Assembly: GCA_944378225.1 (NCBI GenBank)
Contig: CALWGE010000009.1
Location: forward strand, 1-56,770
Reading direction: 5' to 3'
DNA from: an uncultured Merdimonas sp.
Lineage (GTDB): Bacteria; Bacillota; Clostridia; Lachnospirales; Lachnospiraceae
Length of the DNA: 56,770 bases
Made by a program: the position numbers and the translations under genes. The notes under the pieces are model-generated. The model made no database searches, was not told the DNA's origin, and worked only from the letters and a program-made list of their open reading frames with translations. How positions within the stretch are numbered: position 1 is the stretch's first letter; each line of letters opens with the position of its first letter. Of this stretch, positions 1 through 56,770 are shown one piece after another.

Positions 1-654
1 GGAAGAGCTCTGACAGATACAGGACGCTGGCTCTCTCAGACGGGGTATATTTCTGAGAATACGGGCAGCCTTGCGCCATCGGCGCTGGCTGCACTTTATG
101 GACGGATAAAAGTGGAAGAATATCTGGAGGATCGTGCGGCAGAAGAACTTATTCAGGGAGGAGCGGAGAATATTTCTTTTCTTGGGACAGTCTGGAATGA
201 AGATACTTCCATGATTACGCTGCGTGCTTCTTTCCAGGCGGTATTCCCACCGGGATGGACATGGTTTCATCCTGTCCGGATTACACAGGTGCGTACAGTA
301 CGCGGCTTCACCGGTTTTTCCGGAAGGGGCGGCAGTCTGGACACAGAGAGCAGTCAGATTGTATACATAACAGATCAGGGAAGAGTGTATCACAGAGATT
401 TAAACTGCAGATACCTGAATCTGTCGATTCAGCAGACAGAATTTAATAAAGCGGGGAATCTTCGCAACAAAGACGGAGGAAAATATTATCCGTGTGAGCG
501 GTGCTGGGAAGGCGGATCTGCAGTAATATTTTTTACAGAAAGCGGCAGCAGGTATCATCAAAGTCTGAATTGTTCTTCTCTGATTCGGGGAATTCATGCA
601 GTACATCTGTGGGAAGCGGGCGGACGGCCTCCCTGCTCTGTATGCGGAGGATAG
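1..654 (+). CDS. TadE-like pilus protein with two Cys motifs (5' end outside window)
   Basis: The reading frame is open from the first base, so the start lies upstream. Residues resembling the outer part of Tad pilus TadE-type proteins come first. After them stand two related Cys-containing units: YITDQGRVYHRDLNC...PCERC and FFTESGSRYHQSLNC...PCSVC. Each has the pattern aromatic-His, about five residues, Cys, then a spaced Cys-x-x-Cys, which suggests disulphides or a bound metal outside the membrane. The next three genes (prepilin peptidase, TadE-like, FHA) place it in a Tad/Flp pilus operon. The TadE assignment rests on context and weak similarity; the Cys repeats are directly visible. The stop is followed 5 nt later by the next likely start. 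Confidence 0.6.
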   Translation, partial: GRALTDTGRWLSQTGYISENTGSLAPSALAALYGRIKVEEYLEDRAAEELIQGGAENISFLGTVWNEDTSMITLRASFQAVFPPGWTWFHPVRITQVRTVRGFTGFSGRGGSLDTESSQIVYITDQGRVYHRDLNCRYLNLSIQQTEFNKAGNLRNKDGGKYYPCERCWEGGSAVIFFTESGSRYHQSLNCSSLIRGIHAVHLWEAGGRPPCSVCGG

Positions 655-659
655 AAAAT

Positions 660-1079
660 TTGTGGAATGAGTATTGCGCAGTATTAGTACTGTTGTGGAA
701 CAGCTGGACAGACATAAAACGACAGGAAATCAGCGTGCCGTGTCTTGGTGCAGCCGGAGCGGTGGGGATGGCAGCAAATCTGATTCTGAAATATCAGGAG
801 ACTATGACATTGCTGGAAGGAGTTCTGCTGGGGATTATATGTCTTGTCCTATCGGCAGTGACAAAAGGCGCGGTGGGTTTTGGTGATGGTCTTGTACTTT
901 GTGTGACAGGAATACTGCTGGGAGGAAGAGAAAATTTGCAGCTGATTACTGTGGGTTCTGTCCTGTGTGCTTTTGTTTTGGGCCTCGGACTTATAAGCGG
1001 AAGGGTTGGATGGAAGCAGAGGTTTCCGTTTGTTCCATTCTTATGTGCAGCGCAGATAGGAAGAATTTTATGCAGATAA
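660..1079 (+). CDS. Type IV prepilin peptidase (A24 family, short TadV-like)
   Basis: This is a 139-residue membrane protein of the A24 aspartic peptidase family, which cuts the leader from Flp/TadE pre-pseudopilins at the inner membrane face. The two expected catalytic aspartates are visible: one in NSWTDIKRQ near the N-terminus and one in the GFGDG motif (family GxGD). About four hydrophobic segments follow. No methyltransferase domain is present, as in TadV/CpaA-type short enzymes. I chose TTG at 660 because GGAGG at 646-650 lies 9 nt upstream; an in-frame ATG at 642 overlaps the previous gene but has that site after it. The following gene overlaps its end by 10 nt, so the two are translationally coupled. 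Confidence 0.85.
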   Translation: MWNEYCAVLVLLWNSWTDIKRQEISVPCLGAAGAVGMAANLILKYQETMTLLEGVLLGIICLVLSAVTKGAVGFGDGLVLCVTGILLGGRENLQLITVGSVLCAFVLGLGLISGRVGWKQRFPFVPFLCAAQIGRILCR

Positions 1080-1528
1080 TAAAACGATGCTCTGTATTTA
1101 CGAAAAAAGAAGCGTGGATAAGAGGAAGCTATACAGTAGAAGCGGCTCTGCTGATTCCATTACTGACAGGAGTTATTTTTATGTTTTTAATTCTGAGTCT
1201 GTATATGCATGACCGAAGTGTGCTGGCGGCCTGTGCCGCAGAACTGGCAGGCAAAGGAGCCCTAAAAAAATATGAAACGGAAGAACATCTGGAAAACTGG
1301 CTTACGGGGCAGGCGGAAGGACTGGCAGATGGAAAACTTTTGCTTCTGAAACTGACAGCTGTCTCAGCAGAGGTGACACAGAATTCAATTACGATATTTT
1401 ATGAGGGAAGTTCTCCTCTTCTTGGAGGGCTGAAGACCAGAGAGGAGGAGACGGCGCGAAGGCTGAACCCGGTAAATTATATGAGGAACTGCAGGAGACT
1501 CGAAAAGCTGACAGAACAGGAGTATTGA
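1070..1528 (+). CDS. TadE-like pseudopilin
   Basis: This 152-residue protein begins with a short basic stretch, then RGSYTVEAALLIPLLTG, which is the TadE-type pseudopilin signature: a processing site followed by Glu and a hydrophobic helix of about 25 residues. The rest is a soluble domain with no motif I recognise. It would be the substrate of the prepilin peptidase encoded just upstream, and would act as a minor pilin or assembly factor. ATG 1070 is preceded by AGGAAG at 1058-1063. It overlaps the peptidase gene by 10 nt and is followed at once by the FHA gene, so it is one operon. Confidence 0.75.
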   Translation: MQIIKRCSVFTKKEAWIRGSYTVEAALLIPLLTGVIFMFLILSLYMHDRSVLAACAAELAGKGALKKYETEEHLENWLTGQAEGLADGKLLLLKLTAVSAEVTQNSITIFYEGSSPLLGGLKTREEETARRLNPVNYMRNCRRLEKLTEQEY

Positions 1529-1530
1529 AT

Positions 1531-2544
1531 ATGGAGATAACGTACCGGAGGGAGCTGGATCATAATTATCTGGTTTTGGAGCAGGAAAATTACAGGGAAA
1601 ATTATCAGGTGGGAATGCTGCTGAAAAACAGAATACCGGGATTTCTGGAATGCAGAATGAGCCGACTGGATGACACAGCTTTTTTCTATTATGAGATTAC
1701 ATCCCGGCAAAGTCTCAGACTGGTGCTGGAACGGAAAAGGCTGAAGGTTCAGGAACTGCAGAAATTGCTGAACAGTCTGTATCAGACAGTCTGTCTCTGT
1801 GGGGAGTATCTTCTTGAAGTGGAAGGTATTTTACTGGATCCGGACTGTATCTATCTCGATCCGGATGAATGGAATATATTTTTCTGTTTCTTCCCTTTCA
1901 GAAGGCAGCATACCGGGTCCGGGCTTTTGGAACTGGCAGAATATCTTCTGGATTGTCTGGATCGTCAGGATTCAGGAGCAGTTACTCTGGGATATGAGTT
2001 TTACAGGATTGCAGGAGAACAAAACCCCTCCCTGGGCAGACTGCTGGAGGAGTGGAAAACGGTTGGGGATGAGGAAAAAGCAAAAGGAGAAGAGTATCGA
2101 AAGAAGATTATTCATTATGACGAAACCGGGCAGACTTGCGTGGAAAATGACTGTATTCGTGAAAGAGAACCTCAGCGTAATTTTGATGCGGTTTCTCCGG
2201 AATGGAGCGCGGACAGCGGAGGAACGTCGTTTTTGTCAAAAATAAAAGAGCCCGGCTTGTTTCTTCGGAGTGAGTCTGCGTCATGTCCGGATTTACGCAT
2301 TACAAAAGACAACTTTTTAATTGGAAAGAAAAAAGATGCAGTGGACGGATGGCTGAAAGTGCGTGGAATTTCAAGAATACACAGCAGAATTTCAAAAGAG
2401 GATGACTGTTACTATCTGACAGATCTTAATTCCACAAATGGCACATTTTTAAATGGAGGAAGACTTGAGGTGCATGAAAAAGCCAGGCTTCGTCCCGGTG
2501 ACTGTGTGGGATTTGCAGATATCAGATATATTGTGGAGGGATAA
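1531..2544 (+). CDS. FHA domain protein of the Tad locus (DUF6382-type N-terminus)
   Basis: The 337-residue protein has two parts. Residues 1 to about 170 resemble the uncharacterised DUF6382 domain that is often joined to FHA domains in Lachnospiraceae. The last 90 residues form an FHA domain, with the phosphothreonine-binding signatures GISRIHSRIS and DLNSTNGTFLNG. FHA domains bind phosphothreonine partners, so this protein probably links serine/threonine kinase signalling to pilus assembly. No transmembrane segment is apparent. ATG 1531 has AGGAG at 1518-1522; a TTG two codons earlier is less likely. It is the last gene of the pilus operon; the next gene starts about 75 nt later. The FHA part is certain, the DUF name is from memory. 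Confidence 0.8.
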   Translation: MEITYRRELDHNYLVLEQENYRENYQVGMLLKNRIPGFLECRMSRLDDTAFFYYEITSRQSLRLVLERKRLKVQELQKLLNSLYQTVCLCGEYLLEVEGILLDPDCIYLDPDEWNIFFCFFPFRRQHTGSGLLELAEYLLDCLDRQDSGAVTLGYEFYRIAGEQNPSLGRLLEEWKTVGDEEKAKGEEYRKKIIHYDETGQTCVENDCIREREPQRNFDAVSPEWSADSGGTSFLSKIKEPGLFLRSESASCPDLRITKDNFLIGKKKDAVDGWLKVRGISRIHSRISKEDDCYYLTDLNSTNGTFLNGGRLEVHEKARLRPGDCVGFADIRYIVEG

Positions 2545-2617
2545 AAGCTGTACTGGATTTTTGAGAAAGGGTTCTGTATAATGAAAAAGACAAGTATTAA
2601 GAAAAGGAATGAACGGG

Positions 2618-3394
2618 ATGATATTTGACAGTCACGCACATTATGATGACGGAGCATTTGACGCGGATCGGGAGGAAATTTTTTCGCAATGCATAAATCA
2701 GGGGATAGGGCATATTGTAAATGTAAGTTCCAGTCTGGAATCCGTGCAAACAACCCTTTCGCTTGCGGAAAAATATCCGTTTATTTATGCGGCGGTGGGG
2801 ATTCATCCGGACGAGGCGGGACAGCTGAATGAGGAAAGTTTTGCATGGCTGAAGGAGCAGTGCAGAAATCCGAAAACGGTTGCCGTAGGCGAGATAGGAC
2901 TGGACTATTATTGGGACAAAGAGAACCATGAAACTCAAAAATACTGGTTTGAGAGACAGATAGAACTGGCAAAGGAACTGGAACTGCCGATTATAGTTCA
3001 CAGTCGGGAGGCCTGTGCCGATACGCTGGAGCAGATTCGTAAAATGCATACAGAGAAGCTGAAAGGCGTAATTCACTGCTTTTCCTATTCGCCTGAGGTG
3101 GCGCAGGAATATGTGGAGATGGGATATTATATCGGAATTGGCGGAGTTGTAACCTTTAAAAATGCCAGAAAGCTGAAAGAGGTTGTGGATGTGCTGCCTG
3201 TGGAACGGATACTTCTGGAAACAGACTGCCCGTATCTGGCGCCGGTTCCGAATCGGGGGAAGCGCAATTCCTCCCTGAATCTGCCTTATGTGGCGGCGGC
3301 TGTCGCAGAATTGAAGGGGCTGACTCCGGAGGAAGTTATCCGTATTACAGACGAAAATGCCAGAAATCTTTATTTTCAGGGGAGAGACATATGA
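2618..3394 (+). CDS. tatD: TatD family metal-dependent hydrolase/DNase
   Basis: The 258-residue TIM-barrel protein has all TatD metal ligands: IFDSHAH (HxH) at the N-terminus, GEIGLDYY (Glu), IVHSREA (His), VIHCFSY (His) and LETDCPYLAP (Asp). TatD enzymes are 3'-5' exonucleases on DNA/RNA involved in repair or RNA quality control. Start 2618 gives the usual MIFDSHAHYDD beginning and suits the upstream AAAGGAA; ATG 2609 in the same frame is an alternative. The stop overlaps the rsmA start by 4 nt (ATGA). The tatD-rsmA order is common in Firmicutes. Confidence 0.93.
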   Translation: MIFDSHAHYDDGAFDADREEIFSQCINQGIGHIVNVSSSLESVQTTLSLAEKYPFIYAAVGIHPDEAGQLNEESFAWLKEQCRNPKTVAVGEIGLDYYWDKENHETQKYWFERQIELAKELELPIIVHSREACADTLEQIRKMHTEKLKGVIHCFSYSPEVAQEYVEMGYYIGIGGVVTFKNARKLKEVVDVLPVERILLETDCPYLAPVPNRGKRNSSLNLPYVAAAVAELKGLTPEEVIRITDENARNLYFQGRDI

Positions 3395-4272
3395 CAAGAC
3401 CGGTTCCGACGCTGGGAAATCCAAAAAACACTATTGAAATTCTGAATAAATATAAGTTTGTCTTTCAGAAAAGATATGGACAGAATTTTCTGATTGATGA
3501 GCATGTGCTGGGAAAAATCATACGCTCTGCGGGAATTACGGAAGAGGACTTTGTAGTTGAGATAGGGCCGGGAATCGGCACGCTCACGCAATATCTGGCT
3601 GCGTCTGCCCGTCAGGTGGCAGCAATTGAGATAGACGATGCCCTGATACCGATTCTGGAAGATACGCTCAGCGGATACGATAATGTAATGGTGATTCATG
3701 ATGATGTACTGAAAGTGGATCTGGCAAAGCTGGCAGAGGAAGAAAATGGAGGGAAGCCGGTTAAGATAGTGGCAAATCTTCCTTATTACATCACTACACC
3801 CATTATCATGGGACTTTTTGAAAATCATGTCCCGGTAGAAAGTATTACTGTTATGGTGCAGAAAGAAGTGGCAGACAGAATGAAGACGGGACCGGGATCC
3901 AAGGATTACGGCGCGCTGTCTCTGGCAGTGCAGTATTATGCCCGACCTGAGCTTGTTGCCAATGTGCCGCCCAACTGTTTTATGCCGCGCCCTCGTGTGG
4001 GCTCTGCGGTAATCCGTCTTCAGAGGCATGAGAATCCTCCGGTGGAAGTGCAGGATGAAAAATTAATGTTTCAGATTATTCGTGCGTCCTTTAATCAGCG
4101 CAGAAAAACGCTGGTAAATGGTCTTGGAAATGCACCTGAGCTTCGGATACCCAAAGAACAGACAACAGCTGTTCTGGAAGAAATGGGACTGAATCCGGGC
4201 GTGCGGGGAGAGGCTCTTGACTTGCAGCAGTTTGCTGAGCTCAGTAACCGACTGAAGAAAATTCTGGAATGA
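3391..4272 (+). CDS. rsmA: 16S rRNA (adenine1518-N6/adenine1519-N6)-dimethyltransferase
   Basis: RsmA/KsgA dimethylates the two adjacent adenosines in the 3'-terminal hairpin of 16S rRNA with S-adenosylmethionine, a late step in small-subunit assembly whose loss gives kasugamycin resistance. The 293 residues match the family length. Visible motifs are KRYGQNFLID, the SAM-binding VVEIGPGIGTLT, the acidic AIEIDDAL and the catalytic VANLPYYITTP. The C-terminal helical domain includes IIRASFNQRRKTL. The ATG overlaps the tatD stop by 4 nt, so translation is coupled. A 55-nt gap separates it from the next gene. Confidence 0.97.
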   Translation: MTRPVPTLGNPKNTIEILNKYKFVFQKRYGQNFLIDEHVLGKIIRSAGITEEDFVVEIGPGIGTLTQYLAASARQVAAIEIDDALIPILEDTLSGYDNVMVIHDDVLKVDLAKLAEEENGGKPVKIVANLPYYITTPIIMGLFENHVPVESITVMVQKEVADRMKTGPGSKDYGALSLAVQYYARPELVANVPPNCFMPRPRVGSAVIRLQRHENPPVEVQDEKLMFQIIRASFNQRRKTLVNGLGNAPELRIPKEQTTAVLEEMGLNPGVRGEALDLQQFAELSNRLKKILE

Positions 4273-4327
4273 GGAAGAACGGTCAGGCATAGAATATCTT
4301 AGCAGCAGGAGAAAAAGGAGGGATTCT

Positions 4328-5305
4328 TTGTCTGACTATAAACGGTTTATCTCATATATTTACGGATATGACCAGGGAGAAAAGAGAGAAAATACAGGAT
4401 TTGTAAAAGTTAATGCCCGGGGAGGAGAGTGCCGGATCTGGGTGCATGTAAAAGGATTCTACGGGCAGCGGCAAAAACCGTACCGGGTATATGTTTTCCG
4501 GCAAAAGCGGGAAAAGCTGGAGGGACAGTATCTGGGAGAACTGGAAAGCCGTAACGGAGCGCTGGAGTGGAATGGTGTTACACAGACAGACAGTCTCATG
4601 GGTGGTTTTGGTCTGGAGGAAAGCCGTGGAATTTACATAGAGGGAGAAACCCGGGTTTTTGCTGCAGAATGGGACGATTATCCGGTGGATGTAGACAGGT
4701 TTCAATCTCTTGAGAGGTCTGCCAGGCAGGAAGGGCCGAGAGAAATCAGGGAAGTCAGAAGGGAACAACGTCAGCCGGAAAATATTCAGGATACTGAAAG
4801 CAGTGGAAAAAGCAGCAGAGAAGAAGAAAAATCTGATGAAACAAAAAAGGAAAATGTTTTAACGGCAGACTCTGAAAGTTCGCAGATTGTACAGATGGCA
4901 GCTGACAGCGAACCTGAGGATCCGCGTAAGAGACAGTGGGAATATCTTGTTTCACGTTTTCCTGCTGTCCGGTATCAGGATGCAAGCGGTGTTCTTTTAA
5001 CAGGGATTCGTCTGGGAAACAGGGAATTGTCCCGGATACCCAGAGATAAATGGGGATTGGGAAACAACAGCTTTCTCCTGCACGGATTTTATCAGCACCA
5101 TCATCTTTTACTGCTTCGTAAAACAACGGAAGAACAGGTGAATTATTACATAGGAGTGCCGGGAATTTATAATGAAAAGGAACAAATGCTGGCATCCATG
5201 TTTGGATTTGAAGAATTCCGGGTTCTGAAAGCACCTGATAAAGGTCCGTCGGCTGGCTGTGAAAATTTTGGTTACTGGTGCCGGCTTCTCAAACAGCAGA
5301 CATAA
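4328..5305 (+). CDS. Uncharacterised two-domain protein (Lachnospiraceae type)
   Basis: I do not recognise a function. The 325-residue protein has an N-terminal beta-rich domain of about 130 residues (YIYGYDQGEKRENTGFVK, later WVHVKGFYGQ and YRVYVF). A charged, low-complexity linker rich in Glu, Ser, Lys and Arg follows (about residues 130-195). A C-terminal domain begins at RQWEYLVSRFP and ends near FGYWCRLL; it has many aromatic residues and a His-rich HGFYQHHHLLL. This two-domain layout recurs in Lachnospiraceae (I recall a DUF6128-type domain, not verified). The start is TTG 4328, since GGAGGG ends 5-6 nt upstream and no later in-frame start preserves the first domain. It lies between rsmA and tadA. 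Confidence 0.6.
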   Translation: MSDYKRFISYIYGYDQGEKRENTGFVKVNARGGECRIWVHVKGFYGQRQKPYRVYVFRQKREKLEGQYLGELESRNGALEWNGVTQTDSLMGGFGLEESRGIYIEGETRVFAAEWDDYPVDVDRFQSLERSARQEGPREIREVRREQRQPENIQDTESSGKSSREEEKSDETKKENVLTADSESSQIVQMAADSEPEDPRKRQWEYLVSRFPAVRYQDASGVLLTGIRLGNRELSRIPRDKWGLGNNSFLLHGFYQHHHLLLLRKTTEEQVNYYIGVPGIYNEKEQMLASMFGFEEFRVLKAPDKGPSAGCENFGYWCRLLKQQT

Positions 5306-5322
5306 GAAAAGGAAGGATGAAG

Positions 5323-5817
5323 ATGAATCCAGCTGAAAGAGCCTTGGATGAAAAATATATGAAAGAGGCATTGCGTCAGGCAAAAAAGGCCTGGGCGCTG
5401 ATGGAAGTTCCCATTGGCTGCGTAATTGTGCAGAATGGGAAAATCATAGCAAGAGGTTATAACCGCAGAAATACGGACAAGAATACACTTTCCCATGCGG
5501 AGCTGAATGCAATTCGCAGGGCAAGCAAAAAAACAGGAGACTGGCGTCTGGAAGACTGTACCATGTATATTACCCTGGAACCATGTCAGATGTGTGCCGG
5601 GGCCATTGTACAGGCGCGGATGGGACGTGTTGTGATTGGAGCCATGAATCCCAAAGCCGGCTGTGCAGGATCGGTTTTGAATTTACTGGAGATGCCGGAA
5701 TTCAATCATCAGGTACAGGTAGAAAGAGGAGTTCTCGGTGAGGAATGCAGCAGTATGCTGACCACGTTTTTTAAAGAGCTGCGCAGCCAGAAAGCCGTTG
5801 ACAAACAGTCGAATTAA
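5323..5817 (+). CDS. tadA: tRNA-specific adenosine(34) deaminase
   Basis: TadA converts the wobble adenosine 34 of tRNA-Arg(ACG) to inosine. The 164-residue protein shows the zinc deaminase motifs: SHAEL (zinc His and catalytic Glu) and EPCQMC (two zinc Cys). PIGCVIV and AGSVLNLL are also typical. ATG 5323 is placed 6 nt after GGAAGG at 5311-5316; ATG 5317 would have no spacing. The last codons contain the -35 and spacer of the SRP RNA promoter. The linkage tadA-SRP RNA is usual in Firmicutes, where dnaX normally follows. Confidence 0.96.
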   Translation: MNPAERALDEKYMKEALRQAKKAWALMEVPIGCVIVQNGKIIARGYNRRNTDKNTLSHAELNAIRRASKKTGDWRLEDCTMYITLEPCQMCAGAIVQARMGRVVIGAMNPKAGCAGSVLNLLEMPEFNHQVQVERGVLGEECSSMLTTFFKELRSQKAVDKQSN

Positions 5818-5826
5818 CGGTATACT
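5798..5826 (+). promoter_or_regulatory. Sigma-70/A promoter of the SRP RNA
   Basis: TTGACA at 5798-5803 is separated by 17 nt from TATACT at 5821-5826. The -35 box lies inside the end of tadA. The predicted start is near 5833, about 50 nt before the folded RNA, so a 5' leader would be removed by processing, or a second start is used nearer 5880 (TATTAT at 5867-5872). Confidence 0.75.
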
Positions 5827-5882
5827 ATCGGGGACAGTCGGGAAAAGACAGTCACAATTCAATATTTATTATGTCATAAAAC

Positions 5883-6149
5883 TTCCGCGCAGCCGGGGAA
5901 TTAGCGGTGCCCTGTACCTGCAATCCGCTACAGCAGGGGTGATATTCTGCCTCGGATTTTATGAACAGTGTGCAGCCCTTTGTAAGCAGCACTGACGCTT
6001 GGGTCTTGCGCAACGGAAATCTGTGAACCGGGTCAGGTCAGGAATGAAGCAGCCCTAAGCAGAAGCTTTCGTGTGCCGCGAGGCAGCCTGAGCCGAGCCG
6101 GCTGCAGAGGTAACGACGCTGTTCAGGGTTCAAAGCAGAATGCGCGGAT
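5883..6149 (+). ncRNA. ffs: Signal recognition particle RNA, large bacterial type
   Basis: This is the RNA scaffold of the signal recognition particle that targets nascent membrane proteins. The Ffh-binding domain is clear: GGTCAGGTCAGGAATGAAGC near 6031-6051, preceded by the asymmetric-loop strand TTGCGCAACGG and followed by GCAGCC. The 5' Alu domain shows TAGCGGTGCCCTGTACCTG, typical of the long Gram-positive form. The ends pair: TCCGCGCA at 5884-5891 with TGCGCGGA at 6141-6148. The length of about 266 nt fits the Bacillus/Clostridium scRNA. A terminator follows directly. Confidence 0.93.
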
Positions 6150-6162
6150 TTAAAATGCAGAA

Positions 6163-6201
6163 AAAAGGTGTGTCATTTCGCAGACACGCCTTTTCTTTTT
6201 T
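6163..6201 (+). terminator. Rho-independent terminator of the SRP RNA
   Basis: AAAAGGTGTGTC pairs with GACACGCCTTTT (one G-U pair) around a short loop, and a T-rich tract follows (TTTTCTTTTTTATT). Because A-runs precede the stem it can also stop the converging flavodoxin gene on the minus strand. Confidence 0.85.
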
Positions 6202-6222
6202 ATTCTTTTGTGAAGTACAGTT

Positions 6223-6711
6223 CTATTTTGTTACAGCTGCTTTTAACTGCATCAGATCCAGCGAATCCGGATGGCAGGAAGCCAGATCAAAATTTTCCAG
6301 CATGGCAGTACGGCGGGGACTCTCCGGCATTGTTTCATAACGACTGCGTACGGTCTGGGGCATTTTGCCCTGACACATATAGGTTCCGGTTACCTGAATC
6401 TCGGGATTGATATTTTCCTGTACACGTTTCAGAATCTGATTAAAGTAGGACGGAGAGCCGCCAAAGCCGGCGGTGCCGAACAAAAACACCTGGTGTCTGC
6501 TGCCAGTCAGTGTCTGCAGGAAGCGGGCGCTTTGCTCATCACAGGTGCCTTTGTCAGTCCAGAAGCCCACATAGATCATTTCTGCGTCCAGTGCTCTGGA
6601 ATCTGGTTCGCCGAAATAAAGGCAGTTTTCCTGTGGAAGAGTTTCCCGTATAGCCTGAGCCAGCATGGCGGTATTGCCGGTGCGGCTGCTGTAAACAATA
6701 GCATAATTCAT
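6223..6711 (-). CDS. Flavodoxin-like protein, BilS-like
   Basis: This 162-residue protein is a flavodoxin-fold FMN protein: the N-terminal YSSRTGNT is the phosphate-binding loop. Motifs YVGFWTDKGTCDE, FLFGTAGFGGS and GTYMCQGKMP are those I recall from BilS, the flavodoxin partner that supports the bilirubin reductase BilR in gut Clostridia. A gene for BilR itself is not next to it here, so the electron acceptor is unknown. Its start lies 1 nt after the stop of the MarR gene, so the two are coupled and share the promoter upstream of MarR. Flavodoxin fold is certain; the BilS identity is a similarity judgement. Confidence 0.75.
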   Translation of the reverse strand: MNYAIVYSSRTGNTAMLAQAIRETLPQENCLYFGEPDSRALDAEMIYVGFWTDKGTCDEQSARFLQTLTGSRHQVFLFGTAGFGGSPSYFNQILKRVQENINPEIQVTGTYMCQGKMPQTVRSRYETMPESPRRTAMLENFDLASCHPDSLDLMQLKAAVTK

Positions 6712-6712
6712 C

Positions 6713-7165
6713 TTAATTACTTCCTTTCCCGGATTTTTCGAAGATACGGCGATTTCCCGGTGAGTCATTATAAGCTGTGGCTTTGGCCAGGAGAGCGAAT
6801 AACTGTTTCTGCTCTGCTTTGTTCAGAGCAGAAAGAGCCTGACTGTCCCAGTCGAAAAAGACCTGATGACTGATCCGGAAGGCTTCCTGCCCTTTGGGAC
6901 TTAAGTTCAGACAGTAAGCCCGGCCGGATTTTTCACGGGTAAGAAATCCTTCTTCTACCAGTCTGGTAATGCAGCGCTGAGAATATCCCCAGTCAAGTCC
7001 GAGAGCTTTGGTCAGATCTGCCTGAGTACAGTTCGGGTGTTTTCCCACATAGATTACGGGAAACAGGGAGCCGAAATTCAAGCCAAGCTGCCGTAGCCGT
7101 TCGGTGGTATAGGCAGTAAAACTCCGATGAAAGACAGTGGCGTAATAAGCCAGTGTTTGAAACAT
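6713..7165 (-). CDS. MarR family transcriptional regulator, BilQ-like
   Basis: The 150-residue protein has a MarR winged helix: TQADLTKALGLDWGYSQR is the helix-turn-helix and EKSGRAYCLNLSPKGQEA is the wing. MarR dimers bind palindromic operators and release them on binding a small ligand. A perfect inverted repeat lies just upstream at 7185-7199, over the predicted transcription start, so it probably represses its own operon. The gene is paired with a flavodoxin, which is the arrangement of bilQ and bilS. ATG 7165 is preceded by AAGGAG about 11 nt upstream; an upstream in-frame start would begin inside the operator and is unlikely. Confidence 0.85.
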   Translation of the reverse strand: MFQTLAYYATVFHRSFTAYTTERLRQLGLNFGSLFPVIYVGKHPNCTQADLTKALGLDWGYSQRCITRLVEEGFLTREKSGRAYCLNLSPKGQEAFRISHQVFFDWDSQALSALNKAEQKQLFALLAKATAYNDSPGNRRIFEKSGKGSN

Positions 7166-7184
7166 GTAATACTCAACTCCTTTT

Positions 7185-7199
7185 CTTGACTTGGTCAAG
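7185..7199 (-). promoter_or_regulatory. Inverted-repeat operator of the MarR-flavodoxin operon
   Basis: CTTGAC-TTG-GTCAAG is a perfect 6+6 inverted repeat with a 3-nt spacer. It touches the -10 box and covers the start point of the minus-strand promoter, the position expected for an autorepressor. Confidence 0.75.
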
Positions 7200-7226
7200 C
7201 ATAGCACAAAGAGTTTACAAAGACAA
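7198..7226 (-). promoter_or_regulatory. Promoter of the MarR-flavodoxin operon
   Basis: Read on the minus strand: TTGTCT (7226-7221), 17 nt, TATGCT (7203-7198). The start point falls in the inverted repeat. Confidence 0.65.
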
Positions 7227-7232
7227 GAAAAA

Positions 7233-7274
7233 TAAAAAACAGAACGGCATACCCTGTTATCGGTGCCGTTCTGT
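7233..7274 (-). terminator. Terminator of the serine dehydratase operon
   Basis: ACAGAACGGCA at 7239-7249 pairs perfectly with TGCCGTTCTGT at 7264-7274. On the minus strand the stem is followed by TTTTTTATTTTT, so it stops transcription from sdaAB-sdaAA before the MarR promoter. Confidence 0.85.
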
Positions 7275-7294
7275 AAAAATGTCTTTGTCTGCAG

Positions 7295-8167
7295 TCAGTG
7301 AAGCGTAAGTTTCTCGCGAACCTTTCGCCCGGCAGGCGTGGCGGCCAGTCCGCCTTCGGCAGTCTCGCGCAGAGAAGAGTTCATCTGGTCGCCGATTTCT
7401 TTCATGGCATCAAAAACCTGATCCGCGGGCACGGCACTATGTATTCCTGCCAGTGCCATATCTGCGGCAGCCATGGCGTTTATGGCGCCGACGACATTTC
7501 GTTTGACACAGGGAACTTCTACCAGCCCGGCCACCGGATCGCAGACGAGTCCCAGAAGGTTTTTCATGGCAATGGCGGCAGCGTCTGCTATCTGTTCCGG
7601 AGAGCCGTTTTTCAGATATACAAGGGCACCTGCAGCCATGGAAGAAGCTGAGCCTATTTCTGCCTGACAGCCGCCCATGGCGCCGGCAATATATGCCCTG
7701 GATGCGATAATCTGACCGATACCGGCGGCAGTAAAAAGGGCCTCTGTCATTTTTTCATCAGAAAATTTCTCTGCCTCTGCGGTGGTGATCAGAACTGCCG
7801 GAAGAACGCCGCAGGCTCCTGCCGTAGGAGCCGCAACGATCCGTTTCATACAGGCGTTTGATTCGCCCAGACGAAGAGCGCGCATAATGACTTTGCCGAT
7901 CATGTCACCGCAAAGAGTGTGATCTGTTTTTATATAATCTTCCATCTGTCCGGCGGCGCCGCCCACCAGACCGCTCTGGGAAATCAGAGTTCGGTCGTAT
8001 TCCCCATCGGACTGGCACATGGCAGACCACATGCCGGCCATTTGTTTCCAGGTTTCCGCCCGTGTGACACCGCGGTCATGAATATCTTCCAGAATGACTG
8101 CCTCGGGGGCGGATACACTTTGTTTTCTGCAGTATTGGATCCATTCTTCCATTGATTCAAAGGCCAT
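7295..8167 (-). CDS. sdaAA: L-serine dehydratase, iron-sulphur-dependent, alpha subunit
   Basis: Together with the beta subunit this enzyme deaminates L-serine to pyruvate and ammonia using a [4Fe-4S] cluster as Lewis acid. The 290 residues match the family. Cluster cysteines are visible in PTAGACGV and in CDPVAGLVEVPC. The gene overlaps the end of sdaAB by 11 nt, so the subunits are made in equal amounts. In this anaerobe it would feed serine into pyruvate metabolism. A terminator lies about 20 nt after the stop. Confidence 0.95.
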   Translation of the reverse strand: MAFESMEEWIQYCRKQSVSAPEAVILEDIHDRGVTRAETWKQMAGMWSAMCQSDGEYDRTLISQSGLVGGAAGQMEDYIKTDHTLCGDMIGKVIMRALRLGESNACMKRIVAAPTAGACGVLPAVLITTAEAEKFSDEKMTEALFTAAGIGQIIASRAYIAGAMGGCQAEIGSASSMAAGALVYLKNGSPEQIADAAAIAMKNLLGLVCDPVAGLVEVPCVKRNVVGAINAMAAADMALAGIHSAVPADQVFDAMKEIGDQMNSSLRETAEGGLAATPAGRKVREKLTLH

Positions 8168-8837
8168 TGTCTTCCTCCTGTGTGGGATTGAGATAGGTGA
8201 CTTTCATGACACCTTCCAGGTGAGAGAGCCAGGTAACGGATTCTTCCGGTACGGGCTGATCTGTCTCCAGTACCATAACGGCATAGCCCCCGCGCCGGTT
8301 TCGATAGAGATGCAGAGTGGCTATGTTGACTGCTTTATGAGACAGCATAGAGGCGACTTCTGCCACATGACCAGGCTGATCCAGGTTGTGAACGATAAGA
8401 GTAGGACTCTCTCCTGTAAAATTGACTTCAATTCCGTCCAGTTTATTTACCATAATGCGTCCACCGCCCAGAGAAGAGGCCTGAAGTTCCAGCTTTCTGC
8501 CTTGGGCTGTTTCTACGTGGAGAACGGCTGTGTTCGGGTGGGCATCTGTCAGCTGCACCTCGTGGAAATGGACTTCCATACCACGTTCCAGAGCCAGACG
8601 CAGACTGTCAGGAATGCGGGTATCGTCTGGCTGCATACCGAGAAGGCCGGCCACAAGAGCCCGGTCAGTTCCATGGCCTTTTCCGGTAGCCGCGAAGGAG
8701 CCTGCCAGATCAATGTGAGCTTTTACCGGCTCATCTCCCAACAGTCTGCGTGTAATGAGACCGATTCTTACAGCACCGGCTGTATGAGAACTGGATGGAC
8801 CGACCATGACCGGTCCCAGGATATCGTATAAATTCAT
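8157..8837 (-). CDS. sdaAB: L-serine dehydratase, iron-sulphur-dependent, beta subunit
   Basis: The 226-residue beta subunit begins with MNLYDILGPVMVGPSSSHTAG, where PSSSHT is the conserved substrate/cluster-binding segment. The last 75 residues (from TLIVHNLDQPGHVAEV) form an ACT domain, which in related enzymes binds the amino acid and controls activity. It is first in the two-gene operon and uses the promoter at 8914-8942 on the minus strand. The promoter stands back to back with the copper-controlled csoR promoter. Confidence 0.95.
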   Translation of the reverse strand: MNLYDILGPVMVGPSSSHTAGAVRIGLITRRLLGDEPVKAHIDLAGSFAATGKGHGTDRALVAGLLGMQPDDTRIPDSLRLALERGMEVHFHEVQLTDAHPNTAVLHVETAQGRKLELQASSLGGGRIMVNKLDGIEVNFTGESPTLIVHNLDQPGHVAEVASMLSHKAVNIATLHLYRNRRGGYAVMVLETDQPVPEESVTWLSHLEGVMKVTYLNPTQEEDNGL

Positions 8838-8913
8838 GCATGTACCTCGTAGTTTTGTATGATAACGCTGTTGTATTTTTCAGACAGGAGTGGTTGATTT
8901 ACCTGCATTCTTT

Positions 8914-8942
8914 AGAATACGGAAAAAAGAGGAGACCGTCAA
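8914..8942 (-). promoter_or_regulatory. Promoter of sdaAB-sdaAA
   Basis: On the minus strand TTGACG (8942-8937), 17 nt, TATTCT (8919-8914). It gives a leader of about 70 nt before sdaAB. Confidence 0.7.
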
Positions 8943-8997
8943 GGGGGTGAAAGGCTGCAAATCTCTCCGTATTGATTTCTGAATAAAAAAATAAAGC

Positions 8998-9026
8998 TTG
9001 CAAAATACCCGATGGGGGTATATAAT
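8998..9026 (+). promoter_or_regulatory. Promoter of the csoR-copA operon
   Basis: TTGCAA at 8998-9003, 17 nt, TATAAT at 9021-9026. A CsoR-type operator fills the spacer, so repressor binding would exclude RNA polymerase. Confidence 0.85.
9005..9021 (+). promoter_or_regulatory. CsoR operator 1
   Basis: ATACCC-GAT-GGGGGTAT is the GC-rich inverted repeat (TACCC...GGGTA) bound by CsoR repressors. It lies between the -35 and -10 boxes. Copper(I) binding to CsoR releases the DNA. Confidence 0.85.
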
Positions 9027-9041
9027 AAACGCGAATGAAAA

Positions 9042-9058
9042 ATACCCCCTGGGCGTAT
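9042..9058 (+). promoter_or_regulatory. CsoR operator 2
   Basis: ATACCCCC-T-GGGCGTAT is a second, less perfect copy about 37 nt after the first and just after the predicted transcription start. Two operators suggest tighter or graded repression. Confidence 0.7.
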
Positions 9059-9104
9059 ATGGACATATCCAGTGACTGTAAGCCGGGGGAAAGAGGTGAC
9101 GGAA

Positions 9105-9413
9105 ATGGATGAACGGAAAGAATGCTGCTTTGTGCACGACAAAAAAGAGCGCACAAATAAGGAATATAAGGATCTTGTGAACCGCTTGAGCCGGATTGAA
9201 GGGCAGGTGCGGGGCATACGAAAGATGGTGGAGGGCGGCTCTTACTGCCCGGATATTCTGATCCAGGTGTCGGCAGTTAATGCGGCTTTGAACAGCTTTA
9301 ACAAGGTGCTGCTTGCCAGTCATATCCGGACCTGCGTTGCAGAAGATATCCGGGAAGGCAATGATGAGACGATTGATGAACTGGTGACTGTACTTCAGAA
9401 GCTGATGAGATAA
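9105..9413 (+). CDS. csoR: Copper-sensing repressor CsoR
   Basis: The 102-residue all-helical repressor has the copper(I) ligands of the CsoR family in the right spacing: Cys48, His73 and Cys77 (Cys-x24-His-x3-Cys). The LSRIEGQVRGIRKMV segment is the family signature for DNA contact. It senses cytosolic copper and derepresses its own operon with copA. ATG 9105 has GAGGTG at 9093-9098. An upstream in-frame start would overlap the operator region's leader and is less likely. An N-terminal CysCys (residues 7-8) is extra and not part of the known site. Confidence 0.93.
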   Translation: MDERKECCFVHDKKERTNKEYKDLVNRLSRIEGQVRGIRKMVEGGSYCPDILIQVSAVNAALNSFNKVLLASHIRTCVAEDIREGNDETIDELVTVLQKLMR

Positions 9414-9494
9414 AGCCGATTGATAAAGGAAACATACCGAAGTGGGGCTGTTCCCTGCTTTATGGGTGATACAAAGATGAGAGGAGGAAAAATT

Positions 9495-12068
9495 ATGGAA
9501 CAATACCGTGTGACAGGGATGAGCTGTGCGGCCTGCAGTGCCAGGGTGGAAAAAGCCGTGTCAAAGGTGCCTGGCGTTACTTCCTGTTCCGTGAGTCTTC
9601 TGACGAATTCCATGGGTGTGGAAGGAACGGCGGATGAAGCGGCTGTCATTGCCGCTGTGGAAGCCGCCGGCTATGGAGCTGCGGTAAAGGGCGGCACAGA
9701 CAGCGCAGGAACTGCGGCAGGGGCGAAAAACTCAGCCGCTGCGGCAGGAGCTGAGGAAGATATTCTGAAAGATACAGAGACGCCGAAGGTGCGCAGAAGA
9801 CTGATTGCATCGCTGTGCTTTCTGGTTCCGCTGATGTATATTTCCATGGGTCACATGATGTGGAACTGGCCGGTTCCACAGGTTCTGGAAGGAAATCATG
9901 TAGCCATGGGCATTCTTCAAATGCTGCTGGCGGGCATTATCATGGTGATTAATCAGAAATTTTTTATCAGCGGGTTTAAAGGGCTGCTGCACGGAGCCCC
10001 TAATATGGATACGCTGGTGGCAATGGGATCGGCAGCTTCTTTTATTTACAGTCTGTATGCGCTGCTTGCCATGACAGAAGCCCAGCTGAACGGCGATATG
10101 GAAGGCGTCATGTCCTATATGCATGAATTCTATTTTGAGTCCGCGGCCATGATTCTGACCCTGATTACAGTAGGAAAGATGCTGGAGGCTTACTCCAAGG
10201 GAAGAACCACAGATGCATTGAAGGGACTTATGAAACTCGCGCCGAAGACGGCTGTGATTATCCGGGAAGGTACAGAAACTACGGTTTCCATTGAACAGGT
10301 ACGAAAAGGAGATATCTTTGTGGTACGCCCCGGAGAAAATATACCGGTGGACGGTATTGTGCTGGAGGGCATCAGCGCGGTTAATGAATCAGCGCTGACA
10401 GGAGAAAGTATTCCTGTAGATAAAAAACCGGGAGATACGGTGTCGGCGGCTACTCTGAATCATTCAGGTTTTATCCGCTGTGAAGCCACAAGAGTCGGTG
10501 AAGATACAACTCTTTCTCAGATTATTCAGATGGTCAGCGATGCGGCTGCCACAAAGGCGCCTATTGCCAAGGTTGCGGATCGGGTGTCCGGAGTGTTCGT
10601 GCCGGCGGTCATCGGCATTGCCGTTGTAACGCTTCTTATCTGGCTTGCGGCAGGAGAGACCATTGGCTTTGCTCTGGCGCGTGCCGTTTCAGTTCTGGTA
10701 ATCAGCTGTCCCTGCGCCCTGGGGCTGGCGACTCCTGTGGCCATTATGGTGGGGAACGGAATGGGAGCCAGAAACGGTATTATGTTTAAGACGGCTGTTT
10801 CTCTGGAAGAGACAGGGAAGATGCAGATTGTGGCTCTGGATAAAACGGGAACTATTACAAGCGGTGAACCAAAGACTACAGATATTATTCCGGTGCAGGG
10901 AGTTTCGGAAGAAGAACTGCTGATTTTTGCCTACGCTCTGGAAAAGAAGAGCGAGCATCCTCTGTCCAGGGCAATTCTGGAAACAGCCCGGGAGCGGGGC
11001 GTTCAGGATGAACTGGAGGTAGAGGAATTTCAGGCAGTACCAGGCGGCGGTCTGACCGGAATACTTTCGGAAACGCAGCAGGGAGGCAGTGCGGCCGGCG
11101 GCCGTCTGACAGGCGGTAACCTGAAATATATCAGTGAAACTGCAGAAGTCGCGGCGGATGTACGCCGTCAGGCAGAGGCGCTGGCAGAGGAAGGAAAGAC
11201 GCCGCTGTTTTTCGCAAAGGACGGGAAACTGCTGGGAATCATCGCCGTAGCAGATGTAATGAAAGAAGACAGTCCCCAGGCAGTACGGGAACTTCAGAAT
11301 ATGGGTATCCATGTAGTGATGCTGACCGGTGATAATGAGAAAACGGCAAGAGCTATCGGAAAACAGGCAGGTGTGGATGAGGTGATTGCCGGAGTACTTC
11401 CGGAAGGAAAGGAACGTGTGATACGTGCTCTCAAAGAAAAGGGAAAGACGGCCATGGTGGGCGACGGTATCAATGACGCGCCGGCTCTGACAAGAGCTGA
11501 TATGGGAATCGCCATTGGGGCCGGAACCGACATTGCCATAGATGCTGCGGATGTAGTTCTGATGAAAAGCAGTCTGCGTGACGTGCCTGCAGCTATCCGG
11601 CTGAGCAGAGCAACGCTTCGTAATATTCATGAAAATCTTTTCTGGGCATTCTTCTATAATGTCATTGGCATTCCGCTGGCAGCAGGTGTCTGGATTCCTG
11701 TGTTTGGCTGGCAGCTCAGCCCCATGTTCGGGGCGGCAGCCATGAGTCTTTCGAGCTTCTGTGTGGTAACAAACGCGCTTCGTCTGAACTGGTTTCGGAT
11801 GCATGATGCGGGTAAAGATAAAAAAATAAAACAAAATGTAAAAAAGGAGAAGACAAGTATGAAAAAAACGATTACAATTGAAGGTATGATGTGCGGACAC
11901 TGTGAGGCAGCAGTAAAAAAGGCTCTCGAAGAGCTTCCTCAGGTAAGCGAGGCAGTAGTAAGCCATGAGACAGGAACGGCAGTGGTAACACTGAGTGAAG
12001 AAGTAGCTGACGATGTTCTGAAGAAAACCGTAGAAGCGAAAGACTATACGGTTACCGGTATTGCATAA
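9495..12068 (+). CDS. copA: Copper-exporting P1B-type ATPase with C-terminal CopZ-like fusion
   Basis: The 857-residue protein pumps copper(I) out of the cytosol. In order it shows an N-terminal heavy-metal domain (MSCAAC, Cys11/Cys14), a Gly/Ala-rich linker, membrane helices, the actuator region (ALTGESIPV), the metal-site CPC (SCPCALGLATP), the phosphorylation site DKTGTIT, the SEHPLS nucleotide-binding HP motif, GDGINDAPAL and the last two helices. After the final helix comes a Lys-rich linker and a second heavy-metal domain from Met789 with CGHC (Cys800/Cys803). GAGGAGG at 9481-9487 fits ATG 9495. The C-terminal domain is unusual for position: it carries its own ribosome site and start, described separately. 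Confidence 0.95.
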   Translation: MEQYRVTGMSCAACSARVEKAVSKVPGVTSCSVSLLTNSMGVEGTADEAAVIAAVEAAGYGAAVKGGTDSAGTAAGAKNSAAAAGAEEDILKDTETPKVRRRLIASLCFLVPLMYISMGHMMWNWPVPQVLEGNHVAMGILQMLLAGIIMVINQKFFISGFKGLLHGAPNMDTLVAMGSAASFIYSLYALLAMTEAQLNGDMEGVMSYMHEFYFESAAMILTLITVGKMLEAYSKGRTTDALKGLMKLAPKTAVIIREGTETTVSIEQVRKGDIFVVRPGENIPVDGIVLEGISAVNESALTGESIPVDKKPGDTVSAATLNHSGFIRCEATRVGEDTTLSQIIQMVSDAAATKAPIAKVADRVSGVFVPAVIGIAVVTLLIWLAAGETIGFALARAVSVLVISCPCALGLATPVAIMVGNGMGARNGIMFKTAVSLEETGKMQIVALDKTGTITSGEPKTTDIIPVQGVSEEELLIFAYALEKKSEHPLSRAILETARERGVQDELEVEEFQAVPGGGLTGILSETQQGGSAAGGRLTGGNLKYISETAEVAADVRRQAEALAEEGKTPLFFAKDGKLLGIIAVADVMKEDSPQAVRELQNMGIHVVMLTGDNEKTARAIGKQAGVDEVIAGVLPEGKERVIRALKEKGKTAMVGDGINDAPALTRADMGIAIGAGTDIAIDAADVVLMKSSLRDVPAAIRLSRATLRNIHENLFWAFFYNVIGIPLAAGVWIPVFGWQLSPMFGAAAMSLSSFCVVTNALRLNWFRMHDAGKDKKIKQNVKKEKTSMKKTITIEGMMCGHCEAAVKKALEELPQVSEAVVSHETGTAVVTLSEEVADDVLKKTVEAKDYTVTGIA
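11859..12068 (+). CDS. Internal in-frame start giving a 69-residue CopZ-like copper chaperone
   Basis: Inside copA, AAAAAGGAG at 11841-11849 stands 9 nt before ATG 11859, which is in the copA frame. Translation from here yields 69 residues, MKKTITIEGMMCGHCEAAV onwards, the length and sequence type of free CopZ chaperones (Cys12/Cys15 as CxHC). CopZ carries copper(I) to CopA and to CsoR. The upstream linker (KDKKIKQNVKKEKTS) reads like a translated intergenic spacer. So one gene may give both a fused and a free chaperone. The ribosome site and frame are seen directly; use of the start is inferred. Confidence 0.65.
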   Translation: MKKTITIEGMMCGHCEAAVKKALEELPQVSEAVVSHETGTAVVTLSEEVADDVLKKTVEAKDYTVTGIA

Positions 12069-12097
12069 ATAACAGAAAGAATTATAAAATGCAGTCG

Positions 12098-12159
12098 CAA
12101 AGAGGCGGTATTGAGCGGATATTCATGAAAATCCTGCTCAGACCGCCTCTTTGTTTTTG
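12098..12159 (+). terminator. Terminator of the copper operon
   Basis: CAAAGAGGCGGT (12098-12109) pairs with ACCGCCTCTTTG, with further inner pairing of TGAGCGGAT and ATCCTGCTCA, followed by TTTTT. Confidence 0.85.
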
Positions 12160-12213
12160 GAATACGTCTGGATTCTGCAGAAAAGATTACAGAGTAAAAA
12201 GGAGGACGATATC

Positions 12214-14763
12214 ATGCATGAACGGGCAAGTACAGGAATCAAAGGTTTTGATCAGATGATCGACATGCTGCGGATGGGAGACAATGTAGTGTGGCAGGTG
12301 GATACCATTGACGATTACCGGTATATGACCGGGCCATACATTGATCAGGCCAGGCGGGACGGAAGAAAAATAATCTATATCCGGTTTGCATCTCATGAGC
12401 CGGTTTTAAAGGATACCGAAGGAATTCAGATCAGCAGGGTAGATTCCGGACAGGGGTTTGAAGCATTTGCTTCTCAGATCCGTCAGATCATTACGGAAGC
12501 GGGACTGGATGCGTTTTATGTTTTTGACAGTCTGACGTTTCTTCTGGATGCCTGGCATTCAGATCTTATGATTGGAAACTTTTTTCAGGTAACCTGCCCC
12601 TATCTTTACGAATTAAATACGATTGCATACTTTGCTCTGATCCGTGACGCGCATACGTATGACACAATTGCCCGTATCAGAGAGACGACTCAGCTGCTTC
12701 TGGAGCTCTATCATATTGAGGGAAATTATTATGTCCATCCTCTGAAAGTATGGCAGAGATATTCTCCGACCATGTTTCTTCCTCACCTTCTGAAGGAGCA
12801 GGAAGCAGTTTCCATTACGGCTTCGGCGGAAACGGCAGAGCTTTTCAGTAATCTTTTGTACAGGGAAAGAAAGCGGGATTACTGGGAGGAAATAATAAAA
12901 AGCTGTGCGGATGCCCGCAGCGGCAGCGCAGAACTGCAGGAGGAGAAAAAATGTCTTCTGCTGGAATTGCTTGTGGGGAAAAATTCCAGAATTTACGATT
13001 TGTGTGTAGAATATTTTTCTCTGGAAGAGATAGTCCGGGTGGCAGGACGGGAAATCGGAAGCGGTTATATAGGCGGAAAGAGTGTCGGCATGCTGCTGGC
13101 GCGTCAGATGCTGATGAAAGATCCGGCGGATGCGGCGCGTTTTCAGCCGCTTATGGAGTCCAATGATTCTTTTTATCTGGGCGCGGATATTTTTTACACT
13201 TATATCGTTCAGAACGGATGCTGGAGCCTGCGCATGAAGCAGAAGACCAGGGAAGGATATTTTACATATGCTCCGGAACTGAAGAAACGTATTCTGGAAG
13301 GGAAATTTCCGGAGCTGATCCGGGATTATTTTGTCCGCATGCTGGAGTATTACGGACAGTCTCCCATCATAGTCCGCTCAAGCTCCCTTTTGGAGGATAA
13401 TTTCGGAAATGCGTTTGCGGGAAAGTATGAAAGTGTTTTCTGTCCAAACCAGGGCTCTCCGGAGGAGCGGCTTCAGGCCTTTGAGGATGCCGTAAAAACA
13501 GTGTACGCAAGCACTATGAATGAAGACGCCCTCCAGTACCGGGTAAGCCGGGGACTTGCGCAGAAAGATGAGCAGATGGCAGTCCTCGTTCAGAGGGTGT
13601 CAGGAGATTATTTTGGAGATTATTTTTTCCCGCACCTGGCCGGTATGGGGAATTCTTCAAACCTTTATGTATGGGATAAGGATATTGATATGGACGCGGG
13701 AATGCTGCGCCTGGTTTTTGGTCTGGGAACCAGAGCGGTGGATCGGATTATCGGGGATTACGCGCGAATTGTCACTCTGGATAATCCCATGCGCACACCG
13801 CTGATCCAGGCCGGAGATGAAAGAAAATTTTCTCAGCATTATGTGGATGTGCTGAATCTGAAGGAAAACAGATTTATGAGCATAGATTTGGATGATGCTC
13901 TTGCTCTGGATATTAAAACAGATAAGAGTCTCTTTGCACAGATGGATTATACGGAATATCAGCGTCTTCGGGAGCTGGGGTATCGGGATCGGAAACCTCC
14001 GTATTCACTGAACTTTCGCAAGCTTCTTCGTGACACGCCCTTTCCGGAGCTGATGAAAGAGATTCTTGCGCGTTTGTCTCAGAAATATGATTATCCGGTA
14101 GATATTGAGTTCACGGTTAATTTCCGCAAAGACGGAAGTTTTCGGATCAATCTGCTTCAGTGCCGCCCGCTTCAGACCAAAGGACTGGGAAAGACAGTGG
14201 AACTGCCGCAGATAAACGGAAGAGACGACTGTATTTTCTGGACCAGAGGCAATTTTATGGGCGGGAATGTACGTCTTCCCATCGATTATGTAATATATGT
14301 AGATGCCAAAAGTTATGCAGGAAAGAGTGAACAGGAGAAATATACGATTGCCCGGCTGATTGGAGAGCTGAACCGGAAACTGGGGGATCAGAATCTGATG
14401 CTGATAGGTCCCGGACGGTTTGGAACAACTACGCCGTCTCTGGGTGTGCCGGTTCATTTTACGGAGCTGAATCGGGTGCAGGTTATGTGCGAATATTCAT
14501 CCTCGGCCCTGGGACTGATGCCGGAGCTCTCCTATGGAAGCCATTTCTTTCAGGATTTAGTGGAAACAGGAATTTTTTATGTGGCGCTGTTTTCAGAAAA
14601 AGAAGATGTAAGTTTTTCCCCCGGACATTTTCTGGAGAATGAGAATCTTCTTTCCAGGATTCTGAAGCACGGGGAAGAACATCAGGATGCGCTGCATGTC
14701 TGCAGAACTCCTCATGTGGAGGTGTATTCGGATATTGTAAGCCAGATTGCGGTATGCAAATAG
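12214..14763 (+). CDS. PEP synthase/PPDK N-terminal (ATP-grasp) domain protein without phosphohistidine domain
   Basis: The 849-residue protein has three parts. Residues 1 to about 200 (STGIKGFDQMIDMLR..., then KIIYIRFASHEPV) resemble the KaiC/GvpD RecA-like fold but have no Walker A lysine. Residues about 290-660 match the nucleotide-binding domain of PEP synthase and pyruvate phosphate dikinase: GGKSVGM, VRSSSLLEDNFGNAFAGKYE and LLQCRPLQ. The C-terminal 190 residues are unknown. The mobile phosphohistidine domain (TSHA-type motif) and the PEP-binding barrel are absent, so it cannot be a full PEP synthase. AAAGGAGG lies 9 nt before ATG 12214. It appears monocistronic; I cannot name a substrate. 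Confidence 0.75.
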   Translation: MHERASTGIKGFDQMIDMLRMGDNVVWQVDTIDDYRYMTGPYIDQARRDGRKIIYIRFASHEPVLKDTEGIQISRVDSGQGFEAFASQIRQIITEAGLDAFYVFDSLTFLLDAWHSDLMIGNFFQVTCPYLYELNTIAYFALIRDAHTYDTIARIRETTQLLLELYHIEGNYYVHPLKVWQRYSPTMFLPHLLKEQEAVSITASAETAELFSNLLYRERKRDYWEEIIKSCADARSGSAELQEEKKCLLLELLVGKNSRIYDLCVEYFSLEEIVRVAGREIGSGYIGGKSVGMLLARQMLMKDPADAARFQPLMESNDSFYLGADIFYTYIVQNGCWSLRMKQKTREGYFTYAPELKKRILEGKFPELIRDYFVRMLEYYGQSPIIVRSSSLLEDNFGNAFAGKYESVFCPNQGSPEERLQAFEDAVKTVYASTMNEDALQYRVSRGLAQKDEQMAVLVQRVSGDYFGDYFFPHLAGMGNSSNLYVWDKDIDMDAGMLRLVFGLGTRAVDRIIGDYARIVTLDNPMRTPLIQAGDERKFSQHYVDVLNLKENRFMSIDLDDALALDIKTDKSLFAQMDYTEYQRLRELGYRDRKPPYSLNFRKLLRDTPFPELMKEILARLSQKYDYPVDIEFTVNFRKDGSFRINLLQCRPLQTKGLGKTVELPQINGRDDCIFWTRGNFMGGNVRLPIDYVIYVDAKSYAGKSEQEKYTIARLIGELNRKLGDQNLMLIGPGRFGTTTPSLGVPVHFTELNRVQVMCEYSSSALGLMPELSYGSHFFQDLVETGIFYVALFSEKEDVSFSPGHFLENENLLSRILKHGEEHQDALHVCRTPHVEVYSDIVSQIAVCK

Positions 14764-14921
14764 GAAACGCAGACTGTCCCGATGAGAATTGAAAATAAAG
14801 CCGGCTGTATCAGATGTTTCAGGCAGAGAAATAAAAAGGAGTTGCAGTTTACAGGGAAAAAAGTCATAATGATTGATAAAACCGGAAATACAGAAACTGA
14901 AAAATACAGGGAGAACCTTTT

Positions 14922-16598
14922 ATGAAACTGCTTCTTACTGCAATTAACGCAAAATATATACATTCCAATCTTGCCGTCTACAGTCTCAGTGCCGCTGCGG
15001 GCAGCAGATCCTGTGTGGAGCTTGCGGAATTTACCATTAATCACCGTACGGAAGAGATTCTGCAGGAACTCTATCTGCGGAAACCGGATGTGCTGTTATT
15101 TTCCTGCTATATCTGGAATATTGTTTATGTAAGGGAACTCGTGGAAAACTGCAGAAAAATCATGCCGGATGTTCCTGTCTGGCTGGGCGGACCGGAAGTA
15201 TCCTGGAACGCGGAAGAATTTCTTCGTGAAAACCCGGGAGCAGACGGGATACTGTGCGGGGAGGGTGAGGAAATTTTTCGCAGACTGGTGGAATGTTATG
15301 AGAATGGACAGGCAGATACAGAGAATCTGGCTGCAATTCCGGGACTTGTGTTCCGGGACAGGGCAAAGAAAAGGATCTGTTCAAATCCGCCTGCCCGCCT
15401 GCCGGATTTGAATGAGATTCCCTTTCCGTATACCGGAGTTTCGGAATTTGAAAACCGGATTATTTATTATGAATCGAGCCGCGGCTGTCCGTTTTCCTGC
15501 AGTTACTGTCTGTCTTCTGTGGAAAAAAGCGTCCGTTTCCGCAGCCTGGACAAGGTGTGCCGGGAACTTCAGTTTTTTCTGGATCGGAAAGTGCCGCAGG
15601 TCAAGTTCGTGGATCGGACCTTCAACAGCCGTAAAAGCCACGCGGTGGCCATATGGAAGTATATACTGGAGCATGATAACGGAATTACAAATTTTCATTT
15701 TGAGATTGAGGCGGAACTTCTGGATGCGGAGGAACTGGAACTTCTTGGATGCATGCGGCCGGGTCTGGTGCAGCTGGAGATTGGCGTGCAGTCTGCAAAT
15801 CAGAATACGCTGACAGCTGTACGCAGGAAAACAGATCTGGAGCAGCTTGAGACTGTGGTTGCTCAAATCCGAAAGAGACATAATATTCACCAGCACCTGG
15901 ATTTGATTGCCGGTCTGCCTTTTGAGGATTACAGCAGTTTTGGAAGCTCCTTTGACAGGGTGTTTTCCATGCATCCGGAACAGCTTCAGCTGGGTTTTCT
16001 GAAGGTGCTGAAAGGCGCGCCTATGTATCAGGATGCAGAAAAGTACGGGATAGTTTACCGGAGCCAGCCGCCTTATGAGGTATTAAGCACGCCATGGCTT
16101 TCGTTTGGAGATCTCCTGCGGCTTAAGATGATTGAAGAAATGGTGGAAATCTATTATAATAGTCACCAATTCCAGAAAACACTGGAAAAACTGATTTCCT
16201 GTTTTGCATCTCCGTTTTCATTTTTTGAGGAGCTGTCATGTTTCTACAGAGCAAATCAGGAAGGACAGAAGTCTTCCCGGGCGAGAAAATATGAACTGCT
16301 TCTGCTCTTTGCAGTGCAGCGTTTTCCGGAGGAGGAAAACAGATACAGAGAGCTTCTTACGATAGATTATTATCTGAGAGAACGGGCGAAGGCAAGACCT
16401 TCTTTTGCGCCCGAACAGAGCCGATACAAAGAAGAGATTCGGGAGATACAGAAAACACTGCCCAGACAGGTGCACATAGAAGCAGTTGCCGGGGAAGGGG
16501 CAGCGCCCCGGATTCTGGTTTTTGATTACGAAAAGAGGGATCCGTTGACGGGAGATGCGCTTTTAACCTGTCTGGAGGCAGAAAGAGGTGAAAGATGA
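14922..16598 (+). CDS. B12-binding domain radical SAM protein (DUF4080 type)
   Basis: The 558-residue protein starts with a cobalamin-binding Rossmann domain (residues 1-140: LLLTAINAKYIHSNLA, VWLGGPEVS). The radical SAM barrel follows, with the cluster motif CPFSCSYC. A C-terminal region of about 170 residues resembles DUF4080. Class B radical SAM enzymes of this type usually methylate or rearrange unactivated carbon atoms; the substrate is unknown. The stop overlaps the start of the exonuclease gene by 4 nt. The start has AGGGAGAA about 9 nt upstream. No partner gene clarifies the role. Confidence 0.88.
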   Translation: MKLLLTAINAKYIHSNLAVYSLSAAAGSRSCVELAEFTINHRTEEILQELYLRKPDVLLFSCYIWNIVYVRELVENCRKIMPDVPVWLGGPEVSWNAEEFLRENPGADGILCGEGEEIFRRLVECYENGQADTENLAAIPGLVFRDRAKKRICSNPPARLPDLNEIPFPYTGVSEFENRIIYYESSRGCPFSCSYCLSSVEKSVRFRSLDKVCRELQFFLDRKVPQVKFVDRTFNSRKSHAVAIWKYILEHDNGITNFHFEIEAELLDAEELELLGCMRPGLVQLEIGVQSANQNTLTAVRRKTDLEQLETVVAQIRKRHNIHQHLDLIAGLPFEDYSSFGSSFDRVFSMHPEQLQLGFLKVLKGAPMYQDAEKYGIVYRSQPPYEVLSTPWLSFGDLLRLKMIEEMVEIYYNSHQFQKTLEKLISCFASPFSFFEELSCFYRANQEGQKSSRARKYELLLLFAVQRFPEEENRYRELLTIDYYLRERAKARPSFAPEQSRYKEEIREIQKTLPRQVHIEAVAGEGAAPRILVFDYEKRDPLTGDALLTCLEAERGER

Positions 16599-17308
16599 CA
16601 GACAGTTATATTGCTCTGGACCTTGAGACCACAGGTTTAAGTCCGACAGAAGACAGGATTCTGGAGATTGGGGCTGTAAAAGTAAAAAACGGAAAGATTC
16701 AGGATACCTATGAAGCGCTTCTGAATCCGGGAATCCCTGTCAGCCCCCGGATTCAGGAACTGACCGGGATTACAGATGAGATGGCTGCCGGTGGAAGGGA
16801 GACTAACGCAGCGGTGACAGAACTGGTGGAATTCTGTGAAGAACTGCCGCTGCTGGGTCATAATATCCTGTTTGATTACAGCTTTGTGAAAAACAATGCC
16901 GTAAACTTTGGACTGAAGTTTGAAAAGGCTGGAATCGACACGCTGAAGATTGCAAGGGCGCTGCTTCCGGACGTGGAACATAAGAGTCTGACATCCCTTT
17001 GCTGTCATTTCTGTATTTCTCATGAACGCGCACACCGGGCGGTGGATGACGCATGCGCTGCAATGGAACTTTACAAACGGCTGATACGTGAATTTCCGGA
17101 GAGCCCGGAAGAGCTTTTTGTGCCAAAACAACTGGTGTATAAGGCAAAAAAGCAGAGCCCGGCCACACCTGCCCAAAAAGGATACTTGAATGATCTGATA
17201 AAATATCATAAAATAGCGTTAGACGTGTCTGCGGACACTCTGACAAAAAGCGAGGCATCCAAGTTAATTGATAAAATCATTTCCACATACGGGAGGATCA
17301 TAAGATGA
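16595..17308 (+). CDS. DnaQ-like 3'-5' exonuclease (DEDDh family)
   Basis: The 237-residue protein has an epsilon-type exonuclease domain in residues 1-165. The DEDDh residues are visible in ALDLETTGL (Asp, Glu), GHNILFDYSF (Asp) and HRAVDDACAA (His, Asp). The last 70 residues form a small extra domain (TPAQKGYLNDLIKYHK ... KSEASKLIDKI) similar to tails on stand-alone DnaQ-like nucleases. It probably trims DNA or RNA ends in repair. It overlaps the previous and the next gene by 4 nt each (ATGA), so the three genes form one operon. Confidence 0.88.
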   Translation: MTDSYIALDLETTGLSPTEDRILEIGAVKVKNGKIQDTYEALLNPGIPVSPRIQELTGITDEMAAGGRETNAAVTELVEFCEELPLLGHNILFDYSFVKNNAVNFGLKFEKAGIDTLKIARALLPDVEHKSLTSLCCHFCISHERAHRAVDDACAAMELYKRLIREFPESPEELFVPKQLVYKAKKQSPATPAQKGYLNDLIKYHKIALDVSADTLTKSEASKLIDKIISTYGRIIR

Positions 17309-17409
17309 ATTGGTACGATAAAAAATCCAGAAAAATTATTTCTACAGTGATTATTGTGATTCTGGTAATAGCGATGGTAGTGCCGATGCTGTCCTATGCG
17401 CTTTCATAA
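17305..17409 (+). CDS. 34-residue single-pass membrane miniprotein (Prli42-like)
   Basis: A short gene beginning MNWYDKKSRKIISTVII, with a basic cytosolic end and one hydrophobic helix (VIIVILVIAMVVPML). It overlaps the exonuclease stop by ATGA and has GGGAGGA upstream, so it is well placed for coupled translation. Its length, the KKxRK start and the single helix resemble Prli42, the Firmicutes miniprotein that anchors the stressosome in Listeria. No stressosome gene lies nearby, so the function is a suggestion by resemblance only. Confidence 0.6.
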   Translation: MNWYDKKSRKIISTVIIVILVIAMVVPMLSYALS

Positions 17410-17482
17410 AACAGGAAAAGGACAGACGGCAGACAGCGGCCGGCATAAGGCCGGCGGCCGACAGGAAAAGAGGAGAGTATTT

Positions 17483-18922
17483 ATGAAAAAAATAACCTGG
17501 TTTGCGGCGCTGGCGCTGGGAATTATGGCTGCAGCAGGCAGCACAGAAGCGCAGGCGGCAGGAACCGCTTCAGATTCCGTGATTCATACAGGAGTTTACA
17601 TCGACGGAATGGATATGTCCGGAAAGACGGCAGCAGAAGCCCGGGAGGAACTGGAGGTTTATGCGGACGAGATGGCGGCTGAGACACTGACTCTCTGTAT
17701 CGGAGAAAATCAGCTGCAGCCCACCCTGAGTTCTCTGGGGCTGGAATGTACGAATCTGGACGTTACAGAGGAAGCGCTTCAGCTTGGAAAGACGGGGAAT
17801 ATTATACAGCGGTATAAAGATCGCAAGGATCTGGAGCATGAAAACAAGAATTACCAGCTGGAGTGGACGCTGGACCGGGAACTGGTATCCGAATATGTGA
17901 ACAGCGAGTGTACACAGTTTGACCAGGAGGCGGTAGACGCAGGTCTGAAAAAGAGCGGCAGCACCTTTGAATATGTTCCGGGAACCACAGGGCTTGTGCT
18001 GGATGTGGACGGAGCTGTGGATACCATTATCAGCTATATAGAAAATGAGTGGGATTATACAGAAGGCAGTGTTGAACTTCCGGTAACGCTTGACGAGCCT
18101 CAGGGAAATGAAGAAGAGCTGAAAAAAATTCAGGATAATCTCGGCACATTTACCACCAGTTATAAAACATCCGGAAGCAGCCGTTCTGCAAACATAGCCA
18201 GAGGAGCGGAACTGATCAACGGAACGATTCTTTATCCGGGAGAGACGTTCTCTGCCTATGAAGCTGTCAGTCCGTTTACCGCAGCAAACGGATATTACAT
18301 GGCTGGATCCTATCTGAACGGAGAGACTGTAGACAGTATGGGAGGCGGAATCTGTCAGGTTTCCACCACTCTTTACAACGCAGTGATCCGCGCAGAACTG
18401 GAAATTGTGGAACGCTCCGGTCATTCCATGCCCGTATCTTATGTGGAGCCGGCGGATGACGCGGCCATTGCGGGAACCTATAAGGATCTGAAGTTCAAAA
18501 ATAATCTGGATTCTCCGATTTATATTGAGGCATATACGTCCAATAAGACGGTAACCTTTACTATTTATGGCGAGGAGACGAGACCTTCGAACCGGACTCT
18601 GAAATTTACCAGTACGACGGTGAGCACTACCCCTGCCCCTACGCAGATTGTCGCAGATGCCGGGCAGCCTATTGGTTATATTGTCGAAAAGAAAGGGCAG
18701 ACAGGTATCGTTGCAGAACTCTACAAACACATATATGTGAATGGCGTGGAACAGGATGTGGTAAAAGAAAACAAGACCACGTATCAGATGTTCCCGCGGA
18801 CTATTACTGTGGGTGTGGCAGGAGATCCGAACCTCTCCAATGAACTGCAGGCAGCGATTGCCACGCAGGATGAGGCACTTGTACATGCTACGCTGGCTTC
18901 CTGCGTTGAGCGGATGCAGTAG
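17483..18922 (+). CDS. VanW family secreted/anchored protein with peptidoglycan-binding domain
   Basis: The 479-residue protein has a signal peptide (MKKITWFAALALGIMAAAG, cleavage near AQA). A region like the PG-binding domain of L,D-transpeptidases follows (about residues 35-200). The VanW domain runs from about 225 to 360, with LYPGETFSAYEAVSP and MGGGICQVSTTLYNAVI. A beta-rich end (residues 380-450) may be G5-like. VanW proteins accompany some vancomycin-resistance clusters but most are cell-envelope proteins of unknown activity. No van genes are nearby. ATG 17483 has AGAGGAGAG upstream. Confidence 0.85.
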   Translation: MKKITWFAALALGIMAAAGSTEAQAAGTASDSVIHTGVYIDGMDMSGKTAAEAREELEVYADEMAAETLTLCIGENQLQPTLSSLGLECTNLDVTEEALQLGKTGNIIQRYKDRKDLEHENKNYQLEWTLDRELVSEYVNSECTQFDQEAVDAGLKKSGSTFEYVPGTTGLVLDVDGAVDTIISYIENEWDYTEGSVELPVTLDEPQGNEEELKKIQDNLGTFTTSYKTSGSSRSANIARGAELINGTILYPGETFSAYEAVSPFTAANGYYMAGSYLNGETVDSMGGGICQVSTTLYNAVIRAELEIVERSGHSMPVSYVEPADDAAIAGTYKDLKFKNNLDSPIYIEAYTSNKTVTFTIYGEETRPSNRTLKFTSTTVSTTPAPTQIVADAGQPIGYIVEKKGQTGIVAELYKHIYVNGVEQDVVKENKTTYQMFPRTITVGVAGDPNLSNELQAAIATQDEALVHATLASCVERMQ

Positions 18923-18936
18923 AGAGGCGTCGGAAG

Positions 18937-19926
18937 ATGAAGGTTGGAAAAATATCAGAAACAGTATTAAAAAGAAGCATCTTTAAGCAGATTCATACCA
19001 GACGCGAGGAGGTACTGCTGGGAGCCGGCGTAGGCGAGGACTGTGCGGCTGTGAAGCTGGCGCCGGATGAGGTTTTTGTGATTTCTACGGATCCGATTAC
19101 GGGTACCGTGAAGGATACGGGAATGCTGGCGATTCAGATTACAGCTAATGATCTGGCCAGCAGCGGAGCGGAGCCGGTAGGGGTCATGCTGACCGTGCTT
19201 TTGCCTGAAGAGATTGAGGAGAAAGATATCCGGGAAATGATGGGGCAGGTGGAAGAAGCCTGTTCCTCTTTCCATATTCAGGTTATGGGAGGTCATACAG
19301 AGGTCACACGGGCCGTTAACCAGCCTGTGATCAGCGTCACCGGCGTGGGAAAGGTTCGGGAGGATCGGCTGGTATCCACTGCAGGTGCAAAACCGGGACA
19401 GGACATTCTGGTGACAAAATGGATTGGCATCGAAGGAACTTCGATTATTGCCAAAGAAAAGGAAAGCGAACTTCTTGCACGTTTTTCTGCATCTTTTGTA
19501 GACACAGCCAAAGATTTTGATCGGTATTTGTCGGTGGTACCGGAATCCAGGATTGCCGTGGAGCATGGAGTCAGCGCCATGCATGATGTGACAGAGGGTG
19601 GTATTTACGGCGCGCTCTGGGAAGTGGCGGAAGCTTCAGGAGTAGGACTGGAAGCGGATTTGAAGGCAATTCCCATTCGACAGGAAACAGTGGAGATTTG
19701 CGAGTATTTCGAATTGAATCCCTATTACCTGATTTCCAGTGGCTGTATGCTGATGACTGCAGAGCGGGGACACGATCTGGCGAGAAAGCTTCAGGCAGCA
19801 GGGATTCCGGCAGCTGTTATTGGAAAGACCACGGAAGGAAAAGCACGTCGTATCTGGAATGGCAAAGAAGAGAGTTATCTGGAACGTCCGAAGACGGATG
19901 AATTGTATAAAATCTATAAAAACTGA
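18937..19926 (+). CDS. AIR synthase-related protein (HypE/ThiL/PurM fold)
   Basis: The 329-residue protein has the ATP-binding AIRS fold: GAGVGEDCAAV with acidic STDPITG in the N-terminal half and HDVTEGGIYGALWEVAEASG in the C-terminal half, both typical of HypE-like proteins. The cysteine-bearing C-terminus of true HypE (PRIC) is absent, and no hydrogenase maturation genes are near, so the role is not HypE. Such orphans often sit beside Lrp regulators and aminotransferases in Clostridia, as here. The next gene starts 15 nt later, which suggests one operon. Confidence 0.82.
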   Translation: MKVGKISETVLKRSIFKQIHTRREEVLLGAGVGEDCAAVKLAPDEVFVISTDPITGTVKDTGMLAIQITANDLASSGAEPVGVMLTVLLPEEIEEKDIREMMGQVEEACSSFHIQVMGGHTEVTRAVNQPVISVTGVGKVREDRLVSTAGAKPGQDILVTKWIGIEGTSIIAKEKESELLARFSASFVDTAKDFDRYLSVVPESRIAVEHGVSAMHDVTEGGIYGALWEVAEASGVGLEADLKAIPIRQETVEICEYFELNPYYLISSGCMLMTAERGHDLARKLQAAGIPAAVIGKTTEGKARRIWNGKEESYLERPKTDELYKIYKN

Positions 19927-19941
19927 CGGGAGGTTATGGTT

Positions 19942-20424
19942 GTGAGAGAAAAAATTCTGACGTTTATTGAGAACAACAGTCGTATTGAGCTGAAGGATCT
20001 GGCTGTGATGCTGGGATCCAGCGAGGCGGAGATAGCCAATGAGATTGCAGATATGGAAAAAGAGGGGATTATCTGCGGTTATCATACCCTGATTGACTGG
20101 GATAAAACCAGCGAGGAAAAAGTAACCGCTCTCATTGAAGTGAAGGTTACGCCGCAGCGGGGACTGGGGTTTGACAAGGTGGCAGAACGTATTTACAACT
20201 ATCCCGAAGTGAACAGTGTGTATCTGATCTCCGGCGGCTTTGACTTCCTGGTTATGCTGGAAGGAAAGACTATGCGCGATGTGGCTCAGTTTGTATCCGA
20301 TAAGCTGTCGCCGCTGGATTCCGTGCTGAGTACTGCCACACATTTCATATTGAAAAAATATAAGGATCATGGTTCTATTATGGCACATGAATCCAAAGAC
20401 GAAAGGATGCTGATGACACTGTGA
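19942..20424 (+). CDS. Lrp/AsnC family transcriptional regulator
   Basis: The 160-residue protein has an N-terminal helix-turn-helix (MREKILTFIENNSRIELKD) and a C-terminal RAM/AsnC ligand domain (from about residue 65, with VYLISGGFDFLVML). Such regulators sense amino acids and bind DNA as octamers. I chose GTG 19942 because GGGAGG at 19928-19933 is 8 nt upstream; the ATG at 19936 would leave 2 nt. The stop overlaps the GTG start of the aminotransferase gene, so it probably responds to that enzyme's substrate. Confidence 0.9.
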   Translation: MREKILTFIENNSRIELKDLAVMLGSSEAEIANEIADMEKEGIICGYHTLIDWDKTSEEKVTALIEVKVTPQRGLGFDKVAERIYNYPEVNSVYLISGGFDFLVMLEGKTMRDVAQFVSDKLSPLDSVLSTATHFILKKYKDHGSIMAHESKDERMLMTL

Positions 20425-21599
20425 GAAATCCATTATCCGATAAAGTTGTTTCGATTTCCCCGTCTGGCATCCGTAAATTCTTTGATATTGTAAGTGAGAT
20501 GCCGGACGCGATTTCCCTGGGTGTGGGCGAGCCGGACTTTGACACTCCCTGGCATATCCGGGATGAAGGTATTTACGCTCTGGAAAAGGGGCGTACCTTC
20601 TATACTTCCAACGCCGGACTGAAAGAGCTGCGGCAGGAAATTGTCCGTTATCTGGAACGGCGCATTCATACCAGTTATAATCCGGCAGACGAGGTGCTCA
20701 TTACTGTAGGAGGCAGCGAAGGTATTGATATGGCTTTTCGCGCCATGCTCAATCCCGGAGATGAGGTTCTGATTCCCCAGCCCAGCTATGTATCTTATGA
20801 GCCCTGTGCGGTTCTGGCAGACGGCGTGCCGGTGATTATTGAATTGAAGGCAGAAAATGATTTCCGGCTTACAAAGCAGGAGCTTCTGGACGCAATAACT
20901 GATAAGACGAAGATTCTTGTCCTTCCGTTTCCGAATAATCCTACGGGAGCTATTATGGAGAAGAAGGATCTGGAAGAGATTGCGCAGGTTGTTATTGAAA
21001 AAGATATTTACGTTCTTTCAGATGAGATTTATTCTGAACTGAGTTATAAAGGCGAGCATGTGTCGATCGCGAGTCTGCCGGGCATGAAGGAACGGACCAT
21101 TCTGATCAATGGCTTTTCCAAAGCCTATGCCATGACCGGATGGCGTCTGGGATATGCCTGCGGTCCGGCGGAAATTATCGGCCAGATGACAAAAATTCAT
21201 CAGTACGCGATTATGTGTGCACCGACAAACAGTCAGTATGCGGCAGTGGAGGCTCTCAGAAACGGAGATGCAGATGTGGCTGTTATGCGGGAATCTTACG
21301 ATCAGAGACGCCGTTTTCTCATGAATGCGTTCCGGGAAATGGGACTTTCCTGTTTTGAACCCTACGGGGCCTTTTATGCTTTTCCCTGTATCCGGGAATT
21401 CGGAATGACGTCAGAGGAATTTGCGACCCGTTTCCTGGAAGAGGAGAAGGTTGCGGTAGTCCCCGGAACGGCTTTTGGAGCCTGCGGAGAAGGTTTTCTG
21501 AGGATTTCCTATGCCTATTCTCTGGAACAGCTGAAAGAAGCACTGGGACGCCTGGGTCATTTTGTGGCAAGGCTGCGTGCGGAAAAAGGAGCGAGGTAA
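20421..21599 (+). CDS. Pyridoxal-phosphate aminotransferase, class I/II
   Basis: The 392-residue fold-type I enzyme shows the expected active-site sites: NNPTGAI (Asn/Pro loop), SDEIYSEL (Asp and Tyr that hold the cofactor), INGFSKAYAMTGWRLGY (the Schiff-base lysine in SKAYAMTGWR). GFLRISYAYS contains the Arg that binds the substrate carboxylate. It belongs to the aspartate/aromatic or PatA-like group, and the amino-acid substrate cannot be told from sequence. The GTG start overlaps the Lrp stop (GTGA), and its TAA overlaps the trmL ATG by 1 nt. Confidence 0.92.
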   Translation: MRNPLSDKVVSISPSGIRKFFDIVSEMPDAISLGVGEPDFDTPWHIRDEGIYALEKGRTFYTSNAGLKELRQEIVRYLERRIHTSYNPADEVLITVGGSEGIDMAFRAMLNPGDEVLIPQPSYVSYEPCAVLADGVPVIIELKAENDFRLTKQELLDAITDKTKILVLPFPNNPTGAIMEKKDLEEIAQVVIEKDIYVLSDEIYSELSYKGEHVSIASLPGMKERTILINGFSKAYAMTGWRLGYACGPAEIIGQMTKIHQYAIMCAPTNSQYAAVEALRNGDADVAVMRESYDQRRRFLMNAFREMGLSCFEPYGAFYAFPCIREFGMTSEEFATRFLEEEKVAVVPGTAFGACGEGFLRISYAYSLEQLKEALGRLGHFVARLRAEKGAR

Positions 21600-22096
21600 T
21601 GGCTCTTAATATTGTGCTGCTGGAACCGGAGATCCCTGCAAATACCGGAAACATAGGGAGAACCTGTGTTGCCACGAATACACGTCTTCATCTTATTGAA
21701 CCGCTGGGTTTCCGGCTGGGCGAGAAAGATTTGAAGAGAGCAGGAATGGATTACTGGTCACAGCTGGATGTGACAACCTATATAAATTATGAAGATTTTT
21801 TGAGACGGAATCCCGGTGCGCGCCCCTGGATGGCGACGACGAAAGGGGCAAAACTCTATACGGAGGCTGCGTTTGAGCCGGATTGCTATATCATGTTCGG
21901 CAAGGAGAGCGCAGGAATTCCGGAAGAAATTCTGCTGGAAAATCAGGAACGGGCAGTTCGCATTCCCATGGTGGGGGACACGCGTTCCCTGAACCTTTCC
22001 AATTCTGTGGCCATTGTACTTTACGAGGCGCTGCGTCAGAACGGGTTTCCGGAGATGAAGCTTACAGGGCAGCTCACAAAATATAATTGGAGTTAG
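21599..22096 (+). CDS. trmL: tRNA (cytidine(34)/uridine(34)-2'-O)-methyltransferase
   Basis: TrmL methylates the ribose of wobble nucleotide 34 in tRNA-Leu species. The 165 residues match this small SPOUT enzyme. Knot motifs are visible: EPEIPANTGNIGRT at the N-terminus, MFGKESAGIPEEIL and IPMVGDTRSLNLSNSVAIV at the SAM pocket. Translation is coupled to the aminotransferase gene by TAATG. It is the last gene of this run. Confidence 0.95.
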   Translation: MALNIVLLEPEIPANTGNIGRTCVATNTRLHLIEPLGFRLGEKDLKRAGMDYWSQLDVTTYINYEDFLRRNPGARPWMATTKGAKLYTEAAFEPDCYIMFGKESAGIPEEILLENQERAVRIPMVGDTRSLNLSNSVAIVLYEALRQNGFPEMKLTGQLTKYNWS

Positions 22097-22178
22097 CTGA
22101 CTTTGAAAAGAATGTCTGTGCACTGCGGCGGCCGGCGGGACTGAATTTCTGAAACAGTCAGACGATACAGGAGAAGTT

Positions 22179-23459
22179 ATGAAAAGAACACGAGGCTCAA
22201 AACTGACAGGAATCATACGGAAACTGATGATACTGGCTCTCGCGCTTGCGCTTGGGATTCCTTCCTATGCGGCAAAGACGCCGGATGAGAGTGACGTGGA
22301 GGAAATTCAGGAGGAGATCGATAACCAGCAGGAGGAAATTAACAAGACACAGCAGGAGATTGATGAAACAGAGGATAAGAAGCAGAAACTGCAGGAAGCC
22401 AAGGAAAACATGGAAGATTATCTGGCAGATCTGAACAAGCAGTATGCTTCCCTGGAAGATGAAATCAATGCACTGAATCAGCAGATCGCCGACAAGCAGG
22501 CGGAAATCGAAAAAACACAGGCAGAGCTGGAGGAAGCCAGGGCTGTGGAGGAACAGCAGTATGCGGATATGAAGGCCCGCATTCAATATATGTATGAACA
22601 TCCTCAGAGTTCGTTTCTGGAAGTTCTTATCACTTCCGGAAGCTTTGCGGATGCTCTGAACCAGGCAGGCTACACAGCCAGTATCACTGCGTACGATCGG
22701 GAAATGTTTGAGCAGTATGTGGCTCAGAAGGAAGAAATAGCCGATCAGGAGGCCAGACTGCAGGGAGAGAAGGAAGCGCTGGATGAACTGCAGGCGTCTG
22801 TAACGCAGAAGCAGAATGAAGTAACAGCTCTGGCAAACAGCACTTCGGGAAAGATCAGCCAGCATGTAAATGAGATTGCCCAGGCTCAGGCCGATCTGGA
22901 TGGAAAGAATAATACTCTGGAGAACCAGAAGGCGGTTCTGGAAGAGCTGATTGCGGAAAAGAAACAAATAGAGGCCCAGATTGAGGCGGCAAAGGCCGCG
23001 GAAATTGAGGCTTCTCTGGGAGATGTAACCGGAGTACGTACCACAGAGCTGGAATACGTACAGTACGCACCTTATAACGCCACAGAGGAAGAAGTCACCG
23101 CGCTGGCGGTTCTGATTTACTGTGAGGCTGGTAATCAGGGAGCTGAAGGTCAGCTGGCGGTAGGCTCCGTAGTTATGAATCGTATCCGTGATCCCCGGTT
23201 TGCACAAAACGATATCATGAGTGTAATCCGGGCATCAGGGCAGTTCTCGCCTGTAACATCCGGCCGTTTCGATCTGATGCTGGAGCAGGGACTTGATTCT
23301 GTGACGGAATCCTGCTATACGGCAGCAAGACGCGCCATCAGCGGCGAATCTAATGTAGGCAACCGGGTATTTTTCCGTACCTATGCGAACTACCCGTCTT
23401 TAAGCGGTCTGGTAATAGGCGCTCATATCTTTTCCTATACCTGGAATTATGCCGCGTAA
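22179..23459 (+). CDS. Secreted coiled-coil cell wall hydrolase (PcsB-like N-terminus, SleB domain)
   Basis: The 426-residue protein has a basic signal peptide (helix near LALALALGIPSYAA). Residues about 35-270 form a long Glu/Gln/Lys-rich coiled coil of the PcsB/RipA type with a central hinge (YMYEHPQSSFLEVLI). The C-terminal 130 residues are a SleB hydrolase domain: VLIYCEAGNQGAEGQLAVGSV contains its catalytic-site glutamate, and RAISGESNVGNRVFF follows. SleB domains are lytic transglycosylases for spore cortex or wall. The coiled coil suggests activation by a membrane partner such as FtsEX. CAGGAGAAG precedes ATG 22179 and a terminator follows. Confidence 0.88.
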   Translation: MKRTRGSKLTGIIRKLMILALALALGIPSYAAKTPDESDVEEIQEEIDNQQEEINKTQQEIDETEDKKQKLQEAKENMEDYLADLNKQYASLEDEINALNQQIADKQAEIEKTQAELEEARAVEEQQYADMKARIQYMYEHPQSSFLEVLITSGSFADALNQAGYTASITAYDREMFEQYVAQKEEIADQEARLQGEKEALDELQASVTQKQNEVTALANSTSGKISQHVNEIAQAQADLDGKNNTLENQKAVLEELIAEKKQIEAQIEAAKAAEIEASLGDVTGVRTTELEYVQYAPYNATEEEVTALAVLIYCEAGNQGAEGQLAVGSVVMNRIRDPRFAQNDIMSVIRASGQFSPVTSGRFDLMLEQGLDSVTESCYTAARRAISGESNVGNRVFFRTYANYPSLSGLVIGAHIFSYTWNYAA

Positions 23460-23483
23460 AGATAGGTTTTAAGGTGAAAAATG

Positions 23484-23522
23484 AACGGAGAATCCTGTTT
23501 TTCAGGGATTCTCCGTTTTTTA
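23484..23522 (+). terminator. Rho-independent terminator after the SleB gene
   Basis: ACGGAGAATCCTG pairs with CAGGGATTCTCCGT (one bulged C) around TTTTT, followed by TTTTTT. Confidence 0.85.
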
Positions 23523-23609
23523 ACATAGAAAATGTGCCTTTGTGTGGTATTTGAGCCAAAAATGCAAGAGAAAAAACAAAAAGTGCAACTAAATTCCGGT
23601 GAGATTTGA

Positions 23610-23615
23610 TATAAT
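23610..23615 (+). promoter_or_regulatory. Likely -10 box of the mannose-family PTS operon
   Basis: TATAAT stands in a TTTGATATAATACTAT context, about 125 nt before the first PTS gene. No convincing -35 box lies 16-18 nt upstream, which suggests an activator or an extended leader. The leader contains a GC-rich inverted repeat GGGAGCGGGCTTGCCTGCCC near 23681-23700. Confidence 0.5.
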
Positions 23616-23741
23616 ACTATACGTAAATATATGCTGCCTCTCATAGGATACGTTTGGGAAGCGCTTGTACTAAAGCATGAGGGAGCGGGCTTGCCTGCCC
23701 GGGTTATGCTGAAATATTTTTAGGAAAGGGGGAAATGATAC

Positions 23742-24218
23742 ATGCCCGATATTCGATTGACGAGAATTGACAATCGGCTGATTCATGGTCAGGTTGCGAC
23801 ACAGTGGTGCGGCGTTGTAGGCGCTAATCTGCTTCTGGTTGCAAATGATGCGGTAGCCAAGGATGAATTCCGCCAGGGCCTGATGAACATGGCTGCGCCG
23901 TCCTATGCGCAGACACGGTTCTTTACACTGGAGAAGACAATCAATATCATCCACAAGGCTTCTGCGAATCAGCATATTGCAATTATTTGTGAATCACCTC
24001 AGGATGTGCTTAAGCTGGTAGAAGGCGGAGTGCCGATTAAGAAAGTAAACATCGGAAATATGCACATGGCTGAGGGTAAGCGTCAGGTTGCGACTTCAGT
24101 CGCAGTTGATGATGATGACGTAGCTTGCTTTAAGAAGCTGCAGGAGCTTGGTGTGGAACTGGAGATTAAGCGTGTTCCGGACACACCGACAGAAAGTACT
24201 GACAAATTGTTCAAATAA
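23742..24218 (+). CDS. PTS mannose/fructose/sorbose family EIIB
   Basis: EIIB takes the phosphate from EIIA and passes it to the sugar during transport. The 158 residues match the mannose-family EIIB; the phosphorylated His lies in RIDNRLIHGQVATQW. It starts an operon with IIC, IID, an unknown gene, IIA and agaS. The agaS neighbour favours an amino-galactose substrate. Codon use in this gene and the next few is strongly biased, as in highly expressed genes. AGGAAAGGGGG precedes the start. Confidence 0.92.
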   Translation: MPDIRLTRIDNRLIHGQVATQWCGVVGANLLLVANDAVAKDEFRQGLMNMAAPSYAQTRFFTLEKTINIIHKASANQHIAIICESPQDVLKLVEGGVPIKKVNIGNMHMAEGKRQVATSVAVDDDDVACFKKLQELGVELEIKRVPDTPTESTDKLFK

Positions 24219-24250
24219 CTATTGAGTGGTTTATTTGGAAAGGAGCAAAT

Positions 24251-25075
24251 ATGCAGATATCAATTATCCAGGCTCTTCTGGTATTTGTAGTTGCCTTTAT
24301 CATGGGCATCGACCAGTTCAGCTTTTTGGAATCTCTGTATCAGCCCATCGTTACCTGCCCGATCATCGGAGCAATCCTTGGTAACTTTGAGCTGGGTGTT
24401 GTAGTTGGTGGTGCTTACCAGCTGATTCAGATCGGAAGTATGCCGATCGGTGGAGCACAGCCGCCCAATGCTATCATGGGTGGTATTATGGCAACCGTAT
24501 TCGCTGTTTCTCTTAATCTGGAAGCAACAGCAGACGGTGTAGGCGCAGCGCTTGGTCTGGCAATTCCGTTCGCAGTGTTCGGACAGTATGCAGTTACCCT
24601 GACATTTACTCTGATGTCCGGTATGATGGCTAAGGCTGACAAGTATGCGGAAGAAGGAAACGTAAAGGGTATCCGCAACCTGAACTTCCTGGAGATGGGC
24701 TTCCTGGGCTGCCTGTTCGGTATTCTGGCAGTAGCAGGTCTGTACGGCGGTTCTCTTCTTGGTGAAACACTTCAGAACTTCTCCTATCAGTTCTCCTGGG
24801 TAATGGCAGGACTGGACGCAGCAGGCGGAGCGATGAGATTTGTCGGATTTGCTATCCTGATGAAGGTTATGATGTCCAACGAGATGTGGGGATTCCTTCT
24901 GGCTGGTTTCGCAATGTCTCTGCTTTGCAGCGCAAATAAAGCTACATCCGGAGCAACCCTGATTCTTTGCGCATTCGTTGGTGTTGCAATTGCAATCTAC
25001 GACTTCAATACACAGACTAAGATCAAGCAGAATGCCGGCTCAGGCTTTGTAGGAGGTGAAGAGGATGGCATATAA
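24251..25075 (+). CDS. PTS mannose/fructose/sorbose family EIIC
   Basis: EIIC forms, with EIID, the sugar channel in the membrane. The 274-residue protein has about seven hydrophobic segments and the family hallmarks GNFELGVVVGGAYQLIQIG and GGAQPPNAIMGG. The start has AAAGGAG 6 nt upstream. Its end overlaps the EIID start by 11 nt. It is closest in pattern to the AgaC/AgaW type, but the exact sugar is inferred from agaS further down. Confidence 0.92.
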   Translation: MQISIIQALLVFVVAFIMGIDQFSFLESLYQPIVTCPIIGAILGNFELGVVVGGAYQLIQIGSMPIGGAQPPNAIMGGIMATVFAVSLNLEATADGVGAALGLAIPFAVFGQYAVTLTFTLMSGMMAKADKYAEEGNVKGIRNLNFLEMGFLGCLFGILAVAGLYGGSLLGETLQNFSYQFSWVMAGLDAAGGAMRFVGFAILMKVMMSNEMWGFLLAGFAMSLLCSANKATSGATLILCAFVGVAIAIYDFNTQTKIKQNAGSGFVGGEEDGI

Positions 25076-25976
25076 TATTCCCGAGAAGTATCAGGATCTG
25101 ACACCGGCTCCGCAGCTGGACAAAAAGACCCTGAATAAGATGGTTTGGCTTTCCTGTTTCTTACAGGCCTCTTTCAACTATGAGAGAATGCAGGCCTGCG
25201 GTTGGCTGTGGGGTATCCTTCCCGGCCTTCAGAAAATACATACAAATAAGGAAGACCTGAAGGCTTCCATGGCACATAACCTGGACTTCCTGAATACCCA
25301 TCCGTTCCTGGTAACATTTGTAATGGGTATTGTTCTCTCCCTGGAGCAGAACAAGGCTGACACACAGACAATTCGTTCCGTACGTATCTCCGCAGCTGGT
25401 CCTCTGGGCGGTATCGGTGACGCTCTGTTCTGGCTGACTCTGGTTCCGATTACGGCAGGTCTGACAGCAAACATGGCAATGCAGGGACAGATTATCGGTG
25501 CAGTTCTCTTCCTGATTATCTTCAATGCAGTTCAGTTCGCAGTTCGTTTCGGACTGATGTACTGGTCCTATGGACTTGGTACCAAGGCAGTTACCATGCT
25601 GACCTCCAACGCAAAGGAGTTCACACGTGCAGCCAGCATTCTTGGTATCTTCGTAGTAGGTGGTCTGATTGCTAACTATGGTTCTACCAGCGTTCGTCTG
25701 ATTGTAGGTGAGACACAGATTAACATCCAGAGCCTTCTGGACGGTGTTCTGCCGAAGCTGATCCCGCTTCTGATTACTCTGGGACTTTATGTTCTGATTA
25801 AGAAGGGCTGGACTCCGGTTAAATGTATCGTTCTGATTCTGGTAGTTGGTATTCTGGGCTGCGCATTCGGTATCTGGTCTGGTAACTCCCAGGCTATGGA
25901 CGCAGACGGAAATACACTTCCGGGCGGATATACACCGCTTGTTGAGTGGTATGAGTATCCCACGCCTGAGGAATAA
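25065..25976 (+). CDS. PTS mannose/fructose/sorbose family EIID
   Basis: The 303-residue EIID protein has a long amphipathic N-terminal part (SCFLQASFNYERMQACG; family FQ.SWNYERMQ) and the motif AAGPLGGIGDALFW. Hydrophobic helices are at the C-terminal end. ATG 25065 has AGGAGG at 25051-25056 and lies inside the end of the EIIC gene, which keeps the membrane subunits in step. The tail (VEWYEYPTPEE) is short and acidic. Confidence 0.92.
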   Translation: MAYNIPEKYQDLTPAPQLDKKTLNKMVWLSCFLQASFNYERMQACGWLWGILPGLQKIHTNKEDLKASMAHNLDFLNTHPFLVTFVMGIVLSLEQNKADTQTIRSVRISAAGPLGGIGDALFWLTLVPITAGLTANMAMQGQIIGAVLFLIIFNAVQFAVRFGLMYWSYGLGTKAVTMLTSNAKEFTRAASILGIFVVGGLIANYGSTSVRLIVGETQINIQSLLDGVLPKLIPLLITLGLYVLIKKGWTPVKCIVLILVVGILGCAFGIWSGNSQAMDADGNTLPGGYTPLVEWYEYPTPEE

Positions 25977-26013
25977 GACAGGCTGAATTCTGATGTGACT
26001 TTACGTCAGACAA

Positions 26014-26051
26014 AGGGGAGGGGAGAGGATGAAAATCCCGGCCCCTCCTCT
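26014..26051 (+). other. Stem-loop covering the ribosome site of the next gene
   Basis: AGGGGAGGGG near 26014-26023 can pair with CCCCTCCTCT near 26042-26051 (9 of 10 positions). No T-run follows, so it is not a typical terminator. It would hide the purine-rich ribosome site of ATG 26029. Confidence 0.5.
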
Positions 26052-26760
26052 TCTATATTATTATGAATGGAAATCAGGTGGCTTTTTGAACAATATATCA
26101 TTAAATAACGTGACACTTACGGTTATATTGATTATATTCCTCGGATATCTTGTATTTCAGGGGATAAAGAACTTTCAGCTGCGCAGCATGAATACTGCTC
26201 TCCAAAAGAAGGACAGTGAAACGCTGGAAAAGATTGCGGATTTGGGAATGAACCGCAGACTTCTGGGGGATTATGTCTGTGATCTGTACAAGCTGAGAGG
26301 ATACTATGTGGCGAAGGAAACGGATAAATTCGAAAATATGCTTCGTCATATGATAGATTTTCCCTACAAGAATGCGGCGGACAAGAAAAGCTTTCTGGAG
26401 AATTATTTCCATACATTTCTGCTGAAAGACAATCAAAAATATGCAGACTGGCTGCTGGAGGCAATCAGGCAGACAGGAGACACGGTCTTTATTCATTACA
26501 TCGAGATGTCATATAAGGTCATGATAGAAAAGAGAACGGATCTGATCGGCGAACTGGAAGAAGACATCAATTCAAAAAAATACTATGGATTTGCGCTTGG
26601 CGCAATTCTGGTGATGATTGCGAAGCAATATCTGTATCTGCAGGACAAAGAAAATGCACTGGCTTATTTTCGGAGTGCCAAGGCGTGTTTTGATTCAAGA
26701 GCCGTCTATATGCCCATGGTGGAGAAGAACCTGAAAGAGCTGGAAGAGGAAGAACGGTAG
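26029..26760 (+). CDS. Unknown membrane-anchored helical-repeat protein of the PTS operon
   Basis: I do not recognise a family. The protein has one N-terminal hydrophobic helix (VTLTVILIIFLGYLVFQGI). A soluble region of about 190 residues follows that is rich in Lys, Leu and Tyr with a TPR-like end (ALAYFRSAKACFDSRAVYMPMVEKNLKEL). The start is uncertain: ATG 26029 (243 residues) has GGGGAGGGG upstream but begins within a stem-loop, while TTG 26086 (224 residues) has AGGTGG at 26076-26081 and puts the helix nearer the N-terminus. Its place between EIID and EIIA suggests a role with the transporter. Confidence 0.6.
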   Translation: MKIPAPPLLYYYEWKSGGFLNNISLNNVTLTVILIIFLGYLVFQGIKNFQLRSMNTALQKKDSETLEKIADLGMNRRLLGDYVCDLYKLRGYYVAKETDKFENMLRHMIDFPYKNAADKKSFLENYFHTFLLKDNQKYADWLLEAIRQTGDTVFIHYIEMSYKVMIEKRTDLIGELEEDINSKKYYGFALGAILVMIAKQYLYLQDKENALAYFRSAKACFDSRAVYMPMVEKNLKELEEEER

Positions 26761-26827
26761 TACGGCAAAAGATATTCAGGAAAAGAAAGCACGATGTGCG
26801 TGTGCGAATAAAATTAGGAGAGAGAAT

Positions 26828-27262
26828 ATGATTGGATTAGTAGTGACAGGACATGCGAATTTTGGTTCAGGTATGACAAGCTCTATAAATCTTATTGCGG
26901 GAGAGCAGGAATCATATCAGTATGTGGATTTCCTTCCCACTTACAGCACGGAGGATCTGGCTGGTGAGCTTACGAAAGCTCTGGACGCGCTGAAAGACTG
27001 CGAAGGAGTTATTATCTTTACGGATTTGATGGGTGGAACGCCCTTTAATACGGCAGCACAGCTGGGACGTGATAAAGAGAATGTACGTATCCTTGCCGGA
27101 ACAAACCTGCCTATGCTGGTGGAAGTAGTAATGTCCAGAAAGTTCATGGATGATCTGGATGGACTTGTAGATTCTCTTCTGCAGACAGGAAAAGAGCAGG
27201 TGGCGAAATTTGAATTCAAGCAGGCATTACAGGAAGAGTCTGGTGACGAAGACGGAATTTAA
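26828..27262 (+). CDS. PTS mannose/fructose/sorbose family EIIA
   Basis: The 144-residue EIIA receives phosphate from HPr on the His in VVTGHANFGSGM and passes it to EIIB. IIFTDLMGGTPFNTAAQL is the other conserved motif. It is soluble and stands alone rather than fused to EIIB. It lies downstream of an unknown gene and upstream of agaS. AATTAGGAGAGAG precedes ATG 26828. Confidence 0.93.
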   Translation: MIGLVVTGHANFGSGMTSSINLIAGEQESYQYVDFLPTYSTEDLAGELTKALDALKDCEGVIIFTDLMGGTPFNTAAQLGRDKENVRILAGTNLPMLVEVVMSRKFMDDLDGLVDSLLQTGKEQVAKFEFKQALQEESGDEDGI

Positions 27263-27348
27263 TGCCGCATAAATGAGATAGAGCAGGAGAGGGAGAAAAA
27301 TGGCTCTCCCGTGAAAAATTGTATCTGAAAAGGAAAGGAAGGATTGCG

Positions 27349-28530
27349 ATGAGCACAATTTTTGACATTACAGAAGAAAAAATGAATGAAACTTCTTCCA
27401 CATGGACAGTGAAGGAGATTTATCAGCAGCCGGCGACATGGGAAAAAACCTGCAGACAGATCATGGAGCACAAAGATGAGATTCAGAAGTTCATTGATCA
27501 GGTAATTACCAAGGATGATTTTGATGTGATTCTGACCGGAGCGGGCACCAGTGAATTTGTAGGAAATGCTCTGTTCCCCCATCTGACACGTCTTTTAAAT
27601 TATAAGGCAAAATCCTACGGAACAACAGACATCGTAGCTACTCCGGAAGCATATCTGTCCCGTACAAAGCCGACTCTTCTTATCAGCTTTGGACGTTCCG
27701 GAAATTCACCGGAGTCTATCGGAGCAGTAGATGCAGCTGAGAGCGTATGTGATAATCTGTATCATCTGTTTGTAACCTGCAATAAGGACGGAGCACTGTC
27801 CAAGCGTGCAGAGACTACAGATCACTGCTATGCCATTAACCTGACACCGGAGACACATGACCAGAGTTTTGCCATGACCTCCAGTTTCTCCAACATGTAT
27901 CTTGCAACTTACCTGTGCTTCCATTTGAACGAGCTGGATAAGGTAGTGGATGAGGTACGTAAGATTGCGGCTGCAGGCCAGAGCTTCCTGGACAATAAGT
28001 ACAGCATTCCGCAGACCATTGTTAACGAGTATGACTTTAACCGTATCGTATATCTTGGAAGCAATACGCTGAAGGGAACATCACAGGAGTCTGCTCTGAA
28101 GATGCTGGAGCTGACAGCAGGCCGTGTAGTAACCATGTACGATACGCCGCTTGGCTTCCGTCATGGTCCGAAGTCTATCATTGATGACAATACTCTGACA
28201 GTAGTATACTTAAGCGATGATGCTTACACAAGACAGTACGAGGTTGACCTTATTAAGGAAATGAGCGGACAGCGCAAGGGCAACAAGATCGTGGCTGTTA
28301 TGAACAAGGCAGATGACGCGGTAGCTGCGCTTGTAGATTACACAGTAACATTTGATCTGGAAGAGACTCATGAGAACGTACAGCTTGGTCTGGATTACAT
28401 TCTGTTTGCCCAGACACTGGCAGTTCTGAAATCTCTGTCCATGTCCATTACACCGGACAACCCCTGCCCGACCGGAGAGGTAAACAGAGTTGTAAAGGGA
28501 GTTACGCTTTACCCCTATACAAGAAAATAA
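27349..28530 (+). CDS. agaS: AgaS-like SIS domain aldose-ketose isomerase/deaminase
   Basis: The 393-residue protein has two SIS sugar-isomerase domains: TGAGTSEFVGNAL and ISFGRSGNSPESIGA in the first, YLGSNTLKGTSQESALKMLEL and DTPLGFRHGPKSII in the second. AgaS converts galactosamine-6-phosphate to tagatose-6-phosphate and ammonia. That fits the PTS genes upstream and the tagatose-bisphosphate aldolase subunit downstream. No GalNAc-6-phosphate deacetylase gene is in the window. ATG 27349 has AAAGGAAGGA upstream. Confidence 0.9.
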   Translation: MSTIFDITEEKMNETSSTWTVKEIYQQPATWEKTCRQIMEHKDEIQKFIDQVITKDDFDVILTGAGTSEFVGNALFPHLTRLLNYKAKSYGTTDIVATPEAYLSRTKPTLLISFGRSGNSPESIGAVDAAESVCDNLYHLFVTCNKDGALSKRAETTDHCYAINLTPETHDQSFAMTSSFSNMYLATYLCFHLNELDKVVDEVRKIAAAGQSFLDNKYSIPQTIVNEYDFNRIVYLGSNTLKGTSQESALKMLELTAGRVVTMYDTPLGFRHGPKSIIDDNTLTVVYLSDDAYTRQYEVDLIKEMSGQRKGNKIVAVMNKADDAVAALVDYTVTFDLEETHENVQLGLDYILFAQTLAVLKSLSMSITPDNPCPTGEVNRVVKGVTLYPYTRK

Positions 28531-28549
28531 AAACCTGTTAGAATAAAGA

Positions 28550-28602
28550 TGTCCCAAAGGGCGGAACCGGATTCGCCAGGATTCGGCGGCTCCTTTGGGA
28601 CA
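28550..28602 (+). other. Large stem-loop between agaS and yajC-like gene
   Basis: TGTCCCAAAGG pairs with CCTTTGGGACA around a GC-rich loop with internal pairing. No long T-run follows (CATTCTTAATA), so it may be a processing or stability element or a weak terminator that lowers expression of the downstream genes. Confidence 0.6.
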
Positions 28603-28630
28603 TTCTTAATACGGAGGAAAAACAGAAATT

Positions 28631-28915
28631 ATGAACTGGGAAATAATCGGGTGGACCTGTGTAACAGTGGGCGTGCTGTTCGGAATCTGTATGCTTGTTC
28701 TCAGCATTCTTTCCGCACGGAATATGAAGAAGAACCGTGAAGCCATGAAAGAGCTGCAGGAAAAGATTCAGATCGGAGCGAGAGTCCTGTTTGGCGGCGG
28801 TATTTACGGAAAGATTGTGAAAATTCAGGGCGATGTCATCGATGTAGAGATGACAAAAGGAATGGTAGTGCAGATTTCGCGCTATGGAATTCAGGATGTA
28901 GTGTCAGACAAATAA
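28631..28915 (+). CDS. YajC-like membrane protein in PTS operon
   Basis: The 94-residue protein has one N-terminal hydrophobic helix and a YajC domain: MKKNREAMKELQEKI, GARVLFGGGIYGKIVKI, VEMTKGMVVQISRYGI. YajC is an accessory part of the SecDF-YajC complex, but here the gene stands in a sugar operon with no secDF. YajC-like genes are also known in the hyaluronate PTS operon of streptococci, so this may be a specialised paralog serving the transporter. GGAGG lies about 13 nt before the start. Confidence 0.85.
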   Translation: MNWEIIGWTCVTVGVLFGICMLVLSILSARNMKKNREAMKELQEKIQIGARVLFGGGIYGKIVKIQGDVIDVEMTKGMVVQISRYGIQDVVSDK

Positions 28916-28949
28916 GGCAGTAACCATGAAAGATGTGGAAAACAGATAA

Positions 28950-29531
28950 ATGAGCAGAAAACTAGTAAAACACACGGAAGAGCAGCAGAAGGAATCTATC
29001 CGGCTGTCAGGAAGAAATATTTATACAGATAAGCAGAACCGTACGATTTATTATGACAGGATAACAAGGAAAGGTTATCTGATCGAAGGCAGGCACGTAC
29101 AGGCGGCCACATTTTACAAAAACAGATTTGTGATTGCTGTAATAGCGGCGATTCTTCTGGCGGCAACGATACTGACGCCCATTCAGTCTGTGATTGCGGG
29201 TGCGGTGATGCTGGTTCTGGCAGAACTGGCTTTTCGTCTGTCCTTTCTGAAAAAGCTGGAGCAGGCAGAGAATATTGATTTTGAGAAGCGGGTATCCGCA
29301 CTTCAGTACATAGTAGAGGAAAAAGGAAAGGGCCGTGTGCTTTCGCTTGCCGTGCTGTATCTGATTGCGGCAGCGCTGGTGGTTCTTAACGCGCTGGACC
29401 AGCAGTATGATACTCCGGCTATGATCCTCAGCGGATGCGTGGCCTTGATAGGTATTTATTTCAGCGTGCTCCATTTTGTCGGTCTGGCAAAAATCAGTCA
29501 GAATGAGAGCGGGAAAACAAAGAGAAGATAA
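28950..29531 (+). CDS. Unknown four-helix membrane protein
   Basis: I do not recognise this 193-residue protein. A basic N-terminal region of about 55 residues (SGRNIYTDKQNRTIYYDR) precedes two hydrophobic segments (FVIAVIAAILLAATIL; VIAGAVMLVLAELAF), a charged stretch, and two more (LSLAVLYLIAAALVVL; MILSGCVALIGIYFSVL). The ribosome site is weak. It stands between the yajC-like gene and the aldolase subunit gene, so it probably belongs to the same operon. Confidence 0.6.
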   Translation: MSRKLVKHTEEQQKESIRLSGRNIYTDKQNRTIYYDRITRKGYLIEGRHVQAATFYKNRFVIAVIAAILLAATILTPIQSVIAGAVMLVLAELAFRLSFLKKLEQAENIDFEKRVSALQYIVEEKGKGRVLSLAVLYLIAAALVVLNALDQQYDTPAMILSGCVALIGIYFSVLHFVGLAKISQNESGKTKRR

Positions 29532-29553
29532 CGGAAGAGCAGGAGGGATTATC

Positions 29554-30879
29554 ATGCTTCAGAATCCATTGAAAAAAATTGTAGAACTTCAGAAACAGGG
29601 GAAAAATGTGGGCATCTATTCAGTATGCAGCGCCAATAAGTACGTAATTGAGGCGGCTCTGAAGAGAGGAAAAGAAGACGGTTCCTGTGTGCTGATTGAA
29701 AGTACTGCAAATCAGTGCGATCAGAATGGCGGTTATACAGGAATGAAGCCTGCAGATTTTAAGCAGTTCGTTCTTGATATGGCAAAGAAAACCGGCTTTG
29801 ATGAGAAGAAGCTTTTCCTTGGCGGAGACCATCTGGGACCGCTGACCTTTGCAGGGAAAAATGAGGCAGAAGCTATGGCGGATGCAGAGGAACTGATTCG
29901 TCATTATGTCGGAGCCGGATTTACCAAGATTCATATTGATACCAGCATGAAAGTAAAGAGCGATGATCCGGATGTCCGCCTTTCAGATGAAATCATTGCG
30001 CGTCGCGGCGCTCATCTTGCTGAGGTCGCAGAGGAGACTTACAGAAAGCTTCTGGAGAAAGAACCGGATGCGATCCCTCCGGTTTATATTATCGGAAGCG
30101 AAGTGCCGATTCCCGGAGGCGCAGTGGGAAGCGAAGATACAGGCGTGCAGGTAACCAGAGTAGAAGATTTCAAAAATACAGTAGCAGCCTTTAAGAAGGC
30201 TTTTGATGATGCCGGACTGGGTCAGGATGTATGGGATCGTGTCATTGCGGTAGTTGTACAGCCGGGCGTGGAAGAGAAAGACAGCGGATGTACCGAGTAT
30301 GATCGTGAAAAGGCAAAGGAGCTGATGGCTTCGATTAAGGATTTCCCGAATCTGGTATTCGAAGGACATTCCACAGACTATCAGACGAAGATTAAACTGC
30401 GTGAGCTCATTGAGGATGGAGTGGGAATCCTGAAAGTGGGACCGGGACTGACATTTGCCATGCGTGAAGGAATGTTTGCTCTGGAGAATATTGAGAAAGA
30501 GCTTCTTTATGGTACAGATATGACGCCCAGCAATTTTGCGGAGACACTGGAAGCAGAGATGCTCAAAGATGATAAATACTGGAGAAAGCATTATCAGGGC
30601 AACGAGCTTGAGCTTCGGCTGAAGAGAAAATACTCCTTCTCCGACCGCTGCCGTTATTATATGCCGACTCCGGCTGTACAGGAAGCAGAGGAGCGTTTGA
30701 TTTCCAACCTTCGGACACTGGGAGTTCCGCTGAATCTGATGAGTCAGTTCATGCCTATCCAGTATACCAAGGTGCGGGAAGGAGAGCTGGAGAACGATCC
30801 GGTATCTCTTCTGGAAGACAGAATCGTTAATACGGTTGATGAATATCTTTACGCAACACACCAGAAAGAGCTTCTGTAA
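29554..30879 (+). CDS. Tagatose-1,6-bisphosphate aldolase, non-catalytic subunit (GatZ/KbaZ/AgaZ type)
   Basis: The 441-residue protein belongs to the GatZ/KbaZ family, whose members support the class II aldolase that splits tagatose-1,6-bisphosphate into dihydroxyacetone phosphate and glyceraldehyde-3-phosphate. Visible segments are SVCSANKYVIEAALKR, FLGGDHLGP, HIDTSMKVK, VFEGHSTDYQT and ILKVGPGLTFAMREG. The catalytic partner (GatY/KbaY) is not in the window, so it must be elsewhere or the protein acts alone. AGGAGGG lies 6 nt before ATG 29554. It ends the aga operon. Confidence 0.88.
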   Translation: MLQNPLKKIVELQKQGKNVGIYSVCSANKYVIEAALKRGKEDGSCVLIESTANQCDQNGGYTGMKPADFKQFVLDMAKKTGFDEKKLFLGGDHLGPLTFAGKNEAEAMADAEELIRHYVGAGFTKIHIDTSMKVKSDDPDVRLSDEIIARRGAHLAEVAEETYRKLLEKEPDAIPPVYIIGSEVPIPGGAVGSEDTGVQVTRVEDFKNTVAAFKKAFDDAGLGQDVWDRVIAVVVQPGVEEKDSGCTEYDREKAKELMASIKDFPNLVFEGHSTDYQTKIKLRELIEDGVGILKVGPGLTFAMREGMFALENIEKELLYGTDMTPSNFAETLEAEMLKDDKYWRKHYQGNELELRLKRKYSFSDRCRYYMPTPAVQEAEERLISNLRTLGVPLNLMSQFMPIQYTKVREGELENDPVSLLEDRIVNTVDEYLYATHQKELL

Positions 30880-30899
30880 GTTTCTGGTTGCATTTCGGA

Positions 30900-30950
30900 T
30901 GGTATAAAAAGGTAATCGCCACCAATGGTGAGAACCTGGAAAATAATTAA
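30900..30950 (+). pseudogene. Remnant: C-terminal tail of a GH1 6-phospho-beta-glucosidase
   Basis: Twenty nt after the aldolase gene the frame reads WYKKVIATNGENLENN-stop. This is the C-terminal signature of GH1 phospho-beta-glucosidases and matches the end of the intact GH1 gene in this window ([15 protein letters not shown]). Nothing upstream of it in this frame belongs to GH1. It is the scar of a lost gene copy and forms one of two related sequences that flank the beta-glucoside operon. Confidence 0.8.
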
Positions 30951-30958
30951 AAACTGCA

Positions 30959-30987
30959 TTGACAATCCATGAGCTGTGTGCTAGAAT
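30959..30987 (+). promoter_or_regulatory. Promoter of the beta-glucoside operon
   Basis: TTGACA at 30959-30964, 17 nt, TAGAAT at 30982-30987. It drives the RAT/terminator leader and licT-EIIBCA-GH1. Confidence 0.85.
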
Positions 30988-31018
30988 GTGGACGAAATCG
31001 AATGAACGTAATGTTTTA

Positions 31019-31046
31019 GGATTGTTACTGGTAAGCAGGCAAAACC
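31019..31046 (+). promoter_or_regulatory. RAT antiterminator site for LicT/BglG
   Basis: GGATTGTTACTG-GTAAG-CAGGCAAAACC is a close match to the ribonucleic antiterminator bound by BglG/LicT proteins. Its 3' end overlaps the left arm of the terminator, so binding of the protein prevents termination. Confidence 0.9.
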
Positions 31047-31086
31047 TAATATGATACATGTTAAGTGTATCATATTAGGTTTTTTG
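31043..31086 (+). terminator. Leader terminator of the beta-glucoside operon
   Basis: AACCTAATATGATACA (31043-31058) pairs perfectly with TGTATCATATTAGGTT (31066-31081), followed by T6. It is mutually exclusive with the RAT. Confidence 0.92.
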
Positions 31087-31141
31087 TATTTGCAGGGAAA
31101 AATACAGTTTTCAGAAACAGTACAGCTTTGGGGGGAGTGAA

Positions 31142-31999
31142 ATGGGAGGGAAATATTACAGCATTGTCTGTGTGATTAACAATAATGTGGTCAGTGCCAG
31201 AAACGAACGGAACCAGGAACGGATACTTGTGGGAAAGGGTATTGGATTTCAGGCGCGAAAAGGGGATGTGGTAGATGCATCCAAAATTGATAAGGAATAT
31301 TTCCTGAAATCGAAGTCTGTAACAGGGAAGCTTTATGCGTTGCTGGCTCAGACACCGGAAAGCTATATGGAGATTGCAGACAAGATTGTAAAGAAAGCAT
31401 CGGAAGAGCTGCATAAAGAACTGGACGAGAGTGTGTTTCTGAATTTGATTGACCATATGTCTTTTGCTGTATCCAGGATAGAGAAGGGACTGGAATTCAG
31501 AAATACACTTCTTTGGGAAATAGTTCATTTTTATCCGGCAGAGTATAAAATTGCCGAGTATGGACTGGAACTGTTAAAGGAATATACCGGCCGTGAGCTT
31601 CCGGCGGATGAGGCAGGGAGCATTGCGATGCATATCGTCAATGCGGAGTTTGATCAGACCGACAGGAATGACGCAGTGCGGATGACAGAACTGATACATA
31701 AGATTGTCAGCGTAGTTCGCTATCAGTTTCATACGAATTTTGATGAAAATTCTGTTCATTTTGTGCGTTTCATTACACATTTGAAATTTTTTGCGTCCCG
31801 GTTATTTTCAGGGAAAATGCTTGACGGAGAAGGTGATGCGCTCCTGGAGATGGTACAGAAACAGTATCCGGAAGCCTATGAGTGCGCCAGACGTATCCGG
31901 AGTCTGATAGTTCATGACTATTTAATTGAGATATCTGAGGAAGAAATGATATATCTGACGGTATACATTAAACGGATTACAACAGCAGAGGAAGAATAA
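31142..31999 (+). CDS. licT: BglG/LicT family transcription antiterminator (PRD protein)
   Basis: The 285-residue protein has an RNA-binding CAT domain (residues 1-60: VVSARNERNQERILVGKGIGFQ) and two PRD domains. PRD1 keeps both regulatory histidines (NLIDHMSF; GSIAMHIVNA). PRD2 keeps the first (RFITHLKFF), but the second, normally in YLTIHI, is Tyr275 (YLTVYIKRI; codon TAC at 31964). In LicT the PRD2 histidines are phosphorylated by HPr to activate the protein. It should bind the RAT just upstream, so it controls its own operon. GGGGGAG precedes the start. Confidence 0.92.
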   Translation: MGGKYYSIVCVINNNVVSARNERNQERILVGKGIGFQARKGDVVDASKIDKEYFLKSKSVTGKLYALLAQTPESYMEIADKIVKKASEELHKELDESVFLNLIDHMSFAVSRIEKGLEFRNTLLWEIVHFYPAEYKIAEYGLELLKEYTGRELPADEAGSIAMHIVNAEFDQTDRNDAVRMTELIHKIVSVVRYQFHTNFDENSVHFVRFITHLKFFASRLFSGKMLDGEGDALLEMVQKQYPEAYECARRIRSLIVHDYLIEISEEEMIYLTVYIKRITTAEEE

Positions 32000-32073
32000 C
32001 GATAGAAAACTGATTTGCAGGCTTACTGCAGGAGTCGGCGAAGAGGTTTTACATATATTTATTACATTTATAA

Positions 32074-33951
<1,878 letters not shown>

Positions 33952-33964
33952 CATATACATATAA

Positions 33965-35428
<1,464 letters not shown>

Positions 35429-35436
35429 CCAGTCCG

Positions 35437-35462
35437 CATGAGCTGAATGAACGTCCAATGTT
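35437..35462 (+). repeat. Sequence shared with the leader upstream of licT
   Basis: CATGAGCTG (35437-35445) and AATGAACGT (35446-35454), then AATGTT, also occur in the same order at 30968-30976, 31001-31009 and 31010-31015, there with 24 nt between. Each copy follows a GH1 3' end, so together they are diverged direct repeats of about 50-120 bp flanking the beta-glucoside operon. Confidence 0.6.
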
Positions 35463-35525
35463 ATCATAGATATATGCAGGGTTTGAAAAACTGAAAATCA
35501 ATATATAAAAATTTGAAAAAACAGC

Positions 35526-35554
35526 TTGACAAACCCTGCCAGTCATGATAAATT
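35526..35554 (+). promoter_or_regulatory. Promoter of the tRNA-Phe/tRNA-Gly pair
   Basis: TTGACA at 35526-35531, 17 nt, TAAATT at 35549-35554, preceded by A-rich sequence resembling an UP element. Confidence 0.75.
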
Positions 35555-35597
35555 ATTACCGTTGCGATGCATAATAATTAAATAAGCAAGAGCATCT

Positions 35598-35670
<73 letters not shown>

Positions 35671-35683
35671 TTTAAGCTTATCT

Positions 35684-35754
35684 GCGGGTGTAGTTCAATG
35701 GTAGAACACCAGCCTTCCAAGCTGGATACGTGGGTTCGATTCCCATCACCCGCT
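35684..35754 (+). tRNA. tRNA-Gly (anticodon TCC)
   Basis: The 71-nt cloverleaf has acceptor GCGGGTG/CACCCGC, short D arm AGTTCAATGGTAGAAC, anticodon TCC in CCTTCCAAG and T arm GGGTTCGATTCCC. CCA is not encoded. A T-rich tract follows directly and probably ends the transcript. Confidence 0.97.
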
Positions 35755-35774
35755 TTATTTTTTTGCCTTTTTGC

Positions 35775-35802
35775 TTGCATACTGCCTGTATTATGTTATA
35801 AT
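35775..35802 (+). promoter_or_regulatory. Promoter of the folate operon
   Basis: TTGCAT at 35775-35780, 16 nt, TATAAT at 35797-35802. The start point falls about 20 nt before the THF riboswitch. Confidence 0.7.
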
Positions 35803-35825
35803 CTGGTTATACAAACAAAAGAATA

Positions 35826-35932
35826 ATATGCAAAATAGGTTTTCATGCGTCAAGTGTTCGGTGGATGGGGAGTTGCCGCTGAAACGAAAAGTTCGTCTTA
35901 CGATATGGAGACCGCACCCGTTGCAGCAATAT
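35826..35932 (+). promoter_or_regulatory. Tetrahydrofolate (THF) riboswitch
   Basis: The region has the conserved THF-I features in order: P1 strand ATATGC with UAG, TGCGTCAAGTG, GTGGATGGGGAGTTGCC, ACGAAAA, ACCGCACCCGTTGCA and the closing P1 strand GCAATAT. It lies upstream of folE, a known THF-riboswitch gene. Binding of reduced folates should lower expression of the operon. The alignment was by eye from memory of the family consensus. Confidence 0.8.
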
Positions 35933-35983
35933 AAGATAATAACGCATCTCATATTGTGAAGGGAATTTCGACATATGTTCTGT

Positions 35984-36007
35984 CACACGAAGGAGGTGTG
36001 TTTTTTT
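35984..36007 (+). terminator. Riboswitch expression platform: small terminator-like hairpin holding the folE ribosome site
   Basis: CACAC (35984-35988) pairs with GTGTG (35996-36000), followed by T7, with the ribosome site AAGGAGG mostly in its loop. The folE ATG directly follows the T-run. CAATAT at the riboswitch 3' end (35927-35932) could instead pair with ATATTG (35951-35956), a possible switching helix. Five pairs is short for a terminator, so control may be partly translational. Confidence 0.55.
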
Positions 36008-36568
36008 ATGATGGATTATGAGAAGATTAAGGCTGGCGTACAGCTTCTTCTGGAAGGAATCGGAGAAGATGTGAACCGGGAGGGACTTCTGGAAACGCCT
36101 GATCGAATTGCGCGTATGTGCAGAGAGATTTACGGCGGACTTTATGAGGACGCGGCCATACATCTTAAAAAACAATTTTCTGTAGAACGAAACGATATCG
36201 TTATCGAAAAAGATATTACGTTTTATTCTGTCTGTGAGCATCACTTACTCCCCTTTTATGGAAAAGCGCATATTGGATATCTGCCAAACGGCAAGGTGGT
36301 AGGGTTAAGCAAGCTTGCCCGGACTGTGGACGTGTTTGCCAGACGACCGCAGATTCAGGAAAAAATGACAGCGCAGATTGCGCAGGCTCTGGAAGAAAAC
36401 CTGAATCCCCAGGGAGTCATTGTCATGCTGGAGGCGGAGCATACCTGTATGACTATGCGCGGCATCAAGAAGCCGGGCAGCAAGACTGTGACCATGGTTA
36501 CGACAGGAGTATTTGAGAACAATTACGAGCTTCAGAATCGTTTCCTGGCTATGGTAAAACAGGGATGA
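36008..36568 (+). CDS. folE: GTP cyclohydrolase I
   Basis: FolE makes 7,8-dihydroneopterin triphosphate from GTP, the first step of folate synthesis. The 186 residues match the family. Zinc ligands are visible: Cys and His in [10 protein letters not shown] and Cys in [24 protein letters not shown] is the family signature. Start is ATG 36008, with a second ATG directly after it; AAGGAGG is 11 nt upstream across the T-run. The stop overlaps the HD gene start by 4 nt. Confidence 0.95.
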
Positions 36569-37107
36569 GGAAAAGTATGATGACAGGAGAAGCAGGGAAA
36601 AACGGAATGGAACGAGTGAACCGAATATGGAAACATCCGGTTTATCAGGAGAGCCTGAACAGGATTCGCGCCTGTGAAGAGACGAGAGAATTCTGCCGTC
36701 ATACGCCGGAGCATTTTTTGGATGTGGCGAGGCTTGCTTATATTCTGGCCGGGGAACAGGGACTGCTTCCGGAGAATGCGCAGGAGAGAGAAAAGGTCAG
36801 GGAGCAGATTTACGCGGCAGCGCTGCTCCATGATATCGGACGATATTTACAGTATGAGCAGGGAATTCCCCATGAGAAAGCCAGCGCTGAAATTGCGGAA
36901 GGCATTCTCCGGGATTGTGGATTTGCAGGAGAAGACAGTGAAAGGATTCTCTGTCTGATAATCAGTCACAGAACAAAACAGGAAGGGGACTCTCTGGAAG
37001 CTCTTTTTTACCGGGCGGATAAGCTGTCCCGGAATTGCTTCGCCTGTCCGTCCTGCGCAAAATGTGACTGGCCTGCGGTCAAAAAAAATCTGGAGATTAG
37101 ATTATGA
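36565..37107 (+). CDS. HD domain hydrolase of the folate operon, with CxxCxxCxxC tail
   Basis: The 180-residue protein has an HD phosphohydrolase domain: His46/His50 (HTPEHFLDV), His89-Asp90 (LLHDIGRY) and [10 protein letters not shown]. Its C-terminus has four cysteines, Cys158, Cys161, Cys164 and Cys167 ([10 protein letters not shown]), probably a zinc or Fe-S site. It sits between folE and folP with 4-nt overlaps on both sides. Folate synthesis needs dihydroneopterin triphosphate to lose phosphate, and no Nudix FolQ gene is in this operon. I infer it may do this step; archaeal MptB shows that HD proteins can act on dihydroneopterin phosphates. Confidence 0.8.
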
Positions 37108-37937
37108 GAATAGGAAACAGAGATTTTGACGTAAAAAACAGAACCTATATTATGGGGATTCTGAATGTAACGCCGGATTCCTTTTCGGACGGCGGGAAAT
37201 GGAATCAGATTGACAGAGCTCTGGAGCATGCCTGCGCTATGGCGCAGGAGGGAGCTGATATTATTGATGTGGGCGGAGAGTCCACGCGGCCGGGACATCT
37301 GCAGATTTCGGACGAGGAAGAGATTGCGCGCATTGTGCCTGTGATTCAAAGGGTAAAAAGTGAGCTTGACATACCGGTTTCTGTGGATACATACAAATCA
37401 AAGGTGGCCGCTGCGGCCATAGAGGCAGGGGCAGATCTTGTCAATGATATCTGGGGACTGAAATATGATCAGGAGATGGCGGGGCTGATTGCCCGGACAG
37501 GAGTGGCCTGTTGCCTGATGCATAATAAAAATGCCGCCGACTATGAAGATTTTTTCCCGGATATGCTGCATGAGACTGCAGAATGCGTACAGATTGCCAG
37601 AAAGGCAGGCATTCCGGACGACAGGATCCTTCTGGATCCGGGTATTGGGTTTGGAAAGACCCGGGAAATGAATCTGGAGACACTTCATTATCTGGAGCGG
37701 TTCCATACTCTGGGGTATCCCATGCTGCTTGGAGCTTCCCGGAAATCAGTGATTGGACTGACGCTGGATTTGCCGGCAGACCAGCGTCTGGAAGGAACAC
37801 TGGTGACGACTATGCTGGCAGTCATGAAAGGATACGCGTTTGTACGGGTTCATGATATCAGAGAAAATCTGCGTGTTATTCGCATGACAGAGGCCATACT
37901 GGCAGCAGGAGACATGGATTCAGACCGGCATCAATAA
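37104..37937 (+). CDS. folP: Dihydropteroate synthase
   Basis: FolP joins 6-hydroxymethyl-dihydropterin diphosphate and p-aminobenzoate; it is the sulphonamide target. The 277-residue TIM barrel shows IMGILNVTPDSFSDGG, DIIDVGGESTRPG, DLVNDIWGL, LLDPGIGFGKT and LLGASRKS. The ATG overlaps the HD gene by 4 nt. No resistance-type insertion near the active-site loops was seen. Confidence 0.96.
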   Translation: MRIGNRDFDVKNRTYIMGILNVTPDSFSDGGKWNQIDRALEHACAMAQEGADIIDVGGESTRPGHLQISDEEEIARIVPVIQRVKSELDIPVSVDTYKSKVAAAAIEAGADLVNDIWGLKYDQEMAGLIARTGVACCLMHNKNAADYEDFFPDMLHETAECVQIARKAGIPDDRILLDPGIGFGKTREMNLETLHYLERFHTLGYPMLLGASRKSVIGLTLDLPADQRLEGTLVTTMLAVMKGYAFVRVHDIRENLRVIRMTEAILAAGDMDSDRHQ

Positions 37938-37980
37938 GCCTTCTCGGGCTTTGAACGGCAGAACCGGAGGGAAGAGGAAA

Positions 37981-38811
37981 ATGGATAAAATATATATTAA
38001 AAACCTGGAGGTATTTGCCAGGCACGGAGTGTTTCCGGAGGAAAATGTTCTCGGTCAGAAATTCGTGATTTCAGCAGTGCTGTATACCTCGTTACGAAAA
38101 GCCGGAAAAACGGATGATTTGGCAGAGTCCATCCATTACGGAGAAGTCAGTCATTTTATAAAAGAATTTGTGGAGAAAAACACCTGGAAGCTTCTTGAAA
38201 CGGTGGCTGAGCGTCTGGCGGAAGAACTGCTCCTGAAAACAAAGGGACTGGAAAAAATCCGTCTCGAGATTAAAAAGCCCTGGGCGCCGGTGGGACTGCC
38301 CCTGGAAACTGTTTCAGTGGAGCTGGAAAGAGGATGGCATACGGCTTATATTGCGCTTGGATCTAATCTCGGTGAGAAGGAGAAAAATCTGCGTTTTGGT
38401 GTGGAAGCTTTAAGGGCTTCCGAAGACTGCCGGGTGCTTGCTGTTTCGGATTTTATTGTGACCGAGCCCTATGGAGGAGTGGAGCAGGATGATTTCCTGA
38501 ATGGAGCTATGAAGATTCGGACGCTTTTAACGCCCCATGAGCTTCTGGAACGCCTTCATGATATTGAACGGGAGGCGAAGCGTGAACGCGTTATTCGCTG
38601 GGGTCCGCGGACGCTGGACCTGGATATTCTTTTATATGACGATTTGATTCTCGATGATGAAGAACTTCATATCCCTCATATTGAGATGCATAAAAGAGAT
38701 TTTGTACTGAAGCCGCTTTGCCAGATTGCACCGTATGTACGCCATCCGGTGTACGGCCGCACAGCGGCGGAACTGCTGGAAATGTGTGAAAGCAGCTGCC
38801 AGCATATATGA
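37981..38811 (+). CDS. folBK: Bifunctional dihydroneopterin aldolase / HPPK
   Basis: The 276-residue protein fuses FolB (residues 1-118: IYIKNLEVFARHGVFPEEN, LETVAERLAEELL) to FolK (residues 119-276: YIALGSNLGEKEKNL, RWGPRTLDLDILLYDD, HIPHIEMHKRDFVLKPL). FolB splits dihydroneopterin to 6-hydroxymethyl-dihydropterin; FolK adds diphosphate from ATP. The fusion completes the pathway to the FolP substrate. ATG 37981 has GGAGGGAAGAGG upstream. Confidence 0.96.
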   Translation: MDKIYIKNLEVFARHGVFPEENVLGQKFVISAVLYTSLRKAGKTDDLAESIHYGEVSHFIKEFVEKNTWKLLETVAERLAEELLLKTKGLEKIRLEIKKPWAPVGLPLETVSVELERGWHTAYIALGSNLGEKEKNLRFGVEALRASEDCRVLAVSDFIVTEPYGGVEQDDFLNGAMKIRTLLTPHELLERLHDIEREAKRERVIRWGPRTLDLDILLYDDLILDDEELHIPHIEMHKRDFVLKPLCQIAPYVRHPVYGRTAAELLEMCESSCQHI

Positions 38812-38837
38812 TGCAGATTGAGGACAACTCCCAAAAA

Positions 38838-38890
38838 GAAAGTGCCGCAAAATCATCCAAATAGATGATTGAGTGGCACTTTGTTTGTTA
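38838..38890. terminator. Bidirectional terminator between folBK and tRNA-Ser
   Basis: AAAGTGCC pairs with GGCACTTT and an inner AATCATC pairs with GATGATT. T-rich sequence follows on the plus strand (TTTGTTTG) and on the minus strand (TTTCTTTTT), so it serves both converging units. Confidence 0.8.
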
Positions 38891-38929
38891 CAGCAAAATC
38901 AGACGTTTGCTAACGGTCCCTTTACTGAG

Positions 38930-39017
38930 CGGAGGAGGAGGGATTTGAACCCTCGCGCCGTGTTACCGACCTACTGGTGTTCGAAGCCAGACCCTTCAGC
39001 CGCTTGGGTACTCCTCC
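38930..39017 (-). tRNA. tRNA-Ser (anticodon CGA)
   Basis: On the minus strand an 88-nt class II tRNA has acceptor GGAGGAG/CTCCTCC, D arm TACCCAAGCGGCTGAAGGG, loop TTCGAAC with anticodon CGA (complement at 38981-38983), a long variable arm, T arm GAGGGTTCAAATCCCTC and discriminator G. The anticodon stem is CTGGC/ACCAG, so its innermost pair is a C-A mismatch. Confidence 0.92.
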
Positions 39018-39136
39018 GTATTCTGTGAATCCTGTACCGGCTATCTGCGGTTCTGCTGTATGTATATGGCAGACAGTAGTGGTACCGGACTGTCCCTTAT
39101 CATACAACATCCGGCGAGAATTTTCAAGGGATTCCC

Positions 39137-39165
39137 TTGTTAGTTTTTTATATTTATGTTAAAAT
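39137..39165 (+). promoter_or_regulatory. Promoter of pfkA
   Basis: TTGTTA at 39137-39142, 17 nt, TAAAAT at 39160-39165, with a leader of about 125 nt before pfkA. Confidence 0.65.
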
Positions 39166-39296
39166 TCTATTATCATAGCTCAAAGGAGATCGGAAGAAAA
39201 AGCCGGTCGCTGAGCGGCCATGCAGACAGGGCAGATGTGCGGCACGGGGGAGAAAGCCTGCATGGAAAGAAATATAATGGGATGGAGGCATGTTTT

Positions 39297-40370
39297 ATGA
39301 AACGAATCGGAATGCTTACAAGCGGCGGTGACTGTCAGGCCCTGAACGCCACGATGCGCGGTATTGTCAAAGGTGTTTATCATGCGTTGGATGAGGTGGA
39401 GATTTACGGATTTGAAGAAGGATATAAAGGCCTGATTTACGGAAATTACCGTATGCTGACTTCCAGAGATTTTTCAGGAATTCTTACAAAAGGCGGGACG
39501 ATTCTTGGAAGCTCCCGACAGCCTTTCAAAATGATGCGGGTGCCTGATGCGAACGGGCTGGACAAGGTGGAGGCTATGAAGCAGACCTATTATAAGCTGC
39601 GTCTGGACTGCCTGGTGATTCTGGGAGGAAACGGAACCCAGAAAACAGCCAATCTTCTGCGTGAAGAGGGGCTGAACATTCTTCATATGCCCAAGACCAT
39701 TGATAATGATATCTGGGGAACGGATATGACCTTTGGTTTCCAGAGTGCAGTGGATATTGCGACACAGTGTATTGACTGTATCCATACGACTGCAGCTTCC
39801 CACGGACGCGTATTTATTGTGGAGATTATGGGACACAAGGTAGGACAGCTTACGCTTTATGCAGGAATTGCAGGCGGTGCAGATATCATTCTGATTCCCG
39901 AGATCCCGTATAATATCGACAGTATCTGTCAGGCAATTCAGGAACGCAATAAGCAGAAGAAGGGATTTACGATTCTGGCAGTAGCTGAGGGAGCGATTCC
40001 GAAAGAGCGTGCGGAGATGAGCAAGAAAGAGCTGAAGAAGTTCATGGAAAATTATGCTTATCCGACGGTATCCTATGAGATTGCAGAACAGATTACGGAA
40101 CGCCTGGGCGTGGATGTCCGTGTAACAGTGCCGGGACATACACAGAGAGGCGGAAGCCCGGATCCGTACGATCGTGTTCTTTCCACAAGGCTGGGTGCAG
40201 CTGCCGCACAGGCGATTGTAGAAGACGCCTACGGATATATGATTGGTATTGTGAATAATGAGTGTGTGCGGGTTCCTCTTGAGGAGTCTGCAGGCAAGCT
40301 GAAATTCATCGATCCCAATTCTTCGATTATTTCAGAAGCAAAGATGATAGGAATCAGTTTTGGCGACTGA
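39297..40370 (+). CDS. pfkA: 6-phosphofructokinase (group III, G104/K124 type)
   Basis: The 357-residue enzyme phosphorylates fructose-6-phosphate, the committed step of glycolysis. Visible motifs are MLTSGGDCQALNA, GGNGTQ (residues 110-115), PKTIDNDIWGTD (132-143) and PGHTQRGGSPDPYDR. The position equal to E. coli Gly104 is Gly113 (ATP-type), while that equal to Gly124 is Lys133 (as in PPi-type enzymes). This combination marks the group III enzymes, generally ATP-dependent. The E. coli Asp103 position is Asn112. GGAGG 39284-39288 sets the ATG. Confidence 0.93.
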   Translation: MKRIGMLTSGGDCQALNATMRGIVKGVYHALDEVEIYGFEEGYKGLIYGNYRMLTSRDFSGILTKGGTILGSSRQPFKMMRVPDANGLDKVEAMKQTYYKLRLDCLVILGGNGTQKTANLLREEGLNILHMPKTIDNDIWGTDMTFGFQSAVDIATQCIDCIHTTAASHGRVFIVEIMGHKVGQLTLYAGIAGGADIILIPEIPYNIDSICQAIQERNKQKKGFTILAVAEGAIPKERAEMSKKELKKFMENYAYPTVSYEIAEQITERLGVDVRVTVPGHTQRGGSPDPYDRVLSTRLGAAAAQAIVEDAYGYMIGIVNNECVRVPLEESAGKLKFIDPNSSIISEAKMIGISFGD

Positions 40371-40431
40371 TTCGGAAAAGGATCCGGAGACAATTTCCGG
40401 ATTCTCCAGAAAATGAAAGCAACAGGAAACT

Positions 40432-40453
40432 GCCGGGGAGAATTCTCCCCGGC
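40432..40453 (+). repeat. Perfect 22-nt palindrome between pfkA and dnaX
   Basis: GCCGGGGAGAATTCTCCCCGGC reads the same on both strands with no spacer. A second stem (GATCCGGA/TTCCGGATTC) lies just before it at about 40381-40405. Neither has a T-run. They may form an attenuator-like pair of stems, or an operator for a dimeric regulator. Confidence 0.6.
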
Positions 40454-40479
40454 GGCTTCCGGATAAGGGGATTTGATTC

Positions 40480-42081
40480 ATGTCTTATATGGCCCTTTAC
40501 CGAAAGTTCCGGCCTTCTGAATTCAGTGAGGTCAGGGGACAGGATCATATTGTGACCACACTGAAAAATCAGATAAAGGCAGAGCGGATTGGTCATGCCT
40601 ATCTGTTCTGCGGTACCAGAGGAACCGGAAAAACAACAATTGCCAAAATTTTTGCGAAAGCAGTAAACTGCGAACATCCGGTGGATGGAAATCCCTGTGG
40701 AACATGTGCGGCCTGCCGTTCTATTGCGGCAGGCACTTCCATGAATGTGATAGAAATTGATGCGGCTTCCAATAACGGCGTGGATAATATCCGGGAAATC
40801 CGGGAAGAGGTTGCATATTCTCCTACAGAGGGGAAATATAAAGTCTATATCATTGACGAGGTGCATATGCTTTCCATCGGAGCATTTAATGCTCTGCTGA
40901 AGACACTGGAAGAACCGCCGTCCTACGTGATTTTTATTCTGGCGACCACGGAGGTACACAAGATTCCGGTAACCATTCTGTCCCGATGTCAGAGATATGA
41001 TTTCCGGCGTATCACAGCGGATGTCATAGCGGATCGACTTCGGGAACTGACAGAACGCGAAGGCGTGCAGACGGAGGAAAAAGCTCTCCGTTATATTGCC
41101 AGAGCGGCAGACGGTTCCATGCGTGATGCGCTGAGCCTTCTTGACCAGTGCATCGCTTTTTATCTGGACCAGGAGCTTACCTATGAACATGTTCTGGATG
41201 TACTGGGGGCTGTGGATACGGAGGTATACAGCCGGCTGCTTCGGCTGACACTTTCGCAGGATCTGCCGGGGGTGATGGAGCAGATTGAGGAGCTGGTGGT
41301 ACAGGGAAGAGAATTTTCGCAGTTTGTAACGGATTTTACCTGGTATCTGCGCAACCTGCTTTTGCTGCAGACATCGGACAATATGGAAGATGTGCTGGAT
41401 GTCTCTGCTGAGAATCTGAAAAGACTCCGGGAGGAAGCACGGTTAATAGAGCCGGATACGTTGATGAGATATATCCGCATTTTTTCTGAGCTGGGAGGAC
41501 AGATTCGGTATGCGTCTCAGAAGAGAGTTCTGGTGGAGGTTGCCTTCATTAAGCTGTGCAGACCGGCTATGGAAACAAATACAGATGTAATCCTGGATCG
41601 GATCAGAATTCTTGAGCAGCAGTTTGAGGAGAGTATGGCGGAGATTGCGGCGGGCGGAGCATATCTCTATCAGAATCAGACGGCTCAGATGCAGAATACC
41701 GCAGGAAAAGCCATGCAGCAGAAAGAAAGTGAAGCTCCCCCGCCGGCTCCGGAAGCGCTTCCGGAGGATGTGCGCGCGGTGGTAAAAAACTGGCATAATA
41801 TCCTGAATCGTCTTCATCCGCTCCTGCGTACTTATCTTAAGGACGCGCAGCTGAAAGACCCGGGCGGCGGAAGACTTGGAATTGTCACGGCGACTCCTAC
41901 GGGGGAAGCATTTTTAAAGGAAGAAGCACATCTGCGTGAAATACGGAATGTGATTCTGCAGGACACAGGAAAGAACATGGAGATTCTGGTGGCCTGCGCC
42001 GGGAGCGACCCGCACAAGGAAGTGGGCGCAATCGATATAGAACAGGTGATCCATACAGAGATCGAATATGAGGATGAATAG
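40480..42081 (+). CDS. dnaX: DNA polymerase III subunit gamma/tau
   Basis: The 533-residue clamp-loader ATPase has Walker A GTRGTGKTT, a zinc-binding four-Cys loop (CEHPVDGNPCGTCAAC), Walker B YIIDEVHML, sensor 1 LATTEVHKIP and SRC (SRCQRYDF). Domain III and a tau-type C-terminus follow after a Pro/Glu-rich linker (EAPPPAPEALPED). I saw no clear frameshift site for a gamma product. It begins the dnaX-ybaB-recR operon. Confidence 0.95.
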   Translation: MSYMALYRKFRPSEFSEVRGQDHIVTTLKNQIKAERIGHAYLFCGTRGTGKTTIAKIFAKAVNCEHPVDGNPCGTCAACRSIAAGTSMNVIEIDAASNNGVDNIREIREEVAYSPTEGKYKVYIIDEVHMLSIGAFNALLKTLEEPPSYVIFILATTEVHKIPVTILSRCQRYDFRRITADVIADRLRELTEREGVQTEEKALRYIARAADGSMRDALSLLDQCIAFYLDQELTYEHVLDVLGAVDTEVYSRLLRLTLSQDLPGVMEQIEELVVQGREFSQFVTDFTWYLRNLLLLQTSDNMEDVLDVSAENLKRLREEARLIEPDTLMRYIRIFSELGGQIRYASQKRVLVEVAFIKLCRPAMETNTDVILDRIRILEQQFEESMAEIAAGGAYLYQNQTAQMQNTAGKAMQQKESEAPPPAPEALPEDVRAVVKNWHNILNRLHPLLRTYLKDAQLKDPGGGRLGIVTATPTGEAFLKEEAHLREIRNVILQDTGKNMEILVACAGSDPHKEVGAIDIEQVIHTEIEYEDE

Positions 42082-42093
42082 GAGGATTTTGAA

Positions 42094-42444
42094 ATGGCAA
42101 AAAGAGGTGGATTCCCCGGAGGCATGGGAATGCCCGGAAACATGAATAATCTGATGAAGCAGGCGCAGAAAATGCAGCGCCAGATGGAAGAGAATCAGAA
42201 AGCTCTGGAGGAGAAAGAGTATACGGCAGCAGCAGGCGGCGGAGCTGTGGAAGTAACGGTTTCCGGAAAAAAGGAGCTGACGAAAGTAAAAATTGATCCT
42301 GAGGCTGTGGATCCGGACGATGTGGAGATGCTGGAAGATATGATTATGGCTGCAGTTAATCAGGCGCTGCGTCAGCAGGAAGAGGATTCCGCCGCTATGA
42401 TGTCCAGACTGACCGGCGGTCTGGGCGGAGGATTCCCGTTCTGA
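42094..42444 (+). CDS. YbaB/EbfC family nucleoid-associated protein
   Basis: The 116-residue DNA-binding protein has a Gly/Met-rich start ([16 protein letters not shown]) and the family core [34 protein letters not shown]. It forms tweezers-like dimers on DNA. The Gly-rich start is longer than in E. coli YbaB. AGGAGG precedes the ATG. The stop shares one base with the recR start. Confidence 0.95.
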
Positions 42445-43040
42445 TGGATTATTACGGAAGTCAGCTCGGCAGGCTGATTGAGCAGCTTTCAGCATTGCCG
42501 GGGATTGGAAGCAAGACGGCTCAGCGCCTGGCTTTTCATATTGTAAATCTGCCGGTGGAAAAGGTACAGGCGCTGTCAGATTCCATTATTGACGCAAAGA
42601 AAAATGTGCGTTACTGCAAAGAGTGCTTTACCATGACAGATCGGGAACTCTGTCCCATCTGCAGCAATCCCAAGCGCAGTCACCGGACGATTATGGTGGT
42701 GGAGAATACCCGGGATTTGGCAGCCTATGAGAAAACGGGAAAATATGACGGAGTTTACCATGTTCTGCATGGGGCGATTTCTCCCATGCTTGGCATTGGT
42801 CCCAATGATATTCGGCTGAAGGAGCTGATGACCCGCCTTCAGGGGGATGTGGAAGAAGTAATTATCGCCACAAATTCCAGTCTGGAGGGTGAGACAACGG
42901 CAATGTATATCAGTAAGCTCATCAAACCTACAGGTATCAAGGTGAGCCGGATCGCCAGCGGCGTTCCGGTGGGCGGAGACCTGGAATATATCGATGAGGT
43001 GACGCTTCTGCGGGCTCTGGAAGGGCGTGTGGAGCTTTAA
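42444..43040 (+). CDS. recR: Recombination mediator RecR
   Basis: RecR with RecO/RecF loads RecA at gaps. The 198 residues contain the helix-hairpin-helix [14 protein letters not shown], a four-Cys zinc finger ([16 protein letters not shown]), and the Toprim domain ([25 protein letters not shown]). The gene overlaps ybaB by one base (TGATG). Confidence 0.96.
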
Positions 43041-43140
43041 TGGAAAGCGTTTCATCCAGCTGTGTAAAAAGCGAGTGGAATGTTCCGTAACACGGGCAGC
43101 CAGAGTGTATAAAAACAGTGTAAAACCGGTGAAGAACAGC

Positions 43141-43169
43141 TTGACCAGTCTGATTTCTCTCGGTATACT
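43141..43169 (+). promoter_or_regulatory. Promoter of the transketolase operon
   Basis: TTGACC at 43141-43146, 17 nt, TATACT at 43164-43169. The start lies about 45 nt before the first gene. Confidence 0.75.
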
Positions 43170-43219
43170 ATAAACTATAAAAAGCAACATTAAAAAATAT
43201 TTTAAAAGGTGGGACAAAC

Positions 43220-44056
43220 ATGACGAATTTAGAGCTTCAAAAGATGGCTAATGAAGTCCGCAAGGACATCATTACCGAGGTTCACAGTGCAAAGTCCGGT
43301 CATCCGGGCGGCTCTCTGTCAGCTGCAGATGTGTTTACATATCTGTATTTTGAAGAGATGAATATCGATCCGAAGGATCCGAAGAAAGCGGACCGCGATC
43401 GTTTTGTACTCTCTAAAGGACACACAGCTCCGGGTCTGTATGCGGCGCTTGCTGAGCGCGGATTCTTTCCGAAGGAAGATCTGACAACTCTGCGCCATAT
43501 AGGTTCACATCTGCAGGGTCATCCCTGTATGCAGCATACTCCGGGACTTGATATGTCCAGCGGCTCTCTGGGACAGGGAATCTCCGCAGCTGTAGGCATG
43601 GCGCTGTCTGCAAAGACATTTGGGGACAGCTTCCGCGTATATACGCTGCTGGGCGACGGTGAGCTCCAGGAAGGGCAGGTATGGGAGGCTTCCATGTTTG
43701 CCAGCGCCAAAAAATTGGACAACCTCTGCGTGATCGTAGACAACAACAATCTTCAGATCGATGGAACTATTGAAGAAGTAAACTCTCCGTATCCGATCGA
43801 TGAGAAGTTCAAAGCTTTTGGATTCCATGTGATCAATGTGAATGGACATGACTTCGATGAACTTCGCTCTGCTTTTACGGAAGCGAAGACAGTAAAGGGA
43901 CAGCCGACGGTCATTATCATGAAGACGGTAAAGGGCAAGGGCGTATCCTTTATGGAGAATAACGCAGGATGGCATGGTACCGCTCCTAACGACGAGCAGT
44001 ACGCTGTGGCAATGGCAGATTTGGAGAAGGCAGGTGAAGCATTATGTCAGAAGTAA
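43220..44056 (+). CDS. Transketolase, N-terminal (ThDP-binding) subunit
   Basis: Transketolase moves two-carbon units between pentose-phosphate sugars; here it is split into two genes. The 278-residue subunit carries the thiamine-diphosphate site: AKSGHPGGSLSAADV, GSHLQGHP, and GDGELQEGQVWEA with DNNNLQIDG for the metal and diphosphate. It overlaps the second gene by 13 nt. The C-terminal half-gene completes the enzyme. GTGGGAC-type site AAAAGGTGG precedes ATG 43220. Confidence 0.95.
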   Translation: MTNLELQKMANEVRKDIITEVHSAKSGHPGGSLSAADVFTYLYFEEMNIDPKDPKKADRDRFVLSKGHTAPGLYAALAERGFFPKEDLTTLRHIGSHLQGHPCMQHTPGLDMSSGSLGQGISAAVGMALSAKTFGDSFRVYTLLGDGELQEGQVWEASMFASAKKLDNLCVIVDNNNLQIDGTIEEVNSPYPIDEKFKAFGFHVINVNGHDFDELRSAFTEAKTVKGQPTVIIMKTVKGKGVSFMENNAGWHGTAPNDEQYAVAMADLEKAGEALCQK

Positions 44057-44985
44057 AGAAGATTGCAACGAGAGAAAGCTACGGTAATGCTCTGAAGGAG
44101 CTTGGCGAAGAGAATCCTAATGTTATCGTGCTGGATGCAGACCTGGCAGGAGCTACAAAGACCGGTGTGTTCAAAAAGGCATTTCCGGATCGTTTTTATG
44201 ACTGCGGTATCGCAGAATCCAATATGATGAGTATTGCAGCAGGTGTAGCAACAACCGGAAAGATTCCGTTCTGCAGCACTTTCGCTATGTTTGCTGCCGG
44301 CCGTGCTTACGAGCAGGTACGCAATGCAGTTGGATATCCCCATCTGAATGTCAAGATTGGCGCTACTCATGCAGGCGTTTCTGTAGGTGAGGATGGAGCG
44401 ACTCATCAGTGTAATGAAGATATTGCGCTGATGCGTACTATTCCGGGTATGGTTGTTATCTGCCCTGCAGATGATGTGGAAGCGAGAGCTGCCGTAAAGG
44501 CTGCTGCCGAGTATGAAGGCCCGGTTTATCTGCGTTTCGGAAGACTGGCTGTACCGGTATTTAACGATGAGTCTACTTATAAATTTGAAATCGGAAAGGG
44601 AATTCTTCTGAGAGAAGGAACGGACCTGACCATCGTAGCAACCGGTCTCTGTGTAAACAGCGCACTGGAAGCTGCTGAGAAGCTGGCTGCCGACGGCGTA
44701 TCCGCTGAGGTTATCAATATCCATACCATCAAACCGCTGGATGAAGAGCTGGTTCTGGCTTCTGCAAAGAAGACCGGAAAGGTTGTAACTGTAGAGGAGC
44801 ATTCCGTAATCGGCGGTCTCGGAAGCGCTGTATGCGATGTGCTGAGCGAGAAGCTTCCGACTCCGGTTAAGAAGATCGGCGTATATGACACCTACTGCGA
44901 ATCCGGACCGGCTGTAAAGCTGCTTGAGAAGTACAAGCTGGATGGAAACGGCGTATATGAGCAGGTAAAAGACTGGCTGAAATAA
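44044..44985 (+). CDS. Transketolase, C-terminal subunit
   Basis: The 313-residue subunit has the pyrimidine-binding domain with the catalytic Glu region DCGIAESNMMSIAAG. SVGEDGATHQCNEDIALMR is the substrate-phosphate loop. A C-terminal transketolase domain follows (TVEEHSVIGGLGSAVCDVL). Together with the preceding gene it makes the active heterotetramer. AGGTGAAG precedes the ATG inside the upstream gene. Confidence 0.95.
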   Translation: MSEVKKIATRESYGNALKELGEENPNVIVLDADLAGATKTGVFKKAFPDRFYDCGIAESNMMSIAAGVATTGKIPFCSTFAMFAAGRAYEQVRNAVGYPHLNVKIGATHAGVSVGEDGATHQCNEDIALMRTIPGMVVICPADDVEARAAVKAAAEYEGPVYLRFGRLAVPVFNDESTYKFEIGKGILLREGTDLTIVATGLCVNSALEAAEKLAADGVSAEVINIHTIKPLDEELVLASAKKTGKVVTVEEHSVIGGLGSAVCDVLSEKLPTPVKKIGVYDTYCESGPAVKLLEKYKLDGNGVYEQVKDWLK

Positions 44986-45012
44986 TAAATAAAACTGTAC
45001 GGCAGCGTACAG

Positions 45013-45066
45013 AAAAGAGGGTATCCCCGGAGAGCTGATAAAGTCTGAGGATATCCTCTTTTTTAA
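45013..45066 (+). terminator. Terminator of the transketolase operon
   Basis: AAAAGAGGGTATCC pairs with GGATATCCTCTTTT, followed by TTTT. The A-rich left side also makes it work for the converging minus-strand gene. Confidence 0.88.
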
Positions 45067-45095
45067 TGTCTGTATCTGTATGTTGTATGCAGATT

Positions 45096-45665
45096 TTATA
45101 CGGGCGTTTGAATATTGTAAGATGAAACTGTAAGTGGGTGCAGTTTTTCCTGAAACAAGAAGTTAAACAACGCAATAACACGGCCTACGCCGATCATGGC
45201 AATAATTGTTCCCAACCCCACACCGAGAAGTCTGCCTTCTATAGGAAATCCAATGAGTGTGGAAATGATCACACAGGAAATATCCACAAAGTTTTTGGCT
45301 GTGCCCAGTTCCTTCCCTATGCACATGGATACAGCCTGCACAAAACCGTCGCCGGGATTCGCGATCAGATTCATATCTACGGTCAGCGCGGCTCCGACTC
45401 CGGTCAGAAGAATGGCCAGAATAAGAACAAAAAATCTAAAACCAAAAGAGGCTTCGCTGAAATCAAACCATACAGTAAAAAGATTCATAAACCGTGTGAA
45501 TACAATGCTGAGAGGTATCTGAAGAATATCGGTCCATTTTCTGTTTTTCCCTTTTAAAATAAACTCAAAAATAACAAACAGGATGCAAATGATAAGAGTT
45601 AAGTCTGCAAAGGATATGGACAGCACCGAAAGGAAGACAGAGCTTTTCTTCCGGAGCTTATTGTA
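45096..45665 (-). pseudogene. 5'-truncated YczE/DUF6198-type membrane protein
   Basis: The minus-strand frame gives four to five hydrophobic segments typical of YczE-like integral membrane proteins: LQIPLSIVFTRFMNLF, TVDMNLIANPGDGFVQAVS, GTAKNFVDISCVIIS, GVGLGTIIAMIGVGRVI. The usual first helix and the KADLG-type segment, roughly 40 residues, are missing. The open frame begins after a TGA at about 45666, with only a weak GTG 45626 and no ribosome site. So it looks like a decayed gene. The frame is otherwise intact, so a shorter working protein cannot be excluded. Confidence 0.6.
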
Positions 45666-45763
45666 TCACTAATGGTATAAATTGTATAGAGCATGTTTTG
45701 CATTTATTTCAAACCGTTTTGTTCTGCGCGAGCCCGTGAAAAGGGCTGGGGCCGGGATGAATA

Positions 45764-45792
45764 TGTCGAAAAAATTTCCGTCTCCTTCGACA
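45764..45792 (+). promoter_or_regulatory. Inverted pair of Spo0A boxes
   Basis: TGTCGAA at 45764-45770 and its complement TTCGACA at 45786-45792 both match the Spo0A box consensus exactly, 15 nt apart. A possible -10 (TATGAT, 45824-45829) lies downstream, ahead of the LysM gene. This suggests control by the sporulation regulator. Confidence 0.6.
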
Positions 45793-45896
45793 GGAAACGA
45801 TAAATCATGCAAAGTCTCTGTGCTATGATTCAGATAATCAGCCGGGGCATGTCCATAAGCCTGCAGGCGAGTACGGAGGGCAGATGAGGTGAAAGT

Positions 45897-47141
45897 ATGA
45901 TTGAATTCGTTTATAAAGAAAAGGCCAGAGAAGACGGAGCGGAGCGACAGCTCGATTTGCCGAAAAATGTACGGCAGATCGGAGAACCAGAGGAAAATCG
46001 GAAAATCTATATAGAAGATTATGTCATTACATATCTGAAACGATTTGCAAAAGAAGAGCCGCTTGGGAGCAGAATAGCGATTTTGCTTGGAAATTCAGAG
46101 AGGAAAGATGGGATTCCTTATTTGTTTATCCGAAGCGCAATTGCATTGAAGGAGCTGGAGTATCGTGAAGGCGGTATTCCGTTTACAGACGAGGTGTGGG
46201 CTCAGGTTTACAGTGTAATTAAAGAGTATTTTCCGCTGCAGGATATATTGGGGTGGTTTCTTTCTGTTCCGGGTTATCCCATGGAACTGGATCCGGGGCT
46301 GGCCAGAATTCATGTAAATTGTTTTGGCGGTGTGGATAAAGTGTTGATGGTAGCGGAGCCTACAGACGGAGATGAGGATTTTTTCGCGTATGAGAACGGA
46401 CGCCTGGCGCGGCAGAAAGGCTGTTACATTTTTTATGAAAAAAATGAGGCCATGCAGCGTTTTATGATAGACACAGGGGATGGGGAAAGCATCGACGGGA
46501 AGGAAGAGTTTGAAGACAGGGCGATTAAGAGCTTTCGGGCGATTGTGCAGGAAAAGAAAGAACTTTCCGGACAGCGGAGAGTTATGACATTTCTGTATAC
46601 AGCCAGTACTTTTCTGGTAATGGTAGTTCTGGTAATCGGCATTACCCTGATTAATAATTATGAAAAAATGGAAGGACTGGAGATGGCACTCAGCGATATA
46701 TCACGGACTCTGGAAAGCCAGGAGACGGATGCTTCTGAAGAAATTGCTGATGCAGTATCTTCTGAAAATGCCGGGCAGCAGGTAAATCCAGAGGAAACGA
46801 ACGAAGCGGACACAACAGGGGAACAGGAAGCGACGGAAGAGTCTGAAGTGCCGGAAGCAGCAGAAGTAACTGAAGTGTCGGAGACAGAAGAGGGAGCCGG
46901 AGAGGAACCGGAAGCTGCGGAGCAGGAAACGCAAGGAACCCCGCAATCTTCGGAGGAAACACAGGAAACATCCGGTGAAAATGTAGTCCCGGAAACATAT
47001 ACGGTACAGAAGGGCGATACGCTTCTTACTATCAGCCGCAGGATTTATGGCAGAGATGATCAGATAGATGCTATCTGCAGTCTGAATGGAATCGATGACT
47101 GCGACCGTATTCTGGTGGGACAAAAACTTTTGCTTCCGTAA
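45897..47141 (+). CDS. Membrane protein with MPN-like N-terminal domain and C-terminal LysM
   Basis: The 414-residue protein has a cytosolic N-terminal domain (residues 25-215: IAILLGNSERKDGIPYLFI, DILGWFLSVPGYPMELD) like the JAB/MPN fold but without the HxH...SxxD metal site. One transmembrane helix follows (MTFLYTASTFLVMVVLVIGI, about 237-256). A long Glu/Thr/Ser-rich stalk leads to a LysM domain (YTVQKGDTLLTISRRIYGR). It would cross the membrane and bind peptidoglycan outside. GAGGTGA precedes ATG 45897. It starts a three-gene envelope operon behind two Spo0A boxes. Confidence 0.8.
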   Translation: MIEFVYKEKAREDGAERQLDLPKNVRQIGEPEENRKIYIEDYVITYLKRFAKEEPLGSRIAILLGNSERKDGIPYLFIRSAIALKELEYREGGIPFTDEVWAQVYSVIKEYFPLQDILGWFLSVPGYPMELDPGLARIHVNCFGGVDKVLMVAEPTDGDEDFFAYENGRLARQKGCYIFYEKNEAMQRFMIDTGDGESIDGKEEFEDRAIKSFRAIVQEKKELSGQRRVMTFLYTASTFLVMVVLVIGITLINNYEKMEGLEMALSDISRTLESQETDASEEIADAVSSENAGQQVNPEETNEADTTGEQEATEESEVPEAAEVTEVSETEEGAGEEPEAAEQETQGTPQSSEETQETSGENVVPETYTVQKGDTLLTISRRIYGRDDQIDAICSLNGIDDCDRILVGQKLLLP

Positions 47142-47186
47142 TTGATTTATGCTATCATAATAAAAAAATCGAAGGATAAAAGGCCA

Positions 47187-48611
47187 ATGGCAGATATTAC
47201 GCAGCTTTATAAAACGCCGCCGCATGGAGATGGTGGTATGGAGACATATAAGAAAAAATTGTTACGTCACCGCGCAGGTCTTGGAATCAGATTCCTGATA
47301 TGCGCGGTTGCTGTGCTGGTAATTATAGTAGGGGTATGGCTCTGGTTTCGGGGAAGAACCTATACGGAATACGAAGTGCTTTCTTCTGTAGAGCACAGCA
47401 GCGCAGTGAATACGCAGTATGCAGAGTATAATGACTATTTGCTGCGTTACAACAGGGATGGTATTTCCTGTGTAAATACAAAGAATGAGGCAGTCTGGAG
47501 TCAGACTTACAATATGCAGTATCCTATTCTGGATACCTGTGGAAATGCTGCTGCGGTTGCAGACCGGCAGGGAAACGAGGTCTATGTTTTTGACTCCCGG
47601 GGATTGCTGACACAGATTACCACGAGACTGCCGATTCAGCAGATAAGTGTTTCGTCTCAGGGGGTTACGGCTCTTCTTCTGAACGACAGCAATGTTTCCT
47701 GGATTTATCTGTATGACGCAGAAGGGAATGTTCTTGCAGAATCCCGGTGCAGTCTGGAAGAGACAGGACAGCCGCTGTCGATCAGTATTTCCAGGGACGG
47801 ATCAAAGCTGGCAGTTTCTTATTTGCAGATTCAGAACGGAACTGCCGGCAGCTGTATTGTTTTTTATAATTTTGGTTCTGTAGGAGCTAATTTTGTGGAT
47901 AAGATTGTGTCTTCTACAGTATATGAAGATATGATAATACCGCGGGTGAAGTATCTGGGCAGTTCTGTGTGCGTAGCCGTTTCTGATCAGGGGATTATCT
48001 GTTATGAAGGAGCAGAGATTCCTGAAGAGACTTCGGTGTTGTCTCTGGATGCGGAGATACTCAGCGTGTTTTTCGGTACGGATACAGTAGGGATTATTAC
48101 AGAAGAGGAGCAGAATCCTGCAGAGGAAGAAGAGACACCGGCACAGAAGACTCCCGAAGAGACTTCGGAAAGCACAGAAGGCACAGAAAATGCGGATGCT
48201 GAAGAAGGTGCGGAAGAAGAGACCGGGGAAGATACTACGGAGCAAAATCAGGAACAGAAGGACGCTGCAGAAACTGCAGAGAACACGGATAAAAAGAAGA
48301 CAGAGAAAAAGACGGACAGACAGAAGACAGAGGCAGACGAAGAGGAAGGACGCTATCAGGTCAATCTTTATGATACGAATGGGCGGACGGTTCTGTCGCT
48401 GCGGACAGATCTGAAATATACACAGGCAAAGATTTCAAAAGATATGCTGATCCTCTATAATGACACAGAATGTGAAATTTACAGTCCTCAGGGAGTTCTG
48501 AAGTATGCAGGAAGTTTCGATACGGCGATAGCAGATCTTTACAAGACGTCTGGGTTCCGCAGATATGTGGCGGTATTTTCAGATCGAACGGACATCATCA
48601 AGCTGAAATAG
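47187..48611 (+). CDS. Membrane-anchored beta-propeller-like protein (DUF5711 type)
   Basis: The 474-residue protein has a short cytosolic start and one helix (FLICAVAVLVIIVGVWLWF). Repeated WD-like strands follow (VAVADRQGNEVYVFDSRGLL, VSWIYLYDAEGNVLAES, SISRDGSKLAVSYLQ). I recall this as DUF5711. A low-complexity insert of about 83 residues rich in Glu, Thr and Lys (from EEEQNPAEEEETP to ADEEEG) breaks the repeats before the last strands. ATG 47187 has a weak AAAAGG. The role is unknown; the neighbours suggest the cell envelope. Confidence 0.7.
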   Translation: MADITQLYKTPPHGDGGMETYKKKLLRHRAGLGIRFLICAVAVLVIIVGVWLWFRGRTYTEYEVLSSVEHSSAVNTQYAEYNDYLLRYNRDGISCVNTKNEAVWSQTYNMQYPILDTCGNAAAVADRQGNEVYVFDSRGLLTQITTRLPIQQISVSSQGVTALLLNDSNVSWIYLYDAEGNVLAESRCSLEETGQPLSISISRDGSKLAVSYLQIQNGTAGSCIVFYNFGSVGANFVDKIVSSTVYEDMIIPRVKYLGSSVCVAVSDQGIICYEGAEIPEETSVLSLDAEILSVFFGTDTVGIITEEEQNPAEEEETPAQKTPEETSESTEGTENADAEEGAEEETGEDTTEQNQEQKDAAETAENTDKKKTEKKTDRQKTEADEEEGRYQVNLYDTNGRTVLSLRTDLKYTQAKISKDMLILYNDTECEIYSPQGVLKYAGSFDTAIADLYKTSGFRRYVAVFSDRTDIIKLK

Positions 48612-48624
48612 AGGAGTAAAGTAC

Positions 48625-49194
48625 ATGAACTGGTTATTACCTGCAGTGGCAGTCTTTCTTATACTGGCTGCCTGGGACGGACACAGAAAAGGATTTATAA
48701 GAAAACTGGTAGGAATTATTAGCCTGGCACTGACACTGGTGGTGACCTCGGTGGCATCTCCGCTTGTCGCGCAATTTCTGAAAGAACATACGGGTCTGTA
48801 TACGGTGCTGCAGGAGAGCATCAGCTCCAGCGATGCAGAATTGCTGGAGACTTTTCAGAGCCTGGGGCTTGGCGATATGGTCAGCGGATATCTGGCAGAT
48901 CAGATCCTTCATGTGATAGCTGTCCTGATTACGCTGCTTCTTGTGGGAGTGCTGGTTCGTGGAATAGCTTTTTCTCTGGGGCTTGCAGCCAGGCTGCCTG
49001 TTCTGCATGGACTTAACAAGCTGGCAGGTCTGGTTTTTGGCTTTGGGGAAGGCATCATTATCGTCTGGATTTTCTTTTTTGTGATTACTGTTTGCTCCAC
49101 CACGGAATGGGGAGGGAAACTTTTGTCTATGGTATCTGAAAGCGGTTTTTTGTCCTGGCTGTACCAGAACAATGTTCTCTTTCAGCTCCTGTAA
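48625..49194 (+). CDS. CvpA family membrane protein
   Basis: The 189-residue protein has four hydrophobic segments and the CvpA pattern: AAWDGHRKGFIRKLVGIISLAL at the N-terminus and LNKLAGLVFGFGEGIIIVW in the middle. CvpA proteins affect envelope stress tolerance and colicin V production in other bacteria; their chemistry is unknown. It starts 13 nt after the beta-propeller gene, in the same operon as the LysM protein. Confidence 0.85.
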   Translation: MNWLLPAVAVFLILAAWDGHRKGFIRKLVGIISLALTLVVTSVASPLVAQFLKEHTGLYTVLQESISSSDAELLETFQSLGLGDMVSGYLADQILHVIAVLITLLLVGVLVRGIAFSLGLAARLPVLHGLNKLAGLVFGFGEGIIIVWIFFFVITVCSTTEWGGKLLSMVSESGFLSWLYQNNVLFQLL

Positions 49195-49261
49195 CATTTG
49201 CAGGAATGCAGAACTGTCTGCAGACTGAGCTGTGCGGCGGCGGAAACGGAAAGATTTGTTC

Positions 49262-49290
49262 TTGACAAAATCGCAGCAAGTGTATATTAT
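49262..49290 (+). promoter_or_regulatory. Promoter of the TSUP gene
   Basis: TTGACA at 49262-49267, 17 nt, TATTAT at 49285-49290, directly before a RAT-like site. Confidence 0.85.
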
Positions 49291-49300
49291 TATCACCGGA

Positions 49301-49326
49301 GTGTTACTGTTAAATCAGGCATGACC
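49301..49326 (+). promoter_or_regulatory. RAT-like antiterminator site 1
   Basis: GTGTTACTG-TTAAAT-CAGGCATGACC keeps the RAT core TGTTACTG...CAGGCA seen in the beta-glucoside leader. The outer stem is GTG/CAT rather than GG/CC. Its 3' half overlaps the terminator that follows. Confidence 0.78.
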
Positions 49327-49369
49327 AAAAGAAATGCAGAGGCATTTTCTTTTTGGTCATGCCTTTTTT
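49318..49369 (+). terminator. Leader terminator before the TSUP gene
   Basis: GGCATGACCAAAAAGAAATGC-like left arm pairs with GCATTTTCTTTTTGGTCATGCC (long stem, few bulges), then T6. It lies 80 nt before the TSUP start, so it must be overcome for expression. Confidence 0.9.
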
Positions 49370-49450
49370 GATCTTCAGGTTTACGCCATATCTGCTCCTT
49401 AGTCCTGCAGATAAACAGTGATACCTGAGAGGAATAAGAGGGAAATTGTG

Positions 49451-50212
49451 ATGGAAATTTGGAAAGAAGCGGTATTTCTTATCATTCTTTTTGCGGCAAA
49501 TCTGATTCAGGCGATCACGGGATTTGCCGGGACCCTGCTTGCGATGCCGCCGGGCATGCAGCTGCTGGGAGTAGATGAAGCCAAGTCTGTGCTTACGGTT
49601 CTGGATCAGCTTTCCTGCCTTTTAATAGTTTTTACCGGTTTTAAACACATTAACTGGAAAGAGTTTGCGAAAATGGCAGTTCTTATGGTTGTGGGGATGT
49701 ATGCGGGTATAAAAATTTTTGAGGTGTTTCCGGTTCAGCAGCTATTGACTCTTTATGGCGTTATGATACTATGCATTGCGTTCTGGAAGCTGTTTGGGCA
49801 AAAGGCAGTTCTGACATTGGGAAGCGGCAGCTCTCCATCCGGGGAAAAGAAATGTACGCTGCGCACAGCAGGAATGGTATGTGTGATTCTGGCAGCAGGG
49901 GTGATTCATGGAATGTTTGTGTCAGGCGGAGCGCTTCTCGTCATTTACGCATCTTCTGCGCTGAAAGAAAAGGAAGAATTCCGGGCTACCATGGCTATGC
50001 TTTGGGTGACGATAGGCTGTTATATTACGGGAAACCAGATACAGTCAGGATGTTTTGATACACAGGCGGTTTATCTGTGTCTGGCCGGAGTGGTTCCGCT
50101 GGCGGCGGGAATCTGGGCAGGGACCAGGCTTGTGAGAAGGATTAATCAGGAAACGTTTTTGCGGCTTACCTATGTGCTTCTGATTGTGTCCGGTGTGGTT
50201 GCGATTGTATAA
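49451..50212 (+). CDS. TSUP (TauE/SafE) family anion transporter
   Basis: The 253-residue membrane protein has about eight hydrophobic helices and the TSUP pattern: NLIQAITGFAGTLLAMP near the N-terminus and HGMFVSGGALLVIYASSAL in the second half. TSUP proteins export sulphite, sulphonates or organic anions; the substrate cannot be read from sequence. It sits alone behind its own promoter and RAT/terminator leader, nearly identical to that of the alpha-glucoside genes downstream. AAGAGGG 49436-49442 fits ATG 49451; a GTG at 49418 is less likely. Confidence 0.88.
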   Translation: MEIWKEAVFLIILFAANLIQAITGFAGTLLAMPPGMQLLGVDEAKSVLTVLDQLSCLLIVFTGFKHINWKEFAKMAVLMVVGMYAGIKIFEVFPVQQLLTLYGVMILCIAFWKLFGQKAVLTLGSGSSPSGEKKCTLRTAGMVCVILAAGVIHGMFVSGGALLVIYASSALKEKEEFRATMAMLWVTIGCYITGNQIQSGCFDTQAVYLCLAGVVPLAAGIWAGTRLVRRINQETFLRLTYVLLIVSGVVAIV

Positions 50213-50284
50213 TGGCAATTTACACAAAAATATGGATATAAATTTGGTAAATCAGACAAAAAACAAGAAAAACCCAAAATAGTA

Positions 50285-50313
50285 TTGACAGTACTTACTG
50301 AAATACATATAAT
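50285..50313 (+). promoter_or_regulatory. Promoter of the alpha-glucoside operon
   Basis: TTGACA at 50285-50290, 17 nt, TATAAT at 50308-50313: both boxes are perfect. Confidence 0.9.
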
Positions 50314-50333
50314 AACAGCAAAGTTTGAGATGC

Positions 50334-50358
50334 GTGTTACTGTTAAATCAGGCATGAG
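50334..50358 (+). promoter_or_regulatory. RAT-like antiterminator site 2
   Basis: GTGTTACTG-TTAAAT-CAGGCATGAG is identical to site 1 over 24 nt. It overlaps the left arm of the following terminator. Confidence 0.78.
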
Positions 50359-50394
50359 TTTCTTCTCTAAGGAGGAGGATCCATGCCTTTTTTT
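50351..50394 (+). terminator. Leader terminator of the alpha-glucoside operon
   Basis: GGCATG pairs with CATGCC, with an inner TTCTTCTC/GGAGGAGGA stem, followed by T7. Confidence 0.82.
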
Positions 50395-50447
50395 GTTGGT
50401 TTTCGGCCGGACTGGCAAAAATCAGGCATGCAAAAAGGAGGATGAGA

Positions 50448-50939
50448 ATGTTTCAGCTTTTTAAGAAAAAGCCGGAAAAACCGGAATTGGAACTTGCGGC
50501 GATGACAGATGGACGCTGCATCCCTCTGGAAGAAGTAAAGGATCCCGTATTTTCCGGAAAAGCTTTGGGAGATGGAGTTGCAATTATTCCGGAGGACTGT
50601 GTGATTACAGCTCCTTGTGATGGAACGCTTTCCATGATAGCAGAAACCCTTCATGCCTTTGGCATGACAAGGGATGACGGACTGGAACTGATGGTACATA
50701 TAGGGATTGATACGGTTGCACTGAAGGGAGAGGGCTTTCAGGCGCTGGCCTCTCAGGGAAGTATAATTAAAAAGGGCGAACCGGTGATTCGTTTTGATGC
50801 CAGTCTGATGAAGGAGAAAGGGGTGGATATGACTACCATGCTGATTCTCCTGAATCCTGCAGAGTACAGCTATAAAATACTGGCAGACGGACAGCAGGTG
50901 AAAAAAAGTATCGATACGATTATTGAGTGCAGCCGCTGA
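50448..50939 (+). CDS. PTS glucose-type EIIA
   Basis: The 163-residue EIIA of the glucose family passes phosphate from HPr to the EIICB protein encoded two genes later. The active-site His is in ELMVHIGIDTVALKG, the supporting His in LHAFGM. CIPLEEVKDPVFSGKALGDGVAI is the family start. AAAGGAGG lies 6 nt before ATG 50448 (ATG 50442 is too close). It is first in the operon, before the bglG-type gene. Confidence 0.93.
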   Translation: MFQLFKKKPEKPELELAAMTDGRCIPLEEVKDPVFSGKALGDGVAIIPEDCVITAPCDGTLSMIAETLHAFGMTRDDGLELMVHIGIDTVALKGEGFQALASQGSIIKKGEPVIRFDASLMKEKGVDMTTMLILLNPAEYSYKILADGQQVKKSIDTIIECSR

Positions 50940-50967
50940 TAAATGATAAGTGGGGATTTTAAAGAAC

Positions 50968-51786
50968 ATGGAAGCCGTTAAGGTATACAACAATAACGCG
51001 GTATCAGCGGTGAAACCGGACGGGCGCGAGGTCGTTCTGGTTGGGGCGGGAGTTGGTTTTGCCAAAAGACCCGGAGACACCATTGATGAGCGGAAGATAG
51101 AAAAAGTTTATTATATTCAGAGTGAGTTTCAGACAAAATTTTTACAGCTTATGAAGGATGCCAGTCCTGAGGCGGTCCACGCATCGGAGGATATTCTGAA
51201 ATATGCAAGGGGAAAGGGTCTGGAACTGAAAGATCAGCTTCTGGTATCCCTGATTGATCATATCTGTTTTGCCATCGAACGATGCCGGCAGGGGATTGAG
51301 CTGCCATATCTGATGCTGGCAGAAACCAGACTCCTCTATCCAAGAGAATTTGAAGCGGGGAGATGGGCCATTGACCGGATTGAATCCCGCTGCGGCGTAA
51401 GACTGCCGGATTATGAGGCCGGGTACATTGCATTGCAGCTTGCAAGCGCATCTATGAACCGGGAAATGACCTACAATACTCTGAAACTTACAAAGGGCTG
51501 TATGGATATTATCCGCGAAACCTACGGAGCAGAGCTCGATCCGGACCAGATTGATACGGTACGTCTTACGACTCATCTGAAGTTTCTGGCCCAGCGTATT
51601 TTTCAGCAGATACAGTGGTCTGATGATGATATGGAAGGCCTGCATGAAATGCTTCTGAAAAAGCATGAAAGAAACAGAAGCTGTATGGAACGGCTGAAGG
51701 AATATATCCGGGAAAATTTCAACCATACCCTGAACGCCCAGGAAGAGGTGTATCTGCTGGTGCATCTGAGTAAGATATTTTATTAA
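50968..51786 (+). CDS. BglG/LicT family transcription antiterminator (PRD protein)
   Basis: The 272-residue protein has the RNA-binding CAT domain (EAVKVYNNNAVSAV ... VGAGVGFAKRPGD) and two PRDs. PRD1 keeps the first histidine (SLIDHICF) but the second, usual GFIALHIVNA, is Gln157 (GYIALQLAS; codon CAG at 51436). PRD2 keeps both (LTTHLKFL; YLLVHLSKI). In LicT, PRD1 histidines are targets of negative control by the EII protein. It should bind both RAT-like sites, at 49301 and 50334. ATG 50968 is favoured over GTG 50950, although the ribosome site is weak. Confidence 0.9.
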   Translation: MEAVKVYNNNAVSAVKPDGREVVLVGAGVGFAKRPGDTIDERKIEKVYYIQSEFQTKFLQLMKDASPEAVHASEDILKYARGKGLELKDQLLVSLIDHICFAIERCRQGIELPYLMLAETRLLYPREFEAGRWAIDRIESRCGVRLPDYEAGYIALQLASASMNREMTYNTLKLTKGCMDIIRETYGAELDPDQIDTVRLTTHLKFLAQRIFQQIQWSDDDMEGLHEMLLKKHERNRSCMERLKEYIRENFNHTLNAQEEVYLLVHLSKIFY

Positions 51787-51825
51787 CTGATTTTAAAGAG
51801 TTGTTATCAAAGGAGAAATACTGTT

Positions 51826-53406
51826 ATGAAGAAAAAAGTGATGAATGCCTTGGAGAACTTTTCCAAAGCAATGCTGCAGCCGCTGATGTTCCTGTCAGTA
51901 GGCGGTCTGATTCTGGCAATTGGCGCGCTGATTACCAACCCTGCGATTTCCGGCGCTCTGCCGTTCCTGAAGTGGGCGCCCATTCAGATTATCGGAAATC
52001 TGATGTATCAGACGGTTTATGTGATTGTAAATAACCTGGCAGTTCTGTTTGCCATTGGAATCCCGGCAGCTATGGCCACGAAGGACAAACACCATGCGGG
52101 AATTATCGGATTTATGTCCTACCTCATGTACCTGACAACATCAAATGTTCTGCTGAGCACCATGGGGCAGCTGGCGGAGCCTTCCGAGATGCTGGGTCTG
52201 ATTGGAACGGGACAGACAGAGATTCTCGGTATTCAGTGTGTGGACATGAGTGTATTCGGCGGTATTATTCTGGGATGTCTGACAGCCTATGTTTATAAGC
52301 GTACCTGCAGCAAGCAGTTTCAGGGTGCCATGCAGATTTTTTCCGGTGTGCGCTTTTCCTTTCTGATTATGATTTTTGTATCCATGGCCTTTGGCGCAGT
52401 CGGCAATCTGGTATGGCCTGTGGTACAGTCTGGCATTTCTGCTCTGGCAAATGTTATCAGTCAAAGCGGCGCTTTCGGGCTTTTCCTGTATGGTTTCCTG
52501 GAAAGACTGCTCATTCCCACCGGACTGCATCATCTGGTGTATACGCCCTTCCAGTTTTCAGATCTGGGCGGAGTTATGCAGGTTGGTGATACCACCGTGG
52601 CAGGAGCCTATGCTATTGCCATGACACAGTTAAATATGCCCGATGTGACCAAGATGTCCGACAGTATTTTTTACATGGCTACAGGATTTACCAAGATGTT
52701 TGGTTATATTGGTATTACGGCGGCCTTTATTCATACTGCACGGCCGGAGAATAAGAAGCGTGTGCGTGCAACCCTGATTCCTCTGGTAATCACTTCCTGT
52801 ATTGCAGGTATTACAGAGCCTATTGATTTTATGTTTATTTTTGCTGCGCCTGTACTCTTCGTGCTGCATGCAGCAATTGCCGGATTATTCGTTGCCCTTT
52901 TGAAAATACTTGATGTAACTGCATTCTGTGGCGGAAATATTATCACATCTTTCCTTACAAACCTGGCTGCAGGTACGGAGAAGACCAACTGGCCCATGAT
53001 GTATGTTCTGGCTGTGATTCAGATTCTTGTGTACTTTGTACTTTTCAGCTTCCTGATTAAAAAGCTGAACCTGAAGACACCGGGGCGGGAAGATGCAGGT
53101 GCTTCCGATATGGGAGATGCCGCTGCGGCTGTAAGTACAAAGAAGAGCTCCAAGACAAACGCGCTGACAGCTAATGTGGCAAGTCTGGTAGAAGGTCTTG
53201 GGGGAAAAGAGAACATTAACAGTACGGAAAACTGCTTTACCCGCCTGCGAGTGAATGTGAAGGATCCGTCCCTTTTGAAGGATGAACTGATCAATAAGGT
53301 TCCCAACAGTGGAATTGTCAAAAAAGGTGATGATATTCAGATTATCATCGGACTGCAGGTGGCTGAGCTGCGAAACGCAGTAGAGGATTATATGAAAACC
53401 ATATAA
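51826..53406 (+). CDS. Alpha-glucoside-specific PTS EIICB
   Basis: The 526-residue transporter has EIIC first (residues 1-420, with the motifs PTGLHHLVYTPFQF and GITEPIDFMFIFAAPVLF) and EIIB last (about 450-526, phosphorylated Cys in STENCFTRLRV). The domain order and motifs match the alpha-glucoside (MalP/GlvC/AglA) group. The EIIA comes from the separate gene upstream. A GH4 phospho-alpha-glucosidase follows, which confirms the substrate class. AAAGGAG precedes ATG 51826. Confidence 0.93.
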   Translation: MKKKVMNALENFSKAMLQPLMFLSVGGLILAIGALITNPAISGALPFLKWAPIQIIGNLMYQTVYVIVNNLAVLFAIGIPAAMATKDKHHAGIIGFMSYLMYLTTSNVLLSTMGQLAEPSEMLGLIGTGQTEILGIQCVDMSVFGGIILGCLTAYVYKRTCSKQFQGAMQIFSGVRFSFLIMIFVSMAFGAVGNLVWPVVQSGISALANVISQSGAFGLFLYGFLERLLIPTGLHHLVYTPFQFSDLGGVMQVGDTTVAGAYAIAMTQLNMPDVTKMSDSIFYMATGFTKMFGYIGITAAFIHTARPENKKRVRATLIPLVITSCIAGITEPIDFMFIFAAPVLFVLHAAIAGLFVALLKILDVTAFCGGNIITSFLTNLAAGTEKTNWPMMYVLAVIQILVYFVLFSFLIKKLNLKTPGREDAGASDMGDAAAAVSTKKSSKTNALTANVASLVEGLGGKENINSTENCFTRLRVNVKDPSLLKDELINKVPNSGIVKKGDDIQIIIGLQVAELRNAVEDYMKTI

Positions 53407-53447
53407 CTACATAAATCATAAATGACAGAAGTCAGGAGGAAAATGAG

Positions 53448-54803
53448 ATGATTATTACTATTGTTGGAGGCGGAAGTACTTTTACGCCCGGAATTGTAAA
53501 ATCTATTGCTCTGCGCAAGGATGAGCTGGAGGTAGATGAAATCCGACTTTTTGACGTGGATAAAGAGCGGCAGGATAAACTGGGGGTTCTGGTGAAATGG
53601 ATTCTGGATGAGGATCTGAAGTGCGGAATCAAGCTTACAGTCACTTATGATGAGAAGGAAGCTTATACCGATGCGGATTTCATCTTTGCCCAGATGCGTG
53701 TGGGAAAATATGCTATGCGTGAGCAGGATGAAAAGATTCCTCTCAGACATGGCTGCGTAGGACAGGAGACCTGTGGCTGCGGCGGAATGGCGTATGGAAT
53801 GCGTACCATTTTCCCGATGATTAAGGTGATTGATGATGTGGAAAAATATGCGAAGCCGAATTACTGGATTCTCAATTATTCCAATCCGGCTTCTATCGTG
53901 TCTGAAGCCTGCAGAAAGCTGCGGCCCAACGCCCGGATTATTAATATCTGTGATATGCCGATTGCCATTATTGATGTGGTAGCGGCTGCGCTGGAGGTCG
54001 ACAAAAAGGATCTTGTCTATGACTATTACGGACTGAATCATTTTGGATGGTTTACTTCTATTGAATATAAGGGCGAGGATGTAATGCCCAGACTGCGGGA
54101 GTACATTATGGAGCAGGAAATCCTTCTTCCGGCAGCATACTTAAAGGATAAGCAGGCTCTTACCAGTAAGGGCGGAGCAAACCGGCATACAAAAGGCAGC
54201 TGGTATTATGTGTGGAAGGGAATTTATGAAATGATGCAGAATTTCCCGGAGACATTGCCTAATACCTATCTGAATTATTATCTGCAGCAGAAGGAATTCG
54301 TAGAGCATTCAGATCCTGAACGTACCCGGGCCAATGAGGTTATGGAAACAAGGGAGAAAAATCTCTTTGACGGAATTGATCGTTATCTGGCTACCGGAGA
54401 GATTGATGAAAGTGTATTTTATGCGGGAAGCCATGGAGACTGGATTGCGGATCTGGCTATCGCTCTCAAGAATGATACGAAGGCCCGTTTCCTGGTAATT
54501 ACCGAAAACCGCGGGGCAATTCCGAACATGCCCTATGATGCTATGGTTGAGGTTCCGGCCTACATCGGCAAAAAAGGACCGGAGGTGATTGCCCAGGATG
54601 AGATTCCGCTGTTCCAGCAGGGCCTGATGATGCAGCAGCTGAACTGCGAGAAACTGCTGGTAGAGGGATGCATTGAAGGATCTTATGAGAAGGTACTGAA
54701 GGCCTTTACTCTCAACAAGACAGTGCCCAGCATGAAGGTGGCCAAAGAGATTCTGGATGATATGATTGAGGCTAACAAAGAATACTGGCCTGAATTGAAA
54801 TAA
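53448..54803 (+). CDS. 6-phospho-alpha-glucosidase, GH4 (maltose-6'-phosphate type)
   Basis: The 451-residue GH4 enzyme hydrolyses phosphorylated alpha-glucosides with NAD+ and a divalent metal. The N-terminal Rossmann loop is IITIVGGGSTFTPGIVKS. Metal-binding Cys is in INICDMPIAI and His in YYGLNHFGWF, the combination of the alpha-glucosidase subgroup (GlvA/MalH/AglB). NYSNPASI and FIFAQMRVGK are also typical. It is last in the operon with the EIICB gene 41 nt upstream. AGGAGG sets the ATG. Confidence 0.94.
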   Translation: MIITIVGGGSTFTPGIVKSIALRKDELEVDEIRLFDVDKERQDKLGVLVKWILDEDLKCGIKLTVTYDEKEAYTDADFIFAQMRVGKYAMREQDEKIPLRHGCVGQETCGCGGMAYGMRTIFPMIKVIDDVEKYAKPNYWILNYSNPASIVSEACRKLRPNARIINICDMPIAIIDVVAAALEVDKKDLVYDYYGLNHFGWFTSIEYKGEDVMPRLREYIMEQEILLPAAYLKDKQALTSKGGANRHTKGSWYYVWKGIYEMMQNFPETLPNTYLNYYLQQKEFVEHSDPERTRANEVMETREKNLFDGIDRYLATGEIDESVFYAGSHGDWIADLAIALKNDTKARFLVITENRGAIPNMPYDAMVEVPAYIGKKGPEVIAQDEIPLFQQGLMMQQLNCEKLLVEGCIEGSYEKVLKAFTLNKTVPSMKVAKEILDDMIEANKEYWPELK

Positions 54804-54831
54804 ACTGTACCTTTATAAAGAAGATTTGAGT

Positions 54832-54868
54832 AAATTTGGTCCGGGGACTGTGTCTTTGGACCAAATTT
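54832..54868. terminator. Stem-loop after the GH4 gene
   Basis: AAATTTGGTCC pairs perfectly with GGACCAAATTT. The following bases (GTGTATACTG) are not T-rich, so it may be an inefficient terminator or a processing stem. Confidence 0.55.
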
Positions 54869-54917
54869 GTGTATACTGATATTTAAGAAGCTGTCCGGGT
54901 GCTGGTACACCAGGTGC

Positions 54918-54949
54918 GGAAACGCCGATTTTGTCCGGTCGGCGTTTCC
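54918..54949 (+). other. Stem-loop upstream of the amidohydrolase gene
   Basis: GGAAACGCCGA pairs perfectly with TCGGCGTTTCC around a 10-nt loop, ending about 13 nt before the ribosome site AAAGGAG. It could modulate translation; no known motif was recognised. Confidence 0.5.
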
Positions 54950-54978
54950 GGGGACAAAGAGAAAGGAGAAACGTTTTC

Positions 54979-56586
54979 ATGCAGAGATTATATTATGGCG
55001 GAGATATTATCACCATGAGGGCGGAGTCGGACGCGCCGGAGGCGCTGCTTGTTACAGATGGGAAAATTACTTTTGTGGGAGCCTTAGAAGAGGCTCGCAG
55101 CCTCTGTCAGCCGGATGCGGAGAAGATTAATCTGAAGGGCAGGACACTGATGCCTTCTTTTATTGATCCGCATGGGCACATTGCCATGCTGGCTCAGTAT
55201 ACAGCTTTTGCAAATCTGGGTAAATGTACCAGCTTTCATGAAATTGTGGACACACTGCTTTCTTATAAAGAAGAAAAGAATCTGGGAGAGGGAAGCGTAC
55301 TGGCGGGTTATGGGTATGACCATAATTTCCTGGATGAGCAGGAGCACCCTACAAAAGAAGTTCTGGATCAAGTGTCGGATACCATTCCAATCTGTATCCT
55401 TCATACATCGGGGCATATGTGCGTGGCTAACAGCGCTCTTCTTCGGGAGTGCGGTATTACGGCAGACACGCCGGATCCGGAGGGGGGAAAGTTTGGACGG
55501 GAAAAGGATGGAACGCCGAATGGCTATATAGAAGAGGTTCCGGCCATGGTAAAGGTGCTGCTCTGGGTATTTTCCCGGGTAAAAGCAGATTTTGGGGAAC
55601 AGCTTAAGAAGGCACAGCAGATTTATCTGAAATATGGAATTACCACAGTGCAGGACGGGGCTACGAATACTGCGGGATTTCAGGGCCTGGCAGCCTGTGC
55701 GGAACAGGGAGTATTCTGCCTGGATGTGGTCTCCTATATTCTGGCAGATGAGTTTGATGACGCGGTTCGTGCTTATCCGGCTTATCACAATCAGTATTAT
55801 AAGCGTCTGAAAATCGGAGGGGAGAAGATTATTTTGGATGGATCGCCTCAGGGACGTTCGGCCTGGCTTTCAAAGCCTTATGAAGGAGAGAATGAATACT
55901 GCGGCTATCCGGCTCATTCCCAGGAAGAAACAGACCGCTGGGTGGAAGCGGCTGTAGAAAAGGGATGTCAGCTTCTTGCCCACTGTAACGGAGATGCGGC
56001 ATCCGATCAGTATCTGAGGGCTTTTGAGAAAGCGGCGGCAAAGTCTGCAGAAAACCCGGAGAAAATCCGCAGCCTGCGCCCGGTGATGATTCATTGCCAG
56101 ACGGTGCGGGAGGATCAGCTGAATAAGATGAAAGAGTTTGGCATGATTCCGTCTGTTTTTGTTGCTCACACCTGGTACTGGGGAGATGTTCATCTGAAAA
56201 ATCTAGGTCCTGTGAGAGGAGCGCACATCAGTCCGGTCCGGTGGGCGGCAGATCGGGGCCTGATTTACAATTTTCATCAGGACGAGCCGGTAGTTGAGCC
56301 GGATGTACTTCATACCGTCTGGTGTGCAGTAAACAGGATTACAAGAAGCGGTCAGCCGATAGGACAGGATCAGTGCATCAGTGTATATGAAGCTCTGAAA
56401 GGAGTCACCATTCACGGAGCTTATGCTTATCATGAGGAAGACCGAAAGGGAAGCCTGGAGGAGGGAAAAGTGGCAGATATGGTTATTCTGGATCGCAATC
56501 CTTTAAAAGAGGATAAAATGCAGATTCGCGATATTCAGGTTCTGGAAACCATTAAAGAAGGAAGTACCCTTTATCGAAAAGCGTAA
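54979..56586 (+). CDS. YtcJ-like amidohydrolase
   Basis: The 535-residue metal hydrolase shows the amidohydrolase pattern: PSFIDPHGHIAMLA (HxH), a long YtcJ-type insert with GHMCVANSALLR, LAHCNGDAASDQYL (His), MIHCQTV (His) and NFHQDEPVVEP (Asp). The C-terminal beta strands (GSLEEGKVADMVILDRNPL) close the second domain. YtcJ-type proteins have varied or unknown substrates. It lies downstream of the GH4 gene, separated by two stem-loops, and is probably its own unit. AAAGGAG 54962-54968 fits ATG 54979. Confidence 0.85.
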   Translation: MQRLYYGGDIITMRAESDAPEALLVTDGKITFVGALEEARSLCQPDAEKINLKGRTLMPSFIDPHGHIAMLAQYTAFANLGKCTSFHEIVDTLLSYKEEKNLGEGSVLAGYGYDHNFLDEQEHPTKEVLDQVSDTIPICILHTSGHMCVANSALLRECGITADTPDPEGGKFGREKDGTPNGYIEEVPAMVKVLLWVFSRVKADFGEQLKKAQQIYLKYGITTVQDGATNTAGFQGLAACAEQGVFCLDVVSYILADEFDDAVRAYPAYHNQYYKRLKIGGEKIILDGSPQGRSAWLSKPYEGENEYCGYPAHSQEETDRWVEAAVEKGCQLLAHCNGDAASDQYLRAFEKAAAKSAENPEKIRSLRPVMIHCQTVREDQLNKMKEFGMIPSVFVAHTWYWGDVHLKNLGPVRGAHISPVRWAADRGLIYNFHQDEPVVEPDVLHTVWCAVNRITRSGQPIGQDQCISVYEALKGVTIHGAYAYHEEDRKGSLEEGKVADMVILDRNPLKEDKMQIRDIQVLETIKEGSTLYRKA

Positions 56587-56695
56587 GAGCGGGTTGGGCC
56601 TGGGGCCTGCAGTCCTTTGGGAGATGCAGGTCCTGAAGCTTCGGGCTCCGCAAATAGGGCGCTGAAAAAAAGTAAGAAAAAAGTTAAAAAAGTTG

Positions 56696-56724
56696 TTGAC
56701 AATCCTTTTTAGATGTGGTAAATT
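56696..56724 (+). promoter_or_regulatory. Strong promoter and structured leader at window end
   Basis: TTGACA at 56696-56701, 17 nt, TAAATT at 56719-56724, preceded by A/T-rich runs like an UP element (GAAAAAAAGTAAGAAAAAAGTT). The leader forms GCTGTCTC-GTGAGACAGC and GTTCTC-GAAA-GAGAC stems. This fits the start of an rRNA or other stable-RNA operon outside the window; that identity is inferred. Confidence 0.55.
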
Positions 56725-56770
56725 AACTAAGCTGTCTCGTGAGACAGCAAAGAGTTCTCGAAAGAGACAA

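Follow-up and report, generated by a model that had tools for sequence, protein, structure and literature searches.

The window, a stretch of 56,770 nucleotides from an uncultured Merdimonas sp. (contig CALWGE010000009.1), carries on its forward strand a single open frame that runs from an ATG at 9495 to a TAA at 12066–12068 (857 codons by open reading frame analysis), and in it an HMA domain at the N-terminus is followed by a P1B ATPase, then by a linker rich in Lys and finally by a complete CopZ-like HMA domain. The features of the locus are these:

8998–9026, + strand: sigma-70-like promoter TTGCAA-17-TATAAT, likely that of a csoR-copA-copZ transcript (10 of 12 consensus matches; consensus only)
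9006–9020, + strand: putative CsoR-operator-like palindrome TACCCGATGGGGGTA, within the promoter (0 mismatches to TACCC-N5-GGGTA)
9043–9057, + strand: second putative CsoR-operator-like site TACCCCCTGGGCGTA (1 mismatch to TACCC-N5-GGGTA)
9105–9413, + strand: csoR-like repressor gene (Pfam PF02583 Trns_repr_metal, 110.8 bits, cut-off 22.8)
9482–9487, + strand: copA's own ribosome site, AGGAGG (duplex energy with the anti-SD tail −12.0 kcal/mol)
9495–12068, + strand: fused copA-copZ reading frame, 857 aa, 90 kDa (frame, genome and Pfam searches)
9504–9674, + strand: N-terminal HMA domain (profile searches)
11790–11858, + strand: Lys-rich linker after the last helix (start approximate)
11820–11826, + strand: A7 run, GAT AAA AAA ATA AAA (no evidence for programmed slippage)
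11844–11849, + strand: AAGGAG, internal ribosome site of the copZ part (sequence, junction statistics, duplex energy)
11859–12068, + strand: internal copZ reading frame, ATG and 69 aa, MKKTITIEGMMCGHC... (sequence, Pfam/NCBI models, junction comparison)
11868–12047, + strand: C-terminal CopZ-like HMA domain (profile searches)
12097–12158, + strand: hairpin and T-run, likely the intrinsic terminator of the operon (−36.1 kcal/mol, z −7.7)

The operator-like palindromes were scored against TACCC-N5-GGGTA, which we take to be the CsoR operator pattern; at up to 2 mismatches, the window as a whole holds no excess of this pattern (9 found versus 11.3 expected). The csoR-like gene scored 73.3 bits against the RicR model NF052430, below its cut-off of 175. 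A simple terminator scan did not list the hairpin at 12097–12158, the probable reason being the length of its loop. The presence of two palindromes at the csoR promoter agrees with the dual CsoR sites described for gut Firmicutes in passages of a metagenomic study (PMC4938975).

The CopA part matches PF00122 (194 bits), PF00702 (123 bits) and, at 4–60, PF00403, which is the domain set of a P1B ATPase, and it passes the copper-translocating subfamily models TIGR01511 (585 bits, cut-off 397) and TIGR01525 (622 bits, cut-off 346); against the E. coli CopA equivalog NF007952 it scored 611 bits, below the cut-off of 1316. Its translated membrane part carries a CPC motif (...VISCPCALGLATP...), which we take to be the metal-binding motif of this part in CopA-type P1B ATPases. 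By these features the gene would encode a CopA-type P1B ATPase, with predicted Cu(I) transport. The C-terminal piece (69 aa, computed mass 7.3 kDa, pI 4.8) is, as the initial annotation had it, a complete CopZ-like domain: it scores 61.4 bits against Pfam HMA (PF00403, cut-off 24.8) over profile positions 1–61 of 62, it has the size of a stand-alone small HMA domain, and its metal motif GMMCGHC fits GMxCxxC. The nearest solved structures by sequence are the CopA N-terminal domains 2rml and 1p6t and then the CopZ 6ff2, with the CopZ structures 1k0v and 2qif matching as well. Taken alone, the 69-residue part scores below the curated CopZ cut-offs (NF033795, 49.3 versus 91; NF047957, 49.3 versus 85; TIGR00003, 31.6 versus 62), and we therefore call it CopZ-like and not a member of the curated CopZ families; the whole fused protein passes NF047957 (100.1) because its two HMA domains add up.

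Within the linker, AAAAAGGAG stands at 11841–11849 and an in-frame ATG at 11859–11861, with 9 nt between them; a ribosome site and a start codon thus lie in phase inside a longer frame, as in genes nested within genes. The 21-mer of this stretch has one exact copy in the window. The AAGGAG at 11844–11849 has a duplex energy of −8.9 kcal/mol, a value reached by 3.8% of 10005 control codons, and is weaker in the window than the site of copA (−8.9 versus −12.0 kcal/mol). The region from −30 to +20 around the internal ATG is predicted to be unstructured (0.0 kcal/mol in the window), an openness that would favour initiation. Internal start regions at large are weakly structured (mean −1.7 kcal/mol, versus −11.6 for random codons and −10.8 for other ATGs), but the A-richness of the linkers accounts for part of this, as they would be open anyway.

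The fused frame is not peculiar to the window. Counting the one that holds the window, 9 of 16 genomes in the genus have a stop-free fused junction: an assembly search met no stops inside the match on the window's own contig, and 8 of the other 15 genomes carry the fusion, seven at 88–92% junction identity and one, divergent, at 56%. The remaining 7 match only a different CopA, which ends in ...LRLK(R/G)LKL-stop and has no C-terminal domain. Because the same stop-free fusion recurs in separate assemblies of these 8 other genomes, it is not a base-calling error of one assembly, and the concern, raised at the outset, that a sequencing error had removed a real copA stop codon falls away. At wider range, a junction profile matched 234 of 250 family genomes (E 1e-45 or better), and 348 of 391 class genomes were matched by a second profile (E 1e-40 or better); both figures include CopA without the C-terminal domain and are counts of profile-matching genomes, not of fusions. 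We read the DNA of 274 loci among the matches listed (two of which, L011 and L121, are the window itself), a comparison of fused with separate junctions that the initial annotation had proposed: 228 were fused, 17 had split copA and copZ, 14 had no HMA that we could find and 15 failed the motif filter. Under a looser rule, the last 15 comprised 13 fusions (13 of 13 with Met, 12 with a Shine-Dalgarno (SD) site) and 2 undecided cases; these 13 were left out of the counts below, which refer to the 220 non-redundant fused junctions that remained once eight near-duplicate loci had been removed; 69 of these junctions come from named records. Named fused loci include those of Schaedlerella, Hornefia, Butyrivibrio, Ruminococcus, Gemmiger and Acetobacterium, and the fused form also occurs in metagenome-assembled Treponema, Elusimicrobiales and Coriobacteriaceae, where contigs may be misplaced. 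A tree with 245 rows requires 7 changes of the fused state, 5 of them forced by starred branches. The fusion, present at 228 of 274 loci, is not recent.

The 17 split loci (L102, L103, L115, L282–L286, L288–L293, L295, L296 and L298) resemble the fused gene in that CopA is followed by an HMA protein, here with a start of its own, and differ from it in that a stop codon and 0–246 nt separate copA from the first ATG found; an SD of at least 5 nt precedes that ATG in 13 of the 17. Because similarity to fused junctions was the criterion for choosing loci, the split fraction is no guide to natural frequencies. One of the split loci, L102 (Lachnospiraceae bacterium UBA5902), is a close relative (best segment 84% identical) in which CopA stops after the last helix and a different HMA gene, of CGMC type and with AAGGAGG, follows, an apparent loss or replacement of the fused domain.

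At 210 of the 220 junctions the HMA part starts with ATG, at 2 with GTG (both with an SD) and at 8 with neither. We compared the ATG junctions, from loci selected by similarity to fused junctions, with a null of 1000 draws of synonymous codons from the same gene, genomes being treated as independent: AGGAG or GGAGG stood at −18 to −5 in 177 of 210 (null mean 55.9, maximum 73, z 21.6) and an SD match of at least 5 nt was present in 196 (null 90.3, maximum 114), and the ribosome site and start which the initial annotation had seen preserved in one gene are kept at most of the fused junctions. A match of at least 4 nt was found in 207. For other in-frame ATGs of the same genes, the corresponding figures were 52 (core motif), 112 (at least 5 nt) and 648 (at least 4 nt) of 4207. 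Fourteen ATG junctions lack a 5-nt match; in 3 of them not even 4 nt match, and L142, among these 3, has GGAGG before another nearby Met. Where our rule could place a start for copA itself, AGGAG or GGAGG preceded it in 21 of 55 cases; with 177 of 210, the internal site is thus the stronger on average. Information content over the 33 nt upstream peaks at −12 to −10.

In front of the internal start, Glu occupies position −4 in 162 of the 210 junctions and is written GAG in 151 of the 162 (46% gene-wide), whereas a Glu right after it is written GAA in 70 of 72 cases (54% gene-wide). The residue at −5 is mostly Lys, otherwise Glu, Gln, Thr, Met, Leu, Ala or Val, with Gly, Ser or Arg in 11; its codon ends in G in 146 of 162, Lys being AAG in 97 of 101 (51% gene-wide) and Thr ACG in 13 of 13 (27% gene-wide). 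GGAG falls in the codon phase xxG GAG in 147 junctions, GGA G in 30 and the third phase in 2. The codons thus spell GGAGGAA largely whatever the amino acid, and since adjacent Glu codons are chosen in opposite ways, it is an RNA motif that is conserved and not just a peptide.

These patterns bear directly on two other accounts of the junction. According to the first, once-separate copA and copZ genes lost the stop codon between them, the sole product is the fused pump, and the internal ribosome site and start remain as unused leftovers. Split relatives exist, so the parts of such a fusion have a ready source, many of them already with an SD before the ATG; an unused leftover should decay, however, and the linker has diverged in length (8–78 aa, median 30 over the 210 junctions) and in sequence, yet motif and ATG stand far above the synonymous null. 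We consider an idle relic very unlikely, and reject it on the codon pattern. According to the second, the linker has a structural or proteolytic role for which a K/Q/T-E-E stretch and the Met are retained, initiation having no part in it. The frequent Glu at −4 does mean that part of the motif follows from the amino acids, as the 55.9 of 210 expected under the null reflect, but constraint on the peptide leaves unexplained why neighbouring Glu positions take opposite codons, why the codon at −5 ends in G although its residue varies, and why the phase GGA G yields the same RNA from other residues; we consider such a role very unlikely as the explanation. Nor is the Met simply an ordinary residue of HMA domains, a possibility ruled out by 20 tandem N-terminal HMA pairs used as control, in which the second HMA has the Met in 2 of 20 and an SD of at least 5 nt in 3 of 20.

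Another route to a free carrier would be proteolysis of the Lys-rich linker; such linkers are protease-prone, but proteolysis needs no SD at a fixed distance from an in-frame ATG. Nor does an internal transcript, which in place of initiation on the long message could also supply the carrier, fare better, since the promoter-like matches close to the junction score weakly (9 of 12), with 6 such matches within 8830–12300 against 3.1 ± 1.8 in shuffles; E. coli rpn genes do pair an internal start with an internal transcript, as described in passages of PMC10327210, and even so we hold either route to be scarcely probable.

The initial annotation had also proposed that CopA lacking the extra domain could be released through slippage at the A7 run, an event that would be compatible with internal initiation. 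This part, unlike the fusion with its kept copZ start, was not supported when set against two nulls. Loss of one A does give AAA AAA TAA in the window, and an A7 run followed directly by TAA is somewhat more frequent than linker codon usage predicts (17 versus 10.1 ± 2.7, maximum 19 in 500 draws), but runs of A7 or longer are as common as expected from it (48 of 210 linkers versus 48.8). Under a gene-wide null the excess looked larger (A7, 48 versus 28.4; A7-TAA, 17 versus 2.1; A8 or more, 5 versus 9.5), but the linkers have a higher A content than the remainder of the gene. The A7 run recurs in each of the seven close congeners, and in six of them the next Ile codon is ATC or ATT in place of ATA, so that a one-base slip would not meet TAA there; programmed slippage is, in our judgement, highly improbable.

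Of the eight junctions without a start codon, only 2 have an SD of at least 5 nt at the expected place (Fisher p 7e-6, uncorrected for kinship); GGAGG is retained in L057 and L225, and AAGGAG in the linker of L195. In a FastTree phylogeny with 218 fused rows, each start-less row accounts for one change of the start codon, which makes 8 in all (5 of them forced by starred branches), and the SD needs 18. A kinship-corrected test for joint loss of start and SD had 5 supported pairs only, which puts significance out of reach (median p 0.125). A separate HMA gene lies just downstream at 4 of the 8 start-less loci, versus 1 of the 117 start-bearing loci whose flank spans 800 nt or more, in a post hoc comparison for which extra flank was fetched for four start-less loci only and in which L267 lies near a contig end. 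The four are L057, L088, L225 and L195 (seen in L332), and the start-bearing L213, with a short flank, also has a separate downstream HMA gene. Small HMA genes directly 3' of the fused gene were observed in L057, L088, L225, L332, L139 and L213; they are of CGMC type in five of these six loci and of CGGC type in L057.

A search of the window's genome (assembly 94% complete) for HMA domains found only two matches besides the two in the fused gene. The first is a small Cys-rich membrane protein (L152 1468–1854, G000:C6; HMA 44 bits) that adjoins a gene for a FeoB C-terminal domain and scores 25.2 against Pfam FeoB_associated, just under the cut-off of 27; its CopZ-like HMA is preceded by an in-frame Met (MKKT) that has no SD, a contrast to the copA junction within the same genome. 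The second is an 82-aa HMA protein adjoining another P-type ATPase. As these were the only others, one linked to FeoB and one beside another pump, no separate copZ was found by the HMA search of this 94% complete assembly. L003 (G000:C34) is a hit to a second heavy-metal-type P-type ATPase with an in-frame TAG, adjoining a stand-alone small HMA gene. In many other fused genomes, additional small HMA frames occur at other places, so that their free chaperones need not be limited to the internal product.

The anatomy of the sequence, the wide spread of the fused form and the conservation of the internal site and start at the level of codons are matters of observation, and from them we consider it highly probable that selection maintains internal initiation, which would make a free CopZ-like chaperone beside the tethered one. 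We regard the copZ part as a hidden cistron that is real, conserved and probably functional. Ribosomes starting at 9495 would produce a copper pump that bears copper-binding domains at both termini, while others, binding AAGGAG at 11844–11849 on the same message and starting at the ATG 11859, would produce a free carrier of 69 residues. Both starts would lie on one CsoR-controlled message. The small product, if stable, would ferry Cu(I) to CopA and possibly to CsoR, and the tethered copy may serve as a local copper-binding domain of the pump. The initial annotation's idea of a tethered and a free chaperone, reached by a route unlike that of E. coli, thus draws strong support from codon-level conservation over 220 junctions.

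The E. coli copA gene reportedly gives CopA(Z) by programmed ribosomal frameshifting, a finding credited to Meydan et al. 2017 and Drees et al. 2017. Akin to that system, one copper-ATPase gene would here provide both a pump and a free CopZ-like chaperone in a genome with no separate copZ; unlike it, where frameshifting yields the chaperone from the first of two N-terminal domains, the domain here is C-terminal, in frame and served by a proposed internal start, and by the position and frame of this domain the gene is not of the CopA(Z) type. The CopA of Archaeoglobus fulgidus is said to have a C-terminal metal-binding domain, with HMA domains at both ends, and is in this respect like the fused copper ATPase; we know of no separate translation of its C-terminal domain. 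As regards the split copA and copZ-like genes of other Clostridia, the HMA of L102, of CGMC type, sets that locus further apart from the fused gene. Mechanistic parallels come from other functions: excerpts of two papers describe Cas11, made from cas8 or cas10 (PMC11899642), and RpnS, made from rpn (PMC10327210), as products of an internal in-frame start, so that there too the C-terminal part of a larger protein is made separately, although those systems are CRISPR complexes and toxin-antitoxin pairs and ours pairs a metal chaperone with its pump. We found no published description of a copZ nested in copA in the open-licence literature, and the main text of a gut-consortium small-protein proteomics study (PMC7903761) contains no mention of copper, heavy metal, HMA or chaperone. 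Annotation usually assigns a single product to each frame, and a nested copZ would escape it.

We lean, on balance, towards a broader reading: in many Clostridia the 'missing' chaperone would be a copZ cistron lying wholly inside copA, translated separately, kept by selection on the RNA and served by a ribosome site on average stronger than copA's own, and lineages that lose the internal start would tend to keep or gain a separate HMA gene downstream. Since copZ would then be translated separately from within copA on one message, the ratio of pump to carrier would be set by the two ribosome sites. This would be a solution independent of that of E. coli, with the same end result reached by another mechanism and at the opposite terminus of the protein. 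Other hidden cistrons may also be recognised by opposite codon bias at identical residues that lie next to each other ahead of an internal Met, and the nested copZ is a prediction that can be tested in cultured gut species. Passages of the metagenomic study cited above (PMC4938975) state that the CsoR regulon of human gut Firmicutes lacks CopZ-type chaperones and that, among the ten most abundant gut Clostridiales genera, BLAST with the B. subtilis and S. aureus CopZ found a homologue in just one; a copZ inside copA could help to explain this reported absence.
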